Part shown: piece after piece, positions 1 to 64,000 of the stretch
Position numbering within the stretch: the stretch's first letter is position 1
Layout: every line of letters starts with the position of its first letter
NCBI RefSeq assembly: GCF_007004735.1
Contig: NZ_SSNL01000003.1
Coordinates: 248,001-312,000, forward strand
From: Salinigranum halophilum
GTDB taxonomy: Archaea; Halobacteriota; Halobacteria; Halobacteriales; Haloferacaceae
Length of the DNA stretch: 64,000 nucleotides
Direction: 5' to 3'
Made by a program: the position numbers and the translations under genes
Notes under the pieces: model-generated
What the model was told of the DNA's origin: nothing
What the model saw: only the letters and a program-made list of their open reading frames with translations
Database searches by the model: none

Positions 1-155
1 TCTCGGACCACCACGACTTCACCGACGCGGAGGCCACCCTCCTCGAGGAGGTGGCCGACGAACGCGTCAGGCTCGGCCCCCACGCCATGCACGCCGACCA
101 CGCCATCACCGTCGCACACAACTACCTCGACACGGCGGGCTACACGCGGTACTGA
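1..155 (+). CDS. trmY: tRNA (pseudouridine(54)-N(1))-methyltransferase, C-terminal end (partial)
   Basis: Only the last 50 codons are present; the gene begins before the window. The visible tail has the pattern SDHHDFT…[20 protein letters not shown], which matches the end of archaeal TrmY proteins as I remember them: the LGP…[12 protein letters not shown] stretch forms part of the SAM-binding trefoil knot of this SPOUT family. TrmY methylates N1 of pseudouridine 54 in the T-loop of archaeal tRNA, giving m1-pseudouridine in place of the bacterial T54. It ends 66 bases before a tRNA-Pro gene on the same strand. The identification rests on the recalled C-terminal signature, because the catalytic core is outside the window. 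Confidence 0.75.
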
Positions 156-186
156 CAGCCTCTCCCGCGGAGACCGCTAATCACAA

Positions 187-195
187 CTGTTAAAC
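187..195 (+). promoter_or_regulatory. TATA element of tRNA-Pro
   Basis: The sequence CTGTTAAAC is AT-rich in a GC-rich setting and is centred about 30 bases before the first base of tRNA-Pro, the usual archaeal TBP-site spacing. Confidence 0.5.
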
Positions 196-221
196 ACGGC
201 TACGCCATGAGTCAGAGGTGC

Positions 222-294
222 GGGCCGGTGGGGTAGCTTGGTATCCTTCGGCCTTCGGGTGGCCGTAACCGCAGTTCGAATCTGCGCCGGCCCA
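222..294 (+). tRNA. tRNA-Pro (anticodon CGG)
   Basis: A full cloverleaf of 73 bases can be drawn. The acceptor stem pairs GGGCCGG (222-228) with CCGGCCC (287-293) and has discriminator A294. The D-arm contains GGGTAGCTTGGTATCC. The anticodon stem CGGCC/GGCCG encloses the loop TTCGGGT, giving anticodon CGG, which reads CCG. The T-arm has the loop TTCGAAT within GCAG/CTGC. CCA is not encoded and no intron is seen. A degenerate copy of its 3' end lies about 120 bases downstream. Confidence 0.95.
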
Positions 295-300
295 TTCCTG

Positions 301-348
301 CCCGCGTTTCACACTACTGCAAGCGAAGCGAGCAGTCTGAAACGCGGG
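301..348. repeat. 11-bp inverted repeat just after tRNA-Pro
   Basis: CCCGCGTTTCA (301-311) and TGAAACGCGGG (338-348) are perfect reverse complements, with a second short pair (ACTGC 316-320, GCAGT 332-336) inside. Transcribed, this makes a strong hairpin beginning six bases after the tRNA. It could help 3' processing or termination, or be an end of a mobile repeat. Confidence 0.75.
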
Positions 349-412
349 CGGAAGTCGTCAAGCGGATTCGAGCAGGGAAGTCGCAGCGCGAACACAGTGA
401 GCGACCGTCTTC

Positions 413-438
413 CAGTGTTCGATATCTGCGCCGGCCGA
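413..438 (+). repeat. Degenerate copy of the tRNA-Pro 3' end
   Basis: The segment repeats the T-arm and acceptor end of tRNA-Pro (271-294) with a few changes: TTCGATATCTGCGCCGGCCGA here against TTCGAATCTGCGCCGGCCCA in the gene. No D-arm or anticodon arm precedes it, so it is not a second tRNA. Such partial 3'-end copies are typical of integration sites inside tRNA genes, but no integrase gene is seen here. Confidence 0.7.
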
Positions 439-809
439 TTTTACCCCCACTTCGCGATACGATGAGCGTCAGCGACGAGTGTCCGTAACGGGTGTGAAAT
501 ACACGCCACGCAGATTCGAGCCAGCGAGCTTCGCTGTCTCGAACGACGCTCAGTCGCTGGCAAAAGCTGTCTCTGCGAGCCGCGTGAGTAAGGGCTCGGA
601 AGACGAACGAAGCGACTCTTCCGGCGGAGCAAAAGCACTGCGTCGGCCCCTTCGGGGCCTCCTTGGCCCGCTCGCTCACTGCGTTCACTCGCGGTCCGTG
701 CACAATCACTCCGTACAGTGTTCACAGCACCCACGCCCTCATCGTCCTCGGTGACGCCCACTACGCCGCGTTCGGAGCGGTTATTCTCCCTCGCCCCCTC
801 ACCTCGTCA

Positions 810-1526
810 GTGGCAGACTCTCTCGACTCGCTCCTCGAAACCGCCGACGTCGCCGACCGGCGCGACGAGGTCGTCGCCGGTGTCCGCGAGCACGCTGGGC
901 GCATCGCTCGCGAACTCGCCCTCCTCCAGGGCGGCGACTACGGCTCTCGCGACTTCGACACTGATTCGGGGACGTGGACGGTCAAGTACGAGGGTGGCGC
1001 GCTCCAGTATCTCCGGTACGACGGCGGACGCGAGGACGTGTACGTCGTCTCGGCGCACAGCCCGCCGGACCCCGAGGCACTCGCCGAGGCGCTGCGCGAC
1101 TACGCGGCGTTCGTTGAGACGTACAACGCCTACGTCGAGAGCCTGGAGGGCGTGCTCGACGACGTCGACACCGACTTCCCGGCCGTCGCCTCCACCGAGT
1201 CGGTCGCCGCCGAGCGCGACCGGGTCCTCGACCGGATTCGGGCGGTCAGTGGGGAGATGGCGGGCCAACTCCACCGCGCCGAAGGAACCGACTACGGCAC
1301 GTTTTCGGCTCGCGTCGATGGGTCCCGGTGGGAACTCAAGCGCGAACGCGACCAGGTGTCGTACCTCCGCGTCGGCGGTGAGGGCGGAATCTACCTCCTC
1401 TCGCAGTACGGGAACCCGCCGGCGACGGACGTGCGGGAACTCGTCGGAAGCGTTCCGGCGTTCGTCGAAGCGTTCAACGAGCGTGTCGCCGACCTTGACG
1501 CCGGGCTGTCGCGCGTCGAGCTCTGA
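810..1526 (+). CDS. Conserved hypothetical protein with two tandem homologous halves
   Basis: This acidic soluble protein of 238 residues is not recognised as a named family. I chose the GTG at 810 (V-A-D-S-L-D) because the reading upstream runs into the palindromic tRNA-flanking region and loses coding character; an AT-rich GGTTATTCTCC lies about 28 bases before it, which suits a leaderless start. The protein is an internal duplication. Residues about 20-120 and 125-235 share the same order of elements: a helix ending in LL/LH…G.DYG, then W.(V/L)K.E…YLR, then a (V/L)(V/S)…(S/G)(P/N)P stretch, then a (F)VE.(Y/F)N helix. There are no membrane segments or cysteine motifs. A bind-and-dimerise role is possible but not shown. 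Confidence 0.75.
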   Translation: MADSLDSLLETADVADRRDEVVAGVREHAGRIARELALLQGGDYGSRDFDTDSGTWTVKYEGGALQYLRYDGGREDVYVVSAHSPPDPEALAEALRDYAAFVETYNAYVESLEGVLDDVDTDFPAVASTESVAAERDRVLDRIRAVSGEMAGQLHRAEGTDYGTFSARVDGSRWELKRERDQVSYLRVGGEGGIYLLSQYGNPPATDVRELVGSVPAFVEAFNERVADLDAGLSRVEL

Positions 1527-1611
1527 GGGGACGCCGCGTTCTCAGCCGGGAGAATCCGTCTCGGGGCACCACGGCAGAACCCAGTTGTTCGACGCCGGCT
1601 CTCGTCCACGT

Positions 1612-1776
1612 ATGGTCACGGACCTCCCCGACGACGTTCCCCCCGAGTGGTGCCCCGACTGCGGCGAGCGACTCGCGCTCACCGGGGTCCAGCAGGCCGG
1701 TATCGCCCAGTTCTTCTGTGAGACGTGTCGGTATCGACACGACCGCTACGTGGGCCAGTCGGACGCGAGCGCGTAG
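1612..1776 (+). CDS. Small zinc-ribbon protein
   Basis: A protein of 54 residues with two CxxC knuckles (CPDC near residue 14 and CETC near residue 38), spaced as in a rubredoxin-like zinc ribbon, so it should bind one zinc. It starts with ATG in the same direction as its neighbours, 85 bases after the duplicated hypothetical gene and 103 bases before the UspA gene. Haloarchaeal genomes carry many such orphan zinc-finger microproteins, several of them tied to regulation. No specific function can be read from the sequence. Confidence 0.75.
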   Translation: MVTDLPDDVPPEWCPDCGERLALTGVQQAGIAQFFCETCRYRHDRYVGQSDASA

Positions 1777-1845
1777 CGGGCCTCGGTGTCGGTCGACGGA
1801 CCGGCGCACGGGGTCGTTTCTCACCGGGCTGGAGCCGGCGAAATC

Positions 1846-1854
1846 ATCAATATC
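1846..1854 (+). promoter_or_regulatory. TATA element of the UspA gene
   Basis: ATCAATATC is centred about 29 bases before the ATG at 1879. This fits a leaderless transcript and supports that ATG over the longer in-frame reading from 1786. Confidence 0.5.
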
Positions 1855-1878
1855 CCCGTGGGTGAATACGCGACCGTA

Positions 1879-2304
1879 ATGACACGTATCCTCGTCGCCA
1901 TCGACGGCTCGGAACCCTCGGAGAAGGCGCTCGACTTCGCGCTCGACCGGCACGCCGACGCGGACCTCGTCGCCGTCTCGGTGCTCGACCCGACGTCGTA
2001 CGTCCAGGGCTCCGCCGACCTCATCCTCCCGGACACCGAGGCCTGGCGGGACGACGCGAAGGCTGAGGTCGAGGCGGTGCTCGAATCGGCTGTGGACAAG
2101 GCCGGAACTCACGGCATCGACCTGGAGACCGACCTCGTCTACGGCGCGCCCGCCCGCTCGGTCGTCGAGTACGCCGCCGAGAACGATATCGACCAGATTA
2201 TCGTCGGAAGCCACGGACGGGACGGGGTCTCTCGCGTGCTCCTCGGGAGCGTCGCGGAGACCGTCGTTCGACGCTCGTCGGTCCCCGTGACGGTCGTCCG
2301 ATAA
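1879..2304 (+). CDS. Universal stress protein (UspA family)
   Basis: A protein of 141 residues, the normal single-domain Usp length. It begins with the beta-strand ILVAIDGSEPSEKAL and ends with the ATP-binding loop IIVGSHGRDGVSRVLLGSVAETVVRRSSVPVTVVR, which carries the G-2x-G-9x-G(S/T) signature of ATP-binding UspA proteins. It probably acts as a cytoplasmic nucleotide-binding stress or signalling protein, usually dimeric. It stands alone on its strand and converges with the azlD gene. Haloarchaea have dozens of paralogues, so the exact stimulus cannot be inferred. Confidence 0.92.
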   Translation: MTRILVAIDGSEPSEKALDFALDRHADADLVAVSVLDPTSYVQGSADLILPDTEAWRDDAKAEVEAVLESAVDKAGTHGIDLETDLVYGAPARSVVEYAAENDIDQIIVGSHGRDGVSRVLLGSVAETVVRRSSVPVTVVR

Positions 2305-2409
2305 CACAGACGGTCCGGCTTCCACGCGGCCGACTTTTTCGGCGGTGACGCGCATCCGACGCCGACCGCGGCAGCCGCGCCCTTCTCGGCGATTCCCGGT
2401 CCCCTCGGC

Positions 2410-2769
2410 TCACACCGGGACGGCGAACCGCACGACCCAGAGGGCGACGAGCCCGACGACGATGGTCGCCGTGACGTCCTCGGTGTACCAGGCGACGACG
2501 GCCGCCAGTCCGCCGGCGATGACCCTGTCGGCGGTGAGCGTTTCGACCGCCGTGGGTTCGATGGTGACGACGGACGGGACGACGAGCGCGGCGAGCACGG
2601 CTGCCGGGACGTACCGGAGCGCCCGGGTCACCCGCGGCGGAACGGTGTCGATGCGACCGAACAGGTAGATGAACGAGAGTCGGATGCAGAACGTCGCGAT
2701 GCCGACGGCGACGATGGCGGTCCACACACCCACAGGGCCGTAGCTGGTCTGAGCGACGACTCCGGTCAT
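2410..2769 (-). CDS. azlD: Branched-chain amino acid exporter small subunit, AzlD family
   Basis: A small membrane protein of 119 residues with about four hydrophobic helices. It contains the motifs TFCIRLSFIYLFGR and RALRYVPAAVLAALVVPS, which are characteristic of AzlD (the small YgaH-type subunit). It pairs with AzlC to form an exporter of the AzlCD/YgaZH type for branched-chain amino acids or analogues. Its ATG overlaps the stop of azlC by ATGA (2766-2769 region), so the two are translationally coupled. The true substrate in haloarchaea is untested. Confidence 0.88.
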   Translation of the reverse strand: MTGVVAQTSYGPVGVWTAIVAVGIATFCIRLSFIYLFGRIDTVPPRVTRALRYVPAAVLAALVVPSVVTIEPTAVETLTADRVIAGGLAAVVAWYTEDVTATIVVGLVALWVVRFAVPV

Positions 2770-3512
2770 CAGTCACGCACCTCCTCGACGGCGAGGCCGA
2801 CGCCGACGCCGACGACCGCGGCGAGCGGCAGCCCGAGTTCGTACGGAATCCCCACCCCGGCGAGCGCGACGAGTCCGGCGATGCCTCCGGCGGCGGCCGT
2901 CGGTCCGTCCTCGATACGCGGGACGAGAAGCGCCAGGAAGACCAGCGGCACGGCGAAGTCGAGCCCCCACGAGTCGGGGAGCCCGCGGCCGAGCCCGACC
3001 CCGACCGCCGTCGAGACGACCCAGACCACCCAGAGGCTCGCGGCGACGCCGAAGTAGAACCGGTCGCGCCCCGCTCCGCCCTCCGAACCGCCGCCGTCAG
3101 CTTCGGCGTCGTCGCCTTCGTCGTCGCCGCCCGACTCCGTGCCCGACTCGAACCGGGCGATAGAGACCGCGTACGCCTGGTCGGTCAGGAGGTACGCGAG
3201 GACCGCCTTCCACCGCGAGCGGTACCGCTGGAAGTACGGGGCGATGGACGCCGAGTACATCAGCATTCGGAGGTTGATGACGATGCCGGTGAGGACGACG
3301 ACGGGAACGGCCGCGTCACTCCGGAGGAGTTCGATGACGGCGAGCTGGGAGGCACCGGCGAAGACGACGACGGACATCCCGAGAGCGGCGACGGGAGAGA
3401 GGCCGGCGTCGATGGCGGCGACCCCCGCGACGAGACCGAACGGGACGATGCCGACGAGGAGCGGGAGCGACGCCCGCACGCCCGCTCGAACGGTTGGCGG
3501 CAGACGGGGCAT
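2769..3512 (-). CDS. azlC: Branched-chain amino acid exporter large subunit, AzlC family
   Basis: A membrane protein of 247 residues whose N-terminus RAGVRASLPLLVGIVPFGLVAGVAA and following FAGASQLA motif are typical of AzlC/YgaZ. I chose the ATG at 3512 because residues upstream in the same frame are arginine-rich shadow sequence and the family begins here. About seven hydrophobic segments are visible. An acidic, glycine-rich insertion (about residues 130-155, DDEGDDAEADGGGSEGG) sits between two helices and is probably a cytoplasmic or extracellular salt-adapted loop. It is coupled to azlD downstream. Confidence 0.88.
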   Translation of the reverse strand: MPRLPPTVRAGVRASLPLLVGIVPFGLVAGVAAIDAGLSPVAALGMSVVVFAGASQLAVIELLRSDAAVPVVVLTGIVINLRMLMYSASIAPYFQRYRSRWKAVLAYLLTDQAYAVSIARFESGTESGGDDEGDDAEADGGGSEGGAGRDRFYFGVAASLWVVWVVSTAVGVGLGRGLPDSWGLDFAVPLVFLALLVPRIEDGPTAAAGGIAGLVALAGVGIPYELGLPLAAVVGVGVGLAVEEVRD

Positions 3513-3577
3513 GCTATACTCACTCGACGACGGCGGGGAGAGAAACCGCTTTCCGTTCGCCCGTCCCGACGCGGACG

Positions 3578-3940
3578 CTATTCGACGCCCACGACCGCCG
3601 CGCTCCGGATGTCGAGTGCGCTCTCGAACTCCTCGCGGCGGCCCGTCTCGGTCCCGACCCGCCTGAGCTGTTCTTCGTGTGCCCGACGGACCGCCTCGCA
3701 CTCGCGGGCCGTCAGTCCGAGTCGCTCGCCCACCGTGTCCCAGTGGTCGAGCGGGACGAGGAACACCCACCGCTCCGGTGACTCCGCGACGGCCTCGTAC
3801 GTCCGCCGATACGTCTCGAGCCGTGGGCCGAGGTCGGCCTGTACCTGGTCGACGAGTTCGGGCAGGCGCTCGGCGGGGACGCTCGCCTTCGCCGCCGCGA
3901 GGACCAGCACCTGCCCGTCGAGTGGGTCACCGCGGGTCAT
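3578..3940 (-). CDS. Haloarchaeal hypothetical protein of 120 residues
   Basis: A soluble, largely helical acidic protein (MTRGDPLDGQVLVLAAAKASV…), not recognised. It has no cysteines and no membrane segment. A tryptophan/proline stretch, SPERWVFLVPLDHWDTV, near residues 55-70 may form a hydrophobic core. I took the ATG at 3940, which overlaps the stop of the preceding gene (ATGA), rather than the GTG three bases earlier. It is the third gene of a tightly overlapping set that begins with the SAMP3-like modifier, so it may serve the same pathway, but that is context only. Confidence 0.7.
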   Translation of the reverse strand: MTRGDPLDGQVLVLAAAKASVPAERLPELVDQVQADLGPRLETYRRTYEAVAESPERWVFLVPLDHWDTVGERLGLTARECEAVRRAHEEQLRRVGTETGRREEFESALDIRSAAVVGVE

Positions 3941-4194
3941 CACCCACCGGCGCGCATCGCCTTCTGGGCGAATCGCTCGACGAGCGGTTCGAGCGTCTCC
4001 TCGCCCCCCTCGAAGACCACGTCGACCTCGTTGAGCGTGAGCGTCGGACCGACCGTCGTCTTCGACTCGGACAGTGACGCTTCCCAGTCGTCGCCGACGA
4101 CCTGTCCGGGTTCGACCTCTCTGCCGCCGAGGTTCGTCAGGTAGTGCGTCGCGAGGCGCTGTGAGATGCCGCGAAACGACCGCTCGACCCTCAT
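3940..4194 (-). CDS. Small protein ending in Gly-Gly, coupled to the SAMP3-like gene
   Basis: An 84-residue protein (MRVERSFRGISQRLATHYL…) not recognised as a named family. The ATG at 4194 overlaps the stop of the upstream modifier gene as ATGA, and its own stop overlaps the next start the same way, so the three genes form one translation-coupled unit. The C-terminus is …MRAGG, a terminal diglycine like that of ubiquitin-fold modifiers, although I do not see an obvious beta-grasp pattern. The middle (DDWEASLSE…TLTLNEVDVVFEG) looks like a beta-rich domain. It could be a partner or cofactor of the modifier system. Confidence 0.75.
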   Translation of the reverse strand: MRVERSFRGISQRLATHYLTNLGGREVEPGQVVGDDWEASLSESKTTVGPTLTLNEVDVVFEGGEETLEPLVERFAQKAMRAGG

Positions 4195-4475
4195 CGACAC
4201 CCCCCGGCGACCGGCGGGAAGACGCTCAGCGTGTCGCCCTCTTCCAGCCGTGTCTCGATGCCCTCCATGTGGAGCACCTCGCGGCCGTTCTTCAGGACGT
4301 TGATCTGCGGTTTGAGGTCCCCGTCGACGAGCAGTTCGCCCACCAGGTCGTCGTACTCCGATTCGAGGGCCGACAGCACCTCGCCGACCGTCACTCCGTC
4401 TTCGAACTCACGGTCGATGGTCTTCGACCCGACGATCTCCCGGAAGGTGGCGAAGAACTTCAGCGTCACGTGCAT
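4191..4475 (-). CDS. Ubiquitin-like small archaeal modifier, SAMP3/MoaD family
   Basis: A beta-grasp protein of 94 residues: MHVTLKFFATFREIVGSK… then INVLKNGREV… then TLSVFPPVAGG. These are the features I recall of haloarchaeal SAMP3 (FFATFRE, NVLKNGR and FPPVAGG). Members are adenylated by the E1-like UbaA at a C-terminal Gly-Gly and then joined to lysines (sampylation) or used for sulfur transfer to molybdopterin or tRNA. Unusually, two residues (Cys-Arg) follow the diglycine here, so the protein would need trimming before activation, or may not be conjugated. The ATG at 4475 is supported by the family N-terminus; the longer reading upstream is shadow sequence. It heads a three-gene overlapping unit. 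Confidence 0.85.
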   Translation of the reverse strand: MHVTLKFFATFREIVGSKTIDREFEDGVTVGEVLSALESEYDDLVGELLVDGDLKPQINVLKNGREVLHMEGIETRLEEGDTLSVFPPVAGGCR

Positions 4476-4564
4476 GTGCTGTGGGTTCGCTCCCACAGGT
4501 AAAAACATACGCCGAGTGTGGTCGTCGCCGCGGACGACCGGTCGCACGGACGACCGACCCGACC

Positions 4565-4957
4565 CTACCGCTTCCCGAAGCGGATGCCGTCCTCGACGAG
4601 ACGGTGGTTGCGCTCGCGGTCGATGTGGCCCGAGAGCCAGTCGTGTTCGTTGATCTGGAGGATGAGGTCGGCCTGGAGGTTGCGCCAGGCGATGGCGTAG
4701 ATGGGCGACTGCCCCCACGCGCGGAGTTCGGGGACGAACTCGTCGTACCGCTCGAGATGTTCTTCGAGCCGTTCGAGCACGTCGACGGCGTATCCCGCGG
4801 CCTCCGACTCCGACTCGGCCGAGTCGATGGCGCGGTTCAGCCGCGTCTCCAGTCCCGCGACGGCCTGTTTCATGTCCTGTGCGGCGTCCCCTTCGCTGTC
4901 GGGCAGCGAGTCGAGAATCTGCTGTGGTACGCCGATTTCGACGTGTTGGTCGACCAT
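4565..4957 (-). CDS. Haloarchaeal conserved hypothetical protein, helical
   Basis: An acidic soluble protein of 130 residues (MVDQHVEIGVPQQIL…RFGKR) predicted to be almost all helix, with a heptad-like stretch of about residues 35-75 (VAGLETRLNRAI…VLERLEEHLERYDEFV) that could form a coiled coil. The second half has a conserved-looking patch, WGQSPIYAIAWRNLQADLILQI. The ATG at 4957 begins the coding-quality sequence. It lies 50 bases downstream of a small zinc-finger gene on the same strand. I do not recognise the family. Confidence 0.75.
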   Translation of the reverse strand: MVDQHVEIGVPQQILDSLPDSEGDAAQDMKQAVAGLETRLNRAIDSAESESEAAGYAVDVLERLEEHLERYDEFVPELRAWGQSPIYAIAWRNLQADLILQINEHDWLSGHIDRERNHRLVEDGIRFGKR

Positions 4958-5006
4958 ACCCGTGGGAGGTGCGAGAGCGACAAAAAGGTGGGTATCCCCC
5001 ACACGC

Positions 5007-5186
5007 TCACCCGTTCTCGCTGCCGTCCCCGTCGCCCGCGAGGAACGCCCGGAGGTCGGCACTGCAGGCGCGACAGACGAGCGTTCGGAGTCGTCCCTCC
5101 GCGTCGAGGACGTCGACAGCGCCGTAGACGTCGCCGGGGTCGATGGCCGCGCCACAGCGCCGGCAGTAGTGTGTCCGACGGACCAC
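5007..5186 (-). CDS. Small zinc-finger protein (GTG start)
   Basis: Reading the complement from GTG at 5186 gives 59 residues: VRRTHYCRRCGAAIDPG…, a variable middle, then LVCRACSADLRAFLAG…ENG and a stop. The two knuckles (CRRC near residue 8 and CRAC near residue 38) indicate a zinc ribbon. It sits between hyuB and the helical hypothetical gene in the same direction. A T-rich run (TTTTTCAC) about 30 bases before the GTG could be its TATA element. It is easily missed because longer overlapping frames cover it. Function unknown. Confidence 0.7.
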   Translation of the reverse strand: MVRRTHYCRRCGAAIDPGDVYGAVDVLDAEGRLRTLVCRACSADLRAFLAGDGDGSENG

Positions 5187-5228
5187 ACGGGGTCGTCGCG
5201 CGCGAGCGTGAAAAAGAGCGCCGTCCCC

Positions 5229-6935
5229 TCACCCGTCGAGCAGGTCAACCGCGGCGTCGACGGGGTCGTCCCCGTAGTGCGACCGGGCGGCCGCTTCGGT
5301 CACCTTCTCCAGTCTGAGGTCCGCGGCCAGCAACGACGGGTCCCGTTCCTCGGGCGGTCCGTACCCGCCCGCACCGGGCGTCCGGAGGCTCACGGTCGTC
5401 CCGGCGGGGAGGTCGTGGGTCGACTTCCCCGCCAGCCGCGTCGTTCCCGCTGCGTCGAGTCGGTAGGCTGCCCCCGGTTCGCCGTCCTCGCCGCCGGCGA
5501 GCCCGTACGGGGCGTGTCGCTGTCGGTCGGCCAGGAGCGAGAACGTCGCCGTGTGGCCCCGCACGGAGATGTCGCGACGGAGGCCGAGGCCCCCGCGGTA
5601 CTGTCCCGCACCCCCCGAGTCGGGCCGCAGTTCGTACCGCTCGACCCTGAGGGGGTACGCCGTCTCCAACACCTCGATTGGCGTGTTCATCGTGTTCGAC
5701 ATGTGGACGTGGACGCCGTCCATCCCGTCTTTGCCGTCTCTCCCGCCGAAGCCACCACCCTGCGTCTCGTAGAAGGCGTACGGACGCTCGGTTCGCGGGT
5801 CGGTCCCGCCGAAGGTGACGTTGTTCATCGTCCCCTGCGACCCCGCGAGCACGCGCGAGACGTCGGCCTCGGCGAACGCCCCGAGGACGACGTCCGTCAC
5901 CCGCTGGGAGGTCTCGAGGTTGCCGCCGACGACGGCCGCGGGCGGTTCGGGGTCGACGAGACTCCGCTCGGGCGTCTCGATGGTGATGGGGCGGTAACAG
6001 CCGTGGTTCGGCGGTATCTCGGGGTCGGTCACACAGCGCACGGCGTAGTACGTCGCCGACGCGGTGACCGCGAAGACGGCGTTGACGGGGCCGGCCGTCT
6101 GTGGGGCCGTGCCCGCGAAGTCGACGGTCACCTCGTCGCCGTCGACCGTCACGGCCGCCCGGACGGGCAGGTCCTCGTTCCCCCGGCCGTCGTCGTCGAG
6201 GACGTCCTCGAAGGCGTACGTCCCGTCCGGGAGCGACTCGATTTCGGTGCGCATCCGCCGTTCTGAGTAGTCTTTCACCGCCTCGAGTGCCGGCGCGAGC
6301 GTGTCGCCGTACTTCTCGGCGAGGGCGGTGAACCGACGTCGACCGGTCGCGTTGGCGGCCTCCTGCGCCCGGAGGTCGCCGCGACGCTCGTCAGGGGTCC
6401 GAACGTTCGCGAGGATCATCGAGAGCACGTCCTCGTTCACGTCTCCACCCGAGGCGAACTTCACGGGCGGGATGCGGAGGCCCTCCTGGTAGATTTCGGT
6501 CGAGTCGGCCGCGACCGACCCCGCTCGAGCGCCGCCGATGTCGGCGTGGTGCGCCCGGTTCGCCGCGTACGCGACGACCGCGCCGTCGACGAACACCGGC
6601 GAGACGAGCGTGAGGTCCGGGAGGTGTGCGCCGCCGCGGAACGGGTCGTTCAGGAGCACCGAGTCGCCCGGTTCCAGTGTCTCGGGCGGGAACTGCTCGA
6701 CCGCGGCGGCGACCGAAAACGGCATCGCCCCCAGGTGGACGGGCATGTTCTCCGCCTGTGATATCATCTCGCCCCCCGCGTCGAAGAGCGCGCACGAGCA
6801 GTCGCGGCGCTCTTTGATGTTCGGCGAGTAGCCCGTCCGGATGAGGTTGGCGTTCATCTCCTCGGCGACGGCGATGCAGGCGTTGCGGACGACTTCCAGA
6901 GTGACGGGGTCGACTCCACCCTCGGATTCGCTCAT
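5229..6935 (-). CDS. hyuB: Hydantoinase B / oxoprolinase family, beta subunit (HyuB)
   Basis: A protein of 568 residues that starts DPVTLEVVRNACIAVAEEM and contains ERRDCSCALFDAGGEM and NDPFRGGAHLPD, all typical of HyuB. With HyuA it forms an ATP-dependent amidohydrolase that opens cyclic imides such as N-methylhydantoin or 5-oxoproline. The glycine-rich C-terminal GGGFGGRDG and GPPEERDPS segments are also family-like. Its ATG overlaps the hyuA stop by four bases, so the pair is translationally coupled. The next gene upstream of the pair is an MFS transporter, so uptake and cleavage of a cyclic amide is plausible; the substrate is not visible from sequence. Confidence 0.92.
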   Translation of the reverse strand: MSESEGGVDPVTLEVVRNACIAVAEEMNANLIRTGYSPNIKERRDCSCALFDAGGEMISQAENMPVHLGAMPFSVAAAVEQFPPETLEPGDSVLLNDPFRGGAHLPDLTLVSPVFVDGAVVAYAANRAHHADIGGARAGSVAADSTEIYQEGLRIPPVKFASGGDVNEDVLSMILANVRTPDERRGDLRAQEAANATGRRRFTALAEKYGDTLAPALEAVKDYSERRMRTEIESLPDGTYAFEDVLDDDGRGNEDLPVRAAVTVDGDEVTVDFAGTAPQTAGPVNAVFAVTASATYYAVRCVTDPEIPPNHGCYRPITIETPERSLVDPEPPAAVVGGNLETSQRVTDVVLGAFAEADVSRVLAGSQGTMNNVTFGGTDPRTERPYAFYETQGGGFGGRDGKDGMDGVHVHMSNTMNTPIEVLETAYPLRVERYELRPDSGGAGQYRGGLGLRRDISVRGHTATFSLLADRQRHAPYGLAGGEDGEPGAAYRLDAAGTTRLAGKSTHDLPAGTTVSLRTPGAGGYGPPEERDPSLLAADLRLEKVTEAAARSHYGDDPVDAAVDLLDG

Positions 6936-8977
6936 TCGCCGGCCCCCTCCGTCTCCACGACGAGGTTGCCGTCCGAATCGACCTCGACGCGCTGTCCGGG
7001 GTGGACGACGGTCGTCGACTCGCGCCCTTCGACGACGGCCGGCCCGTCGAACGTCGCCCCGGAGGGCAGGCGCGTCCGGTCGTACACCGGCGTGTCGAAC
7101 GGGTCGCCGTCGTACACGACCGACCGCGTCGCTCTCTCGGCGTCGTCGACCGTCCCCTCGACCCGCGCTGCCCCGAGGTCCGGCGTCTCGACCACGCCTC
7201 TGGCCCGGAGCCTGAGCGTGACGAGTTCGACCGGCTCCTCGGGGTAGGCGTGCCCGTACCGCTGTCGGTGTCGCTCGTGGAAGCGTTCGCGGAGCGTCGA
7301 CGGGGTCGACGCGTCTATCTCGCGGGGGACGGGCACCGAGAGCTCGAACGACTGGCCCACGTATCTGAGGTCCACCGAGGGTTCGAACCGCATCGCCTCC
7401 TCGGCGAGGGTCTCCGCTCCGAGCTGTGCCCGCCCCTCGTCGACGAACGAGTCGAACGCCGCGGCGAGGTCGGCGGGGTCGACGGCGTCGAGGCGGCGCA
7501 CTCGCGAGGTGGAGTGGTCGTAGAGCGTATCGCTGATGAGGAGCCCCAGCGCGGAGAGCACGCCCGCGGTCCGGGGGACGATGACCCGCGGGATGTCGAG
7601 TTCCGCGGCCAGTCTCGGCGCGTGGAGCGGGCCCGCGCCGCCGAAGGCGACGAGGCCGAACTCGCGAGGGTCGTAGCCGCGCTCGACGCTCACGACGCGG
7701 AGCGCGCGCTCCATCGTGGCGTTCGCGACGTCGAGGATGCCCTGCGCGGCCGTCTCGACGTCGACCCCGAGGTCGTCCGCGACGTGCGTCTCGACCGCCC
7801 GTTCGACCGCCTCACCATCCGCATCGAGCGCGTCCGGGAGAAACGAAGTGGGGTCGATCCGTCCCAACACGGCGTGCGCGTCCGTGATGGTCGGGCGTGT
7901 CCCCCCGCGACCGTAACACACCGGCCCGGGGTCGGCACCCGCCGACTTCGGTCCGACGCGGAGCGCCCCGCCCTCGTCGACCCACGCGATGGACCCCCCG
8001 CCGGACCCGACGGTGTGGATGTCGATCATCGGCACCGAGACGGGGTAGTCGCCCACTTCGACGTCCGTGGTGACGAGCGGGTCGCCGCCGTCGACGAGCG
8101 AGACGTCGCAGGACGTCCCGCCCATGTCCATCGTGATGACGTTCTCGTTTCCCGCGCGCGACGCGACGTACGTCGCACCCTGGACGCCCGCCGCCGGCCC
8201 CGAGAGGAGCGTGTTCACCGGGCGCTCGCGGGCGGCGCGGGCGCTGATGATTCCGCCGTTCGACTGCATGATGCGCAGCGGGGCGTCGACATCCTCGTCT
8301 CGGACCGCCGTCTCGAGATCGCCGAGATAGCGGTCGATCACCGGTTTGAGCGCGGCGTTCAGCGCCGTCGTGAGGGTCCGCTCGTACTCCCGTATCTCGG
8401 GGAGCACCGTCGACGACAGGGAGAACGCGGCGTCGACGCCTTCCTCCCGCAGCAACTCGCGGACGCGCCGTTCGTGAGTGTCGTTCTCGAAGGGGAACAG
8501 CAGCGAGACCGCGACGCTGTCGACCGCCTCCAGTTCGTCCGCCAGCGCGCGGACCGCGCCTTCGTCGAGTGGCTTCACCACCCGGCCGCGCTCGTCGAGT
8601 CGCTCCGGCACCTCGAACCGGCGGTGGCGCTCGACGATGGGCGTCGGCTTCTGCGCCTGGAAGTCGTAGAGGTCCGGTCGGGCCTGTCGCCCGATTTCGA
8701 GGACGTCGCGGAACCCCTCGGTGGTGACGAGGGCGGTGTCGGCCCACTCCCCCTCGAGGACGGCGTTCGTCGCGACGGTCGTGCCGTGGCCGAAGAAGCC
8801 GATGGCCTCGGGCGCGAGTCCGTCGCGCTCGGTCTGTGCGAGCGCGTCGACGACGCCCCGTTCTGGTGCGTCGGGCGTCGACGGCGTCTTCGCGACCTGG
8901 AGTTCCCCGCCGCGGATGGTGACGAGGTCGGTGAACGTCCCGCCGATGTCGACGCCGACGCGGGCGTTCGCGGTCAT
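6932..8977 (-). CDS. hyuA: Hydantoinase A / oxoprolinase family, alpha subunit (HyuA)
   Basis: A protein of 681 residues with an actin-like ATPase fold. It opens with RVGVDIGGTFTDLV (phosphate-1 loop), followed by ITMDMGGTSCDVSL and GFGGAGPLHAPRLA-type motifs (here LVAFGGAGPLHAPRLA). It should carry the ATP-dependent step of hydantoin or 5-oxoproline ring opening together with HyuB. I moved the start to the ATG at 8977, since family members begin a few residues before VGVDIGGTFT and the 35 codons upstream are low-quality. Its stop overlaps the hyuB start. About 125 bases of non-coding sequence separate it from the MFS gene. Confidence 0.93.
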   Translation of the reverse strand: MTANARVGVDIGGTFTDLVTIRGGELQVAKTPSTPDAPERGVVDALAQTERDGLAPEAIGFFGHGTTVATNAVLEGEWADTALVTTEGFRDVLEIGRQARPDLYDFQAQKPTPIVERHRRFEVPERLDERGRVVKPLDEGAVRALADELEAVDSVAVSLLFPFENDTHERRVRELLREEGVDAAFSLSSTVLPEIREYERTLTTALNAALKPVIDRYLGDLETAVRDEDVDAPLRIMQSNGGIISARAARERPVNTLLSGPAAGVQGATYVASRAGNENVITMDMGGTSCDVSLVDGGDPLVTTDVEVGDYPVSVPMIDIHTVGSGGGSIAWVDEGGALRVGPKSAGADPGPVCYGRGGTRPTITDAHAVLGRIDPTSFLPDALDADGEAVERAVETHVADDLGVDVETAAQGILDVANATMERALRVVSVERGYDPREFGLVAFGGAGPLHAPRLAAELDIPRVIVPRTAGVLSALGLLISDTLYDHSTSRVRRLDAVDPADLAAAFDSFVDEGRAQLGAETLAEEAMRFEPSVDLRYVGQSFELSVPVPREIDASTPSTLRERFHERHRQRYGHAYPEEPVELVTLRLRARGVVETPDLGAARVEGTVDDAERATRSVVYDGDPFDTPVYDRTRLPSGATFDGPAVVEGRESTTVVHPGQRVEVDSDGNLVVETEGAGE

Positions 8978-9103
8978 CGCCGCACCTCGGCAGAGTCGGA
9001 CGTGTCGGTTCGGTACGCGGTGTCCGTGACGGTCGCGTGTCCGAGGGGTCCACTCGTCCGCTGGTTCGCCATGGGCCGACAACCGCTGACGGGGGTAAAT
9101 AGT

Positions 9104-10306
9104 TCACGCCGGACGGGGTCGTGCTGTCAGCCTGCGGCGGAACACCACCGCGCCCCCGAGCGCGAGGAGGTTCAGCCCTGCGAGCGCGAGAAAGCCGACG
9201 CCGTAGCCGCCGGTGAGGTCGCGCGCGGCACCCGTCGCGGCGGGGAGGACGATCGAGCCGACGTTCCCGGCCGCGACGACGACCGCGAGAGCGGCCCCGT
9301 CGCGTGGCGTCGCCCGGGCCGCGACAGCGTACACCGCGCCGAACGGGAGCGACACCGCGACCATCGCCACCAGCGGAAAGACGAGCACGACCGCGGTCGG
9401 CAGCGGTGCCGCGAGCGCGGCGAAGCCGACGACAGCGACGGCCGTGCCCCCGAGGATGACCGTCGCGTCCGTCAGCCACTCGTTCGCGACGGCCAGGCCG
9501 CCGACCCACCGACCCGCGGTGGCGACGACGAGCACCAGCGCGCTCAGCGGCCCGGCGATGCCGAGGTCGGTGTAGTACGCCGTCACGAACGTCGACAGCG
9601 TCACGAACGAGCCGATGATGGCGACGTAGACGAACGCCGCCAGGAGGACGACGGGGTTCGTGAGGACCGACACTCGCTCGTCACTCGACTGGCTCGTCTC
9701 GTCTCCCGTCTTCTCCGGTGGCCGCGTCGTCTCGTCACCGCGGCTCGAGAGCAAGAGCCCGAGTGCCGGCAGCGCGAGCAGTGCACCGGGGGCGTGAATC
9801 GGCCCGATTCCGGGTGTCGCCGCCGCGACTTCGGCGAGTCGAGGCGTGACGAGAAAGCCCACGGCACCGCCGAGTGTGAGCAACGCCCCGTAGACGCCCT
9901 GTTGTCGGGTCGTCGCCGAGCCGCGATGTAGTCGTGCGAGCTGTGTCGCGCCGACGCTCAGGACGAACCCACCGACGACGCCCCAGGCGGCCCGTAAGGC
10001 GAGCAGGGTCGAGAAGGAGGTGACGAAGTCGAGACCGACGGCGAGGACGACGTGCAGGAGGAGCGCCCACCGGAGGAGCCGTGCCGTCGGCTGAGTGTCG
10101 GTCAGGCGCGACGCGATGGGTTGTGAGACAACGAACGCGCCGAGCGCGGCGCTCGTCAGGAGCCCGAAGGACGCGAAGTCGATGCTCAGGCGTGTGGTGA
10201 GCGACCCCGGCACCGCCGCGTACGCGAAGATGACGTAGCCGAGCGAGACGGCCGCCGCGTGCGGGGCGAGTTCGAGCCGGCGCGTCTCTCCGCCGCGTCG
10301 ACCCAC
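9104..10306 (-). CDS. MFS transporter
   Basis: A membrane protein of 400 residues with about 12 hydrophobic helices in two blocks separated by a charged loop (about residues 195-215, RPPEKTGDETSQSSDER). The family is the major facilitator superfamily; the N-terminal half has FGLLTSAALGAFVVSQPIASRL with a short arginine loop. The GTG start at 10306 directly abuts the stop of arcS, so it is probably cotranscribed with it. hyuA follows. Given the neighbours, it may import a cyclic amide or nucleobase-like compound, but no substrate residues can be read. Confidence 0.85.
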   Translation of the reverse strand: MGRRGGETRRLELAPHAAAVSLGYVIFAYAAVPGSLTTRLSIDFASFGLLTSAALGAFVVSQPIASRLTDTQPTARLLRWALLLHVVLAVGLDFVTSFSTLLALRAAWGVVGGFVLSVGATQLARLHRGSATTRQQGVYGALLTLGGAVGFLVTPRLAEVAAATPGIGPIHAPGALLALPALGLLLSSRGDETTRPPEKTGDETSQSSDERVSVLTNPVVLLAAFVYVAIIGSFVTLSTFVTAYYTDLGIAGPLSALVLVVATAGRWVGGLAVANEWLTDATVILGGTAVAVVGFAALAAPLPTAVVLVFPLVAMVAVSLPFGAVYAVAARATPRDGAALAVVVAAGNVGSIVLPAATGAARDLTGGYGVGFLALAGLNLLALGGAVVFRRRLTARPRPA

Positions 10307-12064
10307 CTACGTCTCCTCGACGTGTCGCACCTCGACGGCGATTCCCCTCGAAGAGCCGCACATCTCCGGGCCGGACATCTCCGCACGACCCACGCCGAAC
10401 GCCTTCGGCCCGGTGACGACCACCTCGTCGCCGACTCTGATGTCCGCCGAGGCGTCGACGACGCCGGGTGCGAGGACCGACCCGTGCGGGACGAAGCTGT
10501 CGATTTCGACGGTCTTGGTCGGCGCGTCGCTCTCGACCCAGCGCCGCGCGCCGGCGAGGGTAAAGGCGAGCATGCCGTACTGGGGCACCATCGTCGCCCA
10601 CTGCTCGCCCTCCGTCCCCCGCACCTGGAGCTTCGGGTACCGCGCCGTCGTCTGGAACGTCCCGGACGGGAACACCTCGTCGCCCGCGCCGTCGCCGAAC
10701 ATGTAGTCCGCGATGGCGCGGACGGTGCTGTGTTCTCTCGTGCGTTTCCGGTAGCTCATCTCGCCGTCGAGCGCGTCACGGAGGTTCGCGAGGGAGTCGT
10801 CGGTGGTGGGGTGGTCGACGACGGTGTACTCGAAGTCGAGGCCGAGTGACGCCTCGACGCGCTCGCAGACCTCGCGATACCCTTCGTCGGGGACGTGGGC
10901 GACGATCTTCGGGTAGTCGTTCCGCTCGAGGTAGCGCTCGAGCACCCGTGCGACGAAGCCGATCTCGTCCTCGCTCCATCGCCCCGTCACCACCGAATCG
11001 TAGTGCTGGGCGGGGTAGGTGAGTTCGAGTTCCTGCGGGACGACACCGATGGGTGACGTCATCGACACGAGGTGCGCGCGGAAGTTGATGGCGTCGTGGA
11101 ACTGCGCGTGCGACTGGGACTCGCTGTAGGGCTTTCGGGCGGAACAGGGGACTAAGACGAGCGGCCGGTCGAAGCGGTTCCGGTACCGCGAGGTCACCCG
11201 GTCGGCGAAACGCTGAATCTCGACGCGCCGAAGGGTGTCCTCCGTCGCCGAGAGCAGTTCCGCGTCGCGGATGACGGGCGTCCGTTCCTCGACGAAGCCG
11301 TACTGCTGGTCCAGCGTCCGGAAGGCGGCGGTACACCACGCCTCGTGGCGCGCCTGTCCCTCGACGTAGTCGCGGAGGCGGCCGTCGCGGATGCGTCGAC
11401 GGACCCGCGCGAGTTCGGCGGCGAGTGCGTTGACGTTGTGGGTCGCACAGTCCCCGCGGGTGAACGACTCGCGGCCGCTCTGACACGCCGGACACGCACA
11501 GGGGAGTTCGTCGAGGTCCTCGAGGAAGTACTCGCCGTCGCTCGCGAGATACCGACCCTGTCGGCCCTTGATGCGGGCGAATTTCCCGTCGACGAGGTCG
11601 ACGCCGCAGTACGCCAGGGTCGCGACGTTCGCGGGCGTGGCGACGCCGGCGAGGTAGAGGGCGGTGTCGGCGGGCGTCGCGTCCCTGACCGCCCGAACGG
11701 CGTCGACGAACGCCGAGGCGTGGCCGACGACGCCCACCGCGTCGGCGAGTACGTACGCGTCCGCGCCGTAGTCCGCCGCCGTCTCGGCGGTGACGACCGC
11801 CGCGCTCGGGAAGTCGACGTCGGGGTAGTCGACGGCGAACGACTCCTGGACCGCTTCTCGCGTTCCGGCCGGGAACGCCCGGTGGGGAAGCACGGTGAGG
11901 GCTTCCTCGCTGCCCTCGGGCGTCGTGCGGGCCTCGCTCCACAGGCTCCCCGCGTCCTCGACGACGTCGTCGCCGAGCGCGGGGGTCGTCAGGGGAGCAG
12001 ACAGACGGAGTTCGCCGATGCGCGCCGCCCCGTCGCGCGCGTGAACCTCGAAGTAGTCGGTCAT
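10307..12064 (-). CDS. arcS: Archaeosine synthase alpha subunit, ArcS
   Basis: A protein of 585 residues related to tRNA-guanine transglycosylase. It has the zinc knuckle CACPAC (residues 189-194), the ArcS-specific motif PCSARKPYSESQSH (306-319) and a C-terminal PUA domain (VVVTGPKAFGVGRAEM…GIAVEVRHVE). ArcS attaches lysine to preQ0 at position 15 of tRNA, and the radical SAM partner RaSEA (encoded at 37.8 kb) releases archaeosine. It lacks the TGT catalytic Asp-containing DSGSFQ motif that is present in tgtA at 15-17 kb. The ATG at 12064 gives the usual N-terminus MTDYFEVHARDGAARIGEL. The longer upstream reading is not supported. Confidence 0.93.
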   Translation of the reverse strand: MTDYFEVHARDGAARIGELRLSAPLTTPALGDDVVEDAGSLWSEARTTPEGSEEALTVLPHRAFPAGTREAVQESFAVDYPDVDFPSAAVVTAETAADYGADAYVLADAVGVVGHASAFVDAVRAVRDATPADTALYLAGVATPANVATLAYCGVDLVDGKFARIKGRQGRYLASDGEYFLEDLDELPCACPACQSGRESFTRGDCATHNVNALAAELARVRRRIRDGRLRDYVEGQARHEAWCTAAFRTLDQQYGFVEERTPVIRDAELLSATEDTLRRVEIQRFADRVTSRYRNRFDRPLVLVPCSARKPYSESQSHAQFHDAINFRAHLVSMTSPIGVVPQELELTYPAQHYDSVVTGRWSEDEIGFVARVLERYLERNDYPKIVAHVPDEGYREVCERVEASLGLDFEYTVVDHPTTDDSLANLRDALDGEMSYRKRTREHSTVRAIADYMFGDGAGDEVFPSGTFQTTARYPKLQVRGTEGEQWATMVPQYGMLAFTLAGARRWVESDAPTKTVEIDSFVPHGSVLAPGVVDASADIRVGDEVVVTGPKAFGVGRAEMSGPEMCGSSRGIAVEVRHVEET

Positions 12065-12231
12065 AGTCGCCGTCCGATGCGGAGAGAGAACTATCTTTTC
12101 TTCTGGTCGCTCGGTCGGCCGAGTCGGTCGTCCGTGCCTCCGCTCCTGCGCGTGGTGTCTGCACGCCCGAGACTGTCCGCAGGCGCGACGCCACGCGCCA
12201 CCGGCTGCTCGCCGCCGTTCCTCCGCCGTCT

Positions 12232-12612
12232 CTACGCCGCCGCCCCGCGGTTCAACTCGACCGCCCCGTCCTGCGCGATGAACACGTCGAGCTGGTTGAA
12301 CCACGTCTCGGGGCGGAACTCCCGCGCGAGCCGAACCGCACCGTCGACCTGCACGGTCACCCGGTAGGGGTCGCCGCTCCCGTCGTCGGGCGAGAGCTCA
12401 GCAATGCGCTCGAACTCGCCGGGGTCGACCTCGACCGTCTCGGCGACCCGGAGGCGGTCGCCCCGGACGACCCAGACGGTGACCGTGTGTGAGACGTCGT
12501 GCTCGTTGACCGCGAGCATCGTCACCGCGTCGCCGCGGCCGCCCGTACAGCCCGCGAGGGGACCGCCGAGTGCGAGGAGACCGCAGACGCGAAGGGACTG
12601 ACGGCGTTTCAC
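12232..12612 (-). CDS. Haloarchaeal lipoprotein, hypothetical
   Basis: A protein of 126 residues from a GTG at 12612: VKRRQSLRVCGLLALGGPLAGC, a basic N-terminus, a hydrophobic stretch and the lipobox LAGC near residue 22, so it is probably exported and lipid-anchored. The mature part has beta-rich sequence (HTVTVWVVRGDRL…YRVTVQVDG) like the small Ig-like lipoproteins common in haloarchaea. A CATTTTTCAC element lies about 30 bases before the GTG, consistent with leaderless expression. The in-frame ATG further upstream (12711) would place the signal peptide internally, so I rejected it. Function unknown. Confidence 0.75.
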   Translation of the reverse strand: MKRRQSLRVCGLLALGGPLAGCTGGRGDAVTMLAVNEHDVSHTVTVWVVRGDRLRVAETVEVDPGEFERIAELSPDDGSGDPYRVTVQVDGAVRLAREFRPETWFNQLDVFIAQDGAVELNRGAAA

Positions 12613-12737
12613 GCGAAGGCTGTCGGCCGCGTCGGTGAAAAATGGCTCCGTCAGCGTCCTTCGAGACGACAGCCGCGCGGGGATGGTGAACACGGGGCGC
12701 GTCTCGGTCACGGTCGGTCGTCGTGGACTCCGACCGC

Positions 12738-13241
12738 CTATCGCTCACTCGGCCGTTTCGTGACGGTGAACCCGGCTCTCCGCGTCACCTGATTCGCCCC
12801 CGTGAGAGAGCAGGTAACGGCGAACTCGTATGCCCCGTCTTCGAGGTCTGCCACGACGTACGTCGTCTCTTCCGTGTACGGTGTCGGGTGTGGTGTGAGG
12901 CTCAACGACCACTGGTGCGTTTCACCGCCGTCGAGTGTCCGTTCGCTGGCCCCGCCGTCGCCACGCGCGACGGGGTCTCCGTTCGCTCTCTCGCCTTCGA
13001 TTCGCCACGCGTCGGGGTCGACAGTCACCGAACAGGACGTTCGATTCCGGAGTGTGAACGTGAGCGTCTCGACGGTGTCGCCACCGGTTTCGATCACGAA
13101 CTCGTCGGTTTCCGCCGTCAGGGAGAGACCATCACCCCCGGCACAGGCAGACGACCCACCGTCACGTACCGGCGCTTCGAGACACCCCAACGCGGGAAGC
13201 ATCGCCGTGCCAAGGACTGTCAGAACGAATCGGCGTTCCAT
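12738..13241 (-). CDS. Haloarchaeal lipoprotein with Ig-like fold, hypothetical
   Basis: A protein of 167 residues starting MERRFVLTVLGTAMLPALGC, with a signal peptide ending in a lipobox (ALGC, Cys about 20). The mature domain reads as a beta-sandwich (VETLTFTLRNRTSCSVTVDP…THQWSLSLTPHP…YVVADLEDGAYEFAVTC) and resembles the neighbouring lipoprotein in style. A GTG four codons upstream is an alternative start. Cysteine pairs in the mature part could form disulfides outside the cell. Just upstream are a TATA-like run and a CAAACG-TC-CGTTTG palindrome (13285-13298). No enzymatic motif is visible. Confidence 0.75.
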   Translation of the reverse strand: MERRFVLTVLGTAMLPALGCLEAPVRDGGSSACAGGDGLSLTAETDEFVIETGGDTVETLTFTLRNRTSCSVTVDPDAWRIEGERANGDPVARGDGGASERTLDGGETHQWSLSLTPHPTPYTEETTYVVADLEDGAYEFAVTCSLTGANQVTRRAGFTVTKRPSER

Positions 13242-13284
13242 ACGAACGCTCACCGGTCAGGCCAACAAATGCGTTTTAGACGGT

Positions 13285-13298
13285 CAAACGTCCGTTTG
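13285..13298. promoter_or_regulatory. Short palindrome upstream of a lipoprotein gene
   Basis: CAAACG and CGTTTG are perfect inverted copies separated by TC. They lie just upstream of the TATA-like CATTTG/TTTTAG region of the lipoprotein gene that starts at 13241. The position fits a regulator site, but nothing else supports it. Confidence 0.35.
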
Positions 13299-13381
13299 TG
13301 TGACTGACCAACGCTACGGGCCGCCGTTGCCACGGGCTCTGTTCCACGCACTTCCCGAGGGCACGCAGACGACCGCTGTGA

Positions 13382-13621
13382 CTACCCGAACGCGACCCAC
13401 CCGAAGTACAGCCCCAGCGTGACCAGCGCCACGCCGAGTCCCCGCACGAGCCACCGAGCGCGCGCCGAGACGCCCGCATCGTCGCCGTACTCACCGCCCC
13501 TGTCGGAGGGGAGCCGACCGGCCGTCTGTACGCGAATCACACTCCCGGGTGCAGCGACGAACAGGAGGCCGACGCCGACGCCGAGCACGGCCGCGAGCAG
13601 GGTGCGGAGGTCGACCGCCAT
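13382..13621 (-). CDS. Small membrane protein, hypothetical
   Basis: A protein of 79 residues with two hydrophobic helices, one near the start (LRTLLAAVLGVGVGLLFVAAPG) and one at the end (WLVRGLGVALVTLGLYFGWVAFG), joined by a polar acidic loop. The ATG at 13621 begins the coding-quality sequence. It follows htpX by only seven bases in the same direction, so the two are likely cotranscribed; it could be a substrate or helper of that membrane protease. No family recognised. Confidence 0.7.
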   Translation of the reverse strand: MAVDLRTLLAAVLGVGVGLLFVAAPGSVIRVQTAGRLPSDRGGEYGDDAGVSARARWLVRGLGVALVTLGLYFGWVAFG

Positions 13622-13628
13622 CGCGATT

Positions 13629-14453
13629 TCAGGCGCGCAGCCGCTCGATCCGCTTCTCGACCGGCGGGTGGGTCGCAAAGAGCTTCGCGAGCCCCCGCTT
13701 CTCGCCGAAGATACAGAGCGCGTTCACCTGGGCGTCGACCGCGGTGTCGTCGGCGCGCTCCGACCGCCGGCTGATCTTCTCCAGCGCGGTCGCCAGCGGT
13801 TCGCCGCCGCCGACCTCCTCGGCGGCGTCCGCGTCGGCGACGTACTCGCGGTAGCGAGAGATGGCGAAGACGAACAGCATCACCAGGAGCTGGGTAATCT
13901 GGCCGACGACGATGGCGAGGAAGAAGTCCGCGAGGTCGTTGTCGCCGGTCAGGAGGACGGCCCACTGGGCGACGATGGCGACGATGGAGGCGACGCCCTG
14001 CCCCAGTACCATCATCACCACGTCGCGGTTGCGGATGTGGGCGAGTTCGTGTGCGAGGACCGCCTCGACCTCGTCGGGTTCGAGCCGGTGCAGGAGTTCC
14101 TCGCTGACGACGACCGTCCCGTTCCCCTTCCGCCCGACGGCGAACGCGTTGGGGACGCCCATCCGCGCGACCATCAGCCGCGGCTTGTCGATACCCATCT
14201 CCCGCGAGAGGGCATCGACGCGGCGGTGGATGTCCGAGAAGCGGTCCTCGGGGAGGTCCTCGGCGCCGACGCTCCGCAGCGCCATCCACTTACCGAGTTT
14301 GTACTGGACGCCGACGAAGCCGACGCTGCCGACGAGGACGAGCGGGAGCGACAGCCCGAACACGCCCATCGCGACGACGGCCGCGACGGCGTAGAAGACG
14401 AACAACACCGAGCCGACGAGCGCCATCCGCGCTTTGAGACCGAGGTGTCGCAT
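13629..14453 (-). CDS. htpX: M48 family membrane metalloprotease HtpX
   Basis: A protein of 274 residues with two N-terminal transmembrane helices (about residues 12-50), the zinc-binding motif HELAH at 135-139 followed by IRNRDVVMM, and two more hydrophobic segments after it, as in HtpX/Ste24-type proteases. These membrane enzymes degrade misfolded membrane proteins, with the active site on the cytoplasmic face. The ATG at 14453 is 90 bases from a divergent small zinc-ribbon gene. The length is normal for archaeal HtpX. Confidence 0.93.
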   Translation of the reverse strand: MRHLGLKARMALVGSVLFVFYAVAAVVAMGVFGLSLPLVLVGSVGFVGVQYKLGKWMALRSVGAEDLPEDRFSDIHRRVDALSREMGIDKPRLMVARMGVPNAFAVGRKGNGTVVVSEELLHRLEPDEVEAVLAHELAHIRNRDVVMMVLGQGVASIVAIVAQWAVLLTGDNDLADFFLAIVVGQITQLLVMLFVFAISRYREYVADADAAEEVGGGEPLATALEKISRRSERADDTAVDAQVNALCIFGEKRGLAKLFATHPPVEKRIERLRA

Positions 14454-14543
14454 CTGTGGTGGGGGTCGGATATCGCGACACTAAGGCTCGGTGGTCTCGC
14501 TCGGGGATGGGAACTCTTGTCGTTCGAGCGCCTCCCCTCACGT

Positions 14544-14687
14544 ATGCTGCCGCCGCTGCTCCGCCGGTGTCCGGACTGTGGGTTCGTCGGTCTGCGCCGG
14601 CGGTTCGTCACGACGGACCCCGGCGTCGTCACCTGTCCCGTCTGTGGCTTCCGGTTCGAGCCGGTCGACCGCCCGTGGCTCCAGTGA
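14544..14687 (+). CDS. Zinc-ribbon microprotein
   Basis: A protein of 47 residues (MLPPLLRRCPDCGFVGLRR…VVTCPVCGFRFEPV) with two CPxCG knuckles about 23 residues apart, forming a classic zinc ribbon. It is divergent from htpX and stands just before a flavin-binding protein gene on the same strand. I read it from the ATG at 14544; the longer frame upstream is antisense to htpX. Function unknown; microproteins of this type are abundant in haloarchaea. Confidence 0.7.
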   Translation: MLPPLLRRCPDCGFVGLRRRFVTTDPGVVTCPVCGFRFEPVDRPWLQ

Positions 14688-14736
14688 CCGTGCGCCGGCC
14701 CCCGGTGCTTTTGCGTGCTCCGTCACACCACCGAGT

Positions 14737-15177
14737 ATGAAACTCACGGGGACCTGGAACAGGGAGGAGGTCGACGACTTTCTGACGACGACGGTCCCGA
14801 TTCGCCTCTCGTGTCGCACTCCCGCCGACCACCTCTGGATGCTCTCGCTGTGGTATCTCTGGGAGGACGACGCACTGTGGTGTGCCACCGGCGCGGACGC
14901 GGACGTGGTTCGCTACCTCCGCGCGAACGACGAGGTCGCCTTCGAGGTGTCGACGAACGACCCACCCTATCGCGGGGTTCGCGGCCGCGGCCACGCCAGC
15001 ATCGACGTCGACGAAGAAAAGACGCTCCTCCGCCGACTCCTCCAGCGCTACCTCGGGGGAACCGACTCCACACTCGCCCGACGGCTGCTCGCCCCCGAGC
15101 GCGACGAAGTCCGAATCAGGGTCGACCCCGCCCGCCTCCACAGCTGGGACTACTCCGACCGGATGCAAGACAGCTGA
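14737..15177 (+). CDS. Pyridoxamine 5'-phosphate oxidase-like FMN-binding protein
   Basis: A protein of 146 residues with the split-barrel pattern of the PNPOx-like superfamily: PIRLSCRTPADHLWMLSLWYLWEDDALWCAT, then DEVAFEVSTNDPPYRGVRGRGHASID. It probably binds FMN or F420 as a dimer, and the substrate cannot be assigned. The ATG at 14737 lies 50 bases after the zinc-ribbon gene. It converges with tgtA, with only nine bases between the stop codons, so the transcripts may overlap. Confidence 0.82.
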   Translation: MKLTGTWNREEVDDFLTTTVPIRLSCRTPADHLWMLSLWYLWEDDALWCATGADADVVRYLRANDEVAFEVSTNDPPYRGVRGRGHASIDVDEEKTLLRRLLQRYLGGTDSTLARRLLAPERDEVRIRVDPARLHSWDYSDRMQDS

Positions 15178-15186
15178 CCCCGGACC

Positions 15187-16662
15187 TCAGCGTTCGGCGC
15201 GGCGGTTCCGGAGCGTCACCGCGTCGGGCACGAGCGCGAGCGCAGCGGCGTCCCAGTCGTCGTGTGCGAGGGTGAACTCCGCGTCGGGGTTGCCCTCGAC
15301 GAGCCGCCGTACGCCGTGGGCCGCCATCTCCTGTGCCGCGCGGTCGACCCGGTCTGGCGTCTCGGCCGTGAACGGGTACGCGTCGGAGAGTTCGCGCGGG
15401 AACGGACCGAAGGGCGGGAGGACGCGCCAGACGTCGTCGTACACGTCGGCACCGCCCTTGCCCTCGGTGAGGAGCACCTCGCCAGCGACGGGGAGGCGGT
15501 CGAGCCGCGCGTGGTGGCGACGCACCTCGGGTCGCCGGGCGCTCTCGGTCGAGAGGTAGAAGAAGGCGTCCTTCGAGACGTGGTCTGCTCGCTCTAACTG
15601 GTCGGCGTGGTCCAAGAGCGCCCGGTAGCCGTCGAGCATCGCCGGATGGCCGCGGGCGCGCGCCTCGACGAGTTCGAGGAGGTTCCCCCTTCGAATCGCC
15701 TGTTTCACCCGCCGAAGCTCCCCGTAGGAGACGTGGAGGTTGTGCTCGGCCAGCAGGCGCTCGCGCTCGGCGTCGTCCTGCCTGCGAATCTCCGCGGGCG
15801 AGTGGCTCGCACAGACCGGACACTCACAGGGCAGGTAGTCGAGGTCGGCCAACTGCTCGGTCCCTCGCACGGTGAGATAGCGGTCGTCGCGCGCGTACAG
15901 CGCGTACGCGGCCGAATCGAACAGGTCACACCCCATCGCCGCGGCGAGCGCGAACATCATCGGGTGTCCGGCACCGAAGAGGTGGACGGGCGCGTCGACG
16001 CCGAGGCCGCGTTTCGCCCCGGCGACGACGTCGACCATCTCTGCATATCGGTAGGAGTTCATCAGCGGGACCACTGCCCCGACGGGGAAGACGTCGAGGT
16101 CGGTCGCGTAGGCGGCGCGAGCGGCTTCCTCGCGGAGGTCGGGGTAGGTCGACCCCTGGACCGGCGCGTTGACGAGCATGTCACCCACCTCGACCGCCTC
16201 GGCGTCCGCGAGCGCCTGCTTCGTCTCGTCGAGTTCGCGCTCGGCTTGCTCGCGGGAGACGTCCGGGGGTGTCGGGATATCCACTGGGGTCCCGACGTCG
16301 GAGCCGATGTCGCGCTGGAACTCGACGATCTCCCGCGTCGTCACGTCGATCTCGCCGTACTCGGCGAGCTGGAACGACCCCGAGTCGGTGACGATCGCGC
16401 CCGAGAAGTCCAGCATCTCGTGAAGGCCCTCGTCGAGGGCGCGCTCGCGGAGGTCGGGGGTCGAACGGATGATGTAGGAGTTGGTGATGAGCACCTGTGC
16501 GCCGAACTCCGACTCGAGGCGGGACGGGGCGATGGTCTCGATGTTCGGGTTGATGACCGGCATGAGCGCCGGCGTCTCGACTGTCACGCCCGCGCGGGGA
16601 ACGGTCAGTTCGCCGATTCGCCCCGCGGCGTCGACGTGCCGGAGTTCGAAGTGCTCGCGCAT
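15187..16662 (-). CDS. tgtA: Archaeal tRNA-guanine(15) transglycosylase (ArcTGT)
   Basis: A protein of 491 residues with the TGT barrel. It contains VTDSGSFQL, with the catalytic Asp near residue 93, the glycine-rich [12 protein letters not shown] region, and the zinc site LPCECPVC near residues 275-284. It replaces guanine 15 of the tRNA D-loop with preQ0, the first tRNA-level step to archaeosine, before ArcS and RaSEA act. It is shorter than archaeal enzymes that carry a C-terminal PUA domain; no PUA is seen here, while ArcS in this window has one. A TTACA element about 30 bases before the ATG suggests a leaderless transcript. Confidence 0.95.
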
Positions 16663-17149
16663 CTGGTCTCGATTCGGCCGGTGGCGGGTGTAAGCGTTGT
16701 GTTCCGCCGATCGGTCGATGTCCGTAGCTCCGCTCGCCCGGAGCGTATCGATGGGGTCAGTCCGTTGTCCCTACCGTACACACTCACAGCGAACGGTCTC
16801 GAATGCCAGGGCGGTGAGGCCACAGCCTCCCCAACCGATTCCTTCGCGGCCTCGCTACACTCGTCCGCTCAGTCATCCCTCGCACGAGTCACTCGTTCAC
16901 GTTCGTTCACTCGTTCCCGCGCGCCGACTGCCACAGTACGGTGCGGTGGCGCGACGGCCGCGGCCTCCGTGCCGCGAGGACACGCGAGGGATGAGGGCCG
17001 AGTGACCGAAGGGAACGAGGTCCGAATCGGCTGGGGAGGGCGTGGCTTACGCCACCCTAGCGGCCGCACGGTTCTCCGCCCTGACGGACACATCCGCGAT
17101 TCAACGTTAGATATGAGAACACGAAGTCCCGTCTCGATGTCCACTCACC
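16663..17149. other. Intergenic region dominated by a long palindrome
   Basis: I see no credible gene in these 487 bases between tgtA and the CPBP protease gene. The central half is one extended imperfect inverted repeat (separate entry). The flanks contain a TTACA element for tgtA near 16690 and an AT-richer stretch near 17105-17115 before the CPBP stop. Confidence 0.7.
16819..17046. repeat. 228-base imperfect palindrome (MITE-like or structured RNA)
   Basis: The outer arms pair GCCAC (16819-16823) with GTGGC (17042-17046), and 16826-16841 (CCTCCCCAACCGATTC) with 17024-17039 (GAATCGGCTGGGGAGG), 15 of 16 positions. Further inward, CCTTCG (16841-16846) pairs with CGAAGG (17007-17012), CACTCG (about 16858) with CGAGTG (about 16999), TCATCCCTCGC (16873-16883) with GCGAGGGATGA (16984-16994), and CGCGCC (about 16919) with GGCGCG (about 16948). 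Pairing continues weakly outside (GGCGGTGAG with TTACGCC). It carries no gene, so it is either a non-autonomous mobile repeat or a folded RNA. Confidence 0.8.
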
Positions 17150-17902
17150 TCACATCGGCTGTGCGCCGCCGAACTGGATGGCGACGTACAGCAGGGTGAA
17201 GAGCGTCGCGTTGTAGATTCCATGCACTAACGCCGGCACGACGAGGTTCTTCGAGAACTCGTAGACGGCACCGAACACCAGGCTCGGGAAGAAGAGGACG
17301 ACGATTGAGACGAGTCGCGCCCCCGCCCCGCCCGAGAGGGCGACGAAGTGGATGGCGGCGAAGATGGCGCTCGCGATGACGATGCCCGGGACGGCGTCGA
17401 ACGTCTCGCGCAGGCGGTTCTGGACCACGCCCCGGAAGAGGAGTTCCTCGCCCGGACCGATGATGAGGATGGAGGCCGGAATGAGGAGCAAGAGGACTTC
17501 GGGGTTCTCCGCGCCGAGTTCGGCGGCCTGGTTCGACCCGGCCTGGACGCCGGCGACACTGACGACGATGGCTCCGGTGATGGCGACACCGATGGCGACG
17601 ACGTAGCCGACGACGACGGCGCCCACTTCGGGGAGTGAGGGGACGCGGACCCCGAGGTAGTCCCTCGTGAGGCCGCGGTACCGCAGATAGCCGAGGGCGA
17701 CCCCACCGAAGGCGACGCCCTGGAGGAGGACGAGCGAGGCGACGATGAACCCCAGCGGCGTGACGCGGACGCCGCTGGCCTGGATTGCGGTGAGCGAGCC
17801 GAGCACCAGCGCGGTTCCGACGACGATGCCGACGACGGCGACGGCGACGGCCACGCCGACGGAGCGCAACGGGGACGACGCCTCACCCGTGGAGACGGAC
17901 AT
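17150..17902 (-). CDS. CPBP family intramembrane metalloprotease
   Basis: A polytopic protein of 250 residues with about eight hydrophobic helices. It carries the three CPBP (Abi/CAAX) motifs in order: EELLFR (residues 152-157), FAAIH (His about 185) and HGIYN (about 229-233). These residues form the glutamate/histidine active site of intramembrane proteases related to the CAAX prenyl protease Rce1. In prokaryotes the family is linked to bacteriocin immunity and protein maturation. The ATG at 17902 gives a short polar N-terminus before the first helix; the longer upstream reading is not supported. Confidence 0.9.
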   Translation of the reverse strand: MSVSTGEASSPLRSVGVAVAVAVVGIVVGTALVLGSLTAIQASGVRVTPLGFIVASLVLLQGVAFGGVALGYLRYRGLTRDYLGVRVPSLPEVGAVVVGYVVAIGVAITGAIVVSVAGVQAGSNQAAELGAENPEVLLLLIPASILIIGPGEELLFRGVVQNRLRETFDAVPGIVIASAIFAAIHFVALSGGAGARLVSIVVLFFPSLVFGAVYEFSKNLVVPALVHGIYNATLFTLLYVAIQFGGAQPM

Positions 17903-17995
17903 ACACCCCCTCTGGTCTCCGTGGACAAAACACGACTGGTCGCGGGACGGGGTCTGGTTCGCCGTCACGGGCTCGGCGGCGCGGCGGCCTGTCCT

Positions 17996-18589
17996 TCACT
18001 CGTGATGGTGGGCGTACGCGAACAGTCCGAGCAGCGTCCGGCCGTCCCTGAGCTCGCCGCTGAGCGCCCGGGCGAAGAGGTCGTCGTACGGCGTCGTCGA
18101 GACGCGGATGCTCTCGTTGAAGTCGAGGTCCTGTTCGCCCGTCGGCGTGCACCCGCGGGCGACGAAGTAGTGGTGGACGGCGTTGGCGACGCCGTTTATC
18201 GGCTCCGAACTGAGGAGCGGTTCGACGCTGTCGGCCTCGTACCCCGTCTCCTCGGCGAGTTCGCGCCGGGCGGCCTCGGTGAGGTCGTCGTCGTCCGGTT
18301 CCGTGGTTCCCGCCGGGAGCCCGTGGCTCACCCGCCCGACCGCCTGTCGCCACTCCTCGATGACGACCAGTTCCTCACGCCCCTCGTCCCTGGCGACGAA
18401 CGGGAGCACGACCACCGCGGGCGGTTCGTCGACGTAGTGATAGTCCGTCTCGGTGCCGTCGGGGAGTCGGACGTCGTCGCGACGGACGTCGAAGCCCGGG
18501 CAGGAGTAGTCGATGGCGGAGCCGAGCAGTTCCCACGCGAGGTCGTCGTCGGCCGTCTCTGTGCTGTCGCTTCGTCCCTCACGGTCCAT
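17996..18589 (-). CDS. Nudix hydrolase
   Basis: A protein of 197 residues with a Nudix box around residues 94-117 (GTTEPDDDDLTEAARRELAEET, then GY). The core REL-AEE-x-G is intact (R109 to G116); the upstream acidic position of the box falls in a run of aspartates rather than a clear glutamate. The pattern of PAVVVLPF…VVIEEWRQAVGRVSHGLPAG resembles ADP-ribose or nucleoside-diphosphate-sugar pyrophosphatases. The ATG at 18589 starts the family-like sequence. It lies 93 bases from the CPBP gene in the same direction. Confidence 0.87.
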   Translation of the reverse strand: MDREGRSDSTETADDDLAWELLGSAIDYSCPGFDVRRDDVRLPDGTETDYHYVDEPPAVVVLPFVARDEGREELVVIEEWRQAVGRVSHGLPAGTTEPDDDDLTEAARRELAEETGYEADSVEPLLSSEPINGVANAVHHYFVARGCTPTGEQDLDFNESIRVSTTPYDDLFARALSGELRDGRTLLGLFAYAHHHE

Positions 18590-18657
18590 ACTCGATGGGG
18601 GGACGGTGTCGGCAAAGGCGTGTCCATCCGCGGGGCGGAGACGACACCCCGACGTCT

Positions 18658-19986
18658 TCAGCCGCGGCTCCGACCGACCCACGTCTTCAGGTGGAGGCCG
18701 CCGCCGGCGAGCCCCGAGAGGACGGCGAGCAGTGTCGTCGCGACGTGGAGTTCGGAGACCCAGAACGGGATGGGGACGCTCGTCCGGATAATCTGGAGCA
18801 GGGCGGTGAGGACCGGCACTTCTCCCGCGGTGGTCGTGTCGCCGGGAGTCCCGTACAGCGTCGCCCCCACCGTCTCACCCTCCGGGAGGCGCTCTGCCTC
18901 GTAGGGGATGAGCGGCGTCCGGTAGCTCCACACCGTCTCGCCCGACTCGTTCACCTCGACGATGCGCTGGTTCGCCGAGTCGGTGATAAGCGTATTCCCG
19001 TTCGAGAGGCGGTCGGCGTCGCGCGGCCAGGAGAAGGCCACGCCCTCGGCCTGTCGGAGCACCCACGCCTCCTCCCACTCGCCGTCCTCGGTGCGGTGGA
19101 GTTCGACGACCCGGTTGTTCTCCGAGTCGGCGACCAAGACCGCGCCGTCGCCGAGCCACTGCGGGTTGTGCTGGTGGTCCAGGAGGTCGGGGTCGCCACA
19201 GCGGACGTCGCCGTCGCCGTCGGCGTCTTCGAGCTGGTCGAACTGGGTGCAGTCACTGTCGTCGTCGTCGTCGGTGTCCTCGTTGACGACCTCGACGACG
19301 CCCGACCCGCGCTCGACGATGACGAGCTGGTTGGCGTTGCGGACCGAGACGAGGAAGCGGTCATCTCCCAGATAGTCGACGTCGTTGATGTGGAGCCAGT
19401 CGCGCCGGGTGGGGTCGTCGGGCGCGTCGTAGAACTCGCTCGCCCGCCACTCCCAGGTCTCCTCGCCGGCCTCGTTCACGGTGAAGATACGCTCGTGTTC
19501 CATGTCGCTCAGGACGAGTTCGCCCGAGGGGAGCGGCTCCACGTCGTGCACCTCGCTGTTCTTCCGCGTCCGAACCGGGAAGGAGTACTCCGATTCGACG
19601 GTCGGGGTCTCGCCCGACGGGTCGATGACACGGTAGCCGGTGTGGGTACACGGCGACTCGTAGGGGCCACAGTCGGTGTAGCCCGAGTGCATGAACCCCG
19701 CGAGGACGCGCTCTTCGGAGACGTGCGTCACGTCGAAGTACGAGTCGGCCGACGCTTCCGTCCAGACGACGTCCGACCCGGCGAGCAAGTAGACGCTTCC
19801 GTCCTCGTGGAGGCCGGGACCGCCACCCTGTGAGCCGACGAGCGTCCGCGGGGGGCCGTCGCTCCCGTCGACGGTGTCGGTGGCACCGATGGTCGGCGCT
19901 GTCACGGCACTTCCCACGAGGGGGACCACGAGGACGACGCAGGCCGCGACCAGGAGGAGGTTCGCTGTTCGAGTCGAGCGGGTCAT
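18658..19986 (-). CDS. Arylsulfotransferase (ASST)-like beta-propeller membrane protein
   Basis: A protein of 442 residues with an N-terminal hydrophobic signal or anchor (about 8-30), a propeller of repeated blades (SEVHDVEPLPSGELVLSDMEHERIFTVNEAGEETWEW, and DADRLSNGNTLITDSANQRIVEVN.SGETVWSY), and a C-terminal membrane helix (about 408-432). The NGNTLITD and ETVWSY motifs are typical of arylsulfotransferase/ASST-like proteins. The propeller probably faces outside. A calcium-loop-like insert (DADGDGDVRCGD, about 255-266) follows an acidic run. I see no clear catalytic His set, so activity as a sulfotransferase is uncertain. Confidence 0.75.
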   Translation of the reverse strand: MTRSTRTANLLLVAACVVLVVPLVGSAVTAPTIGATDTVDGSDGPPRTLVGSQGGGPGLHEDGSVYLLAGSDVVWTEASADSYFDVTHVSEERVLAGFMHSGYTDCGPYESPCTHTGYRVIDPSGETPTVESEYSFPVRTRKNSEVHDVEPLPSGELVLSDMEHERIFTVNEAGEETWEWRASEFYDAPDDPTRRDWLHINDVDYLGDDRFLVSVRNANQLVIVERGSGVVEVVNEDTDDDDDSDCTQFDQLEDADGDGDVRCGDPDLLDHQHNPQWLGDGAVLVADSENNRVVELHRTEDGEWEEAWVLRQAEGVAFSWPRDADRLSNGNTLITDSANQRIVEVNESGETVWSYRTPLIPYEAERLPEGETVGATLYGTPGDTTTAGEVPVLTALLQIIRTSVPIPFWVSELHVATTLLAVLSGLAGGGLHLKTWVGRSRG

Positions 19987-20168
19987 CTCGTATCACGCCC
20001 TCTGCGTATCGAACTGTAAGCCTTCCCATCCCGCACCGGCCGCACGCTGCTCGACGAAACACCAGTACTGATTCTTTTCACCCAGATACTGTCGCCGTGT
20101 TCCCCATCGATTACGAGCTGTGATAGCTAGGGGCGAACAGTATTGTGGGAGGAGTCTGTACCGGGGGC

Positions 20169-21083
20169 ATGGACGCGAACCAGGCCGACGAGAACCTCCT
20201 CCTCGGGTTGTACCGACGGTACGTCGGGCCGCCGGAGGCCGAACGCACCGTGTACGGGGGATTCGGGCTGTTCTTCGGTGGCATCGCCCTGGCACTCATC
20301 GGCATCGTCGTCTTCCTCGCGAGCGCGACGGTGTCGCCCGACGACCTCTTCCGGTACACGCTGCGCGAACTCGCCGGGGTCGCCGGTGCCGTCGGCTTGC
20401 CGGCGCTCCTGCTCGGCGTGACGGTGCTCCTCCCGGTCGACCGCAAGGCGCTCTACGCCGCGGCGGCCGGCACCGCCGTGTGTCTCGTCGGCGTCGGCCT
20501 CTTCTCCGTGTCGTACCCGTACGCCTGGAACGTCGTCGGCTCCGACCGGAGCGGGCAGGTCGTGGCCGTCTACGCGCTGGGCATCGTCGTCGTCATCGGC
20601 GCGACGGGGGCCGCGCTGGTCGGCCACCACATCCACCGCGCCTCGACGACGGAGCGGGTCGTCGAACGGGGGGTCGGCGAGTCGGCGGTGGGCGGTGGAA
20701 CGAGCGCAGATGAGGCCGTCACGGACGAACAGGTCCGCCGGGACATCGACGAGGCGATGGCCGACTCCGAACTCTCGTGGGGTGGCGTCGACACGATGAA
20801 GACCACGCGACTGACGCTGAACACCGACGCCTTCGACGACATCGACCACTCGAACGTCGCCGACGTCGAGGCGAAGACCGTCCGGAGTTCGGGCCGTAAC
20901 GTCGACGACGCGGTCAACGCGATGCGGGGCCTCCGCGGTGGCGACACCAAGGAGGCCCGCAGCACCCAGACGACGGACGACCAGACCGCCGCGCTTCGAG
21001 CGCTCCGCGAGCAGCGCGCGGCCGAGGACCTCTCGACGGACGACGACGGTGTCGTCGACCGCCTGCGGAACATGTTCTCCTGA
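20169..21083 (+). CDS. Membrane protein upstream of the actin homologue, haloarchaeal DUF
   Basis: A protein of 304 residues. The N-terminal half has four hydrophobic helices (about 35-60, 75-95, 100-120 and 135-160). The C-terminal half is acidic, soluble and probably cytoplasmic (ADEAVTDEQVRRDIDEAMADSELSWGGVDTMKTTRL…VVDRLRNMFS), ending in an amphipathic patch RLRNMFS. I chose the ATG at 20169, where an acidic cytoplasmic N-terminus begins. It stands 192 bases before the actin homologue on the same strand. It could anchor that filament to the membrane, which is inference from neighbourhood only. It resembles haloarchaeal uncharacterised families (I believe DUF7139). Confidence 0.75.
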   Translation: MDANQADENLLLGLYRRYVGPPEAERTVYGGFGLFFGGIALALIGIVVFLASATVSPDDLFRYTLRELAGVAGAVGLPALLLGVTVLLPVDRKALYAAAAGTAVCLVGVGLFSVSYPYAWNVVGSDRSGQVVAVYALGIVVVIGATGAALVGHHIHRASTTERVVERGVGESAVGGGTSADEAVTDEQVRRDIDEAMADSELSWGGVDTMKTTRLTLNTDAFDDIDHSNVADVEAKTVRSSGRNVDDAVNAMRGLRGGDTKEARSTQTTDDQTAALRALREQRAAEDLSTDDDGVVDRLRNMFS

Positions 21084-21245
21084 CGGTACCCGACGTGACC
21101 GTCCGACTGCTCGGTGTCACGAGACTCGCGTCTGATTCTCGCTCGCGAGACGGGAGGCGTACGGCCGATTTCGACGGACGGTTTACAAATTAGCCATCCG
21201 TGGTGCACACAAGAAGCTTCTCATCCTTGATACTGGGAGAGTACC

Positions 21246-21252
21246 ATTTATC
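21246..21252 (+). promoter_or_regulatory. TATA element of the actin-homologue gene
   Basis: ATTTATC is centred about 27 bases before the ATG at 21276, so the actin homologue can be transcribed as a leaderless mRNA separately from the membrane protein gene upstream. A second AT-rich run (TTTACAAATTAG) lies at 21181-21192. Confidence 0.55.
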
Positions 21253-21275
21253 ACGATTCCTCGAAGTGTGAGTGC

Positions 21276-22283
21276 ATGGCAAAGGGCCTCGACGTCGGCA
21301 CGATGAACATCATCTCTGGACAGCAGGACGAGGCAGAGACGGTGTTCGTCCAGCAGCGCAACTCCTTCGTGGAGATCGAGTACAGCGATATGGCGGAACA
21401 GATGCTCTCTCGGAGCGACGTCCTCCACATCCGAAAGGGCGACCAGGTGTACGTCGTCGGCGACGACGCGTTGAACTTCGCCAACATCTTCAACCGCGAG
21501 ACGCGGCGGCCGATGAGCCAGGGTATCCTCTCGTCCGACGAGTCCTCGGCGATTCCGATGATCAAGCTCATCACCGAACAGGTCGTCGGCCAGCCGAGCC
21601 ACCCCGGCGAGCGGCTGTTCTTCTCCTCGCCCGCAGACCCCATCGACTCGGACCTCAACACGCTCTACCACGAGAAGACGCTCGAATCGATGCTCGGCGA
21701 CATCGGCTACAACCCCGAACCCATCAACGAGGGGATGGCGGTCATCTACTCCGAACTCGCCGATCACAACTTCACGGGCCTCGGCGTCTCCTTCGGTGCG
21801 GGGATGACGAACGTCTGTCTCTCGTACTACGCGGTCCCCGTGATGAAGTTCTCCATCGCGCGCGGCGGTGACTGGATCGACGAACAGACCGCCAATGCGA
21901 CCGGCACGCCCGTCGACAAGGTCACCTCCATCAAGGAGGACGGCTTCGAACTCGACTTCACGACCGACGTCGGCGGCGTCGAGGGGGCGCTCGCCATCTA
22001 CTACGAGAACCTCCTCGACTACGTCATCAAGAACATCTCACAGGAGGTCGACGACGAGGACGTCGAGGAGGGGCTCGACGTGCCCGTGGTCGTCACCGGC
22101 GGCACCTCGTCGCCCCGCGGCTTCGAGAAACTCTTCGCGGACCACCTCGGCGACGCGCCGATTCCGTTCTCCATCAGCGACGTCCGCTCGCCGGACGAAC
22201 CGCTCTACAGCGTCGCCCGTGGGGCGCTCGTCGCCGCCCGGTCCGAGGAAGAGCAGACCGCGGCCGTCCCCAGCGAAGACTGA
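21276..22283 (+). CDS. Haloarchaeal actin homologue, volactin/salactin type
   Basis: A protein of 335 residues. It begins [15 protein letters not shown] (phosphate-1-like DVGT loop), has the connecting region [31 protein letters not shown] (phosphate-2 loop and the MreB/ParM-like ARGG.WID motif), and [17 protein letters not shown] (adenosine loop, GG(T)). This matches the haloarchaeal actin family characterised as salactin in Halobacterium and volactin in Haloferax, cytoskeletal filaments connected to cell shape. Neighbours in those genomes, as I recall, include the archaeosine genes also found here. It probably polymerises with ATP in the cytoplasm. It follows a membrane protein gene that may be a partner. 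Confidence 0.9.
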
Positions 22284-22334
22284 ACCGGCAACTCGTTCTC
22301 AATTCTCTCACGGCCACAGCCAGCGTGCGCCGAC

Positions 22335-22733
22335 TCACTCCGACTCGGTCCGGCGCACCACCGGCGTCCCGTCGAACGCCACCACCGTCGGCGTCGTTCC
22401 GCGTGCAGAGGGGTCGGCCCGGTCGTCGCCGGTTCCGGTCGCCGCTGTCGGCGTCGCGTCGCCGTAGAAGCGTTCGAGCGCCTCGGTCCACGTTTCGGCG
22501 CGTTGACGCGGCGAGGGGTCGTCCCAGTCGGCCGCCCGGACGGGACTCGTCGAACCTCCCGCGTATCCCTGCCCGTAGAAGCGTTCGAGCGCCTCGGTCC
22601 ACGTCTCCATTCGCGCCCGCGCGGCGCGGTGTTCGGCCTCGATGCCGACGTGCCCGCACTGCTCGCAGACGGACGCCTCCCGGTCGGCGAGGCGGTACGT
22701 CGTGAGCGGAGTCCCGCACTCGGGGCAGTCCAT
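22335..22733 (-). CDS. Zinc-finger protein with a duplicated WTEALERFYG motif
   Basis: A protein of 132 residues. The N-terminal zinc ribbon has CPEC (3-6) and CEQC (23-26). After it the peptide ETWTEALERFYG occurs twice, near residues 42-54 and 78-91, and the underlying DNA is nearly identical for about 30 bases. The C-terminal part is a low-complexity linker (DDRADPSARG) ending in VVAFDGTPVVRRTESE. The ATG at 22733 is preceded at about 27 bases by CTATATG. No catalytic domain is visible. The repeat may be two copies of a protein-binding helix. Confidence 0.8.
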   Translation of the reverse strand: MDCPECGTPLTTYRLADREASVCEQCGHVGIEAEHRAARARMETWTEALERFYGQGYAGGSTSPVRAADWDDPSPRQRAETWTEALERFYGDATPTAATGTGDDRADPSARGTTPTVVAFDGTPVVRRTESE

Positions 22734-22756
22734 ACGCTCCGTTCGCTCGGCGGACA

Positions 22757-22763
22757 CATATAG
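22757..22763 (-). promoter_or_regulatory. TATA element of the WTEALERFYG zinc-finger gene
   Basis: Read on the complement, CTATATG is centred about 27 bases before the ATG at 22733, giving a leaderless start for that gene. Confidence 0.55.
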
Positions 22764-22850
22764 ACTGTCTCGCCCGGGGCGACGGTGAGACCCACGCCCG
22801 TCGCCACTCACGTGGCAAACGACTATGGTGTGTGTCCACTTACCGCGGAT

Positions 22851-23717
22851 ATGTCGATTTCGAGACACCGTTCCGGACCGGGTGCGGCCCTGCAGGCGCT
22901 CGTCTCACAGGTCCACCCGGTGTTCATGCTCCCGCCGCTGGCCGCGAGTGCGTTCGGCGCGGTGCTCGCGCGGGAGGCCGTCGGTTCGCTCGCGTTCGTC
23001 CACCTGTTCGTCGTCTTCTGCGGGCTATACACGGCGCACGTGAAAGACGGCTACGTCGACTTCCACGTCCGAGGGGAGGACGACGACCACCCGCTCACCG
23101 CAGGCGGGTGTCGGGTCGCGCTCGCCCTCGCGACGTTCGGGTTCGCCGTCGGCACCACCCTCCTCGGCCTCGCCGTCGACGTCGTCGCCGTCGCGCTCTG
23201 TCTCCCCGGTTGGCTCGTCGGCTACCTCCACGCCCCGCAACTCGACACGAACCCCGTGACAGCGACCCTCGGCTACCCCGTCGGTATCGGCTTCGCGCTC
23301 CTCGGGGGCCACTACGTCCAGTCCCGGACGCTCTCTCTCACCGTGGTGGCGTTCGCCGTCGTCTTCGTCGTCATCCTCGCCGGCATCAAGGTGATCGACG
23401 ACGCGACGGATTACGCGTACGACAGGCGCATCGACAAACGGACTGTCGCCGTCGTCCTCGGCCGCCGGCGGGCACGACGGGCCGCCTACGGCCTGATGGT
23501 CGCCGGCCTCGGCGGCGTCGTCGCGTTCGCTCTCGCCGGTGTCTTCCCGCCGTCGTCCGTCGGTGCCGTGGTCGCGTTCGGCGCTGTCGCGTGGGTCGCC
23601 CGACGGGCTGGCTCGGACGACCGCCTCGCGACGATGCTCCTCATCAGAGCGTCGTACCTCTTCCTCGCGGTACTCGTCGTCGCCGTCTGGTTCCGGCCGC
23701 TCGTGGGGGACGCATGA
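22851..23717 (+). CDS. UbiA family prenyltransferase
   Basis: An integral membrane protein of 288 residues with about eight helices. Two Asp-rich motifs are recognisable: the first is unusual, HVKDGYVDFHVRGEDDDHPLTAGG (K-D-x-x-x-D and DDD in place of NDxxD), and the second is IKVIDDATDYAYDRRIDKRT (D-D-x-x-D-x-x-x-D). UbiA enzymes transfer isoprenoid chains to acceptors in the membrane. It overlaps by ATGA with a half-size lycopene cyclase gene, which recalls CrtEb with CrtYe/CrtYf for C50 carotenoids in corynebacteria. It does not look like haloarchaeal LyeJ. Its acceptor is unknown. Confidence 0.85.
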   Translation: MSISRHRSGPGAALQALVSQVHPVFMLPPLAASAFGAVLAREAVGSLAFVHLFVVFCGLYTAHVKDGYVDFHVRGEDDDHPLTAGGCRVALALATFGFAVGTTLLGLAVDVVAVALCLPGWLVGYLHAPQLDTNPVTATLGYPVGIGFALLGGHYVQSRTLSLTVVAFAVVFVVILAGIKVIDDATDYAYDRRIDKRTVAVVLGRRRARRAAYGLMVAGLGGVVAFALAGVFPPSSVGAVVAFGAVAWVARRAGSDDRLATMLLIRASYLFLAVLVVAVWFRPLVGDA

Positions 23718-24031
23718 CCCCGGACATCGGTGTCCTCGGCCCTTACACCTACCTGGCGACGGAGGTCCTCTGGGGGGCCGTCGCGCTGTGCTTGCTGTGG
23801 TACGCCGACGCGTTCCGCGCGGCCGCCCGGACGACGCTCGTCCTCTACCCCTTCGCGTACCTCTGGGACTGGTACACGCTCGAGGTGGGGGTGTTCGCGA
23901 TTCCGCTTCGGACGGGCGTCGAGTTCCTGGGCATCCCGGTCGAAGAGCACCTGTTCATGCTCGTCGTCCCGGCGATGGTCGTCGGCACGCACGAGTCGCT
24001 CCGTCGATACACGGGGGAGGACGACGGGTAG
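23714..24031 (+). CDS. Half-size lycopene cyclase domain protein
   Basis: A membrane protein of 105 residues with three hydrophobic helices and the motif EFLGIPVEEHLFMLVVPAMV. The P-(V/L)-E-E-x-L-F core is the signature of CrtYc/CrtYd-type (CarR) lycopene cyclase domains. Fused archaeal CrtY carries two such domains and bacterial enzymes work as heterodimers, so one half alone should need a partner, either a homodimer or another subunit elsewhere in the genome. Its ATG overlaps the stop of the UbiA gene, so translation is coupled. A role in cyclising C50 carotenoid ends is an inference. Confidence 0.85.
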   Translation: MTPDIGVLGPYTYLATEVLWGAVALCLLWYADAFRAAARTTLVLYPFAYLWDWYTLEVGVFAIPLRTGVEFLGIPVEEHLFMLVVPAMVVGTHESLRRYTGEDDG

Positions 24032-24063
24032 AGACTTTTGTGTCTGGTGGGCGTACTGTCACC

Positions 24064-24432
24064 ATGGTGCCCCTCGACCACGGGACGTTCCGGACCTGGC
24101 TCGACGAGTACACGACCGCGTGGGAGACTGGCGACGCCGACGCGGCCGCGGCGTTGTTCGCCTCGGACGCGACCTACCACGAGACGCCCTTCACCGACCC
24201 GCTCGACGGGCGGGACGCCATCCGGACGTACTGGGCGCAGACGACCGCCACGCAGGAGGCCACGGACGTCGACACCACCATCGAAGCCATCAACCGGGCG
24301 ACGGGGCTCGCGCAGTTCGAGACGACGTTCGTCCGCGACGGCTCGCTCGTCACGGTCGACGGGGTCCTCTCCGCACGGTTCGTCGCGGGCGACTGCGTCG
24401 AGTTCCGCGAGTGGTGGCACCGGAAGGGCTGA
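24064..24432 (+). CDS. SnoaL-like / nuclear transport factor 2-fold protein
   Basis: A protein of 122 residues with the NTF2-like pattern: a helix at the N-terminus (FRTWLDEYTTAWETGDADAAAALFASDATYHETPF), a pair of strands ending ETTFVRDGSLVTVDGVLSARFVAGDCVEFREWW, and the usual length for a cone-shaped alpha+beta barrel. Such proteins act as steroid-isomerase-like enzymes or as scaffolds. The ATG at 24064 lies 32 bases after the half-cyclase gene in the same direction. Residues DYH/HET (about 38-44) line the expected pocket, but the substrate is unknown. Confidence 0.82.
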   Translation: MVPLDHGTFRTWLDEYTTAWETGDADAAAALFASDATYHETPFTDPLDGRDAIRTYWAQTTATQEATDVDTTIEAINRATGLAQFETTFVRDGSLVTVDGVLSARFVAGDCVEFREWWHRKG

Positions 24433-24563
24433 TTCGCCTCCCCGGGCCCCCGACGTCCCGACGGCGGCGACGAACCGGCCGGGTGACCGCGAGCGAGCCG
24501 AACCCGAGCGAGTGAACGACTCACCGTCCGGCCGCTTTTCCCCGCACACTCCGTCCTCACACC

Positions 24564-24986
24564 ATGGACCGCACGACCATCCTCCGACCTCTCGCTCGTG
24601 CCGAACGCGTCGCCGACCCACTCGCTCGGGTGGGGCTCGGCGTCGTCATCCTCCTCGCGGGCGTCCACAAACTGTTCGCGCCCGAGGCCTGGGCCGTCTA
24701 CCTCGTCCCGCCGTTCGACCGGTTCGTCGTCCTCTCGCCCGTGCAGTTCATGCTCCTGAACGGCGTGCTCGAACCCCCGTTCGCGCTCGCGCTCGTCTTC
24801 GACCGGTACACGGTGTTCGCGGCCGCGTTCGTGACCGTCTCGCTCTCGGTCACCGTCTGTTATCTCGCGGTCGCCGCCGTCCTCACCGAGGGCGCGTTCG
24901 TCGACGTGCTCATCCGCGACGTCGGCCTCGCCGCGCTCGCCGCGAGCGTCACAGTCCGGGCGGCGAAGCGTCGTGCCGCGGCGTGA
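24564..24986 (+). CDS. DoxX-like small membrane protein
   Basis: A protein of 140 residues with four hydrophobic helices. The motif RVGLGVVILLAGVHKLFAPEAW (a helix followed by G-x-x-K-L) is typical of DoxX/DoxD-like proteins, which are connected to quinone or redox partners in membranes. It starts with ATG 131 bases after the NTF2-like gene and 33 bases before the rhodanese gene. The link to redox chemistry is by family only. Confidence 0.75.
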   Translation: MDRTTILRPLARAERVADPLARVGLGVVILLAGVHKLFAPEAWAVYLVPPFDRFVVLSPVQFMLLNGVLEPPFALALVFDRYTVFAAAFVTVSLSVTVCYLAVAAVLTEGAFVDVLIRDVGLAALAASVTVRAAKRRAAA

Positions 24987-25019
24987 ACGATTATACCGCT
25001 GGCGTGCGCGTACTCGGCC

Positions 25020-25463
25020 ATGAGCGACACCGAAGCCGACTTCGAGGTCGACCGGAAGGCGTGGGACATGGCCGACGCGGCGGACGAACAGGTCGAGACC
25101 GTGACCGTCGCGGAGTTGCAGGCGGAACTGGACGCGCAGGCGGGCGACGAGACGGACGTCGTCGTCCTCGACGTCCGCGACATCCGCGAGGCGTGGATCG
25201 AAGGCGGCGTCCCGGGGGCGAAACACGCCCCGCGCGGGATGATCGAGTGGTGGGCCGACCCCTCCACGAAGTACTACAAGCCCTTCTTCCACCCCTCGAA
25301 GCGGTACGTCGTCTACTGTAACGAGGCCGGCCGGTCGGCGCTGGTCGCGAAGACCCTCGGCGAGATGGGCTACGACGACGTCGCCCACCTCGAAGGCGGG
25401 TTCACGGCGTGGAAAGAACAGGGCGGCGCGGTCGAAGAGGTCCCCCAGCGCGACTACAAGTAG
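25020..25463 (+). CDS. Rhodanese-like sulfurtransferase
   Basis: A protein of 147 residues with a single rhodanese domain: VVVLDVRDIREAW (about 47-59), then the active-site loop YCNEAGRSALVAKTLGEMGYDDV with catalytic Cys100, and a C-terminal HLEGGFTAWKEQGG. It probably moves a sulfane sulfur from a donor to an acceptor through a persulfide. An AT-rich GATTATACC about 27 bases before the ATG suggests leaderless expression. A C-terminal hairpin after the stop (25469-25496) may mark the transcript end. Confidence 0.9.
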   Translation: MSDTEADFEVDRKAWDMADAADEQVETVTVAELQAELDAQAGDETDVVVLDVRDIREAWIEGGVPGAKHAPRGMIEWWADPSTKYYKPFFHPSKRYVVYCNEAGRSALVAKTLGEMGYDDVAHLEGGFTAWKEQGGAVEEVPQRDYK

Positions 25464-25468
25464 GCGAG

Positions 25469-25496
25469 CCGCTCGAACTGTTCGGTTCGCGAGCGG
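25469..25496. terminator. Hairpin after the rhodanese gene
   Basis: CCGCTCGAAC (25469-25478) pairs with GTTCGCGAGCGG (25485-25496) apart from a two-base bulge, beginning six bases after the stop. It could protect or end the transcript; no T-run follows, so this is tentative. Confidence 0.35.
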
Positions 25497-25660
25497 TGTC
25501 GGGAATCACGCTGAAGACAGGGAGCGTATCAGTCGCACGACTTCGCCGACCCGGTACCAGGGGCAGCTAGGGCACGGACCGATAGATGCTGAGGGAAGGA
25601 CTCGTCACTCCTCGTCGTGGGGGCCACGCGTATACTTTTTACAAGCGGTATAGGAGAATG

Positions 25661-25681
25661 CCCCGGGGCTTGACCCTGGGG
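25661..25681 (+). repeat. Left-end hairpin of the TnpB element
   Basis: CCCCGG (25661-25666) pairs with CTGGGG (25676-25681), including one G-T pair, around the loop GGCTTGACC. The loop differs from that of the right-end hairpin at one base only, while the stem differs and still pairs. Confidence 0.75.
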
Positions 25682-25743
25682 TTGAATCCGATAGGCCGGG
25701 ATACAAACCATTAATTGAACAACTCTCTAATCAATAGATAGCG

Positions 25744-26970
25744 ATGGAATACAGTCACCGCTACCACGCTTACCCGACACAAGAGGTAGCGGCTGAACTG
25801 GAATACCATATTGACGTTCATCGCCAAGCGTACAACCACACTCGATACGAATACGAGAACGTTGACGCCGACGACATCGGCTCCGCGTACAAACACCACT
25901 ATCGACTCCCCGGCTGGAAAGAAGAGTTTCCCGTTTTCTCCGATGTTAACTCGAAGACTTTGCAACGAACCGTCACACGGTTCTATCAGAACCTTTCAAA
26001 CCTCTCCGACAAAAAGCAGAACGGGCACAAGGTTGGGAAACTCAAGTGGAAGTCTCCGACCGAGTACCAGAGTATGACGTATTCGCAGTCCGGTTTCGAA
26101 CTCAAAAACACGAGTGGCCGACATGCGACGTTAGAACTCTCCAAAGTCGGAGACATTCGGATTCGCTACCACCGCGAAATTCCCGAACGAGCAGACATCA
26201 AGGAAGTCACCATCAAGAAGGAGACCACTGGCGAATGGTTCGTCTCCTTCGGACTCGAAACCGACGACGCTGACTTACCCGAGAAACCCGATGTGGGGTC
26301 GCTCGATACGAGCAACAGCGTGGGTATCGACCTCGGCATCCTCAACTACATCCACACGAGCGATGGGAAGACGGTAGACTGGCTTGACCTCGAAGACGAG
26401 TACGAGAGACTCCGACGAGAACAACGTAAGTTGTCTCGTAAAGAGAAAGGGTCGAGAAACTACGAGAAACAACGCCAGAAGGTCGCCAAGGTCAAACGCC
26501 ACATTCATGGGAAGGTGCTGGACTATCAGCACAAAATCACGACGTGGCTAGTCAAAGAGTACGACGCTGTGTTCGTGGAAGACCTGAACGTTCAGAGTAT
26601 GCTTCAGGGCGACGGGAACGCTCGCAACAAACAGGATGCGGCGTGGCGGCAATTCATCACCTTGCTCGAATATAAGGGCGACCTGTACGGCACGCACGTC
26701 GTGCAGGTTGACGCGCAAGGAACGACCAAAGATTGTTCATCGTGTGGCGTGGAGACGGTGAAACCTCTCTGGGTGCGTGAGCATTCGTGCCCGTCGTGTG
26801 GGTTTGAGTGCGACCGTGACGCGAATGCGTCGTTGAACGTCTTGCAGAGAGGCTTTTCTGAACTAGGGCTGGGATGGCCCGAAGATACGCCCGTGGAGAC
26901 TGCGCTCCCTACGGACACGGATTCCGTGTCTGCAAAGCGCGTCGTAGAAACGGGAAGCCTCGGAGCTTGA
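25744..26970 (+). CDS. tnpB: RNA-guided endonuclease TnpB (IS200/IS605 family)
   Basis: An apparently intact protein of 408 residues. It has an N-terminal helix-turn-helix region, RuvC residues D196 (VGIDLGI), E279 (VFVEDLN) and D359 (CDRDANASLNV), and the zinc finger C331-x2-C334…C349-x2-C352. TnpB proteins are omega-RNA-guided DNA nucleases that help the element persist. The tail after the RuvC region ends near the right-end hairpin, whose transcript could form the 3' end of the guide scaffold. Base composition is AT-richer than the neighbouring genes, which indicates transfer. The ATG follows an AT-rich leader. Confidence 0.95.
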   Translation: MEYSHRYHAYPTQEVAAELEYHIDVHRQAYNHTRYEYENVDADDIGSAYKHHYRLPGWKEEFPVFSDVNSKTLQRTVTRFYQNLSNLSDKKQNGHKVGKLKWKSPTEYQSMTYSQSGFELKNTSGRHATLELSKVGDIRIRYHREIPERADIKEVTIKKETTGEWFVSFGLETDDADLPEKPDVGSLDTSNSVGIDLGILNYIHTSDGKTVDWLDLEDEYERLRREQRKLSRKEKGSRNYEKQRQKVAKVKRHIHGKVLDYQHKITTWLVKEYDAVFVEDLNVQSMLQGDGNARNKQDAAWRQFITLLEYKGDLYGTHVVQVDAQGTTKDCSSCGVETVKPLWVREHSCPSCGFECDRDANASLNVLQRGFSELGLGWPEDTPVETALPTDTDSVSAKRVVETGSLGA

Positions 26971-26979
26971 CCCCGAGGC
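26957..26979 (+). repeat. Right-end hairpin of the TnpB element / omega-RNA 3' scaffold
   Basis: GCCTCGG (26957-26963) pairs perfectly with CCGAGGC (26973-26979) around the loop AGCTTGACC and overlaps the last codons of tnpB. In related haloarchaeal elements, overlapping sense RNAs (sotRNA) cover this end, and the guide is read from the sequence just after the hairpin; here that would begin with GATTCACTG. Confidence 0.7.
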
Positions 26980-27062
26980 GATTCACTGTCCCTGTCGCGG
27001 TATCGTTTGCTTTCATCGTTGTACTCCTCGTTCGTAATCGTCCGAAGCAACTTATCAGCGGC

Positions 27063-27070
27063 TTTTTTTT
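27063..27070 (+). terminator. T8 run downstream of tnpB
   Basis: Eight consecutive T bases about 90 bases after the tnpB stop, in a GC-rich genome, make a plausible archaeal U-tract terminator for the tnpB/omega-RNA transcript. Confidence 0.45.
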
Positions 27071-27144
27071 ACCTTGTTCGAGGTCTTCTCCGGCATCAAA
27101 TTACAGTAGTCGTGAATGTATATATAAGTTTAGTCTCTCATAAA

Positions 27145-27204
27145 ATGAAATTTTTTGGTGCACACGCCTTCTGCACGCCGCAGGCCGGTACCCTCTGCTC
27201 GTGA
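27145..27204 (+). CDS. Possible 19-residue peptide behind a strong TATA box
   Basis: MKFFGAHAFCTPQAGTLCS is encoded from an ATG that lies 23 bases after the centre of TATATATAA (27119-27127), as a leaderless gene would. It has two cysteines and no recognisable domain. Nothing else supports it; the TATA box may serve an RNA or be a chance AT-rich relic of inserted DNA. Confidence 0.25.
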   Translation: MKFFGAHAFCTPQAGTLCS

Positions 27205-27287
27205 CACCTCCGGGGGAACGGTCCGACTGTACTCTCAGTGGGTGGTCGTCGTCGAAAAAAGCAGTCGTCGTGGGGTTCCGAGCCTGC

Positions 27288-29231
27288 TCAGTCGTCGGCG
27301 GGCGTGCCGGCACCGCTGCCGGTGGAGACGCCCGTGCCGGGGCCGACGTCAATGCCGAGGTCGTCGAGCTTCTCGTCGGGCACGACGCCGTCGACCCAGC
27401 CGCGGTGGGCGTAGTACTCGTCTTTCATCTGGTCGAGCTCACACAGTTCGCCCTCGGAGGCACCCTGGCCGGGGACGGCCTCGTCGCCCTCGACGAACCG
27501 TCCGGGGAGGGAGTCGTCGACGCCCTCGAAGCCGGCGAGGTTGTTGTAGTAGCGCTCGAGGTTGTAGATGCGCTCGCCCGCCTCCATGAGTTCGTCCTCC
27601 GTGACGCTGAGGCCGGTCATGCCGTTGTACTGGAGCACGTACTCCTCGACGCCCTCCGCGAACGCGTTGAACTTGCAGATGTCGAACGAGTCCGAGATGG
27701 CGTGGAGGTCCTGGAAGGTGGCGGTGAGTTCGCCCTTGCCCTCCCACGCGTAGGGGTCGACCTTCTCCGGGATGCCGAGAATCTCGGCCGCCGGGGTGTA
27801 GCCACGCAGGTGGCACGCCCCTCTGTTCGAGGTGGCGTAGGCGATGCCCATGCCCTTCATACAGCGCGGGTCGTACGCCGGAATGGTCTGGCCCTTGACG
27901 TCGAGGCGGTTCGACTGGGCGTCCATCTCCTCGGCGACGAGCTTCGCGCCGTCGGCCAGCAGGTCACCGAGTGCGCCTTCGCGCTCGGCGATGCGGTCGA
28001 TGAGGTCGACCATCTCCTCGGAGTCGCCCCAGTCGAGCGTCTCGCCGAGGTCGTCGAGTCGGCCCTCCTCGGACATCTCCATCGCCATCGCCATCATGTT
28101 GCCCACCTCGATGGTGTCGACGCCGACGTCGTTGCAGCGCTGGAGCATGAGCGCGATGCGGTCGCGGTCGGTGTGACCGGAGTTCGGGCCGAGCGCGAAC
28201 GCGGACTCGTACTCGTACGACTCCGTCCGGACGTTCATCTCCTCGCCCTTGTGCATCACGTTCACCTCGACCTCCTTCTTGCAGGCGACCGGGCAGGAGT
28301 GACACGTCGGCTCGTCGACGAGGATGTTCTCGCGGACGTTCTCCCCGGAGATGCGCTCGGCGTCGATGTCGACGCCCGCGCCCTCGTCGGAGTCCTTGTA
28401 CGAGTGCGTCGAGGTGTACTTCCCGTTGCGCGTCGGGAGGCCGTCCATCTCCTCGGTGATGTTCATGAGGACGTTCGTCCCGTACAGCGAGAGGCCGCCC
28501 TCGTTCGGGGCGGTGACGTCGGACTCGCGGATGACCTCCATGGCCTGCTGATACCCCTTCTTGAACGTCTCGGGATCGGCCGGCTTCGGCATCTTCGTCC
28601 CGGACTTGACGACGATGGCCTTCAGGTTCTTCGAGCCCATCACACAGCCGGTGCCGCCGCGCCCGGAGGCGCGGTCGTCCTCGTTGACGATGCAGGCGTA
28701 ACGGACGAGGTTCTCGCCGGCCTGGCCGATGGCCATGATGGAGAGGTTCTTGCCGTAGGAGCCGTCGACCTCCTCCTCAACGATGTCCTTCGTCTCGTGG
28801 ACGCCCTTACCCCAGAGGTGGCTGGCGTCACGCAGTTCGACCTCGCCGTCCTCGACGACGGCGTAGACCGGCTCTTCGGCCTTGCCCTCGAAGAGGAGTC
28901 CGTCGAAGCCCGACCACTTGAGTCGGGCGCCCGACCAGCCGCCGTGGTGGGAGTCCGTGACGGTTCCCGTCAGCGGCGATTTGGTACAGACGGCGATGCG
29001 GCCGCTCATGGTCACCTGCGTCCCCGTGAGCGGGCCGTTCATGAACGCGAGGAGGTTCTCCTCGCTCAGCGGGGCCACGTCGGGGCCCTGGTCGAAGACG
29101 TACTTCACACCCAGACCGCGGGCGCCGATGTACTTCTTCGCGTCCTCGTCGTCGATGCTCTCGTATGCGACCTCACCCGACGAGAGGTCCACGCGCGCGA
29201 TGTGGTCCTGGAATCCGCCTAAATCTGTCAT
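27288..29231 (-). CDS. aor: Aldehyde ferredoxin oxidoreductase (tungsten enzyme)
   Basis: A protein of 647 residues with the full AOR layout. The N-terminal domain binds the bis-pterin cofactor (RGLGVKYVFDQG…SPLTGTVTDSHHGGWSGARLKWSGFDGL). The [4Fe-4S] site is C310-x2-C313-x3-C317 (CHSCPVAC), with a fourth Cys near 517 in SDSFDICKF. It should oxidise aldehydes to acids and reduce ferredoxin in the cytoplasm, with tungsten or molybdenum on pyranopterin. It stands alone on its strand beside the TnpB insertion. MoaD-like supply of pterin sulfur is not linked to it here. Confidence 0.93.
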   Translation of the reverse strand: MTDLGGFQDHIARVDLSSGEVAYESIDDEDAKKYIGARGLGVKYVFDQGPDVAPLSEENLLAFMNGPLTGTQVTMSGRIAVCTKSPLTGTVTDSHHGGWSGARLKWSGFDGLLFEGKAEEPVYAVVEDGEVELRDASHLWGKGVHETKDIVEEEVDGSYGKNLSIMAIGQAGENLVRYACIVNEDDRASGRGGTGCVMGSKNLKAIVVKSGTKMPKPADPETFKKGYQQAMEVIRESDVTAPNEGGLSLYGTNVLMNITEEMDGLPTRNGKYTSTHSYKDSDEGAGVDIDAERISGENVRENILVDEPTCHSCPVACKKEVEVNVMHKGEEMNVRTESYEYESAFALGPNSGHTDRDRIALMLQRCNDVGVDTIEVGNMMAMAMEMSEEGRLDDLGETLDWGDSEEMVDLIDRIAEREGALGDLLADGAKLVAEEMDAQSNRLDVKGQTIPAYDPRCMKGMGIAYATSNRGACHLRGYTPAAEILGIPEKVDPYAWEGKGELTATFQDLHAISDSFDICKFNAFAEGVEEYVLQYNGMTGLSVTEDELMEAGERIYNLERYYNNLAGFEGVDDSLPGRFVEGDEAVPGQGASEGELCELDQMKDEYYAHRGWVDGVVPDEKLDDLGIDVGPGTGVSTGSGAGTPADD

Positions 29232-29496
29232 AGTTAATGCTCGAGATTATATTGGGTCGCTGTCCGATTAGATGTTGCCACCGTAACGTAACCGCCTTCG
29301 GTTTCATCCCCGGTTCGGCCCTGCTTCGGAGCAGACGTACACGACGGCTTACACGTGTCGAGAAATTGACCTAGCGTCCCTGGAAATCACGCGGCCGGAA
29401 AAGCCACGCGAGGCCGGCCGACACCCTCGTTTCAGCTCGAGACCGCTAGGAAGAATCACTCCCGTCGCCGTTCGTCACGCGCCCACCAGTGTGGGC

Positions 29497-30759
29497 TCAC
29501 TCGTCGTCGGCGAGGAACGTCGACACGGCGTTGACGATGACCTCGCCGGCGACGAGCGCGTCCTCCCAGACGAGCGTCTCGTCGGGGAAGTGTGCCTGCT
29601 CGATGTCGCCGGGGCCGAAGACGACCGTCGGGATGCCCGCCGCGACGTAGTGGCGGTTGTCCGCGCCGTAGGTCTCACCGAGCGGTTCCGTCCGCGACAG
29701 CCCGTGCTCCCGCATCGCTGCCTGTACTGCCCCGACGACCGGTTCGTCGGGGTCGATTTCGGCCGGCTCGAACTGGATGGTGAAGCGGTCGAAGTCGGGT
29801 GGGTGCTCGGTGAGCCACTCGTCGTCGTCGACGACCTCCTGCAGGGCGGCCTCGTACTCCGCTTCGACGTCGTCGACGGACTCGCCGGGCGCGACGCCGA
29901 AGCGACACTCCGCAGTGAGCGAGGCGGCGACCGTCGACGCCCACGACCCCGCCTCGACGATACCGATGGTGAGCGGCCAGGGGTTGTCGAACTCGGTGTA
30001 GCGGGGATGGGTGACCCGCTCTCCGCGCTCGGCTTCGAGGTCGAGGAACCGGTGTCTGATGGTCTCGAACTTGTCGAGAACGTCGACGCCCTCCCAGCGT
30101 CGGGCGGCGTGTGCCGACCTGCCGACCAGTTCGAGCCGCTTCATCAGACAGCCCTCGGTGGCGACGACGGGAGTGAGGCTGGTCGGCTCCGCGACGATGG
30201 CGGCGTCGCGCTCGAAGGGGTACGGGTTGTTGAGCGCGGCCGCGGCGGCACCGATGCCACCCTCCTCCTCGCCGACGACACACTCGACGACGACTCTGCC
30301 GTCCAGGTCGTCCCCGAACCGTTCGTGGGCGCTCATCGCGGCGAACGCACAGACACCGACGGCGGTCTTCATGTCGACCGCGCCGCGGGCGGTGAGTTCC
30401 TCCGCTCCATCGCTCCACGTCGGGTCGAACGGCTCCGACGTCCAGACGCCCTCGTCCGCGGGGACGACGTCGACGTGGCCGTTCAACACCAGTGTCGGCC
30501 CCGCGTCGGGGTCGCCGAACTCGAGGACGCCGGCGACGCTCGGGCGGTCCTCGGTCACGAACTCGTCGCTGTCCGGGAACGACGGGTGCGCGGCGAGCGT
30601 GTCGGCGTCGGCCTCCCAGGTGTACGTCTCGAAACCGAGGTCGTCGAGTCGGGATTCGAGCCACTCCTGGGCGGGCTTCTCGTTCCCGTCTGTGGTGTCG
30701 AAGCGGAGGAACTCCTCGGTGAAGCGGCGGAGGTCGTCGTCGAACGCGCGGAACTGCAT
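29497..30759 (-). CDS. M20 family metallopeptidase (ArgE/DapE/ACY1 type)
   Basis: A protein of 420 residues with the dinuclear zinc pattern of M20: H95 and D97 (LVLNGHVDVVP), D129 (ARGAVDMK), E164/E165 (VVGEEEGG), and a C-terminal His in the segment IEQAHFPDE. The dimerisation (lid) domain occupies about residues 205-315, including GRSAHAAR. It should hydrolyse an amide of an acylated amino acid or peptide, but the substrate is not determined by these motifs. The ATG at 30759 replaces a longer reading. It is divergent from the GlcD-type gene with 95 bases between starts. Confidence 0.88.
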   Translation of the reverse strand: MQFRAFDDDLRRFTEEFLRFDTTDGNEKPAQEWLESRLDDLGFETYTWEADADTLAAHPSFPDSDEFVTEDRPSVAGVLEFGDPDAGPTLVLNGHVDVVPADEGVWTSEPFDPTWSDGAEELTARGAVDMKTAVGVCAFAAMSAHERFGDDLDGRVVVECVVGEEEGGIGAAAAALNNPYPFERDAAIVAEPTSLTPVVATEGCLMKRLELVGRSAHAARRWEGVDVLDKFETIRHRFLDLEAERGERVTHPRYTEFDNPWPLTIGIVEAGSWASTVAASLTAECRFGVAPGESVDDVEAEYEAALQEVVDDDEWLTEHPPDFDRFTIQFEPAEIDPDEPVVGAVQAAMREHGLSRTEPLGETYGADNRHYVAAGIPTVVFGPGDIEQAHFPDETLVWEDALVAGEVIVNAVSTFLADDE

Positions 30760-30854
30760 TGGTCGTGGTCCGTCGATTGGGTACAAAGGGCTTGCGTCCT
30801 CCCTGCGGCGACCCCACACGCTTTTGCCACGCGTTGACAACCTCGGGTAGACAG

Positions 30855-32258
30855 ATGTCGACGCTCACCCCGGACCTCCTCTCCGAACTCCCCTTGCGAG
30901 ACGACCAGTACTCCACGACAGCGAGTGACCGCGACGACCACTCCCGCGACTGGGGCACCCATCCCGACGACGCGGTCGACCCGGACGTCGTCGTCTGGCC
31001 CGAGTGCACGGAAGACGTCTCGGCCGTCCTCGAACTGGCGAGCGACCACGACGTCCCGGTCACGCCCTTCGCCGCCGCGACGGGTATCGAGGGTAACGCC
31101 GTCCCCGTGTGCGGGGGTATCAGCCTCGACATGACGCGGATGGACTCGGTGCTCGACGTTCGCCCCGACGACCTCCAGGTCGACGTCGAACCCGGGGTCT
31201 TCGGCGCAGACATCAACGAGGCGCTCGAACGCCATGGCCTCTTCTTTCCCCCGTTGCCGACCTCGGGCGACATCGCCACCATCGGCGGGATGATCGCGAC
31301 GAACGCCGCCGGGAAGCAGACGGTCAAGTACGGGAAGGTGGGCGACTGGGTGCTCGAACTCGAAGCGGTACTCGCTGACGGCTCCGTCGTCGAGGTCGGA
31401 ACGAAGGCGGCGAAGACCTCCTCGGGCTACAACCTCCGCGACCTCCTCGTCGGGAGCGAGGGGACGCTCGCCGTCGTGACACGCGCGACGCTGAAACTCG
31501 CCGGACGACCCGCCCAGCGTCGAGCGGGACGGGTCGTCTTCGACTCGTTCGAGACCGCGGCGGCCGCGGCCTCGGACATCGTCCGCTCCGGGGTCGACGT
31601 CGCCGCGCTCGAACTCATCGACTCGCTGGCCGCCGAGATGGCCAACGCCTACATCGACGGCGACCTCCCCGAGAAGCCGATGGCCTTCCTCGAGTTCCAC
31701 GCGAACCACGGGGTCGACGAAGAGATCGACTTCTGCCGTGCGGTCCTCGAGTCGTACGCCCCCCTGTCGGTCGAGTTCGGCGACGAGTCGGCGCAGGCCG
31801 ACCTCTGGGAGGCGCGGCGGGAACTCGCCGACGCCACGCGGGCGTACTACCCGGACCTCGATTCCATCGTCGCCGGCGACGTGGCGGTCCCCATCTCGAA
31901 GTATCCCGACCTCATCGAGCGCATCCACGCCCTCGCGCGCGAGCGTGAACTCGCCGTCCCCTGTTTCGGCCACGCCGGCGACGGCAACATCCACTTCGAC
32001 GTCTTCGCCGACAAGGGAGACGAGGCGGAGTGGGCCCGCGCGCGAGACACCTACGAGACCATCGTCAGAGAGGCCCTCCGCCTGGGCGGTACCGCCACCG
32101 GTGAACACGGCATCGGGCGCGGGAAGCGGAAGTTCATGACCGACGAACACGGGGAGGCGGGCGTCCGAGCGATGCGTGCGGTCAAGCGCGCACTGGACCC
32201 CGACGGCGTGTTGAATCCCGGAAAGGTCCTTCCGGGTCCGGAGGCGGGCGGCGACTGA
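30855..32258 (+). CDS. FAD-binding oxidase, GlcD / D-lactate dehydrogenase type
   Basis: A protein of 467 residues. The PCMH FAD domain has VVVWPECTEDVSAVLELA…VTPFAAATG and GDIATIGGMIATNAAGKQTVKYGKVGDWV. The C-terminal cap domain ends with CFGHAGDGNIHFDVF, then GTATGEHGIGRGKRKFM, both hallmarks of GlcD/Dld proteins. It oxidises a 2-hydroxy acid such as glycolate or D-lactate, passing electrons to a membrane carrier. The ATG at 30855 starts the family-like sequence. No separate iron-sulfur subunit (GlcF) is next to it, so it may be the fused-free type or use one elsewhere. Confidence 0.92.
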   Translation: MSTLTPDLLSELPLRDDQYSTTASDRDDHSRDWGTHPDDAVDPDVVVWPECTEDVSAVLELASDHDVPVTPFAAATGIEGNAVPVCGGISLDMTRMDSVLDVRPDDLQVDVEPGVFGADINEALERHGLFFPPLPTSGDIATIGGMIATNAAGKQTVKYGKVGDWVLELEAVLADGSVVEVGTKAAKTSSGYNLRDLLVGSEGTLAVVTRATLKLAGRPAQRRAGRVVFDSFETAAAAASDIVRSGVDVAALELIDSLAAEMANAYIDGDLPEKPMAFLEFHANHGVDEEIDFCRAVLESYAPLSVEFGDESAQADLWEARRELADATRAYYPDLDSIVAGDVAVPISKYPDLIERIHALARERELAVPCFGHAGDGNIHFDVFADKGDEAEWARARDTYETIVREALRLGGTATGEHGIGRGKRKFMTDEHGEAGVRAMRAVKRALDPDGVLNPGKVLPGPEAGGD

Positions 32259-32360
32259 CTCCTGTCGTGCAAACATTTCTACATTGATGGACACTTCTGT
32301 ACGGCACATTCTGGACAATCGGACGGAATCGGCGTCCCCTGTGTCAGTGTAACAGGTACC

Positions 32361-32370
32361 ACTATATACC
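32361..32370 (+). promoter_or_regulatory. TATA element of the polyamine-type ABC operon
   Basis: ACTATATACC is centred about 26 bases before the ATG at 32391, giving a leaderless start to the four-gene transporter operon. Confidence 0.65.
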
Positions 32371-32390
32371 AAGAGTCTAAAGCCGCCGCT

Positions 32391-33509
32391 ATGTCCCGCA
32401 AGCAATCGTTCGGACGCAGAGAGGTACTGAAAACCACCGGTGCCGCGCTCGCCACGGGCGCTGTCGCCGGCTGTCTCGGTGGCGGCGGGGGCGGCAGCGG
32501 TGGCGACCGGGTGCCGATGGACATCACGGAGTGGCCGCCGGAGGAGTACTCGTCGAACCTGAACATGATGAACTGGTACGACTCCTGGGCGGAGTGGGCC
32601 ATGGAGGAGTTCGGCAACGAGTACGACGTCGAGGTGACGAACGAGGGGTTCTCCTCGCCCGACCAGTGGTACTCGCGGCTGCAGGCCGGCAACACCGAGA
32701 TCGACAACATCGCGGCGACGACCAACTGGGTCGAACGCTCCATCAACAACGACTTCCTCCACGAACTGCCGGTCGACATCATGCCCGCGTGGGAGAACGT
32801 CACCGACAACATCAAGGAGGCCTCCTCGTACCAGCAGGACGGCTCGACGTACGCCATCCCCGAAGCGCTCGTCCTCTACCCTCTGACGTACAACACGGAC
32901 CACTTCGACGCCGCGCCGGAGTCGTGGGGCGTCCTCTGGGACGAGTCGCTGGAGGGTGAGATCATGATGTGGGACAACTCGACCGTCTCGTGTCAGATCG
33001 CGGCGATGTACACCGGACAGGACCCCATCTCGCCCTCGGACTTCGACGAGATCGAAGAGGTGCTCAAACAGCAGAAGCCGCTTCTCAGGACCTACTGGGG
33101 CGACTACGAGCAGGGGATGCAGCTGTTCGTCAACGAAGACGTCGTCGCCGGGCCGCTCACGATGGGGCGGACCTACACGGCGCGGTTCAGCGAGGGTGCA
33201 CCCGTCAACTACACGGCTCCCGAGGAAGGGGCGATGTTCACCTCCGACCTGTTCGTCATCCCGAAGGGCGCGCCGAACCCCATCACGAGCCTGCTCTTCA
33301 CGAACTGGGCCTCGGAGAAACCCAACGCCGCACAGCTGTTCGAGACGATGGGCTACAAGCCCGGCGTCGACATCCAGAGCGAACTCTCCGAGCAGGACCG
33401 CGAGTTCACGACGTGGCCCTCGGACTGGAACCTCGTCTTCTCGGAGACGCTCTCGGACGACGTTCGCTCGCGCTACGACGAGATCTGGACGGCGGTCAAG
33501 GCAGCCTAG
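32391..33509 (+). CDS. ABC transporter substrate-binding lipoprotein, spermidine/putrescine-like
   Basis: A protein of 372 residues with a Tat-type signal (FGRREVLKTTGAALATG, twin Arg at 9-10) and the lipobox AVAGC with Cys28, so it is exported folded and lipid-anchored. A glycine-rich linker precedes the binding domain. The mature part (NMMNWYDSWAEWAMEEF…YLQ-like segments YQQDGSTYAIPEALVLYPLTYN, and NEDVVAGPLTMGRTY) resembles PotD-type periplasmic-binding proteins. It opens an operon with an ATPase and two permeases that follows within a few bases. The ligand is probably a polyamine or other small cation, not proven. Confidence 0.87.
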   Translation: MSRKQSFGRREVLKTTGAALATGAVAGCLGGGGGGSGGDRVPMDITEWPPEEYSSNLNMMNWYDSWAEWAMEEFGNEYDVEVTNEGFSSPDQWYSRLQAGNTEIDNIAATTNWVERSINNDFLHELPVDIMPAWENVTDNIKEASSYQQDGSTYAIPEALVLYPLTYNTDHFDAAPESWGVLWDESLEGEIMMWDNSTVSCQIAAMYTGQDPISPSDFDEIEEVLKQQKPLLRTYWGDYEQGMQLFVNEDVVAGPLTMGRTYTARFSEGAPVNYTAPEEGAMFTSDLFVIPKGAPNPITSLLFTNWASEKPNAAQLFETMGYKPGVDIQSELSEQDREFTTWPSDWNLVFSETLSDDVRSRYDEIWTAVKAA

Positions 33510-33512
33510 GCC

Positions 33513-34592
33513 ATGTCACTCCTCAGTGTTCGCGGCCTCACGAAGCGGTTCGGGGACCTCACGGCGGTCGACGACGCGGACTTCGACGTCGAAGACGGCG
33601 AGTTCGTCTCCATCCTGGGGCCCTCGGGCAGCGGCAAGTCCACCATCCTCCGGATGGTCGCGGGGTTCGAGACGCCGACGGACGGCGAAATCGTCCTCGC
33701 CGGCGAGGACATCGTCGCCAGACCACCGTTCGAGCGCGACATCAACATGGTGTTCCAGAACCTCGCGCTCTTCCCCCACCTCACGGTCGCGGAGAACATC
33801 CAGTACGGCCTGAAGCAGCGCGGCGTCCCGAAGGACGAACGCGAGCGACGAACCGAAGAGATGCTCGAGATGGTCCGGCTCCCGGGCTACGGCCCGCGTG
33901 ACCCCTCGGAACTGTCGGGCGGCGAACAGCAGCGCGTCGCTCTCGCCCGCGCGCTCGTGAACGAACCGGCGCTGGTGCTGTTCGACGAGCCCCTCTCCAG
34001 CCTGGACCGGAAGCTCCGCCAGCACATGCAGACCGAACTTCAGCGCATCCAGGCGGAGACGGGCATCACGTTCCTCTACGTCACCCACGACCAGGAGGTC
34101 GCCCTCTCCGTCTCCGACCGCCTAGTCGTCCTCAACGACGGCCTCGTCGAACAGGTCGACTCCGTCGAGGCGCTGTACGAGGCCCCCCAGTCGCAGTTCG
34201 TCGCGGACTTCATCGGCGACGTCAACACCGTCGACGCCCGCGTCGTGTCGGCGAGCGACGACGGGCTCACCATCGAGACCGGCGGCACGGAACGGTTCAT
34301 CCCGGCGGCGAACGGCTTCGCCGGCGGCGACCGGATCCACGTGTGCGTCCGTCCCCACGACGTCAGCCTGAGCGGTGACGGCGACTTCGCCACCGACGGC
34401 ACCGTCCGGACGCGGAGCTACCAGGGCTCGGACACCGTCTACACCGTCGAGACCGACCAGTGGGGGGACATCGTCGCCGACGTCCGTGGGTCGAGCTTCG
34501 ACGTCGGCGACAGCGTGACCGTCGCGTGGGACGCCGCGGACGTCCACCTCTTCGCCGCCGGGGAGGAAGGCACCGTCGAGGGGGCGGCCTGA
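33513..34592 (+). CDS. ABC transporter ATP-binding protein, PotA-like
   Basis: A protein of 359 residues. Walker A is GPSGSGKST (36-44), the Q-loop lies in MVFQNLALFPHLTV, the signature is LSGGEQQRVALARAL, Walker B is LVLFDEPLSSLD, and the H-loop is VTHDQEVALSVSDR. A C-terminal TOBE domain (about 245-350) is typical of CUT1/PotA regulators of transport. It starts three bases after the binding-protein gene and ends one base before the permease ATG, so it belongs to one operon. It powers import by ATP hydrolysis at the inner face of the membrane. Confidence 0.93.
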   Translation: MSLLSVRGLTKRFGDLTAVDDADFDVEDGEFVSILGPSGSGKSTILRMVAGFETPTDGEIVLAGEDIVARPPFERDINMVFQNLALFPHLTVAENIQYGLKQRGVPKDERERRTEEMLEMVRLPGYGPRDPSELSGGEQQRVALARALVNEPALVLFDEPLSSLDRKLRQHMQTELQRIQAETGITFLYVTHDQEVALSVSDRLVVLNDGLVEQVDSVEALYEAPQSQFVADFIGDVNTVDARVVSASDDGLTIETGGTERFIPAANGFAGGDRIHVCVRPHDVSLSGDGDFATDGTVRTRSYQGSDTVYTVETDQWGDIVADVRGSSFDVGDSVTVAWDAADVHLFAAGEEGTVEGAA

Positions 34593-34593
34593 G

Positions 34594-35511
34594 ATGGGGA
34601 CGGAGACGGAGACCCGCGCGCCGAGCGGGGAGTCGACGCTCCTGACCGACCTGACGGACTTCTTCCGCACGCGACCGCGGCTGAAGAAGCTCGCCATCGC
34701 CGGGCCGCCGTACGGCGTGCTCATCGGCTTCTTCCTTCTCCCCCTCGTGGCGATGCTCGTCATCTCGTTCCAGGAGGGACAGATCAACGGCCCGTGGACC
34801 CTCGCGAACTACACGAACTTCCTCGGCTCGCAGACGTATCTGACGGTCGTGTGGCGGACGCTCGTCATCACTGTGCAGGTGACGGTGCTCGTCACCGTCG
34901 TCGGCTACACGCTCGCGTACAGTATCGTCCGTTTCTCGCGACGGGCTACCCTCCTGTTGCTCCTCGTCATCCTCCCCTTCTGGACCTCGTACATCATCCG
35001 GATGTACGCGTGGATTAATATCCTCCAGAGCGGCGGCGTCCTCGACTCGACACTCCAGCTGTTCAGTCTCCCGTCCGTCGGGCTGCTCTACACCCAGCCG
35101 GCGGTGATGATCGGCTTCACCTACGTGTGGCTTCCGCTCGCCGTGTTGCCGTTCTACGCCTCGCTCACGAACATGGACGCCGACCTCATCGAGGCCGCGA
35201 AGGACCTCGGGGCTGGTCCCATCAAGACGTTCTTCACGGTGACGCTCCCGATGACGAAGAACGGCGTCATCACCGGGGTCATCCTCGTGTTCATCCCGAC
35301 GTTCGGGTCGTTCATCACGCCCCGGCTGCTGGGCGGCACCAACAACATCATGATCGGGATGGTCATCGAGAACCAGTTCAAGTCGGCGTTCAACTGGCCG
35401 TTCGGTGCGGCTATCGGCATCGTCATCTCCGTCGTGGTGGTCCTGCTGCTCGTCGCGGGTGCCCGCGGCGGCGGCAACCTCTTCGGCAGTAGCGGGGGTG
35501 AGCGCACGTGA
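34594..35511 (+). CDS. ABC transporter permease, PotB-like
   Basis: A protein of 305 residues with six hydrophobic helices after a polar N-terminus. The cytoplasmic EAA loop reads EAAKDLGAGPIKTFFTVTLPMTKNGVITG (about 207-235), as in PotB-type inner-membrane permeases. It forms the channel with the second permease encoded next. The stop overlaps the GTG of that gene (GTGA, 35508-35511). It belongs to the operon starting at 32391. Confidence 0.92.
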   Translation: MGTETETRAPSGESTLLTDLTDFFRTRPRLKKLAIAGPPYGVLIGFFLLPLVAMLVISFQEGQINGPWTLANYTNFLGSQTYLTVVWRTLVITVQVTVLVTVVGYTLAYSIVRFSRRATLLLLLVILPFWTSYIIRMYAWINILQSGGVLDSTLQLFSLPSVGLLYTQPAVMIGFTYVWLPLAVLPFYASLTNMDADLIEAAKDLGAGPIKTFFTVTLPMTKNGVITGVILVFIPTFGSFITPRLLGGTNNIMIGMVIENQFKSAFNWPFGAAIGIVISVVVVLLLVAGARGGGNLFGSSGGERT

Positions 35512-36368
35512 GCACCGACACGGCGAAACCGCGTTCGACGGGGCCCGTCGCCGCCGTCGAACGGCTCGTACAGAACCACGGGAGTTCGCTCGCCCGCGTC
35601 GCGATGGTCGCCGTCTTCGCGTTCCTCTGGGTGCCCATCGCCGTGTTGGTGTTCATGTCGTTCGCCGAGGGAGGTGTGCTCTCGTTCCCGCCGAAAGAGC
35701 TCACCCTGCGGTGGTACTTCGTCTTCCTCGAGAACGACACGGCCATCGACGCCATCATCACCACCCTGCAGGTGTCGCTCCCGACGACGCTCATCACCGT
35801 CGTCCTGTCGACGCTCATCGCCTACGCGGTCGACCGCTACGTCTTCCCGGGGCGGGGCGCTCTCCAGCTTCTGGCGACGCTCCCCATCGTCGTCCCGCTG
35901 GTGGTGACCGGCGTCGCGCTGGTGCTGTTCTTCGGGCTCATCCGGCCGCTCATCGTCCTCAACGGCTATCCGGCCGTCGTCATCGCCCACGTCGTCCGCA
36001 CCATCCCCTTCGCGACGCTCGTCATCATCCCGACGTTCCTCACCTTCGACCGCCAACTCGAGGAGGCCTCGAAGGACCTCGGCGCGGACGAACTCCAGAC
36101 GTTCCGGCAGGTCACCCTGCCCAACGTCTTCCCCGGTATCATCGCCGGCGGCCTGCTGGCCTTTACGCTCTCGTTCAACGAGTTCGTCTTCACCTACTTC
36201 GTGAAGGATTCGGCGACGACGACGCTACCCGTCTACATCTGGAACCAGATCCGCTACAACGTCACGCCCGAGGTGAACGTCATCTCGGTGGTGTTCCTCC
36301 TCGTGGCCGTGACGCTCGTCCTCGTGGCCGTCTCGCTCACCCGCGTCGACCTGCTCGCGCGGCGCTGA
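35508..36368 (+). CDS. ABC transporter permease, PotC-like
   Basis: A protein of 286 residues with six hydrophobic helices; the EAA loop is EEASKDLGADELQTFRQVTLPNVFPGIIAGG (about 180-210). It starts with a GTG that overlaps the preceding stop, so it is translationally coupled to the first permease. Together the two permeases, the ATPase and the lipoprotein make a complete importer. The C-terminus ends VSLTRVDLLARR, a short basic tail. Confidence 0.92.
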   Translation: MSTDTAKPRSTGPVAAVERLVQNHGSSLARVAMVAVFAFLWVPIAVLVFMSFAEGGVLSFPPKELTLRWYFVFLENDTAIDAIITTLQVSLPTTLITVVLSTLIAYAVDRYVFPGRGALQLLATLPIVVPLVVTGVALVLFFGLIRPLIVLNGYPAVVIAHVVRTIPFATLVIIPTFLTFDRQLEEASKDLGADELQTFRQVTLPNVFPGIIAGGLLAFTLSFNEFVFTYFVKDSATTTLPVYIWNQIRYNVTPEVNVISVVFLLVAVTLVLVAVSLTRVDLLARR

Positions 36369-36468
36369 GCGCCCTCTGCTTCTCGGTGGCGTGATTCTCG
36401 GAATCCCGTATGTACTTGAATATTCATGGTCTCCTTTCGTATCGGCGACAGGCGTAGTACCGTGTGGA

Positions 36469-37041
36469 ATGTCCACACAAAACACGCTCCACGCCGAGAT
36501 ACTCGGCCGCGGCTTCGACTTCGACTACTCGGAGAACTGGATCGGGTACTCCCTGGTGTTCATGCGGGTGACGATGGGATGGGTGCTGTTCCAGGGCGGC
36601 ATCACGAAGCTGGTGACGTACCTCGACGCGGACCCCGCGAACAACTGGACGGCCGCCGGCTACCTGGCGAACGCCATCCCGGCGGGGAACCCGCTGGCAG
36701 GCTTTTTCGCCTCGATGGCCGGCAACCCGCTCATCGACGTCCTGAACATGTGGGGGCTCACCCTCACCGGATTGGCGCTCATCCTCGGCGCGTTCGTCCG
36801 CTGGAGCGCGTTCTGGGGCGCGGTCATGATGCTCTTTTACTGGCTCGCCGCGCTGCAGGGCGGCCTCCTCGCGGGACTGCCCCTCGAACACGGCTGGGTC
36901 GTCGACGACCACCTCGTCTACGCCTTCCTCCTGTTCGGCCTCGGGGCGTTCGGCGCAGGGCGCATCCTTGGTCTCGACGCGTCCCTCGAGAAACTCTCGG
37001 TCGTCCAGAACAACCGCTGGCTCCGGCTGTTCTTGGGCTAA
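36469..37041 (+). CDS. DoxX/DoxD family membrane protein
   Basis: A protein of 190 residues with about four to five hydrophobic helices. The motif SLVFMRVTMGWVLFQGGITKLVTYLDADPANNWTA and later FFASMAGNPLIDVLNMWGLTLTGLALILGAFVRWSAFWGAVMMLFYW match DoxD-like subunits related to thiosulfate:quinone oxidoreductase. It may couple a quinone to a redox partner; no partner DoxA gene is adjacent. I chose the ATG at 36469 rather than the upstream in-frame ATG because the family begins near STQNTLHAEI. It lies 100 bases after the ABC operon. Confidence 0.82.
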   Translation: MSTQNTLHAEILGRGFDFDYSENWIGYSLVFMRVTMGWVLFQGGITKLVTYLDADPANNWTAAGYLANAIPAGNPLAGFFASMAGNPLIDVLNMWGLTLTGLALILGAFVRWSAFWGAVMMLFYWLAALQGGLLAGLPLEHGWVVDDHLVYAFLLFGLGAFGAGRILGLDASLEKLSVVQNNRWLRLFLG

Positions 37042-37078
37042 TCCCTGGAACCGCCGAACGCCGGCGTGACCGCGTTCG

Positions 37079-37648
37079 TTACTCGGCGACCCGCCGTCGC
37101 CGTTCGCGCTCGACGAAGAGGAACGTCACGAACACGAGCGGGACGAGCACGAGACCGGGCGTGAGCCGGGGTGAGGCGTAGAACTCGGCGACCCTGACCC
37201 AGGGAGCCACGTTGTCGCTCGCGTACACCGGGGCTGGCAGCAGCGGCCAGAGGAGGAACCCGAACTCCGCTACCGGCGTCTGGTCGACGACGGCGGCGAC
37301 GAGGTCGCCGACGACGTGGGCGACGTGGCCGAACCCGAACGCGACCGCGAGGTGCGGACGGTCGTACCGTCGGACGAGTGCCCAGAGCACCGCACCGACG
37401 ACGAGCGCGAAGAAGACCGAATGGCCCATAGCGCGACCGCTGGGGAGCACGTCGGCGTACGCCAGCGGCTTGTCGACCAGGTCGGGGAACTGTGTGCCGA
37501 CGAGGAGCGCGCCGAGTGTCACGCCGTAGGGTAACCGCCGACCGGTCACCCACGCGAACGGGACATAGAGGAGGTAACCGAAGACCGCGTGGCCGAGCGG
37601 GAACACTGTGTGTAGTAGTTCCGTTGACGTCTGGGTAAACCTTCCCAT
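37079..37648 (-). CDS. Metal-dependent hydrolase-like membrane protein (YdjM/LexA-regulated type)
   Basis: A protein of 189 residues with about five hydrophobic helices and histidines within membrane segments (LLHTVFPLGHAVFGYLL, MGHSVFFALVVGA, FGFGHVAHVVGDLV), the pattern of the YdjM/inner-membrane metal-dependent hydrolase family. Its D(K)PL motif FPDLVDKPLAYADVLPSG is also typical. It may act on membrane lipids. The ATG at 37648 is supported by a short cytoplasmic start; the longer arginine-rich reading is a shadow. It converges with the DoxX gene. Confidence 0.8.
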   Translation of the reverse strand: MGRFTQTSTELLHTVFPLGHAVFGYLLYVPFAWVTGRRLPYGVTLGALLVGTQFPDLVDKPLAYADVLPSGRAMGHSVFFALVVGAVLWALVRRYDRPHLAVAFGFGHVAHVVGDLVAAVVDQTPVAEFGFLLWPLLPAPVYASDNVAPWVRVAEFYASPRLTPGLVLVPLVFVTFLFVERERRRRVAE

Positions 37649-37773
37649 CTGTGGACCGGCGTCCAGCGGGGGCGACACCCCGACTGGGGCCGACGGTGCC
37701 TGCCTCGCGTCGCCCTCGTCGGAACGGTGCTCGAGACGAAGCCGTTTTCTCCGGCCCCCAAGTAGAGACGTCA

Positions 37774-38844
37774 ATGAGTAAGCCGACGCCCGAGGTGTAC
37801 GAGCGGGGTCGCGGCATGGACGCGCACAACCAGGTGATGCGCGACATCCGGTCGCAGAAAGACAAGAAGTACGACCCCCACGAGCCGACGCGGGTGTGGC
37901 TCGACGAGGACAACACGCCCGATGGGGTGCGACAGTCGCTCACCATCATCCTCAACACCGGCGGGTGTCGTTGGGCGCGCGCTGGCGGCTGTACGATGTG
38001 CGGCTACGTCGCCGAGTCGGTCGAAGGCGGGTCGGTCGCCCACGAGGCGCTGATGGATCAGCTTCAGGTCTGTCTCGACCACGAGGCGGAGAACGCCGAC
38101 GAGCCCTCCCCGCTCATCAAGATCTACACGTCGGGGTCGTTCCTCGACGAACGGGAGGTCCCCGCCGAGACGCGCGCGGCCGTCGCCGAGACGTTCGCCG
38201 AGAGAGAGCGCATCGTCGTCGAGTCGCTCCCGGACTTCGTCTCCCGGGCGAAGCTCGCGGATTTCACGGCACAGGGGCTGGAGACCGACGTCGCCGTCGG
38301 GCTCGAGACCGCCACCGACAGGGTCAGACACGACTGCGTGAACAAGTACTTCGCCTTCGACGACTTCGTCGCCGCGAGCGAGGAGGCCGAGGCCGCCGGC
38401 GCGGGTATCAAGGCGTACCTCCTGATGAAGCCCCCCTTCCTCACCGAGCGCGAGGCGCTGGAGGACATGGTCTCCTCGGTCCGCCGCTGTGCCGACTACG
38501 CCCACACCGTCTCGATGAACCCCTGCAACGTCCAGCGGTACACGATGGTCGACGAGCTGTTCTTCCAGGGCGGCTACCGCCCGCCGTGGCTGTGGTCGGT
38601 CGCCGAGGTGCTCGAGCGCACGGCCGACGTCGACGCCATCGTCGTGTCGGACCCGGTCGGGCACGGCTCCGACCGCGGCCCGCACAACTGCGGCGAGTGC
38701 GACGACCGCGTCCAGCGTGCCATCAAGGACTTCGACCTCCGGCAGGACCCCGCCGTGTTCGAACAGGTCGACTGCGACTGTGCGGCGACCTGGCGTGCGG
38801 TGCTCGACGAGGAGGCGGCCTACGCGATGCCGCTCGCTCGATAG
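37774..38844 (+). CDS. raSEA: Archaeosine biosynthesis radical SAM protein RaSEA
   Basis: A protein of 356 residues with a variant radical SAM cluster motif C65-x7-C73-x2-C76 (GGCRWARAGGCTMCGY), which suits the RaSEA family. Further features are IKIYTSGSFLDEREVP, VESLPDFV and GLET, and the C-terminal NCGECDDRVQRAIKDFDL. RaSEA forms a complex with ArcS and cleaves the lysine-preQ0 adduct at tRNA position 15 to give archaeosine, using S-adenosylmethionine chemistry. It is 26 kb from arcS, so the genes are not co-transcribed. Its start at 37774 is preceded by GTTTTCTC about 28 bases upstream. Confidence 0.9.
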   Translation: MSKPTPEVYERGRGMDAHNQVMRDIRSQKDKKYDPHEPTRVWLDEDNTPDGVRQSLTIILNTGGCRWARAGGCTMCGYVAESVEGGSVAHEALMDQLQVCLDHEAENADEPSPLIKIYTSGSFLDEREVPAETRAAVAETFAERERIVVESLPDFVSRAKLADFTAQGLETDVAVGLETATDRVRHDCVNKYFAFDDFVAASEEAEAAGAGIKAYLLMKPPFLTEREALEDMVSSVRRCADYAHTVSMNPCNVQRYTMVDELFFQGGYRPPWLWSVAEVLERTADVDAIVVSDPVGHGSDRGPHNCGECDDRVQRAIKDFDLRQDPAVFEQVDCDCAATWRAVLDEEAAYAMPLAR

Positions 38845-39067
38845 ACGTCGGACACGGGGTGTGCTCCTTAAACATCCGATTTAGCCGTCTCCGGCCCGTT
38901 CGTACCGACTCGTGCCCCCTGTCAGCAGTTACCAGTCTCTGCTGTCGACGGTACTTAACCGGTGGTTGGTGTCTGTAAGGCGACCCTTCCGTTCCGGAAA
39001 GCGCCGCGTACCAAAGTACCCCTGGTGCGTGTCACTTCGTGATAGCACCTGCCGCTATCTCACACAC

Positions 39068-39184
39068 ATGTCGGAACACGCCTACAAATCAGTTCATTAC
39101 AAGGACGGCTGGCTCGAGATTCGCGAAGACGGCAACGCCGACGGCTGGATCGCCACCGACACGCCGACGTGGATCGAACTGTAG
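39068..39184 (+). CDS. Small haloarchaeal protein (38 residues)
   Basis: MSEHAYKSVHYKDGWLEIRE…WIATDTPTWIEL is encoded from the ATG at 39068. It looks like the compact beta-rich microproteins seen across haloarchaea (I believe the DUF7331 type). It has no cysteines and ends five bases before the stop of convergent purQ. The upstream 220 bases contain scattered AT-rich elements but no gene that I can support. Confidence 0.65.
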   Translation: MSEHAYKSVHYKDGWLEIREDGNADGWIATDTPTWIEL

Positions 39185-39188
39185 ACGT

Positions 39189-39863
39189 CTACGCGAGACC
39201 CTGCAGTATCCCCTGCCCGTCCGTCCGCCCGAGGTCCGGGAGCGTCGCCCGCTCGGGGTGTGGCATCAACACGGCCACCGTGTCGCGCTCACCGACCACG
39301 CCCGCGACGTTGCCGACGGACCCGTTCGGGTTCGCCTCCTCCGTGACGTTCCCCTCGTCGTCACAGTACCGGAAGAGCACGCGTCCCGCCTCCGCTAACT
39401 GCTCGTACAGCTCTTCGCTCACCTCGAACCGCCCCTCGCCGTGGGCGATGGGGAGTTCGACGACGTCGCCCTCGTCGTAGGCGCGCGTCCACGGCGTGTC
39501 CGCGCGCTCCACGCGGACGAAGACGTGTTCGCACTGAAAGCGTGCGCTCCGATTCGTCGTGAACACGCCCTCGGTGAGGCCCGACTCACACCCAATCTGT
39601 GCGCCGTTGCAGATACCGAGCACCGGAACGCCCGCCTCGGCGCGCTCGCGCACCTCGTTCATGACCGGCGAGCGCGCAGCCATCGCTCCCGCGCGCAGGT
39701 AGTCGCCGTAGGAGAACCCGCCCGGAATGACGACGCCGCTGGTGTCGTCGGGGAGACCGTCCTCGTGCCACACGCGGCGGGCGTCGATTCCCAGGTGGGC
39801 GAGCGCCTGCACCGCGTCGCGGTCGCAGTTCGACCCGCCGAACTGGACGACAGCGACGGTCAC
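39189..39863 (-). CDS. purQ: Phosphoribosylformylglycinamidine synthase, glutaminase subunit PurQ
   Basis: A protein of 224 residues with the class I glutamine amidotransferase fold: GGFSYGDYLRAGAMAA, catalytic Cys85 in LGICNGAQIG, and the His/Glu of VLMPHPERA near residue 205. It supplies ammonia for the PurL subunit with PurS. The GTG at 39863 is preferred because GGAGGT (39871-39876 on the complement) sits seven bases before it and the protein then begins MTVAVVQFGGSNCDRD as in the family. purS is 52 bases upstream in the same direction; PurL is not in this window. Confidence 0.95.
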   Translation of the reverse strand: MTVAVVQFGGSNCDRDAVQALAHLGIDARRVWHEDGLPDDTSGVVIPGGFSYGDYLRAGAMAARSPVMNEVRERAEAGVPVLGICNGAQIGCESGLTEGVFTTNRSARFQCEHVFVRVERADTPWTRAYDEGDVVELPIAHGEGRFEVSEELYEQLAEAGRVLFRYCDDEGNVTEEANPNGSVGNVAGVVGERDTVAVLMPHPERATLPDLGRTDGQGILQGLA

Positions 39864-39915
39864 CGCGACCACCTCCGTGTGAAGAGACCGACCGTCGGTG
39901 TCGGAGACGTGGCAG

Positions 39916-40170
39916 TCATTCCGCCGTCGTGACCTCCACGTCGTAGTCGTGGATGGTCGGGTTCGCGAGGAGTCGCTCCGCCATCTCGTCGGCGCGGTCT
40001 GCGGCGGCGTCGCTCGACTCGGCGTCGAGGTCGATCTCGAACCTGTTCGCAGAGCGCAACGCCTCCAGTTCGAACCCCAGGCGTTCGAGGGCTCGCTTCG
40101 TCGTCTCCGCCTCGGGGTCGAGCACGCCGCGCTTGAGGCGGACGGTGACCGTCGCGGTGTAGGCAGTCAT
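39916..40170 (-). CDS. purS: Phosphoribosylformylglycinamidine synthase subunit PurS
   Basis: A protein of 84 residues, the usual PurS length, with the beta-alpha-beta pattern YTATVTVRLKRGVLDPEAETTKRALERLGFE… and AERLLANPTIHDYDVEV. PurS dimerises and bridges PurQ and PurL in the FGAM synthase complex. It is the promoter-proximal gene of the purS-purQ unit. A TATA-like GGCTTTTGC (about 40194-40202) sits about 28 bases before the ATG, and a larger palindrome lies just upstream of that. Confidence 0.94.
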   Translation of the reverse strand: MTAYTATVTVRLKRGVLDPEAETTKRALERLGFELEALRSANRFEIDLDAESSDAAADRADEMAERLLANPTIHDYDVEVTTAE

Positions 40171-40218
40171 CGTCCGAGGGTGCGTGGTCATGAGCAAAAG
40201 CCGTTTTGGAGTCGGTGT

Positions 40219-40240
40219 GATATACATACATGCGTATACC
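40219..40240. promoter_or_regulatory. Palindrome upstream of purS, possible operator
   Basis: GATATAC (40219-40225) and GTATACC (40234-40240) are inverted copies with one mismatch, around a central ATACATGC-like core, giving a 22-base dyad. It sits about 20 bases upstream of the purS TATA-like element, in the divergent purS/purU region. A purine-responsive regulator could bind here; no evidence beyond position and symmetry. Confidence 0.4.
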
Positions 40241-40387
40241 ACCGCGGTCGGCGACGCCTCACTGCGTCCGAGCCTCGTCGCGGCAGGCGTGTCTCGGCCG
40301 CGTTGTGGTCGGCGCGTCCGACGCGCGCGTCCCGCGGACACGACTTACTCGCTTCCGAAGCAATCCTTTCGGAGAAAACGGAAAGCG

Positions 40388-40393
40388 TTTACG
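40388..40393 (+). promoter_or_regulatory. TATA element before the purU leader ORF
   Basis: TTTACG is centred about 26 bases before the ATG of the 11-codon leader ORF at 40416, which would put the transcript start at that ATG and leave purU itself with a 32-base leader. Confidence 0.45.
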
Positions 40394-40415
40394 CCCGCAC
40401 CGACACCTCGCGTGT

Positions 40416-40451
40416 ATGCACGGCCTTGAACAGCCGGAGGTGACGGTATGA
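40416..40451 (+). CDS. 11-residue leader ORF overlapping purU
   Basis: The ORF encodes MHGLEQPEVTV and its TGA overlaps the purU ATG (ATGA). A TATA-like TTTACG stands 26 bases before its ATG, so it could be read as a leaderless first cistron. The purU Shine-Dalgarno sequence GGAGGTGA lies inside it. Translation of the leader would expose or re-initiate at purU, which may be how purU level is set. Confidence 0.4.
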   Translation: MHGLEQPEVTV

Positions 40452-41491
40452 CACGCGAGTACACCCAGATTACGGTCATCGGAGACGACAAGACCGGAAT
40501 CGTCGCGAAGTTCACCACCCTGCTGTTCGAGCGCGGAATCAACATCGAGGACATCGACCAGGCGGTCCGCGACGGCATCTTCCGGATGACGCTGCACGCC
40601 GACACCGCGGGGATGGTCTGTACGAAAGACACCCTGCGCGAGGCGCTCGCCGACCTGGGTGCGGAGATGGACGTCGACGTCCAGGTTCGGTTCCCGGCCG
40701 ACCGCGAGACGAAGCGCATCGCGGTGCTGGCGACACAGGAGTCACACTGCCTCGAAGCGCTGTTCGGCGCGTGGGCGAACGACGAACTCGACGCCGAGAT
40801 ATCGGTCGTCATCGCGAACCACGACGACCTCCAGCCGCTCGCCGAGCGGTACGACGTCCCCTTCTACGACGTCGGCGACGAGAAGGGGTCGCCCGACGAG
40901 GACGAACTCATCGACCTCCTCGAGGAGTACGACGTCGACCTCGTCGTCCTCGCCCGGTACATGCGCATCCTCTCGCCGAACGTGGTGTTCCGATACGAGG
41001 ACCGCATCATCAACATCCACCCCTCCCTACTCCCGTCGTTCCCCGGCGCGGCCGCCTACCGCCAGGCGAAAGAGGAGGGCGTCCGCATCGCCGGCGTCAC
41101 GGCTCACTACGTCACGACGGACCTCGACCAGGGGCCGGTCATCACCCAGCGGGCCTTCGACGTCCCCGACGACGCCTCGTTGGATGAACTCAAGACTCGA
41201 GGACAGCCGCTGGAGGCCGAGGCGCTCCTCGAAGCGGTCAAACTCCACCTCGACGACGCCGTGACGGTCCACCGCGGCCGGACCAGCCTGCGTGACGGCG
41301 TCGATGAGCGCGAGTACAAGCTCGGTCTCGGCGATATCGGTAACCCCGACCGCCCCGTCGACGGCCTCGGCAAGGCGCTCTCGGCGACGACGGACGCGAC
41401 CGACGACTCGACCGACGGCGATTCCGACGATTCGACCGACGCCGACACGGACGCCGACGCCGAAGCCGAAGCGACCACGCCCAGCAACTGA
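40448..41491 (+). CDS. purU: Formyltetrahydrofolate deformylase PurU
   Basis: A protein of 347 residues. An N-terminal ACT domain (YTQITVIGDDKTGIVAKFTTLLFERGINIEDID) is followed by a formyltransferase-like domain with NIHPSLLPSFPG (N189, H191) and a catalytic Asp in VTTDLDQGP (about 225-227). It releases formate from 10-formyl-THF, feeding PurT-type purine synthesis. The C-terminus is an acidic low-complexity tail (about 310-347, DDSTDGDSDDSTDADTD) not found in bacterial PurU. GGAGGTGA lies four bases before the ATG, an unusually strong ribosome site for this window, overlapping the leader ORF. Confidence 0.93.
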   Translation: MTREYTQITVIGDDKTGIVAKFTTLLFERGINIEDIDQAVRDGIFRMTLHADTAGMVCTKDTLREALADLGAEMDVDVQVRFPADRETKRIAVLATQESHCLEALFGAWANDELDAEISVVIANHDDLQPLAERYDVPFYDVGDEKGSPDEDELIDLLEEYDVDLVVLARYMRILSPNVVFRYEDRIINIHPSLLPSFPGAAAYRQAKEEGVRIAGVTAHYVTTDLDQGPVITQRAFDVPDDASLDELKTRGQPLEAEALLEAVKLHLDDAVTVHRGRTSLRDGVDEREYKLGLGDIGNPDRPVDGLGKALSATTDATDDSTDGDSDDSTDADTDADAEAEATTPSN

Positions 41492-41566
41492 GCGTCGCAG
41501 TCCAGCCGACGCTCGCCGGTCGTCTCCCCTTCCCCTGTCCGCTCGATTCTCGCCCCTGAGAGCGTC

Positions 41567-41589
41567 GGCGCACGTTTGATACGTGCGCC
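41567..41589. promoter_or_regulatory. 9-bp dyad covering the TATA region of the acetyltransferase gene
   Basis: GGCGCACGT (41567-41575) and ACGTGCGCC (41581-41589) are perfect inverted copies with loop TTGAT. The TTTGATA at the centre lies about 28 bases before the ATG at 41606, where a TATA element should be. A regulator bound here would block TBP. Confidence 0.5.
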
Positions 41590-41605
41590 GTGCTACGAGG
41601 CGTCC

Positions 41606-42049
41606 ATGACACGCGACATCGACGTCGACGTCGCCTACGAGGTTCCCGAGAGTGGCCTCGCCGACGTGGTTCGGCTCCTCCGCTCGACGGGCTGGGCCGC
41701 CGACCGTGACGCCGAGGGCGTCCGCCGGATGCTCGACCACACCGACGTCGTCGTCTGTCTCGTCCGCGACGTCGTCAGCGGCCGGACTCAAGGGGCGGAG
41801 GTGGTCGGCTTCGCCCGCGCGCTCACCGACTACCAGTATCGCGCCTTCATCGAGGACGTCGTCGTCGGCGTGCCCTACCGGGGACGAGGCCTCGGGTCGA
41901 GACTCGTCGAAGAACTCTGTGCACACCCCGGCCTTACCGACGTCGAGCAGCTCGTGCTGGAGTGTCGGCCGGACCTCGCCGACTTCTACGGTCGCCTCGG
42001 CTTCGAACCGGTCCCCGCCGAGTCGATGCTGTTGAAGCGCGAGCGGTGA
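41606..42049 (+). CDS. GNAT family N-acetyltransferase
   Basis: A protein of 147 residues with the GNAT acetyl-CoA loop: VVVGVPYRGRGLGSRLVEELCAHPGL (about 93-118, R/Q-x-x-G-x-G/A), and a C-terminal LVLECRPDLADFYGRLGFEPV. It should acetylate an amine on a small molecule or protein. It starts with ATG 16 bases after the palindrome that covers its expected TATA element. It precedes a small hypothetical gene in the same direction. Confidence 0.88.
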   Translation: MTRDIDVDVAYEVPESGLADVVRLLRSTGWAADRDAEGVRRMLDHTDVVVCLVRDVVSGRTQGAEVVGFARALTDYQYRAFIEDVVVGVPYRGRGLGSRLVEELCAHPGLTDVEQLVLECRPDLADFYGRLGFEPVPAESMLLKRER

Positions 42050-42097
42050 ACGTCGTCCGCGACAAACCGTGAAGTGCCGTCGCCGCCTGGGTCGCAC

Positions 42098-42376
42098 ATG
42101 GACGAGTCCGAACTCGACCGCGCGCTCAGAGAGGCGTTCGCGGGGACCGACGCCGAGCGTCGCGTGGTCGTCCGGCAGGCGATGGACCTGGCCGACTCCG
42201 GTCAGGTGACGCGCGACCGCGGGGTGGCGCTGACGGTGGACGAAGTCGTGCGGAATCTGGCGGACGCGCCCGACGAACGCGTGGCGAACCGGTGGAACTG
42301 GTGGATGGGGGCGCTGGAAGTGGCGTATGGGGGGTACGCGGCGTTTCAGGTGCGGCGGTACGAGAAAGAGGAGTGA
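42098..42376 (+). CDS. Haloarchaeal hypothetical protein, 92 residues
   Basis: An acidic helical protein (MDESELDRALREAFAGTDAERRVVVRQAMDLADSG…WNWWMGALEVAYGGYAAFQVRRYEKEE) with a tryptophan-rich central patch (NRWNWWMGALEVAYGG) near residues 70-85 that may insert into a groove or membrane. I do not recognise the family. It begins 49 bases after the acetyltransferase gene and converges with the pilin pair. Confidence 0.7.
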   Translation: MDESELDRALREAFAGTDAERRVVVRQAMDLADSGQVTRDRGVALTVDEVVRNLADAPDERVANRWNWWMGALEVAYGGYAAFQVRRYEKEE

Positions 42377-42472
42377 GTGCTGTTGCTCCGTCGTCAGGTC
42401 AATAAGAGGAATTAAAGGACTGCGACGGCGTCGGCCGTGCAGTAATTATGATAAAACCGCGCGTTCAGGGGA

Positions 42473-42898
42473 CTACCCGAAACGGGCGATAGTTGCCGTC
42501 TTGTCACTGTTCGCCGACTGCCAAGTCAGACGGACAGTAGGGTCCGAAACCGCGTTGGTTTCAATCACGACCGAGGTCCCTGCGGACATCGCAACGTTGA
42601 CAGTCCCGTCGTCCTCGACTTCGGAAGCCGCCTGACTGCTGTTGATGTCCCCGACCGCGACGAGATTATTCGCCTCGATAGGGTCACCACCGTCGTGCGT
42701 GGCCGTCAGATCGTACGCGCTGCTGTCATAGTCGAAGGTGAACTGTGCCTGTGGTGCGGTCTCGGAGACCTGATCACCTAGTCCAAGAACGAACGTCCCG
42801 ATGACGGCCGCGAGGATCACCGTAATCGCCACCATGAGGATGACGCCGATGACCGGGCTGACTGCACGGTCTTCCGTGAAGAGTTGCTTGAAATTCAT
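42473..42898 (-). CDS. Archaeal type IV pilin, second of a tandem pair
   Basis: A protein of 141 residues with the class III pilin signature: MNFKQLFTEDRAVSPVIGVILMVAITVILAAVIGTFVLG. The prepilin peptidase site falls before AVSPVIG, and the hydrophobic H-domain forms the pilus core. The mature head is a small beta-domain rich in Asp, Ser and Thr. The first 50 residues are nearly identical to those of the neighbouring pilin, six bases upstream in the same direction. It may form adhesion pili on the outside of the cell. Confidence 0.9.
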   Translation of the reverse strand: MNFKQLFTEDRAVSPVIGVILMVAITVILAAVIGTFVLGLGDQVSETAPQAQFTFDYDSSAYDLTATHDGGDPIEANNLVAVGDINSSQAASEVEDDGTVNVAMSAGTSVVIETNAVSDPTVRLTWQSANSDKTATIARFG

Positions 42899-42904
42899 TT
42901 CAGT

Positions 42905-43372
42905 TTATGCCTCGAACTGACCGATAGTGGCGGTCTTGTCGCTGTTCGACGACGACCAGATGATTCTGACCGTAGCAGAGCTCAGATCAAGGTCCCCGCT
43001 GCCACCGTTTACCGTAGTGTCATCAATCGTTCCAGATGAGCCTGCGGACACAGTGCCAGAAGAGCCGACAGTGGTCCAGAGGAACTGAGCGTTCGGACTG
43101 CCACTGCCAGATGCCCCTGAAATGGAAACGTTCAGGTCCGCAGCTTCGATGGCGTCGCCACCGTCGTGCGTGATTTCGATGCTGTCAGTGGTCCCGTCAC
43201 TGTAATCAAACGTAAACTGTGCCTGCGGTGCGCTCTCGGAGACCTGATCGCCCAGGCCCAGCACGAACGTCCCGATGACGGCCGCGAGGATCACCGTAAT
43301 CGCCACCATGAGGATGACGCCGATGACCGGGCTGACAGCGCGGTCTTCCGTGAAGAGTTGCTTGAAGTTCAT
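42905..43372 (-). CDS. Archaeal type IV pilin, first of a tandem pair
   Basis: A protein of 155 residues that opens with the same FTEDRAVSPVIGVILMVAIT signature as its neighbour; the ATG at 43372 was chosen to give this short leader. The signature is followed by a distinct Ser/Gly-rich head (DLNVSISGASGSGSPNAQFLWTTVGSSGTVSAGSSGTIDD). The shared N-terminal DNA and divergent heads show duplication followed by head evolution. An AT-rich TTTTAATAG near 43490 on the complement may be the promoter, leaving a leader of about 100 bases. Confidence 0.9.
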   Translation of the reverse strand: MNFKQLFTEDRAVSPVIGVILMVAITVILAAVIGTFVLGLGDQVSESAPQAQFTFDYSDGTTDSIEITHDGGDAIEAADLNVSISGASGSGSPNAQFLWTTVGSSGTVSAGSSGTIDDTTVNGGSGDLDLSSATVRIIWSSSNSDKTATIGQFEA

Positions 43373-43685
43373 TGTCGTTCTCTGCACGTTCTGACCGAAC
43401 AGGGAGTCCCATCGACGCACACGGCGCGCGCCCAGCGGTTCAGTCCGCTGCTCTCTCTCGGTCGACCGTGCCTGGCCGCAGATATTCGATTGGTCTATTA
43501 AAACCTGCCCCGCCGATTTTCACTGGTGATACTGGATAGATATACTCTACTTAAACAGTAATTAAAAGAACGACCGTCGGCCGGTCGAAGCGGTGCCGTC
43601 TCACTCCTCGTGTGTTCTCAGCGTAGAGAACTGTGGACAGCGCGAACCGACGAACGGAAACCGTCGGAGTCGGTAGTGTGGGCAG
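43373..43685. other. Divergent intergenic region between the pilins and the beta-CASP gene
   Basis: 313 bases without a gene. The AT-rich part (about 43480-43570) holds several TATA-like runs (TCTATTAAAACC on one side and GATATACTCTACTTAAAC on the other) that could serve both directions. Confidence 0.6.
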
Positions 43686-44957
43686 ATGAAGCTCCAGTTC
43701 CTCGGCGGTGTCCGCGAGGTCGGGCGGAGCGCGCTCCTCGTCAACGACTCGCTCCTCCTCGACTACGGCATGCTGACGGGGAACCCGCCGCAGTTCCCGG
43801 TCTCTCGGCCCGACCCGGAGGCGGTCGTCGTCAGCCACGGGCACCTCGACCACGTCGGGCTGATTCCGTCGCTCCTTTCGGGGCGGGACCCACCAGCGAT
43901 TCACTGGACGCCCCCGACGCAGGAACTCGCGCTCACGCTCGCGCGAGACACGCTGAAGCTCCACGGCCCGTCGAGCCGCCGGCCACGGGGCGGTTCGGGA
44001 ACCCAGGGTGGCGGCTACCGGTGTCCCTTCACCGAGAACGACGTCAAGCGTGTGACTGAGATGTCACACACCCACGGGTACGGTGAGCCGTTCGAGGCCG
44101 CTGGCCACGAGGTGACGTTCTACAACGCGGGCCACATCCCCGGGAGCGCGCACGTCCTCGTGGACGATGGCGAGACCCGACTCCTCTACACGGCCGACTT
44201 CCACACCGACGACCAGCGACTCGTCTCCGCCTCCACCGACCGTCCCGACGCCGACGCGGTCGTCTGCGAGAGCACCTACGCCGACGTCGACCACGACCCA
44301 CGGGGCGAGGTCGAAGCGCGATTCGTCGAGAGCGTCCGGCAGACGCTGTGGGAGGGCGGGACCGTGGTCGTGCCGGCGTTCGCCATCGGGCGGACACAGG
44401 AGCTCCTCCTCGTCTGCGAGGCGTACGACATCCCCTGCTACGTCGACGGCATGGGCCAAGAGGTGACGCGGATGCTCCGCCAGCACCCCGCGTTCGTCCG
44501 CGACGCGGACGCGCTCGACCGTGCGGCCGGACACGCGCGGTTCGTCACGAGCCACGGCCAGCGAACCCGCATCGCCGAACAGAACGCCGCCATCGTCACG
44601 ACGAGCGGGATGCTCTCCGGCGGGCCGGCGATGACTTACATCCCTGCCATCCGCGCTAACCCGACGAACAAGATCACGCTGACCGGATACCAGGTCGAGG
44701 GAACGCCCGGGCGACGACTGCTCGAGACGGGCCGTGCAGAGATCGACGGCCGCGTCATGCCGGTCAGTGCCCGCGTCGAGTCGTACGACTTCTCGGCGCA
44801 CGCCGACCGCGACGGGCTCCGGTCGTTCCTCGGCGCGTACGAGGACGCGTCCGTGTTCGTCGTTCACGGCGACCGCTGTGAGGCGTTCGCGACGGAGTTA
44901 CAGGCCGACGGAGTCGACGCGACCGCTCCCGACCTGGGCGCTGTCGTCGAAGTGTAG
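43686..44957 (+). CDS. Beta-CASP metallo-beta-lactamase RNase (aCPSF2-like)
   Basis: A protein of 423 residues with the MBL metal motif HGHLDHVG (51-58), a second His in NAGHIPGSAHVLV, an Asp in YTADFH, and the beta-CASP region LLVCEAYDIP…SHGQRTRIAEQNAAIVTTSGMLSGGPAMTYI with a C-terminal SYDFSAHADRDGLRSFL. It lacks N-terminal KH domains, so it matches the shorter aCPSF2/RNase J-like type. It probably cuts or trims RNA 3' ends in the cytoplasm. The ATG at 43686 is the only reasonable start; the gene is divergent from the pilin pair. Confidence 0.87.
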   Translation: MKLQFLGGVREVGRSALLVNDSLLLDYGMLTGNPPQFPVSRPDPEAVVVSHGHLDHVGLIPSLLSGRDPPAIHWTPPTQELALTLARDTLKLHGPSSRRPRGGSGTQGGGYRCPFTENDVKRVTEMSHTHGYGEPFEAAGHEVTFYNAGHIPGSAHVLVDDGETRLLYTADFHTDDQRLVSASTDRPDADAVVCESTYADVDHDPRGEVEARFVESVRQTLWEGGTVVVPAFAIGRTQELLLVCEAYDIPCYVDGMGQEVTRMLRQHPAFVRDADALDRAAGHARFVTSHGQRTRIAEQNAAIVTTSGMLSGGPAMTYIPAIRANPTNKITLTGYQVEGTPGRRLLETGRAEIDGRVMPVSARVESYDFSAHADRDGLRSFLGAYEDASVFVVHGDRCEAFATELQADGVDATAPDLGAVVEV

Positions 44958-44963
44958 CGGTCG

Positions 44964-45158
44964 TCACTCCCGTTCGGCCGGACCGACAAGTTCGAACGAG
45001 AGCCACCCCTCGGTGTAGGAGACACCGCCGCGCTCACGGGGACGTGGCTCCAGACCGACGTCGTACCCGTAGACCGTCGCGGAGCCGTCGCGGAGGTCGG
45101 ACGCGATTCGTTCGAACGTTGCGGCGAGAACGGCGTTCCGGTCTGTCGGGTCGCTCAT
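44964..45158 (-). CDS. Small haloarchaeal hypothetical protein (64 residues)
   Basis: MSDPTDRNAVLAATFERIASDLRDGSATVYGYDVGLEPRPRERGG… is acidic and without membrane or cysteine motifs. The ATG at 45158 starts the coding-quality sequence. It converges with the RNase gene (six bases between stop codons) and is divergent from the aldo/keto reductase gene. I do not recognise it. Confidence 0.65.
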   Translation of the reverse strand: MSDPTDRNAVLAATFERIASDLRDGSATVYGYDVGLEPRPRERGGVSYTEGWLSFELVGPAERE

Positions 45159-45285
45159 ACACCCTGTCGGTCGGGCACGTCCAAAGGTGCTCGGGGCAGC
45201 CCCCCGCTGCACGCGGGTGCGTCGAGCCGCCACCGGCTCGTCTCCATCGCCCAACAGCTATCAGTGCGGCGGCCGAGTCACGGCT

Positions 45286-46140
45286 GTGACCACGAACGAC
45301 CTCACCAACCAGAGCGACACGTTCGACATCGGCGGCGACCTCACCGTGCACCGACTCGGCTTCGGTGCGATGCGGATCACCGGCGAGGGCATCATCGGCG
45401 AGCCCGACGACGTCGACCACGCGAAGCAGGTGCTCCAGCACGCCGTCGACCTCGGCGTCGACTTCATCGACACGGCCGACTCGTACGGCCCGGGCGTGAG
45501 TGAGCGGCTCCTCCGCGAGGCACTGCACCCCTACGACGACGTCGTCGTCGCGACGAAGGGTGGCCTCCTGCGCAACCGCGACACCGACTGGCTCCCGTGC
45601 GGCGACCCCGACTACCTCCGAAACGCCCACCTCTGTAGCTGTGACCGTCTCGGCGTCGACAGCATCGACCTCTACCAGTTCCACCGGCCAGACCCCGACG
45701 TCCCGTTCGAGGCGTCCGTCGAGGCCCTGGCCGAACTGAAAGACGACGGCGTCATCAAGCACGTGGGGCTCTCGAACGTCTCCGTCGACCAACTGGAGAC
45801 GGCCCGCGAGATGGTGGACGTCGCCACGGTGCAGAACCGCTACAGCGTCGTCGAGCGCGAGGCCGCGGACGTGCTCGACGCGTGTGAGTCGTACGACATC
45901 GGGTTCATCCCGTGGTTCCCCGTCGGCGCGGGTGACCTCGGTGCCAAGGGCGACCTCCTCGAGGAGGTCGCTGCCGCACACGACGCCTCGGTGTACCAGG
46001 TCGCGCTCGCGTGGTTGCTCGCGTCCTCGCCGGTGACGCTTCCCATCCCGGGCACGTCGAGCCTCGAACACCTCGAAGAGAACGTCGCGGCGTCCGCCCT
46101 CGAACTCACCGACGACGAGGTCGCACGGCTGTCGGCCTGA
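45286..46140 (+). CDS. Aldo/keto reductase
   Basis: A protein of 284 residues from a GTG at 45286. The catalytic tetrad is visible: D62 and Y67 (FIDTADSYGPGVSE), K91 (VVATKGG) and H133 (YQFHRPDP). The NADP-binding end is LPIPGTSSLEHLEENVAA near 250-270. It should reduce an aldehyde or ketone with NADPH in the cytoplasm. The GTG is chosen because upstream residues are a poor-quality run and the family begins near the DLTVHRLGFGAMR strand. Confidence 0.92.
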   Translation: MTTNDLTNQSDTFDIGGDLTVHRLGFGAMRITGEGIIGEPDDVDHAKQVLQHAVDLGVDFIDTADSYGPGVSERLLREALHPYDDVVVATKGGLLRNRDTDWLPCGDPDYLRNAHLCSCDRLGVDSIDLYQFHRPDPDVPFEASVEALAELKDDGVIKHVGLSNVSVDQLETAREMVDVATVQNRYSVVEREAADVLDACESYDIGFIPWFPVGAGDLGAKGDLLEEVAAAHDASVYQVALAWLLASSPVTLPIPGTSSLEHLEENVAASALELTDDEVARLSA

Positions 46141-46239
46141 GGAGCGCTCGCCACTGCCGCGACGGCTCACGGCCCGACGAACCGATGACACGTCGCGGCG
46201 GCCACGAGACATTTGGTACCACGTGACGTACTGGTGGAT

Positions 46240-46629
46240 ATGGACCGAACACCGACTGGCCTGACCGACGACGAGCGAACGGCGCTGCACGAACTCCAAC
46301 TCGGCGTCGAGGGTGTTCACCGTGCGTACGGACACCTCCTCGCGTTCCACCACGCCATCGGGCGGTCGATGGACCACTTCGCGGCGGCCGAGCCTCTGCT
46401 CCGGGAGAGCGGCCACACCGCGTACGCGGACGCCATCCGGGACGACCACCTGCCGGCGGGCGTCGTCGGCGACCGCTGGTCGTACGAGGTGGTCGAGGCG
46501 TTCGAGTCGGGCTTCTTGACCGACGTCACTGCGTTCGAAGCGCGCGCTCGGTCCGACCTGGCCGACGGACAGACCCACGTCGCAGAGCGGGTGCAACAGC
46601 AGGCGTGGCGCGAGCGTGCGCAGGACTGA
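46240..46629 (+). CDS. Haloarchaeal hypothetical protein, helical (129 residues)
   Basis: An acidic helical protein (MDRTPTGLTDDERTALHELQLGVEGVHRAYGHLLAFHHAIGRSMDHF…). Several histidines and Glu/Asp in the first two helices (HRAYGHLL.FHHAIG..MDHF) could bind metal, as in helical-bundle proteins, but the pairing is not certain. The ATG at 46240 removes a 27-base upstream extension. It lies 99 bases after the aldo/keto reductase gene and converges with the EamA exporter. Not recognised. Confidence 0.7.
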   Translation: MDRTPTGLTDDERTALHELQLGVEGVHRAYGHLLAFHHAIGRSMDHFAAAEPLLRESGHTAYADAIRDDHLPAGVVGDRWSYEVVEAFESGFLTDVTAFEARARSDLADGQTHVAERVQQQAWRERAQD

Positions 46630-46640
46630 GCGGGGGCGTC

Positions 46641-47588
46641 TCAGTCGTCGACGGTCTCGAACGAGCCGGTGAGCGCCGGCGCGTCGGGCTCGCGACCGAG
46701 CCAGCGGCACAGTGCGGTGACCAGCGCCTGACGCTGGACGACGGCGAAGCCGGCGAACACCACGACGAACCCGAGGGCGGTCGTCGGTGCGACCGTCTCA
46801 CCCAGGACTGCCCATCCCGTCAGCGCGGCCACGACCGGCATCGCGTACGCCGTGAGGTTCGCCCGAACGGGGCCCACGGTGTCGATGAGTGCGTAGTACG
46901 CGGGGTAGGCGGCGGCCGTCCCGAGGACGCCGACGTAGAGGACCGCGCCCACGACGCCGGGCGTCCACGCGACGGCGGACGATTCGCCCAGGCCGAGGCT
47001 CACGGCGTGGACCGCGGGAGCGACCACTGCCATCGACCACCCGGTCAGCGCCAGGGTCGGCATCGTTGGACGGATGCGACGGAGGAGGACGCTCCCGAGC
47101 GCGACACAGACGGCTGCCACGGCGACGAGGCCCTGTCCCACGCTGCCGATGAGGTTCGCCGGGTCGGGCTGGACGATGACGACGACGCCGGCGAGGCCGA
47201 GCAGCAGGCCTCCGGCGTCGGCCACAGAGAGCCGTTCGTCGCGAAGCAAGAAGAACGCGAACACCGGCGCGACGACGGGCATTACCCCGTAGACGACGGC
47301 ACCGGCGTTGCCCGAGGTCGTGGTCTGCCCGACGAACAGGAAGACGTTGTTCACGAAGATGACGAGCAGGCCGCTGGCGACGACGCCGAGGACGTCGGCA
47401 CGGGTGTGGGGCCGCCACGCGTCGTATCTGTACCACGCGTACACGAGGAGGACGACGGCGGCGACGTCGACGCGGAGGGCGGCGAACAGCACGGGCGGCA
47501 GCGACACGAGGCCGGCCTCGATGCCGACGAACGAGGTGCCGAAGAGGAACGCTGTCGCGGCGAAGAGGAACGCGGCGCGACGACTCAC
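46641..47588 (-). CDS. EamA/DMT family transporter
   Basis: A protein of 315 residues with ten hydrophobic helices in two homologous EamA repeats: FLFAATAFLFGTSFVGIEAGLVSLPPVLFAALRV in the first and VGVLGTAAAYPAYYALIDTVGPVRANLTAYAMPVVAALTGWAVLGETV in the second. It likely exports a metabolite such as an amino acid or nucleotide base. The GTG at 47588 is preferred to a TTG further upstream, since it yields the family-type N-terminus. It converges with the small helical gene at 46240. Confidence 0.9.
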   Translation of the reverse strand: MSRRAAFLFAATAFLFGTSFVGIEAGLVSLPPVLFAALRVDVAAVVLLVYAWYRYDAWRPHTRADVLGVVASGLLVIFVNNVFLFVGQTTTSGNAGAVVYGVMPVVAPVFAFFLLRDERLSVADAGGLLLGLAGVVVIVQPDPANLIGSVGQGLVAVAAVCVALGSVLLRRIRPTMPTLALTGWSMAVVAPAVHAVSLGLGESSAVAWTPGVVGAVLYVGVLGTAAAYPAYYALIDTVGPVRANLTAYAMPVVAALTGWAVLGETVAPTTALGFVVVFAGFAVVQRQALVTALCRWLGREPDAPALTGSFETVDD

Positions 47589-47838
47589 GCGTCCACCCCC
47601 CACGCGGCGACTCGGGTGCGTGTCGGCGCGTGGGCGGTGGACGGTTGGACGTCGATACGAGACTGGAGGGGAGATATCGGAATCACTGTCGTTTCTCAAC
47701 TAAATAGAGGCATTTACACGTGAAGTACTCGTCGATTCGCTCGAAAAGTATGTGAATGTTCGTCAGTGTCCGGGTTCGCACATCGCACGACGACACCGTT
47801 CGCTCACGGCGCGGCAGGGGCGTCGACGGGCGACGTCG

Positions 47839-48120
47839 TCACTCGTCGGCGGCGTCGACCGTGGCGGCGTAGCGCTCGAGTTCGTCGGCGAGTTCACGCG
47901 CCTGGGCCGCCGAGAGCGTCACCCGGTCGGCGTGGGGAGGAAGCGTCTCCAGTTGGGTGTTGTCCAGTTCGAGTTCGAGCGTCACGTGGTCGGGGTCCGT
48001 TCGAGGGGCGGTGACGTTGAGCACGGCGAAGGCCTCCTCGTCGAAGTCGTGCCCCTGCGCCGAACCGTCGAGCATGTCGAATGTCGTGTACGCGTTGATC
48101 TTCAGGAGTCGGTCTGGCAT
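47839..48120 (-). CDS. DUF6360-like haloarchaeal protein
   Basis: A protein of 93 residues: MPDRLLKINAYTTFDMLDGSAQGHDFDEEAFAVLNVTAP…DHVTLELELDNTQLETLPPHADRVTLSAAQARELADELERYAA. It matches my memory of the haloarchaeal DUF6360 family. It is soluble, alpha+beta, with no catalytic signature I can read. The ATG at 48120 cuts off an unsupported nine-residue extension. It is in the same direction as the DUF membrane gene 52 bases upstream. Confidence 0.72.
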   Translation of the reverse strand: MPDRLLKINAYTTFDMLDGSAQGHDFDEEAFAVLNVTAPRTDPDHVTLELELDNTQLETLPPHADRVTLSAAQARELADELERYAATVDAADE

Positions 48121-48172
48121 GCGAGCGTCTGGGTGATGCGCCGACAAAGGCGTGTCGCGTCCGAGGGCAGGG

Positions 48173-48682
48173 TCAGCTCTCGCCGACTGGCTCGTTGCCG
48201 CTTCGGTCTCCCGTCGCGTCGTCCGTGTGCTCTGTCGCCTGCTCGGTCACGTCGTCGGACCCGCCGACGTACGTCAGCGGGACGATGCCGGTCAGGAGCA
48301 CGGACGCGTACGCGAGGAGCAAGAGTCCGCCGAACGTCGAGCCGGCGGCGGGCGACATGTTGGCGAAGACCCACTCGAACGTGGTGACGACGATGGCGTC
48401 GAGGACCATCCCGGGGAGGACGAGGAGCGTCGCGGCCGTCAGTCGCCTGTCGGGCGGCACGTCGAGGAGGGAGTAGACGGCGAACGCCAGCATGGCCATC
48501 ACCGGGACGGTCGTGACGAACACGATCGCGACCCGGCTGCTGTCGTCCGGTGGGAGCAGGAACTGGCCGACGAGCCGGAACGCGAGGGTCGCGAGTAACC
48601 AGAGCCCGACGCCTGTGCCGACGAGCGCCGCGGCCTGCGTGCGCGAGTCGACGGCGGCCTCGCGGGAGAGCGGTGACGACAT
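48173..48682 (-). CDS. Haloarchaeal membrane protein with four helices
   Basis: A protein of 169 residues with four hydrophobic helices (GTGVGLWLLATLAFRLVGQFLL; AIVFVTTVPVMAMLAFAVYSLL; LLVLPGMVLDAIVVTTFEWVF; LLLLAYASVLLTGIVPLTYV) and a polar acidic tail. The order resembles DUF5367-type proteins, but I am not certain. The ATG at 48682 begins the N-terminal polar segment SSPLSREAAV. It is in the same direction as the reductase gene 75 bases upstream. Confidence 0.72.
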   Translation of the reverse strand: MSSPLSREAAVDSRTQAAALVGTGVGLWLLATLAFRLVGQFLLPPDDSSRVAIVFVTTVPVMAMLAFAVYSLLDVPPDRRLTAATLLVLPGMVLDAIVVTTFEWVFANMSPAAGSTFGGLLLLAYASVLLTGIVPLTYVGGSDDVTEQATEHTDDATGDRSGNEPVGES

Positions 48683-48757
48683 ACGAGGGAGAACGTCGGG
48701 GACGAACGTCAACGTGCCGACGGAATCGCGCGCGGCGGCGGTGGTGTCGGGGAGAGC

Positions 48758-50590
48758 TCAGTCGTCAGCAGGGATCGGATTTCCGTCGCGGTCGGTGGGG
48801 GCGGGCGAGGCGTTCAGGTCGTCCTCGTCGGCGTAGGGGTACCACGTCATCTTCGTGTTGTGCATCATCGGGTCGTCGTAGTCGGTCTCCTCGGGTTCGA
48901 CGAGCGCGGCGAGGAACTCCTCGTCGTCCTCGTGGCGCTCGACGAAGTCGCGGAACGTCTCGTACTCGACGGCTTCGCCGTCTCCTTCTCGTCGTTCCGC
49001 TGGAACGACGCGCTCCTGCCGATGCGTCTCGAAGTTCGCGAGCAGGTTTCGGAGAGCGCCGGGCACCTCGTCGACGGGGACGCGCTGGGTGACCCACTGG
49101 GTGAAGCGAGGGTTCTCGCCGAGGCCGCCGCCGAGACCGATGTCGAGCGCTTCCACCGCCTCGCCGTCTTTCCGAGTCTTCATGCCCCGGAGGGAGACGT
49201 CGGCGATCTGTGGCTGTGCGCACGAGGCCGTACAGCCGGAGAGGTGGATGTGGAAGTCGTCGACACCCTCGGGGAGGCCGACGTTGTCCTTCAGCCAGCG
49301 CGCGTAGCGCACCTGGCGATTCTTGGTCTCGACGATGGAGAGCGAGCAGAACTCCGTGCCCGTGCAGGCGACCGAGCCGCGCATGAACGGGTGTGGGTCC
49401 GGCGAGTAGTTCTCCAGGAGGGGCTCTTCGAGGAGCGCGTCGAGTTCGGACTCGGGGACGTCCGTGATGATGACGTTCTGTCGCTGGGTGACGCGGACCT
49501 CACCGGAGCCGTACTCGTCGGCGACACGGGCGAGCTCACGCGTGTCCTCGGTCGCCATCCGCCCGACGAGAACGTTCAGGCCGACGTAGTAGTCCCCGTC
49601 GTTCTGCTCGTGGACGCCGACGTGGTCGGAGTGACCGCCCGTAGCACGGCCCGAGTTGTACGAGTAGCTCTCGCGGAGGTCCTCACCGGCCGTCCGAAGC
49701 TCGAAGTCGACGTACTCGGCCTGCAGCGTCTCGCGGATCTCCTCGACGCCCATCTCGTCGACGAGGAACTTCATCCGGGCGCTGTATCGGTCCTCACGGT
49801 TACCGTAGTCTCGGAACAGCGCCGAGATGGCACCGCCGACCGTCGTCGCCTCCTCGGGCGTGACGAACACGTCGAGGTCGCGGGCGAAGCGCGGTTCGTT
49901 CCGTGCGAGTCCGCCGCCGACGTTGACGTTGAAGCCCTTCACGGCTTCGCCGTCGATTTCCTTCGTCGCCGGCTCGAACGCGAGGTCGTTGATGTCGCCC
50001 TGCCCGCAGCCCTCGCGGCAGCCGGTCACGGCGACCTTCCACTTCCGGGGGAGGTTCGAGTGCTCGTCGTGCCCCTTGTACGTCTCGTGGAGCCCCTCGG
50101 CGACGGGTAGCGCGTCGACGTGCTCGTGTTTGTCTTTCCCGGCGACGGGACAGCCGACGATGTTCCGCCAGGAGTCACCGCAGGCCTGCTGGGTCGACAG
50201 CCCAACCGATTCGAGCTTCTCGAAGATCGCCGGGATGTCCTCCAGACTGATCCAGTGGAGCTGGATGGACTGCCGTGTCGTCCAGTCGACCCAGCCGTTC
50301 CCGAAGATGGGGTTCTCCTCGGGCCCCTCGGCGTACTCCTCGGCGATGTCGGCGACGACCTCGGTCTGCCCCGGCTTCAACACGCCGTTGGGCGTCCCGA
50401 TGCGCATCATGAAGTACGACTCTTGGCCGTTGCGCTGGTGGTACAGCCCCCACCATTTGAAGCGCTCGAACCACTCGTCGTGTTCGTCCTCGGGGATCGC
50501 ATCCCAACCGTCCTCCGCGAAGCGGAAGAGGTGTTCTCGTATCTCGTTACCGTAGACCTCCGACTTCCAGTTCTCGACGTCCGTCGGCAT
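48758..50590 (-). CDS. nirA: Ferredoxin-type nitrite/sulfite reductase (siroheme)
   Basis: A protein of 610 residues with the siroheme-[4Fe-4S] signature C409-x5-C415 (CTGTEFC) and C453-x3-C457 (SGCTASCAQPQIAD) in the second half and a symmetric first half (TGCREGCGQGDI, C191/C195). The N-terminal NIR/SIR ferredoxin-like half-domains are present, ending QRQNVIITDVPE. It reduces nitrite to ammonia, or sulfite to sulfide, using reduced ferredoxin. The domain order is the same in both; the haloarchaeal neighbourhood suggests assimilatory nitrite reduction, but no nitrate reductase is in this window. It follows a small zinc-binding gene. Confidence 0.85.
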   Translation of the reverse strand: MPTDVENWKSEVYGNEIREHLFRFAEDGWDAIPEDEHDEWFERFKWWGLYHQRNGQESYFMMRIGTPNGVLKPGQTEVVADIAEEYAEGPEENPIFGNGWVDWTTRQSIQLHWISLEDIPAIFEKLESVGLSTQQACGDSWRNIVGCPVAGKDKHEHVDALPVAEGLHETYKGHDEHSNLPRKWKVAVTGCREGCGQGDINDLAFEPATKEIDGEAVKGFNVNVGGGLARNEPRFARDLDVFVTPEEATTVGGAISALFRDYGNREDRYSARMKFLVDEMGVEEIRETLQAEYVDFELRTAGEDLRESYSYNSGRATGGHSDHVGVHEQNDGDYYVGLNVLVGRMATEDTRELARVADEYGSGEVRVTQRQNVIITDVPESELDALLEEPLLENYSPDPHPFMRGSVACTGTEFCSLSIVETKNRQVRYARWLKDNVGLPEGVDDFHIHLSGCTASCAQPQIADVSLRGMKTRKDGEAVEALDIGLGGGLGENPRFTQWVTQRVPVDEVPGALRNLLANFETHRQERVVPAERREGDGEAVEYETFRDFVERHEDDEEFLAALVEPEETDYDDPMMHNTKMTWYPYADEDDLNASPAPTDRDGNPIPADD

Positions 50591-50670
50591 TCGTGTCGCC
50601 TCCTACAGACTCCACACGTAAGCCCGTCTGTATGGCGTCAACCCTTCCCGGTGCTTCAGGCAACCAGAAA

Positions 50671-51012
50671 TTATTGCCGTCTCGTGCGCGGGTCGTGCGC
50701 GCCGGGTACACGAACCGGCCAGAGGACGCTCTCGCGGTCGATATCGTGGTACGCCCCCTCGACGATTCGTCCGACGGGAAGCCACGGTGTGACTCCCGTC
50801 TCGCCGCACGCGATACACTGTCCGTAGACGCGCGTCCCCACGGTCCGTCCGTCGACACCCACCTCTTGGAAGTTCTCGACGACGAGGTCGGGAAGGGCGC
50901 AGGCGCAGAATCCGGGGTCGTCGAACCGCCAGAGTTCGCTCACGCTCACGCGGCGTTCGTCGTTGACCGAGATCCACGCACCGTCGTCGAGGATGCGAAG
51001 GGCGACGCTCAT
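50671..51012 (-). CDS. Haloarchaeal zinc-binding hypothetical protein (113 residues)
   Basis: MSVALRILDDGAWISVNDERRVSVSELWRFDDPGFCACALPDLVVENFQEVG… with two cysteine pairs, CAC near residue 37 and CIAC near residue 67, fitting one zinc site. It may be the DUF8134 type. It lies 80 bases upstream of nirA in the same direction, so a role in ferredoxin handling or in the reductase is possible by context only. The 215 bases to the next gene on the other strand show no gene. Confidence 0.68.
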   Translation of the reverse strand: MSVALRILDDGAWISVNDERRVSVSELWRFDDPGFCACALPDLVVENFQEVGVDGRTVGTRVYGQCIACGETGVTPWLPVGRIVEGAYHDIDRESVLWPVRVPGAHDPRTRRQ

Positions 51013-51227
51013 ACTCTAACGTGGGGCGGCACCACCGAGTACGACTCGGCCGCCGCAATCCCTGACGAGTCTGGTGACACCTCGTTCGAGAGCAACCGCA
51101 CGACGTCGGTATTTTTCGTCGGAACGAGGCGTCGAAGATAGAGGCAGTAGTCTCCGGTAGCCGGGAGTGCTGGCATCGATTACTGGCTGAGGCGGCCTTA
51201 TTTCTCTGGCCTCCATGGGTGTAATCG

Positions 51228-51317
51228 ATGACCGACTATCTGCGGAGTCGCTACCGACAACACGCACCAGCGGACGTCGCCCCGGAGCTGTACGACGACG
51301 TGGAGGACGAACGATGA
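51228..51317 (+). CDS. 29-residue peptide gene coupled to the next small gene
   Basis: MTDYLRSRYRQHAPADVAPELYDDVEDER is encoded by a short ORF with AT-rich TTATTTC about 27 bases before its ATG. The stop overlaps the next ATG (ATGA). Its composition is that of a real haloarchaeal gene, acidic with basic residues near the start. Function unknown. Confidence 0.6.
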   Translation: MTDYLRSRYRQHAPADVAPELYDDVEDER

Positions 51318-51463
51318 GTGAGGAACCCGCAGCCGTGGTCGACGACGCGACCGAGAGCGACGACGTCGACACGGCTCACCTCGACGACGTGGAGGCCGGA
51401 GCGGGCTGCACCGAGATCTGGGAGCACCTCTCCGAGCGTCGCGAACAGGCCGGTTCCGACTGA
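51314..51463 (+). CDS. 49-residue acidic protein, translationally coupled
   Basis: MSEEPAAVVDDATESDDVDTAHLDDVEAGAGCTEIWEHLSERREQAGSD is strongly acidic with one Cys and a helix-like C-terminal half. Its ATG overlaps the stop of the preceding 29-residue gene. It precedes the ParB-like HTH gene by 71 bases in the same direction, so the three may be one unit. No family recognised. Confidence 0.65.
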   Translation: MSEEPAAVVDDATESDDVDTAHLDDVEAGAGCTEIWEHLSERREQAGSD

Positions 51464-51534
51464 CCCGATGCTGTGGCGTTCAGTCGACCGTACAGCGAGG
51501 TGTTTTTGCTATCGGCGACCAACCGACGGACGAG

Positions 51535-52212
51535 ATGAGTGACGGAGACGGTCCTCGTCGGTGGACACATCCCGCCGACCGCGAGGAACCGGTCGGCGAA
51601 CCGGTGGTCCGCGCCGATCCGTCTGTCACGGGCGAGCGAGCGCGCGAGGCCGTCGGCTTCGACCCCGACGACCCCGAGAGCGTGCAGCTCGCGGCCGAGA
51701 CGGTCCGGGCGTTCTCGGAGAACACGGTCGGCGCGGAGGACAACGTCTACATGCTCCGCGGCGCGGCGGCCTGCGCCGCGCTCGTCCGCGGGGTCGGCTC
51801 GTACAAGCGCGCGGCCGAACGGGCCGGCGGTGACGTCTCGGTCTCGTTCATCCGGAAGTGGGCCCGCGTCCACGACCTCCCGCAGGCGATCCGACGACAC
51901 GTCGCCCGCGGCGACATCGCCCCGACGGCGGCGAAACACATCGCCCGCGTCTCCGGTGACGCCCGCTTCGCGCTCGCGTGGGCGGTGCTCGACAGTGACC
52001 TCACGGTCCGCGAGGTACGCCGAACCGCGAGCGCCGTCAACAACGGGACGTCCGTCGAGGCGGCGCTCACCGAACACGGCGTCGTCCTCGGAGAACTCGC
52101 CACCCGGCTCCCGCCCGAACTCTACCTCGAACTCCGGCGGCGTGCCTCGCTGGAGAACGTCTCCCCCGACGACGTGCTCGCCGACGCGCTGACGGCGTAC
52201 TTCGCGGAGTGA
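51535..52212 (+). CDS. Haloarchaeal protein with ParB-like helix-turn-helix (DUF7119-type)
   Basis: A protein of 225 residues. The central part (about 85-175: SYKRAAERAGGDVSVSFIRKWARVHDLPQAIRRHVARGDIAPTAAKHIARVSGDARFALAWAVLDSDLTVREVRRTASAVN) follows the ParB/KorB helix-turn-helix order, where a recognition helix is followed by LP..I...V..G.I....A. The N-terminal segment is Asp/Glu-rich. There is no ParB N-terminal CTPase domain (no GERR motif), so it probably binds DNA without that partition switch. I recall a haloarchaeal DUF7119 of this type. ATG at 51535. Confidence 0.72.
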   Translation: MSDGDGPRRWTHPADREEPVGEPVVRADPSVTGERAREAVGFDPDDPESVQLAAETVRAFSENTVGAEDNVYMLRGAAACAALVRGVGSYKRAAERAGGDVSVSFIRKWARVHDLPQAIRRHVARGDIAPTAAKHIARVSGDARFALAWAVLDSDLTVREVRRTASAVNNGTSVEAALTEHGVVLGELATRLPPELYLELRRRASLENVSPDDVLADALTAYFAE

Positions 52213-52354
52213 CTGGCGAACGGGCGACCGGAGAGTGACACGAGGCGGGTGGTCGCGCTTCCGCAGCACGCCCCGTCGGAGCGGGTCAGGACATGCGATG
52301 CGGTGGATTCGTCTTCGCATTTGAATCGGCGGGCGCATAGGGCGACAATAAACG

Positions 52355-52363
52355 CTTATTAAC
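52355..52363 (+). promoter_or_regulatory. TATA element of tRNA-Lys
   Basis: CTTATTAAC is centred about 28 bases before the first base of tRNA-Lys at 52387, the standard archaeal tRNA promoter spacing. Confidence 0.6.
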
Positions 52364-52386
52364 ACGCCACGGTTATCGATGTTTGA

Positions 52387-52498
52387 GGGCCGGTAGCTCA
52401 GTTCGGCAGAGCGTCTGGCTTTTAACACAGTCACTCGTTCGATTCGGGTGGCCGTGGAAGTGACCAGACGGTCGGGGGTTCAAGTCCCTCCCGGCCCG
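52387..52498 (+). tRNA. tRNA-Lys (anticodon TTT) with an intron
   Basis: The acceptor stem pairs GGGCCGG (52387-52393) with CCGGCCC (52491-52497), discriminator G52498. The D-arm reads TAGCTCAGTTCGGCAGAGC, and the T-arm CGGGGGTTCAAGTCCCTC. The anticodon stem TCTGG/CCAGA encloses the loop CTTTTAA, anticodon TTT, but the loop is broken by 38 extra bases (52425-52462) at the canonical 37/38 place. A GTCACT (52430-52435) that pairs with AGTGAC (52459-52464) brings the two cut sites near each other, as in a bulge-helix-bulge. Mature length is 74 bases. CCA is not encoded. Confidence 0.9.
52425..52462 (+). other. Archaeal tRNA intron in tRNA-Lys
   Basis: 38 bases between anticodon-loop position 37 (A52424) and position 38 (A52463). 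The intron contains CACTCGTTCGATTCGGGTGG and ends …GAAGTG. The boundaries are ambiguous by one base. It should be removed by the tRNA-splicing endonuclease. A tRNA-Lys intron is not among the common haloarchaeal introns I know (Trp, elongator Met, some Gln). Confidence 0.8.
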
Positions 52499-52765
52499 CT
52501 CCTTTGTGCGGACGTAGTGAACCAAAGAGCGACGGCTTGAGGGATTGAATCAGAAAGCGTAGTGAGCGACAGCGAACGGAGCGACTGTGGTTCAAGTCCC
52601 ACCCAGCCCGTATTCCTGTGCACTCGATAGGTAGTGAAATCACATGGATACGGACGGGACGAGTAGGTGATAGTGGAGTCTGTATTACTCATCTGTGGTG
52701 TGACACGTGGAGTGAATTTACGTAAGGGGGACCTGTATTATTGTTGTACCCTGTGAGTCTTGTTC
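52499..52765. other. Gap between tRNA-Lys and the endonuclease gene
   Basis: 267 bases. The first part has CTTTG…CAAAG hairpins and GTAGTGAGCGAC-type repeats ending in the tRNA 3'-end copy; the second part (about 52615-52765) is AT-rich and contains the promoter of the endonuclease gene. No gene seen. Confidence 0.6.
52587..52610 (+). repeat. Degenerate copy of the tRNA-Lys 3' end
   Basis: GGTTCAAGTCCCACCCAGCCCG repeats the T-arm and acceptor end of tRNA-Lys (52474-52498) with a few mismatches. It ends 112 bases after the gene, preceded by GTAGTGAGCGACAGCGAACGGAGCGAC. The arrangement parallels the copy downstream of tRNA-Pro. No D or anticodon arm is present. Confidence 0.7.
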
Positions 52766-53197
52766 ATGGTCACCCCACATCCAAAACAACGGGGACAACA
52801 GAGTGAAGCGGCGGTCCTCTTCGAGTTCGTCGGTCGTGGATTATCAGTTCTCCAGCCATCCGGTGATAACGAACGCTATGACTTGGTCGTAGAAATCTCG
52901 GGGACGTTCTACCGGGTACAGGTGAAGACTGGACGATTAGAAAACGGTCGAGTCCAATTCGAGACTCGAAGCTCCGGAACATTAACAAACAAAATCAGTA
53001 AGCGTGGATACGATGGTAAAATCGACGTCTTCGCCGTCTATTCTCCAGAGAGACGAGAAACGTTCGTCGTACCTATTGAAGATGCGCCAGAGACCTCAAT
53101 GGGTCTACGAGTGTCTGCCGCACAAAAACAATCACCGAATATCAACTGGGCCGCCGATTACTCTGTCGAGAGATGGCTTGAGACAGTGGGCGAGTGA
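52766..53197 (+). CDS. PD-(D/E)XK endonuclease-like protein (group I intron-associated type)
   Basis: A protein of 143 residues: GQQSEAAVLFEFVGRGLSVLQPSGDNERYDLVVEISGTFYRVQVKTGRL. The D…VE…(Q)VKT arrangement is the PD-(D/E)XK catalytic core, and the length and order resemble the group I intron-associated endonuclease family (I-Ssp6803I-like). GC content is near 47%, clearly lower than all neighbours, so the gene was probably transferred. I chose the ATG at 52766. Its position just after an intron-containing tRNA gene and a broken tRNA 3'-end copy suggests an integrated mobile segment. Confidence 0.78.
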   Translation: MVTPHPKQRGQQSEAAVLFEFVGRGLSVLQPSGDNERYDLVVEISGTFYRVQVKTGRLENGRVQFETRSSGTLTNKISKRGYDGKIDVFAVYSPERRETFVVPIEDAPETSMGLRVSAAQKQSPNINWAADYSVERWLETVGE

Positions 53198-53311
53198 CTC
53201 AGACACCTGTTGCAACTAAATAGCCACGCCGTCTTCGATGACGATGGTAACCCGGACTAATTTACCTGAGAGATGTCGGTCCAGAGAACTCCCTCAGAGC
53301 GACGACGAGTC

Positions 53312-53788
53312 TCACTCGGTCCGCTCGCCCTGATAGCTCCCGTCGTACGTCCCCTCGTGAGTCGCCTCGGCGAGTACCAACTGTGCGATTCGCGCGCCGC
53401 GTTCGAGGTCGATGGGGTGGTGGACCTGGAGGAGTCCCTCTCCCTTTCCCTCGTAACCCGCGTCCCACACCGCGGTGTTGAGCATACAGGAGTTGCGCAT
53501 GAGCGAGGAGCGTGGGTAGATGAACCCGACGTGGCCCTCGGGGATGTGGACCGTCTCGGCGTACTGGACGACGTACCCGCCGGGGGTGAGCGACACCCAC
53601 TCACCGCCATCACGGGATTCGAACTCGACGGGGCGGCGCTCGCCGATCCGTTTGCCGTCCGTCGAAATCTGTCCGGTTTCTGTCTGTTCGAGCACCGACG
53701 CGAGCGTGAGGTCGACGCCGTTCGGCTGGACCTGTGTCTCGTCGACGGGTGTGACGTGGTCGGCGACGTACGCACCGCTTTCGAACAT
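53312..53788 (-). CDS. dut: dUTP nucleotidohydrolase, DCD/DUT family
   Basis: A protein of 158 residues with the dUTPase/dCTP deaminase fold: IQ-type start QPNGVDLTLASV, then FIYPRSSLMRNSCMLNTAVWDAGYEGKGEGLLQV, and C-terminal RIAQLVLAEATHEGTYDGSYQGER. The DAGYEGKGE run carries the catalytic Asp and substrate contacts, as in archaeal dUTPases of DCD ancestry. It removes dUTP and makes dUMP. It converges with the endonuclease gene and stands alone on its strand. The ATG at 53788 is 243 bases from the acnA start. Confidence 0.88.
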   Translation of the reverse strand: MFESGAYVADHVTPVDETQVQPNGVDLTLASVLEQTETGQISTDGKRIGERRPVEFESRDGGEWVSLTPGGYVVQYAETVHIPEGHVGFIYPRSSLMRNSCMLNTAVWDAGYEGKGEGLLQVHHPIDLERGARIAQLVLAEATHEGTYDGSYQGERTE

Positions 53789-53999
53789 GGCGGGAGTGGT
53801 GAGAGTCGACGCAAGACCGTTTCGAAGTCGATACGCGAGGCTGATGACGGTGCGAGACGGGGTTGTTCATATACGTTACGGTCCGGCAGTCGTGCGTGGT
53901 GGAGACCTTTACTCAGGCGCGAAACAATGTAAATTACGTCGCGAAAATTGCCGGACTGCAGGGAGTTTCACATGGTAGACTGACACAGAACAGGGAGGA

Positions 54000-54008
54000 T
54001 TTATATCC
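54000..54008 (+). promoter_or_regulatory. TATA element of acnA
   Basis: TTTATATCC is centred about 29 bases before the ATG at 54033, so acnA is expected to be transcribed leaderless. Confidence 0.7.
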
Positions 54009-54032
54009 GTCCGCCATCGACGGGCAAACGTT

Positions 54033-56006
54033 ATGGGACTGACGTTGACCGAGAAAATCCTCGACGACCATCTCGTCGAGGGAGAGCTCGAGCCCGGCGA
54101 GGAGATCGGGATCGAGATCGACCAGGTGCTGACACAGGACACGACTGGGACGATGGTCTGGCTACAGTTCGAGGCCCTCGACCTCGACGAGGTCCAGACC
54201 GAACTGGCGGCGCAGTACTGTGACCACCAGACGTATCAGTTCGACTTCAAGAACACGGACGACCACCGCTTCCTCCGCTCCGCGGCCGGGACGTACGGCG
54301 CGTACTTCTCCCGCCCGGGTAACGGTATCTGCCACAACGTCCACAAGGAGAACTTCGCCGCGCCCGGCAAGACCCTCCTCGGCTCGGACTCGCACACGCC
54401 GACGCCCGGCGGACTGGGTCAGCTCGCCATCGGTGCCGGTGGCCTGGACATCTCCGTCGCCATGGGCGGCGGCGCGTACTACGTGGAGATGCCCGAAGTC
54501 GTGAACGTCCGCCTCGAAGGTGAACTCCCCGAGTGGTCCACCGCGAAGGACATCATCCTCGAGATGCTCCGCCGTGAGACGGTCAAGGGCGGCGTCGGCA
54601 AGGTGTTCGAGTACACCGGCCCCGGCGCGGAGTCCCTGACGGTCCCCGAGCGGACGACCATCACGAACATGGGCACCGAACTCGGTGCCACCTCGTCCAT
54701 CTTCGGCACGGACGAGGAGACGCGCGACTACCTCGCCCGACAGGGCCGCGAGGACGACTTCGTCGAGCTCTCGCCCGACGAGGACGCCGAATACGCGGAC
54801 GAAATCGTCATCGACCTCGACGAACTCGAGCCGCTCATCGCGCAGCCGTCGATGCCCGACAAGGTCGTGCCCGTCCGCGAGGTCGCCGGCACGGACGTCG
54901 AGCAGGTCATCATCGGCTCCTGTACCAACGGCGGCTACGAGGACGTCCTCCCGGCCGCGAAGATGGTGAAGGGCCGCGAGGTCCAGAAGGACATCGAGAT
55001 GATCGTCGCCCCGGGCTCGAAGCAGGCCGCCGAACTGCTCGCCCGCCAGGGCTGGACCGCCGAGATGATGGCCGCCGGGGTCAACGTCTCCGAGGCGACG
55101 TGTGGGCCGTGTATCGGTATCGGCCACGTCCCCGCCTCCGACTCCGTCTCGCTCCGGACGTTCAACCGCAACTTCGAGGGCCGCTCCGGTATCGAGGACG
55201 ACTCCGTCTACCTCTGCTCGCCGGAAGTCGCCGCTGCCGCGGCCATCCACGGCGAGATCATCGACCCGCGCGACCTCGCCGACGAACTCGGCGACCTCGA
55301 GGCACCGGGTATCGAACTCCCCGAGAAGTACGACGGCTCGAAGACGGACCTCATCACGCCCGAGGACGCCATCGACGACGAGCTCATCAAGGGCCCGAAC
55401 ATCGGCTCCGCCCCCATCGGCGAGCCGCTCGAGGCCGACATCGCCGGTGAGGTGCTCCTGAAGATGGAGGACAACATCACGACGGACCACATCATCCCGG
55501 CGACGTCGGACATCCTCATGTACCGCTCGAACATCGAGAAGCTCTCCGAGTTCACGCTCTCGCGCGTCGACGAGACGTTCGCACAGCGCGCGATGGACGC
55601 CGACGGCGGCGTCCTCGTCGCCGGCGAGAACTACGGCCAGGGCTCCTCACGAGAGCACGCCGCGATGTGTCCGCTCTACCTGGGCGTCGAGGCCGTTCTC
55701 GCGCAGTCGTTCGCCCGCATCCACAAGGCGAACCTGTTCAACTTCGGCATCCTGCCCCTGACCATCGACGCCGACACCTACCAGCAGATCGACCAGGGTG
55801 ACGACGTCGAGGTCGTGACGGACGTCGCCGAGGCCGTCCAGGCCGGCGAGGAAGAGTTCACGGTCCGCGTCAACGACGACTGGGAGGCGACGGCCACGCT
55901 CAAAGCCTCCGAGCGCGAGCGCCGTATCCTCGCCGCCGGTGGCAAGCTCCGCCTCACGAAGGAACAGTACGAGTCCGGCGGCGGCGCGGCACCCGCCGAC
56001 GACTGA
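54033..56006 (+). CDS. acnA: Aconitate hydratase AcnA
   Basis: A protein of 657 residues. The substrate loop SDSHTPTPGGLGQ is near residue 112. The [4Fe-4S] cysteines are C297 (GSCTNGG), C357 and C360 (CGPCIGIG). The C-terminal swivel domain has EDNITTDHIIPATSDILMYRSN and ENYGQGSSREHAA. It interconverts citrate and isocitrate in the TCA cycle. The ATG at 54033 follows a clear TATA. The gene is monocistronic; a T6 run follows its stop. Its length is that of the bacterial-type AcnA/mitochondrial group. Confidence 0.95.
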   Translation: MGLTLTEKILDDHLVEGELEPGEEIGIEIDQVLTQDTTGTMVWLQFEALDLDEVQTELAAQYCDHQTYQFDFKNTDDHRFLRSAAGTYGAYFSRPGNGICHNVHKENFAAPGKTLLGSDSHTPTPGGLGQLAIGAGGLDISVAMGGGAYYVEMPEVVNVRLEGELPEWSTAKDIILEMLRRETVKGGVGKVFEYTGPGAESLTVPERTTITNMGTELGATSSIFGTDEETRDYLARQGREDDFVELSPDEDAEYADEIVIDLDELEPLIAQPSMPDKVVPVREVAGTDVEQVIIGSCTNGGYEDVLPAAKMVKGREVQKDIEMIVAPGSKQAAELLARQGWTAEMMAAGVNVSEATCGPCIGIGHVPASDSVSLRTFNRNFEGRSGIEDDSVYLCSPEVAAAAAIHGEIIDPRDLADELGDLEAPGIELPEKYDGSKTDLITPEDAIDDELIKGPNIGSAPIGEPLEADIAGEVLLKMEDNITTDHIIPATSDILMYRSNIEKLSEFTLSRVDETFAQRAMDADGGVLVAGENYGQGSSREHAAMCPLYLGVEAVLAQSFARIHKANLFNFGILPLTIDADTYQQIDQGDDVEVVTDVAEAVQAGEEEFTVRVNDDWEATATLKASERERRILAAGGKLRLTKEQYESGGGAAPADD

Positions 56007-56029
56007 ACCCACCTCGCCCACGTTCTCCG

Positions 56030-56035
56030 TTTTTT
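56030..56035 (+). terminator. T6 run after acnA
   Basis: Six consecutive T bases 24 bases after the acnA stop make a plausible archaeal U-tract terminator. Confidence 0.45.
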
Positions 56036-56115
56036 CTCCGCACCGAGCCGTCGCTCTTTCCCCCCACCCGTCTCTGGCCGTCGTCCTTTTGCGGCCCCCT
56101 CCCGTATCCGACGAC

Positions 56116-56661
56116 GTGTCCCCCGCACCCGGCTCTGACGAACACCTCTCCGCACTCGACGAGGTCGTGATTCGACAGGCCGAACAGGCGGACCTCCTCG
56201 ACGTGTTTCGGCTCGAACGCGCGACGTTCCCCCAGCCGTGGCCGTTCTCGGCGTTCGAGTCGTTCCTCGGCGAGGGTGGCTTTCTCGTGGCCCACGTCGG
56301 ACCGTCACCCGACATCGTCGGCTACGTCGTCAGCGACACGACGCCGAACTACGGGCGCGACATCGGTCACGTGAAAGACCTCGCCGTCCACCCGCGCGCT
56401 CGCGGGCAGGGGCTCGGTCGGACGTTGCTCCGTCGGGCGCTCGAGACGCTCGCCGTCGACGGCGCGGCGCTCGTCAAACTCGAGGTACGGGCGACGAACG
56501 ACGCGGCGCTCGCCCTCTACCGAAGCGAGGGGTTCGAACCGCTCCGCCGCATCCCCCGCTACTATGCCGACGGCGAGGACGCCTTCGTGATGGTCCTCGA
56601 CCTCTCGGAGTGGGGCGCGTCGGGAGGCGACGACGCGCCCGACGAGCCCGCGGCCGAGTAG
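56116..56661 (+). CDS. rimI: Ribosomal-protein-type N-terminal acetyltransferase RimI
   Basis: A protein of 181 residues from a GTG at 56116. It contains the GNAT core VKDLAVHPRARGQGLGRTLLRRALETLAVDGAALVKLEVRATNDAALALYRSEGFEPL and FSAFESFLGEGGFLVAHV, which match the RimI/Ard1-like family that acetylates protein N-termini. The C-terminus is an acidic tail. The GTG is supported by a T-rich GTCCTTTTG about 26 bases before it. It is followed by a zinc-containing haloarchaeal gene in the same direction. Confidence 0.87.
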   Translation: MSPAPGSDEHLSALDEVVIRQAEQADLLDVFRLERATFPQPWPFSAFESFLGEGGFLVAHVGPSPDIVGYVVSDTTPNYGRDIGHVKDLAVHPRARGQGLGRTLLRRALETLAVDGAALVKLEVRATNDAALALYRSEGFEPLRRIPRYYADGEDAFVMVLDLSEWGASGGDDAPDEPAAE

Positions 56662-56700
56662 AGCGCGGACGTTTTTGCCCGCCGGTCGCAACTGTGGAGT

Positions 56701-57120
56701 ATGGGCTACGCCTGTCCGGTCTGCGACGACCCACAACAGGACACCACACACCTCGCCAACCACCTCGCGTTCCAGGCGCTGACACACGGCGACGACCACG
56801 AGTCCTGGCTCGACGAACACGCCCCCGGCTGGGCCGAGGGGGGACCGGCCGACCTCGCCCCGCGACTGGAGGAACTCGCGGCGGAGGCCGAGTACGAGGT
56901 CGTGTTCGAGGACACTGCTGGAGGAACGAACGCGGACACGCTGTACGACCCCGACTTACAGGGCGCTGTGGGTGGACACGGACACGACCACGGTCACAGC
57001 CACGGTCGTTCGGGCGACGACGGCATCGACGTCTCGGACCTCGACCCCGAGGCGCGCGAGATCGTCGACGAGGCGCGGGAACTGACGCGAGAGATGCTGG
57101 ACGACGAGCGCGGCGAGTAG
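56701..57120 (+). CDS. DUF5810-like haloarchaeal zinc protein
   Basis: A protein of 139 residues that begins MGYACPVCDDPQQDTTHLANHLAFQALTHGDDHESWLDEHAPGW: a CPVC pair plus histidines (HLANHL) in C2H2-like spacing. A later His-rich run HGHDHGHSHG (about 93-102) could bind a transition metal. I recall the DUF5810 family with this start. The ATG at 56701 lies 39 bases after rimI. The function is unknown; the His run is unusual for a DNA-binding protein. Confidence 0.78.
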   Translation: MGYACPVCDDPQQDTTHLANHLAFQALTHGDDHESWLDEHAPGWAEGGPADLAPRLEELAAEAEYEVVFEDTAGGTNADTLYDPDLQGAVGGHGHDHGHSHGRSGDDGIDVSDLDPEAREIVDEARELTREMLDDERGE

Positions 57121-57124
57121 GCCC

Positions 57125-57622
57125 TCACCGCCCGTCGAGCGCTGCAGTCGCTCCGGCGACGACCAGCAGGAGCGCCGTCCCGACGCCGGCCAGGGCGCAC
57201 ACTCGGACGAGGTCGTCGGCCGGCGACGAGAAGAGCCCGGGCAGTCCGACGAGAGACCAGAGGTCCGCGAGCGCGGGAACGGCGACGCCGGCCAGGAACC
57301 ACGCCGCGGGCGCGGGTACGAGCCGGAGCTGCTGGCCGAGCACGCTCGCGGCATCGCCCGTGACGACCGGCGTCGCCTCCTCGCCGAGTCGCACCCCGCG
57401 GACGACCACGTAGACCAGCGCCGCGACCACCCCGGTCGTCCGGACGGCCCAGGAGACGAACGGTTCGAACGCGAGCCATGAGAGGACGGTCCAGAGCAGC
57501 ACGACTCCCGCGATGGGGAGGCTCTCGCGGAGGGCGTGAGCGGGGCTGAGGGGGGACGGTGGGGCCACCGAGACGACCGGGAGTCGTTCCGTGACCGTGC
57601 GGTGGAGGGCGAGTGCTGTCAT
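57125..57622 (-). CDS. Haloarchaeal membrane protein, five helices
   Basis: A protein of 165 residues with about five hydrophobic segments (SLPIAGVVLLWTVLSWLAF, VVAALVYVVVRGV, LVPAPAAWFLAGVAVPALADL, and VRVCALAGVGTALLLVVAG). The ATG at 57622 gives a short polar start (MTALALHRTVTERLPVV). It is convergent with the DUF5810 gene and divergent from the DUF5809-type gene. No functional motif. Confidence 0.7.
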   Translation of the reverse strand: MTALALHRTVTERLPVVSVAPPSPLSPAHALRESLPIAGVVLLWTVLSWLAFEPFVSWAVRTTGVVAALVYVVVRGVRLGEEATPVVTGDAASVLGQQLRLVPAPAAWFLAGVAVPALADLWSLVGLPGLFSSPADDLVRVCALAGVGTALLLVVAGATAALDGR

Positions 57623-57718
57623 CGGACGCCCCAACGTTTCGCTGACGACATCAAAACCGCTGTGGCCACCCTCGGGAGTCCGACACAGGTAAACCGCCAC
57701 CACCACCACGTACGACCG

Positions 57719-58255
57719 ATGCGTACCGAGGGAACCCTGGCACCCGACACCCACGAGGAGGCGCGCGAGGCGTTCGAGGCCGCCGGGCCCGTCGCACAGC
57801 GGGTCGTCCGCGAGACGGCGCGAGCGATGGCGTTCGACCCCGAGGAGTACCGCGAGCGCGTCACGGGAGCCGTCGTCTCGACGGCCCGCGACGTGCTCTT
57901 CTCGTCGCGCCTGCGCGTCCACAGCGGGACGCGCGCCGAGTTCGACGAGTGGTGTGCCGACCACGACGCGTACGAGGTCGTCGAGGTGGGGAGCCCGAAC
58001 GTCGAGCGGGTCGTCTGGCACCCCGCGCCGTTCGTCGAGCGAGTCGTCGCCGCGAGCTACCAGGACGAGCGTGACGCCGCCGTCGAGATTCTCCGGCGAC
58101 AGGCGCTCGGTCGGGTCTACCGCGTCGAACTCGACGGGCTCGACGGGGCGGCGGCGACAGATACCGTTGCGGCCGAACGCGGGGAGGCAGCCTCGGCGGC
58201 GGGTGAACGGGGTGCCGACGAGCGCGGGCCCGACACGGACGGGAGCGACCGATGA
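57719..58255 (+). CDS. DUF5809-like haloarchaeal protein
   Basis: A protein of 178 residues (MRTEGTLAPDTHEEAREAFEAAGPVAQRVVRETARAMAFDPEEYRERV…FSSRLRVHSGTRAEFDEWCADHDAYEVVEVGSPNVERVVWHPAPFVERVVAASY). It is helical with one Cys, and ends in a low-complexity acidic/glycine tail. I believe it is DUF5809. The ATG at 57719 starts the family sequence; its stop overlaps the Nudix ATG (ATGA), so the two are translationally coupled. Confidence 0.75.
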   Translation: MRTEGTLAPDTHEEAREAFEAAGPVAQRVVRETARAMAFDPEEYRERVTGAVVSTARDVLFSSRLRVHSGTRAEFDEWCADHDAYEVVEVGSPNVERVVWHPAPFVERVVAASYQDERDAAVEILRRQALGRVYRVELDGLDGAAATDTVAAERGEAASAAGERGADERGPDTDGSDR

Positions 58256-58815
58256 CTGACGACGGCCGCCGCCACGACCCGCTCGCCGACCCCGAGTGGC
58301 CGGTCCTCGAATCCGCGGTCGAGTACGAGACGGGGTGGTTCACGGGCGGGTACGACCTCGTCGAACAGCCGAACGGGACCACCAAGCGTTACTACTGGGC
58401 CGAACTGGCGACCGCGGTGGTCGTCGTCGCGGTCACCGACGACCGGCTCGTCATGGTCGAACAGTACCGGCCCACCATCCGCGAGACGCAACTGGAACTC
58501 CCCGCGGGTATCGTCGAGGCGGGCGAGTCGTTCACCCACGCGGCCGAGCGCGAACTCCGCGAGGAGACCGGCTTCGAGGCGTCGTCGACGAGTCTCCTGC
58601 AGGAGGTGTGGTGTACGACGGGGATGCTCAGACATCGTCGCGGCTTCGTCTTCGCCGAGGGGCTCTCGCCGGCCGACCAGGACCTCGACGACAACGAGTT
58701 CCTCCAGGTCCGCGCGATTCCGCTCGACGAGGCCGTCGACGTCGCTCGCGCCCAGCCGACGAACGACGCCACCGTCGAGGGCATCCTCATCGCTCACGAC
58801 GAGGGACTGCTGTAG
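58252..58815 (+). CDS. Nudix hydrolase, ADP-ribose pyrophosphatase-like
   Basis: A protein of 187 residues with a complete Nudix box: G86-x5-E92-x7-R100-E-L-x-E-E-x-G107 (GIVEAGESFTHAAERELREETGF). The surrounding VVVAVTDDRLVMVEQYRPTIRETQLELPAG pattern is close to ADP-ribose pyrophosphatases. The ATG overlaps the preceding stop. It hydrolyses nucleoside diphosphate-linked substrates with Mg2+; exact substrate not determined. A C-terminal ATVEGILIAHDEGLL ends the protein. Confidence 0.9.
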   Translation: MTDDGRRHDPLADPEWPVLESAVEYETGWFTGGYDLVEQPNGTTKRYYWAELATAVVVVAVTDDRLVMVEQYRPTIRETQLELPAGIVEAGESFTHAAERELREETGFEASSTSLLQEVWCTTGMLRHRRGFVFAEGLSPADQDLDDNEFLQVRAIPLDEAVDVARAQPTNDATVEGILIAHDEGLL

Positions 58816-59040
58816 AGCCCGCCGAGACTCCGAACGGTTCGGTGATCGGCTGGTCAGTCGTGTGTGCCGCCGGTGAGCGTGAGTGGTCGTGGTGACGGTG
58901 AGTGAGCGTGGCTGTGTGGCGTCAGCCGCGAGGACCCGTTCCCCGTCGTTTCTGCCGGTGTGGTATCCCTGCTTCGGCCGACCGTCCTCACCGTCCAGAG
59001 CGCCGAGTGACTTATCCACCCGTACCCGCTCTACCCGGGT

Positions 59041-59400
59041 ATGGACGGCGAGATCTCCACCGACGAGGTCGCTTCGCTCTTGAACACCGAGAACCCGCCC
59101 CGCATCGTCGACATCCGCTCGCCCGGCGCGTTCGCTCGCGGTCACATCCCCGGGAGCGAGAACGTCCCGTTCGGCCGTCTCCCGGAGATGGTCGAGTCGC
59201 TCGCCGACGCCGACCACATCGTCACGGTCTGCCCACACGGGAAGGCGAGCGTCCAGGCGGCCCGGCTCATCACCTCGTTCGAGGGAACGAACGACGCGCG
59301 AGTCGAGAGCATGGCTGGCGGACTCGAAGCCTGGGCGGGGCCGCTCGAAACCGACGACGAGCGAGCGACGGCCGATTCGAGCCCCGACTCGCCGTTCTGA
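59041..59400 (+). CDS. Rhodanese-like protein (single domain)
   Basis: A protein of 119 residues with a rhodanese core: RIVDIRSPGAFARGHIPGSENVPFGRLPEM, then the active-site loop VTVCPHGKASVQAARLI with Cys64. The C-terminus is a short acidic tail (LETDDERATADSSPDSPF). It should form a persulfide for sulfur transfer. A CTTATCC about 28 bases before the ATG fits leaderless expression. It is alone on its strand between the Nudix gene and the SUI1 gene. Confidence 0.9.
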   Translation: MDGEISTDEVASLLNTENPPRIVDIRSPGAFARGHIPGSENVPFGRLPEMVESLADADHIVTVCPHGKASVQAARLITSFEGTNDARVESMAGGLEAWAGPLETDDERATADSSPDSPF

Positions 59401-59521
59401 CCGACTCCGTCTCGTCGTGATTCCGGCGGTTTCGACTCACTACTTGCCACAGCGTCGGCTCTGACGGTCCGACGACACTGTACGAGAAACGAACGGCTCG
59501 ACGCGGACTGCTACGCCGTGT

Positions 59522-59887
<366 letters not shown>

Positions 59888-62161
59888 TCAGGTCGCCGAC
59901 GCGACCGGCTCGTCGTCCCGGCTCGCGAACAGTTCGCCCACGACGGGCGTCACCTCCCAGACCAGGTCGTCGACGAGTGTGACCGCTCGCTCGGCCTCCG
60001 CCGCCGAGACGCCCGAGCCGTACCGTGAGCGCTCGTACACGTCGGCGACGCGTTCGACCCGACCGTCGAGGCCGTGACCGCGGCGTATCGCGCCGATGTA
60101 CGCGCGTGGGGTCTCCGTCGGACGGCGCGCGCGATACTGGCGTTCGAGGAGCCGCTCGAGACGACCGTACGCCCGTCGGACGTCGGCTTCCGTATCGCCC
60201 GTCGACCGCTGGTACCGCAGGCGGAGTTCGGCGACCAGCCACGCGGTGAGGCCGACCCGCCGCGCGCCCGCGACGAGGCCGACGAACGCGACGAGGCCGA
60301 GCCCGAGCGTCTCCCGCGAGGGGAGCTCCGGCACCTGGAACCCCTCGTCCGTGTCACCGCCCTCCGTGCCGCCGTCCACGAGTCCCGCTGCGGGCGTGGC
60401 GTTCGCGTCGATGGGGTTCCCCTCGATGTTCCGTCGGACCGCGTCGCTCTGTGAGGTGTTGTTCACCGAACTGTCGTTCGTCTCGAACGGTGTGACGGTC
60501 GGGGTCCCACCGGCTTCGGGCTCGGTATCGTTCGTGTCGACGCCGGCCTCGTCGTTCTGTCGCGCCTCGGTGAGGCGGGTCCGCTCGGCGGTCTGGCGCG
60601 GCGTCGCGGGCGTCGGGTCGAAGCGGACCCAGCCGACATCCGGGAAGTACACCTCGACCCACGCGTGCGAGTCGAGGCCGCGGACGACGTACTCGCCGTC
60701 GCTCACCTGCTCACCCGGGGTGTAGCCGACGGCGAACCGCGCGGGGACGCCCTGTGCCCGCAGGAGCGTCACCATCGTCGTCGCGTAGTACGTACAGTAG
60801 CCGGCGTCCATCTCGAACAGGAACGACTCCGCGATGTCGCCGTCCGGGCGCTCGACCGTCAGCGAGTAGCGTTTGTTCGCTTCGAGCCACTGCTCGACGG
60901 CGACGGCCTTGTCGTAGGCGTTGTCCTCCCCGCCGGCGATTTCGGCTGCACGTTCGCGCACCCGCGTCGACGTGCTCTCGGGGAGCTGGAGGTACTGTTC
61001 GCTGACGGCGTCGGGGTAGTCCGTGCCCGCCCGACGGAGCTGTTCGGAGGTGTACTGCGGGACGCGGCTCTCGACGGTGTAGCTGTCGCCGGGTGCGAGG
61101 CTCGCCGCGGGCGTGAAGAAGCCCTGCTGGGTGATGCGGACCTGCCCGGCGGCCCCCTCCGAGACGGAGACGGAGACCGGCTTCCACGCCGCCGGCATCG
61201 CCGCGACCGCCGATTCGGCCGTCACGGTCTGGCTGACCCGCCGCGAAGCGCCGGGCGGGCCGTCGAGGCCGCCCTGATAGGGTTCGGTGTCGCCCGTCCG
61301 CACCCAGCCGTCGCCGGTGTAGCGGTCGTACGACGCGGTCTGCCAGTACTGGCGCTCGTCGGCTTCGATGGTGTAGCGGACCTGCGGCGACAGGCGGATG
61401 GAGCCGAGGACGTCGATCCGTTCGGGCGAGTTGACGAGGCTGGCCTCCACCGTCGGCGAGCCGCGGTCGGGCAAGAGCGGCTGTGCCGCCCCACCGGGGA
61501 CCACCGAAAGGGTGGCTGCGAGGACGACCATCGCCGCCAGCACCGCCACGAGCGTATCGAGCTGCGCGACGGTCCCTCCGTACGCGTCGAGCGTTCCCAG
61601 TCCCACCGCCGCACCCGCGCCGAGGACGCCGACGAGCGTGGTCGCCGTCCCGGCGTCGCCCGTGAGCACGAACAGGCCGAGCGTCGTCCCACCGACGGCG
61701 ACGCTCAGGGCGTACCGCTCGCGCATCGCGAGGTACCACGAGAGGAAGACGGGGCCGGGCGCGACTGCGAGCGCCCACACGTCGGCGGCGGTCAGCCGCA
61801 GCACCGAGAGGCCGGTGAGGAGCGCGACGGTGTCCGAGAGGAGTCGCTCCGTCGAGAGGAGCGAGAGCTGGCTCGCGGGGATGGCGAGGAAGTAGGTCAC
61901 GGTCCCGCCCACGAGGAGGACGACGGTGAAGAAGACGGCCGTCCGGATGCGGAGGAACCGGCCGAGCGCCGTCGCCAGGAGGAACGTCCCCACCACGAGG
62001 AGGAGGAACACGCGGTTCCCGCCGACCACGTTCGTGACCCGCGAGAGGACGCTCAGATACGACAGCGTCAGGACGAGGACGCCGACGAGCGCCGGCGTCC
62101 GAAAGCTGGTCCGGTCGCCGAGCCCCTCCACCGCCCCCAGCGACACCCGACGGGCGCTCAC
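59888..62161 (-). CDS. Transglutaminase-like membrane protein (TgpA family)
   Basis: A protein of 757 residues. About six to seven helices occupy the N-terminal 200 residues. A transglutaminase-type domain follows with catalytic Cys456 (DAGYCTYYATTMVTLLRAQGVPARF), His499 (GLDSHAWVEVYF) and Asp about 514 (WVRFDP). A further membrane helix and a C-terminal soluble domain of helical type follow (about 680-757). The active domain is likely outside the membrane. The start at 62161 overlaps the DUF58 stop (ATGA), so the three-gene unit is coupled. Confidence 0.88.
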   Translation of the reverse strand: MSARRVSLGAVEGLGDRTSFRTPALVGVLVLTLSYLSVLSRVTNVVGGNRVFLLLVVGTFLLATALGRFLRIRTAVFFTVVLLVGGTVTYFLAIPASQLSLLSTERLLSDTVALLTGLSVLRLTAADVWALAVAPGPVFLSWYLAMRERYALSVAVGGTTLGLFVLTGDAGTATTLVGVLGAGAAVGLGTLDAYGGTVAQLDTLVAVLAAMVVLAATLSVVPGGAAQPLLPDRGSPTVEASLVNSPERIDVLGSIRLSPQVRYTIEADERQYWQTASYDRYTGDGWVRTGDTEPYQGGLDGPPGASRRVSQTVTAESAVAAMPAAWKPVSVSVSEGAAGQVRITQQGFFTPAASLAPGDSYTVESRVPQYTSEQLRRAGTDYPDAVSEQYLQLPESTSTRVRERAAEIAGGEDNAYDKAVAVEQWLEANKRYSLTVERPDGDIAESFLFEMDAGYCTYYATTMVTLLRAQGVPARFAVGYTPGEQVSDGEYVVRGLDSHAWVEVYFPDVGWVRFDPTPATPRQTAERTRLTEARQNDEAGVDTNDTEPEAGGTPTVTPFETNDSSVNNTSQSDAVRRNIEGNPIDANATPAAGLVDGGTEGGDTDEGFQVPELPSRETLGLGLVAFVGLVAGARRVGLTAWLVAELRLRYQRSTGDTEADVRRAYGRLERLLERQYRARRPTETPRAYIGAIRRGHGLDGRVERVADVYERSRYGSGVSAAEAERAVTLVDDLVWEVTPVVGELFASRDDEPVASAT

Positions 62162-63174
62162 GCCGTCACCTCCCGCGATGTGGTCGACGTGTCGGCGGCG
62201 TCGCGGAACCCGGAGTGGTCCGCGTCCGTCACCAGGTCGTCGAACGGGACGTCGCGGTCGCCGAGGCGGACGACCGTCCCGCGACGGGTCGCGCGCACCG
62301 CGACGAGCGGGTCTTCCTCCGGAGTCGCCGTGCCGTGGCCGACCCGTGCGAGGTGGTCGAGCGCCTTCCGGCGGTCCCCGGGAGCCACCGCGAGGGTGCC
62401 GGTAGGCGTCACGAGCGTCACGGGGACGCCCGCCCGCAGGAAGGCGAGGACGACAGTCGCCCCGGCTTCCGCCATCTCGTCGGCGCGGCCCTCGTCCGCC
62501 GAGAGGGCGACGACGACCGTCCGCGAGCGGTTCTCGGCGCTGAACTCCTTGACGACGAGGTCGTCGCGTTTGGCCGACGACTTCCAGTGGACGTCGCGGA
62601 GCGAGTCGCCGCGGACGTACTGCCGGAGACGGTCGAACTCGTCGCGGTCGTTGCTCTCGGCCGTGTCGTGCAGCGCGAGCAGGTCGCGCTTCGCGCGGTT
62701 CGAGAGGTCGTGTACCCGGGGATAGACGAGCACGTCGTCGGTGTCCTGCACGGAAAAGCGCCTGGCGGCGAGACCGAGGACGTCGCGTGCGACGAACGAG
62801 ACGGGGCCGAGGGTGTGTACGCCGCGGCGGCGGTACGTCACCTCGTACGAGACGGGGTCGCGCCCGACGGTCGTCTCCGCGTTCGCCTCACCCGAGACCC
62901 CCGGCGGGAGCGCGTCGCTGACCGTCGCGGTGAACGGAGTGTCGGTCTCGAACCCCAGAGTGACGGTGCCCGCGTCGCCGGGGAAGCCGTTGTCGGGAAG
63001 CGCCCTGTCGATTCGCGGCTCCCCGGTCCGGCGAACCTGGACGACGGCGGCGACGAGCGCGACGAGGCAGGGGAACACCACGGCGTTGAGCGAACGTGCG
63101 CCGAACGCCGCCGCCATGAGGGTCCCCGAGAGGGCGACGACCACGACCGTCCACCCCCGTCGCGTCAGCCTCAT
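62158..63174 (-). CDS. DUF58 domain protein
   Basis: A protein of 338 residues with two N-terminal hydrophobic helices (WTVVVVALSGTLMAAAFGARSL, NAVVFPCLVALVAAVV) and the DUF58 block DEFDRLRQYVRGDSLRDVHWKSSAKRDDLVVKEFSAE, followed by an RTVVVAL strand that resembles a vWA-like region. DUF58 proteins act with MoxR AAA+ ATPases. It overlaps the transglutaminase gene by the ATGA at the downstream side and the MoxR gene upstream side. Confidence 0.9.
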   Translation of the reverse strand: MRLTRRGWTVVVVALSGTLMAAAFGARSLNAVVFPCLVALVAAVVQVRRTGEPRIDRALPDNGFPGDAGTVTLGFETDTPFTATVSDALPPGVSGEANAETTVGRDPVSYEVTYRRRGVHTLGPVSFVARDVLGLAARRFSVQDTDDVLVYPRVHDLSNRAKRDLLALHDTAESNDRDEFDRLRQYVRGDSLRDVHWKSSAKRDDLVVKEFSAENRSRTVVVALSADEGRADEMAEAGATVVLAFLRAGVPVTLVTPTGTLAVAPGDRRKALDHLARVGHGTATPEEDPLVAVRATRRGTVVRLGDRDVPFDDLVTDADHSGFRDAADTSTTSREVTA

Positions 63175-64000
63175 TCGACCGGGACGGTGTCGAGCGCTCG
63201 CTCGACGACCGCAGCGCCGTCGTCGTCACCCCCACCGGGGCGGATGCGGTGGCTCCACACCGTGCGGACCTCCGTCTGGACGTCGTCGGGGACGACGTAG
63301 TCGCGACCCTCCAGCACCGCCCGCGCCTGTGACGCGCGGACGAGCGCGATGCCGCCGCGCGGTGAGACGCCCAACTGGGCGTGGTCCCGCGTGAACGACG
63401 CCAGCCGCGTGACGTACGACCGGACCGGTTCGCGCACGTCGACGGTGGTCACCGTCCGCCGGGCGCGCTGGACCTCGGGGACCGAGGCGACGGCTTCGAG
63501 CGACTCGATGGGGTGGTCGCCGGCCACCCGACCGAGCAGTTCGGTCTCGTCCGCCTCGGAGGGGTAGCCCAGCCGGAGCTTCTTCATGAAGCGGTCGATT
63601 TCGGCCATCGGCAGTTCGTACGTCCGGTTCGGCTCGACGTCGTTCTGCGTCGCGATGACGGTGAACGGCGAGGGGAGTCGGTGGGTGTCGCCGTCGACCG
63701 TCACCTGGTCTTCCTCCATCGCCTCCAGGAGTGCGGCTTGCGTCTTCGGCGGGGCCCGGTTTATCTCGTCGCCGAGGACGACGTTGGCGAACACCGGGCC
63801 GGGCTGGAACTCGAACTCGCGGCTCTTCTGGTTGAACACGTTCACGCCCGTCACGTCGGAGGGGAGGAGGTCGGGGGTGAACTGGACGCGCTTGAACGTA
63901 CAGTCGATGGAGGTGGCGATCGAACGGGCGAGCATCGTCTTCCCCACGCCGGGGACGTCCTCTAAGAGGAGGTGCCCCCGAGCGAGGAGCGTGACGAGGA
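63171..64000 (-). CDS. MoxR family AAA+ ATPase (partial, cut by the window end)
   Basis: The gene runs past 64000; the reading frame continues upstream without a stop (LVTLLARGHLLLEDVPGVGKTMLARS). Walker A is GVGKTM near 63950. Walker B is VVLGDEINRAPPKTQAALLEAMEE, with sensor VIATQNDVE and MKKLRLGYP. MoxR ATPases act as chaperones that mature protein complexes with DUF58 partners. Its 3' end overlaps the DUF58 start by ATGA. The MoxR-DUF58-transglutaminase order is a known operon type. Confidence 0.92.
   Translation of the reverse strand, partial: LVTLLARGHLLLEDVPGVGKTMLARSIATSIDCTFKRVQFTPDLLPSDVTGVNVFNQKSREFEFQPGPVFANVVLGDEINRAPPKTQAALLEAMEEDQVTVDGDTHRLPSPFTVIATQNDVEPNRTYELPMAEIDRFMKKLRLGYPSEADETELLGRVAGDHPIESLEAVASVPEVQRARRTVTTVDVREPVRSYVTRLASFTRDHAQLGVSPRGGIALVRASQARAVLEGRDYVVPDDVQTEVRTVWSHRIRPGGGDDDGAAVVERALDTVPVE

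What the first reader, a model, noticed from the sequence alone, without database searches (positions are those of the whole stretch)
25643..26985. TnpB element with covarying hairpins at both ends
Seen: hairpins at 25661-25681 and 26957-26979 have loops GGCTTGACC and AGCTTGACC but different, still complementary stems. A TTAC stands 18 bases before the left hairpin, as in IS608-type left ends. Known: IS200/IS605 TnpA recognises such end hairpins, and the right end supplies the omega-RNA. Inference: a TnpA elsewhere can mobilise it; TTAC would be the target-adjacent motif, and the guide would start with GATTCACTG.
Basis: partly seen in the sequence, partly recalled or inferred. Interest (0 to 1): 0.6.

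Follow-up and report, generated by a model that had tools for sequence, protein, structure and literature searches.

The report
Haloarchaeal TnpB transposon with mapped ends

Summary
Both hairpins lie where stated, and only these two hairpins of their class in the window carry the GCTTGACC loop. The element is a tnpB-only IS200/IS605 (IS1341-type) transposon with an intact TnpB.

Its ends are fixed by 99.85%-identical copies at unrelated sites in two other haloarchaea, and by its insertion site: removing 25643-26986 restores a reading frame collinear with uninterrupted homologues. The end is therefore 26986, not 26985. GATTCAC is conserved element sequence, so the guide starts at 26987 (TGTCCCTGTCGCGG...), not "GATTCACTG". 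The target/TAM is TTTAC (core TTAC).

The 3' end of tnpB folds into a conserved omega-RNA scaffold with compensatory changes.

A TnpA-bearing element in the same genome has matching ends. In another genus tnpA elements carry this very hairpin, so mobilisation in trans is plausible but unproven.

Across the class the guide at the left-hairpin foot changes with the target as in IS608 pairing: GAATG/TTTAC, GAGTG/TCTAC, GAATA/TTTAT. Single-hairpin 47-48-nt derivatives occur in 113 of 391 genomes, as reported earlier for Haloquadratum (PMC3119063).

New member of a known kind; modest interest.

The parts
25638..25642 (+). Target motif TTTAC directly 5' of the element (predicted TAM; core TTAC)
   Evidence: Sequence. 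TTTAC also at the left end of copy 2 and of 35 of 80 named relatives, with none of the same guide type at TTTAT; shared boundary pentamer of near-identical copies
25643..26986 (+). Whole tnpB-only IS200/IS605 (IS1341-type) element, 1344 bp
   Evidence: Copy 2 in the same genome is also 1344 bp with unrelated flanks; near-identical copies in other genomes delimit TTTAC|...TTCAC|; joined flanks restore a frame collinear with uninterrupted homologues
25656..25660 (+). Left guide GAATG at the foot of the left hairpin (core AATG), predicted to pair with the target
   Evidence: Covaries with the target across relatives; pairing scheme of IS608 from PMC5934647
25661..25681 (+). Left-end hairpin, loop GGCTTGACC (CTTGA when the stem is extended)
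   Evidence: compensatory changes in L002 and L119
25744..26970 (+). tnpB, 408 aa, intact; RuvC residues D196, E279, D358 and a CxxC...CxxC zinc ribbon
   Evidence: ORF; PF07282 and PF01385; NF040570 guided_TnpB 270.8 bits against cut-off 100; aligned to ISDra2 TnpB 8bf8/8h1j E=7e-33 with the D/E/D triad aligned
26890..26986 (+). Predicted omega-RNA scaffold: helices 26890-26894/26950-26954, 26898-26906/26936-26943, 26912-26918/26926-26932, then the right hairpin; overlaps the 3' end of tnpB
   Evidence: 13-sequence alignment: 98.7% of cells paired, 5 pairs with changes on both sides, 0/500 shuffles reach the covariation score; partners slid by 1-3 columns collapse
26957..26979 (+). Right-end hairpin; its loop holds the tnpB stop codon TGA (26968-26970)
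26980..26986 (+). Conserved right terminus GATTCAC (right cleavage site TTCAC)
   Evidence: TTCAC ends the right end of the complete relatives listed, followed by unrelated flanks
26987..27006 (+). Predicted guide: TGTCCCTGTCGCGGTATCGT (first 16-20 nt of the flank)
   Evidence: Inference from the confirmed boundary and the ISDra2 rule that the last ~16 nt of the reRNA come from the flank (PMC8612924)
25605..25642 (-). 3' part of the interrupted small gene (...KKYTRGPHDEE, stop 25605-25607)
   Evidence: Rejoined frame matches L044, L046 and L047
26987..27096 (-). 5' part of the interrupted small gene (start codon at 27094-27096; an apparent frameshift at a run of Ts near 27063-27070)

Best explanation
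A tnpB-only IS200/IS605 (IS1341-type) insertion of 1344 bp at 25643-26986. It entered 3' of TTTAC inside a small minus-strand gene without a target duplication. Inferred working: a Y1 TnpA supplied in trans binds the two subterminal hairpins on single-stranded DNA, and the guide at the hairpin foot pairs with TTTAC at the left and at new targets, while TTCAC is cut at the right. The 3' end of tnpB plus the right hairpin is processed into an omega-RNA whose guide is the flank from 26987. TnpB with this RNA would cut the empty donor site TTTAC|TGTCCCTGTCGCGG and so favour retention of the element. Shown: boundaries, integrity of tnpB, conserved RNA fold, guide-target covariation. Inferred: mobilisation by TnpA, transcription, cleavage and TAM.
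For: Boundaries: second copy, same length, unrelated flanks; 99.85%-identical pairs in G014 and in G234 whose identity runs exactly from TTTAC to TTCAC; rejoined frame collinear with three uninterrupted homologues at 70-73%. TnpB intact with the catalytic triad. RNA fold with compensatory changes. Trans-acting TnpA: three Y1 genes in the genome; the C3 one lies in an element with TTTAC, 17-nt spacing, a GAGAA foot, TGAATCC after the left hairpin and a ...GTCAC end; tnpA elements with the same CTTGA hairpin elsewhere. Guide-target covariation.
Against: No tnpA in the element, and the two copies in this genome are only 90% identical, so no recent movement is shown here. The candidate own-genome TnpA element has a different stem-loop sequence (CCCACGAC...GTCGTGGG). 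No expression data. No Rfam match. The homologues at the empty site are 70-73% identical, not the same species.
Confidence: 0.9

Rival explanations
1. A fossil: the element no longer moves, and TnpB persists as a domesticated RNA-guided nuclease or regulator.
For: No tnpA inside; the two copies in the genome are 90% identical, so no recent transposition is visible here.
Against: Complete ends, intact catalytic TnpB, a compatible tnpA element in the genome, and near-identical multi-site copies of the same family in other genomes. The guide matches no second TTTAC-flanked site in this or three congeneric genomes within 3 mismatches apart from imperfect hits with a changed TAM.
Confidence: 0.25
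2. The element is moved by TnpB itself or another enzyme rather than by a Y1 TnpA in trans.
For: tnpB-type genes outnumber tnpA in this genome (16 to 3). Haloquadratum shows strain-specific insertions although nearly all its tnpA genes are broken (PMC3119063).
Against: The ends follow the IS608 TnpA scheme, including guide-target pairing, and tnpA-bearing elements share the hairpin. Published work finds tnpB dispensable for mobilisation (PMC8612924).
Confidence: 0.05
3. The hairpins are transcription terminators or chance palindromes unrelated to the element's ends.
For: Hairpins of this size occur 2.5 times per kb here.
Against: They sit at fixed distances from the boundaries in the complete copies, share the loop at both ends, covary, and the left one lies upstream of the gene.
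Confidence: 0.01

Closest known systems
IS608 (Helicobacter pylori), IS200/IS605 family
   Same: Insertion 3' of TTAC; subterminal hairpins; guide at the 5' foot (AAAG there, AATG here); the covarying positions here correspond to A+17:T-4 and, by recall, G+19:C-1
   Different: IS608 carries tnpA and tnpB; here only tnpB; T at -5 also conserved; right end TTCAC instead of TCAA
ISDra2 TnpB-reRNA (Deinococcus radiodurans)
   Same: TnpB fold and catalytic triad (E=7e-33); RNA from the 3' end of tnpB plus the right end, guide from the flank
   Different: TAM TTGAT there, TTTAC predicted here; ISDra2 also has tnpA
Haloarchaeal IS1341-type transposons and PATEs (Haloquadratum, Natronomonas; PMC3119063)
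   Same: tnpB-only elements with near-terminal palindromes and no target duplication; 52-bp terminal-only derivatives by core deletion
   Different: That paper covered few genomes; here the single-hairpin form is found in 113 of 391 genomes, with guide-target covariation
Sulfolobus islandicus SisTnpB1 (PMC10640517)
   Same: Archaeal TnpB; TAM equals the left cleavage motif (TTTAA, TTTAT for solo tnpB)
   Different: TTTAC here; different lineage and hairpins
Halobacterium salinarum omega-RNAs / sotRNAs (PMC12558985)
   Same: Haloarchaeal RNAs from the 3' end of IS1341-type tnpB with a right-end hairpin
   Different: Expression shown there; here only sequence

Membership tests
IS200/IS605 family, IS1341 (tnpB-only) group | tnpB gene of the RNA-guided TnpB family, catalytically intact | tested here: met
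IS200/IS605 family, IS1341 (tnpB-only) group | Subterminal hairpins, no terminal inverted repeats | tested here: met
IS200/IS605 family, IS1341 (tnpB-only) group | Insertion 3' of a fixed short motif without target duplication | tested here: met
   TTTAC
IS200/IS605 family, IS1341 (tnpB-only) group | Guide sequence at the hairpin foot pairs with the cleavage or target site | tested here: met
   Covariation at two positions; pairing itself inferred from IS608
IS200/IS605 family, autonomous member (IS605/IS608 type) | Own Y1 TnpA gene | tested here: not met
   Three tnpA genes in the genome, none within the element
TnpB-omega-RNA system | Structured RNA from the 3' end of tnpB and the right end | tested here: met
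   Conserved fold with compensatory changes; expression not testable here
TnpB-omega-RNA system | RNA-guided cleavage next to a TAM equal to the target motif | not testable with these tools
   Needs biochemistry

The most novel reading that the evidence does not exclude
The same end system serves a full size range: tnpA elements, tnpB-only elements, 370-400-bp PATEs and single-hairpin units of 47-48 nt. The single-hairpin units would be mobile in their own right, among the smallest transposable units known, mobilised by a TnpA in trans, and the guide would have been naturally rewritten at least twice (A-T to G-C at -4; G-C to A-T at -1), with the TnpB clade and its TAM following. Identical 48-nt units stand at unrelated sites in one genome (L196, L197), relatives lack them, and no tnpB was found within about 1.5 kb of those checked. 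Core deletion of larger elements after insertion is not excluded.
Probability: 0.45. Interest if true: 0.5.

Novelty: new member of a known kind. Interest (0 to 1): 0.35.

Why it matters
It gives an exactly delimited haloarchaeal TnpB element with a predicted scaffold, guide and TAM that can be tested at once. The family offers a natural experiment on retargeting: guide and target have changed together in sister TnpB clades (TTTAC and TTTAT), so one can ask whether TnpB's TAM specificity followed TnpA's target. It also shows that the tiny single-hairpin derivatives known from Haloquadratum are spread across the haloarchaea.

Tried and rejected
Rfam gave nothing. L004, a 109-nt right-end fragment that looked like an inserted omega-RNA copy, lies at a breakpoint in a transporter-like gene whose left part is gone: a remnant, not an insertion. 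Empty-site tests for the single-hairpin unit L033 were inconclusive because the intergenic region is too divergent; the sites in G104, G387 and G316 show relatives without the unit, but the alignment at the junction is loose. My first pairing scheme between guide and target (parallel, with a bulge) was dropped because the IS608 scheme (PMC5934647) explains both covarying positions without extra assumptions. The Fisher test ignores relatedness; one search shows that the -1 change maps to one split of the TnpB tree, so it counts as one event. A second site for the guide was sought and not found.

Full report
What was checked. The two hairpins and the TTAC are at the stated places. Hairpins of that size are common in this GC-rich window (160 on the + strand), but only these two of that class contain GCTTGACC. 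The left stem holds one G.T pair. The right stem, extended to 9 bp, has one A.C mismatch in this copy that other copies lack. The tnpB stop codon lies in the right loop.

Element boundaries. A second copy in the same genome (contig 8; 90% identical) is also 1344 bp, starts after TTTAC and ends in GATTCAC, with unrelated flanks. In both the identity covers exactly the pentamer TTTAC plus the element and stops after TTCAC. The window's own insertion site adds independent support: joining 25642 to 26987 gives a minus-strand frame ...ESKRYRDRDSKKYTRGPHDEE* that aligns without a gap at the junction to uninterrupted genes in G001, G003 and G028. An end at 26985 would break that frame. Because the target ends in AC and the element ends in AC, the exact cut could be shifted by up to two bases on sequence grounds alone; the family convention (cut 3' of TTAC) gives 25643-26986.

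The guide. By the ISDra2 rule (PMC8612924) the guide is the flank from 26987: TGTCCCTGTCGCGGTATCGT. The predicted natural target is the element's own empty site behind TTTAC. A search for TTTAC plus the first 14 guide bases with up to 3 mismatches in this genome and three congeners found only the element's own right junction (1 mismatch, TTCAC) and three hits with 3 mismatches and a changed TAM.

TnpB. 408 aa, over the cut-off of the guided_TnpB family, aligned to ISDra2 TnpB structures with the RuvC triad and zinc ribbon in place.

Omega-RNA. Thirteen related right ends share a fold made of three stacked helices within the tnpB coding end plus the right hairpin. 98.7% of cells are paired, five pairs change on both sides, and no shuffle reaches the covariation score (same fold from RNAalifold). 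Relatedness inflates such counts; three of the five pairs change together in one lineage (G209), one (columns 15/84) changes in four sequences, one in L147. Expression is known for Halobacterium relatives (PMC12558985), not for this element.

TnpA in trans. The genome has three Y1 genes. The element around the one at C3:671061 reads TTTAC|ACAAAATCGAGGAGAAA-hairpin-ATGAATCC at the left and GGGAA-hairpin-AGAAGTCAC at the right, closely like TTTAC|AAGCGGTATAGGAGAAT-hairpin-TTGAATCC and GGGAA-hairpin-GATTCAC here. This makes mobilisation in trans likely for the family; it is not shown for this copy.

Guide and target. PMC5934647 gives A+16:T-3 and A+17:T-4 as pairs between the left guide and the target of IS608; the partner of C-1 is G+19 by my recollection. 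In these haloarchaeal elements the guide at the foot of the left hairpin is GAATG with target TTTAC, GAGTG with TCTAC, and GAATA with TTTAT. Counts: in single-hairpin units, third guide base against target -4, 57 G-C and 20 A-T against 2 A-C and 1 G-T among 82 distinct strings; in tnpB elements of named genomes, 35 GAATG/TTTAC and 28 GAATA/TTTAT with no exchanged pair, 15 left unassigned (there the spacing was chosen by a score that treats C and T alike); a separate set of loci agrees. The target is host DNA, so each insertion samples it afresh, but the guide types are lineages: on the TnpB tree the -1 change is a single split, so each position supports one or few evolutionary events.

Single-hairpin units. 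A pattern for target, foot, one hairpin and right terminus hits 113 of 391 genomes in 50 of 86 genera, and the reversed control pattern hits none in the rows listed. Identical 48-nt units stand at unrelated sites within one genome (L196, L197), and relatives lack them at several sites. Such 52-bp terminal-only elements were described in Haloquadratum, where core deletion was shown and mobility suspected (PMC3119063). My data do not separate movement of the unit from deletion after insertion.

Verdict. An ordinary, intact member of a known family, with exact ends, a corrected guide and good support for the omega-RNA. The wider pattern of natural guide-target changes is the most useful part.

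Noticed in passing
L120, L121, L123, L125, L132, L133, L136 (right end); L124 (left and right ends): About 55-60 nt with two hairpins of their own, whose stems differ but stay complementary, are inserted in the end hairpin between GGGG and CTTGA; resembles SMR-A insertions of Haloquadratum but shorter.
   Followed up: partly
L004 (G000:C5:148241-148349): A 109-nt right-end fragment, 97% identical, about as long as the predicted omega-RNA, at the breakpoint of a transporter-like gene.
   Followed up: yes
L145, L247, L248: Two-hairpin elements of about 370-400 bp without tnpB, target TCTAC, foot GAGTG (PATE type).
   Followed up: partly
L316, L317, L329 and other TTTAT loci; L309, L320, L335: A sister TnpB clade inserts at TTTAT with foot GAATA; some members use a different hairpin (GACC-CACCG-TGGTC) and wider spacing.
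   Followed up: partly
window 27063-27070: A run of Ts with an apparent frameshift in the interrupted small gene; either the gene was already broken or it is a sequencing error.
   Followed up: no
G000 contig C8 (141 kb): Carries two of the three tnpA genes, the second copy of this element and several other tnpB genes; probably a plasmid rich in insertion sequences.
   Followed up: no
L002 left flank (G000:C8): The second copy lies 23 nt from the end of another repeat that occurs several more times in the genome.
   Followed up: no
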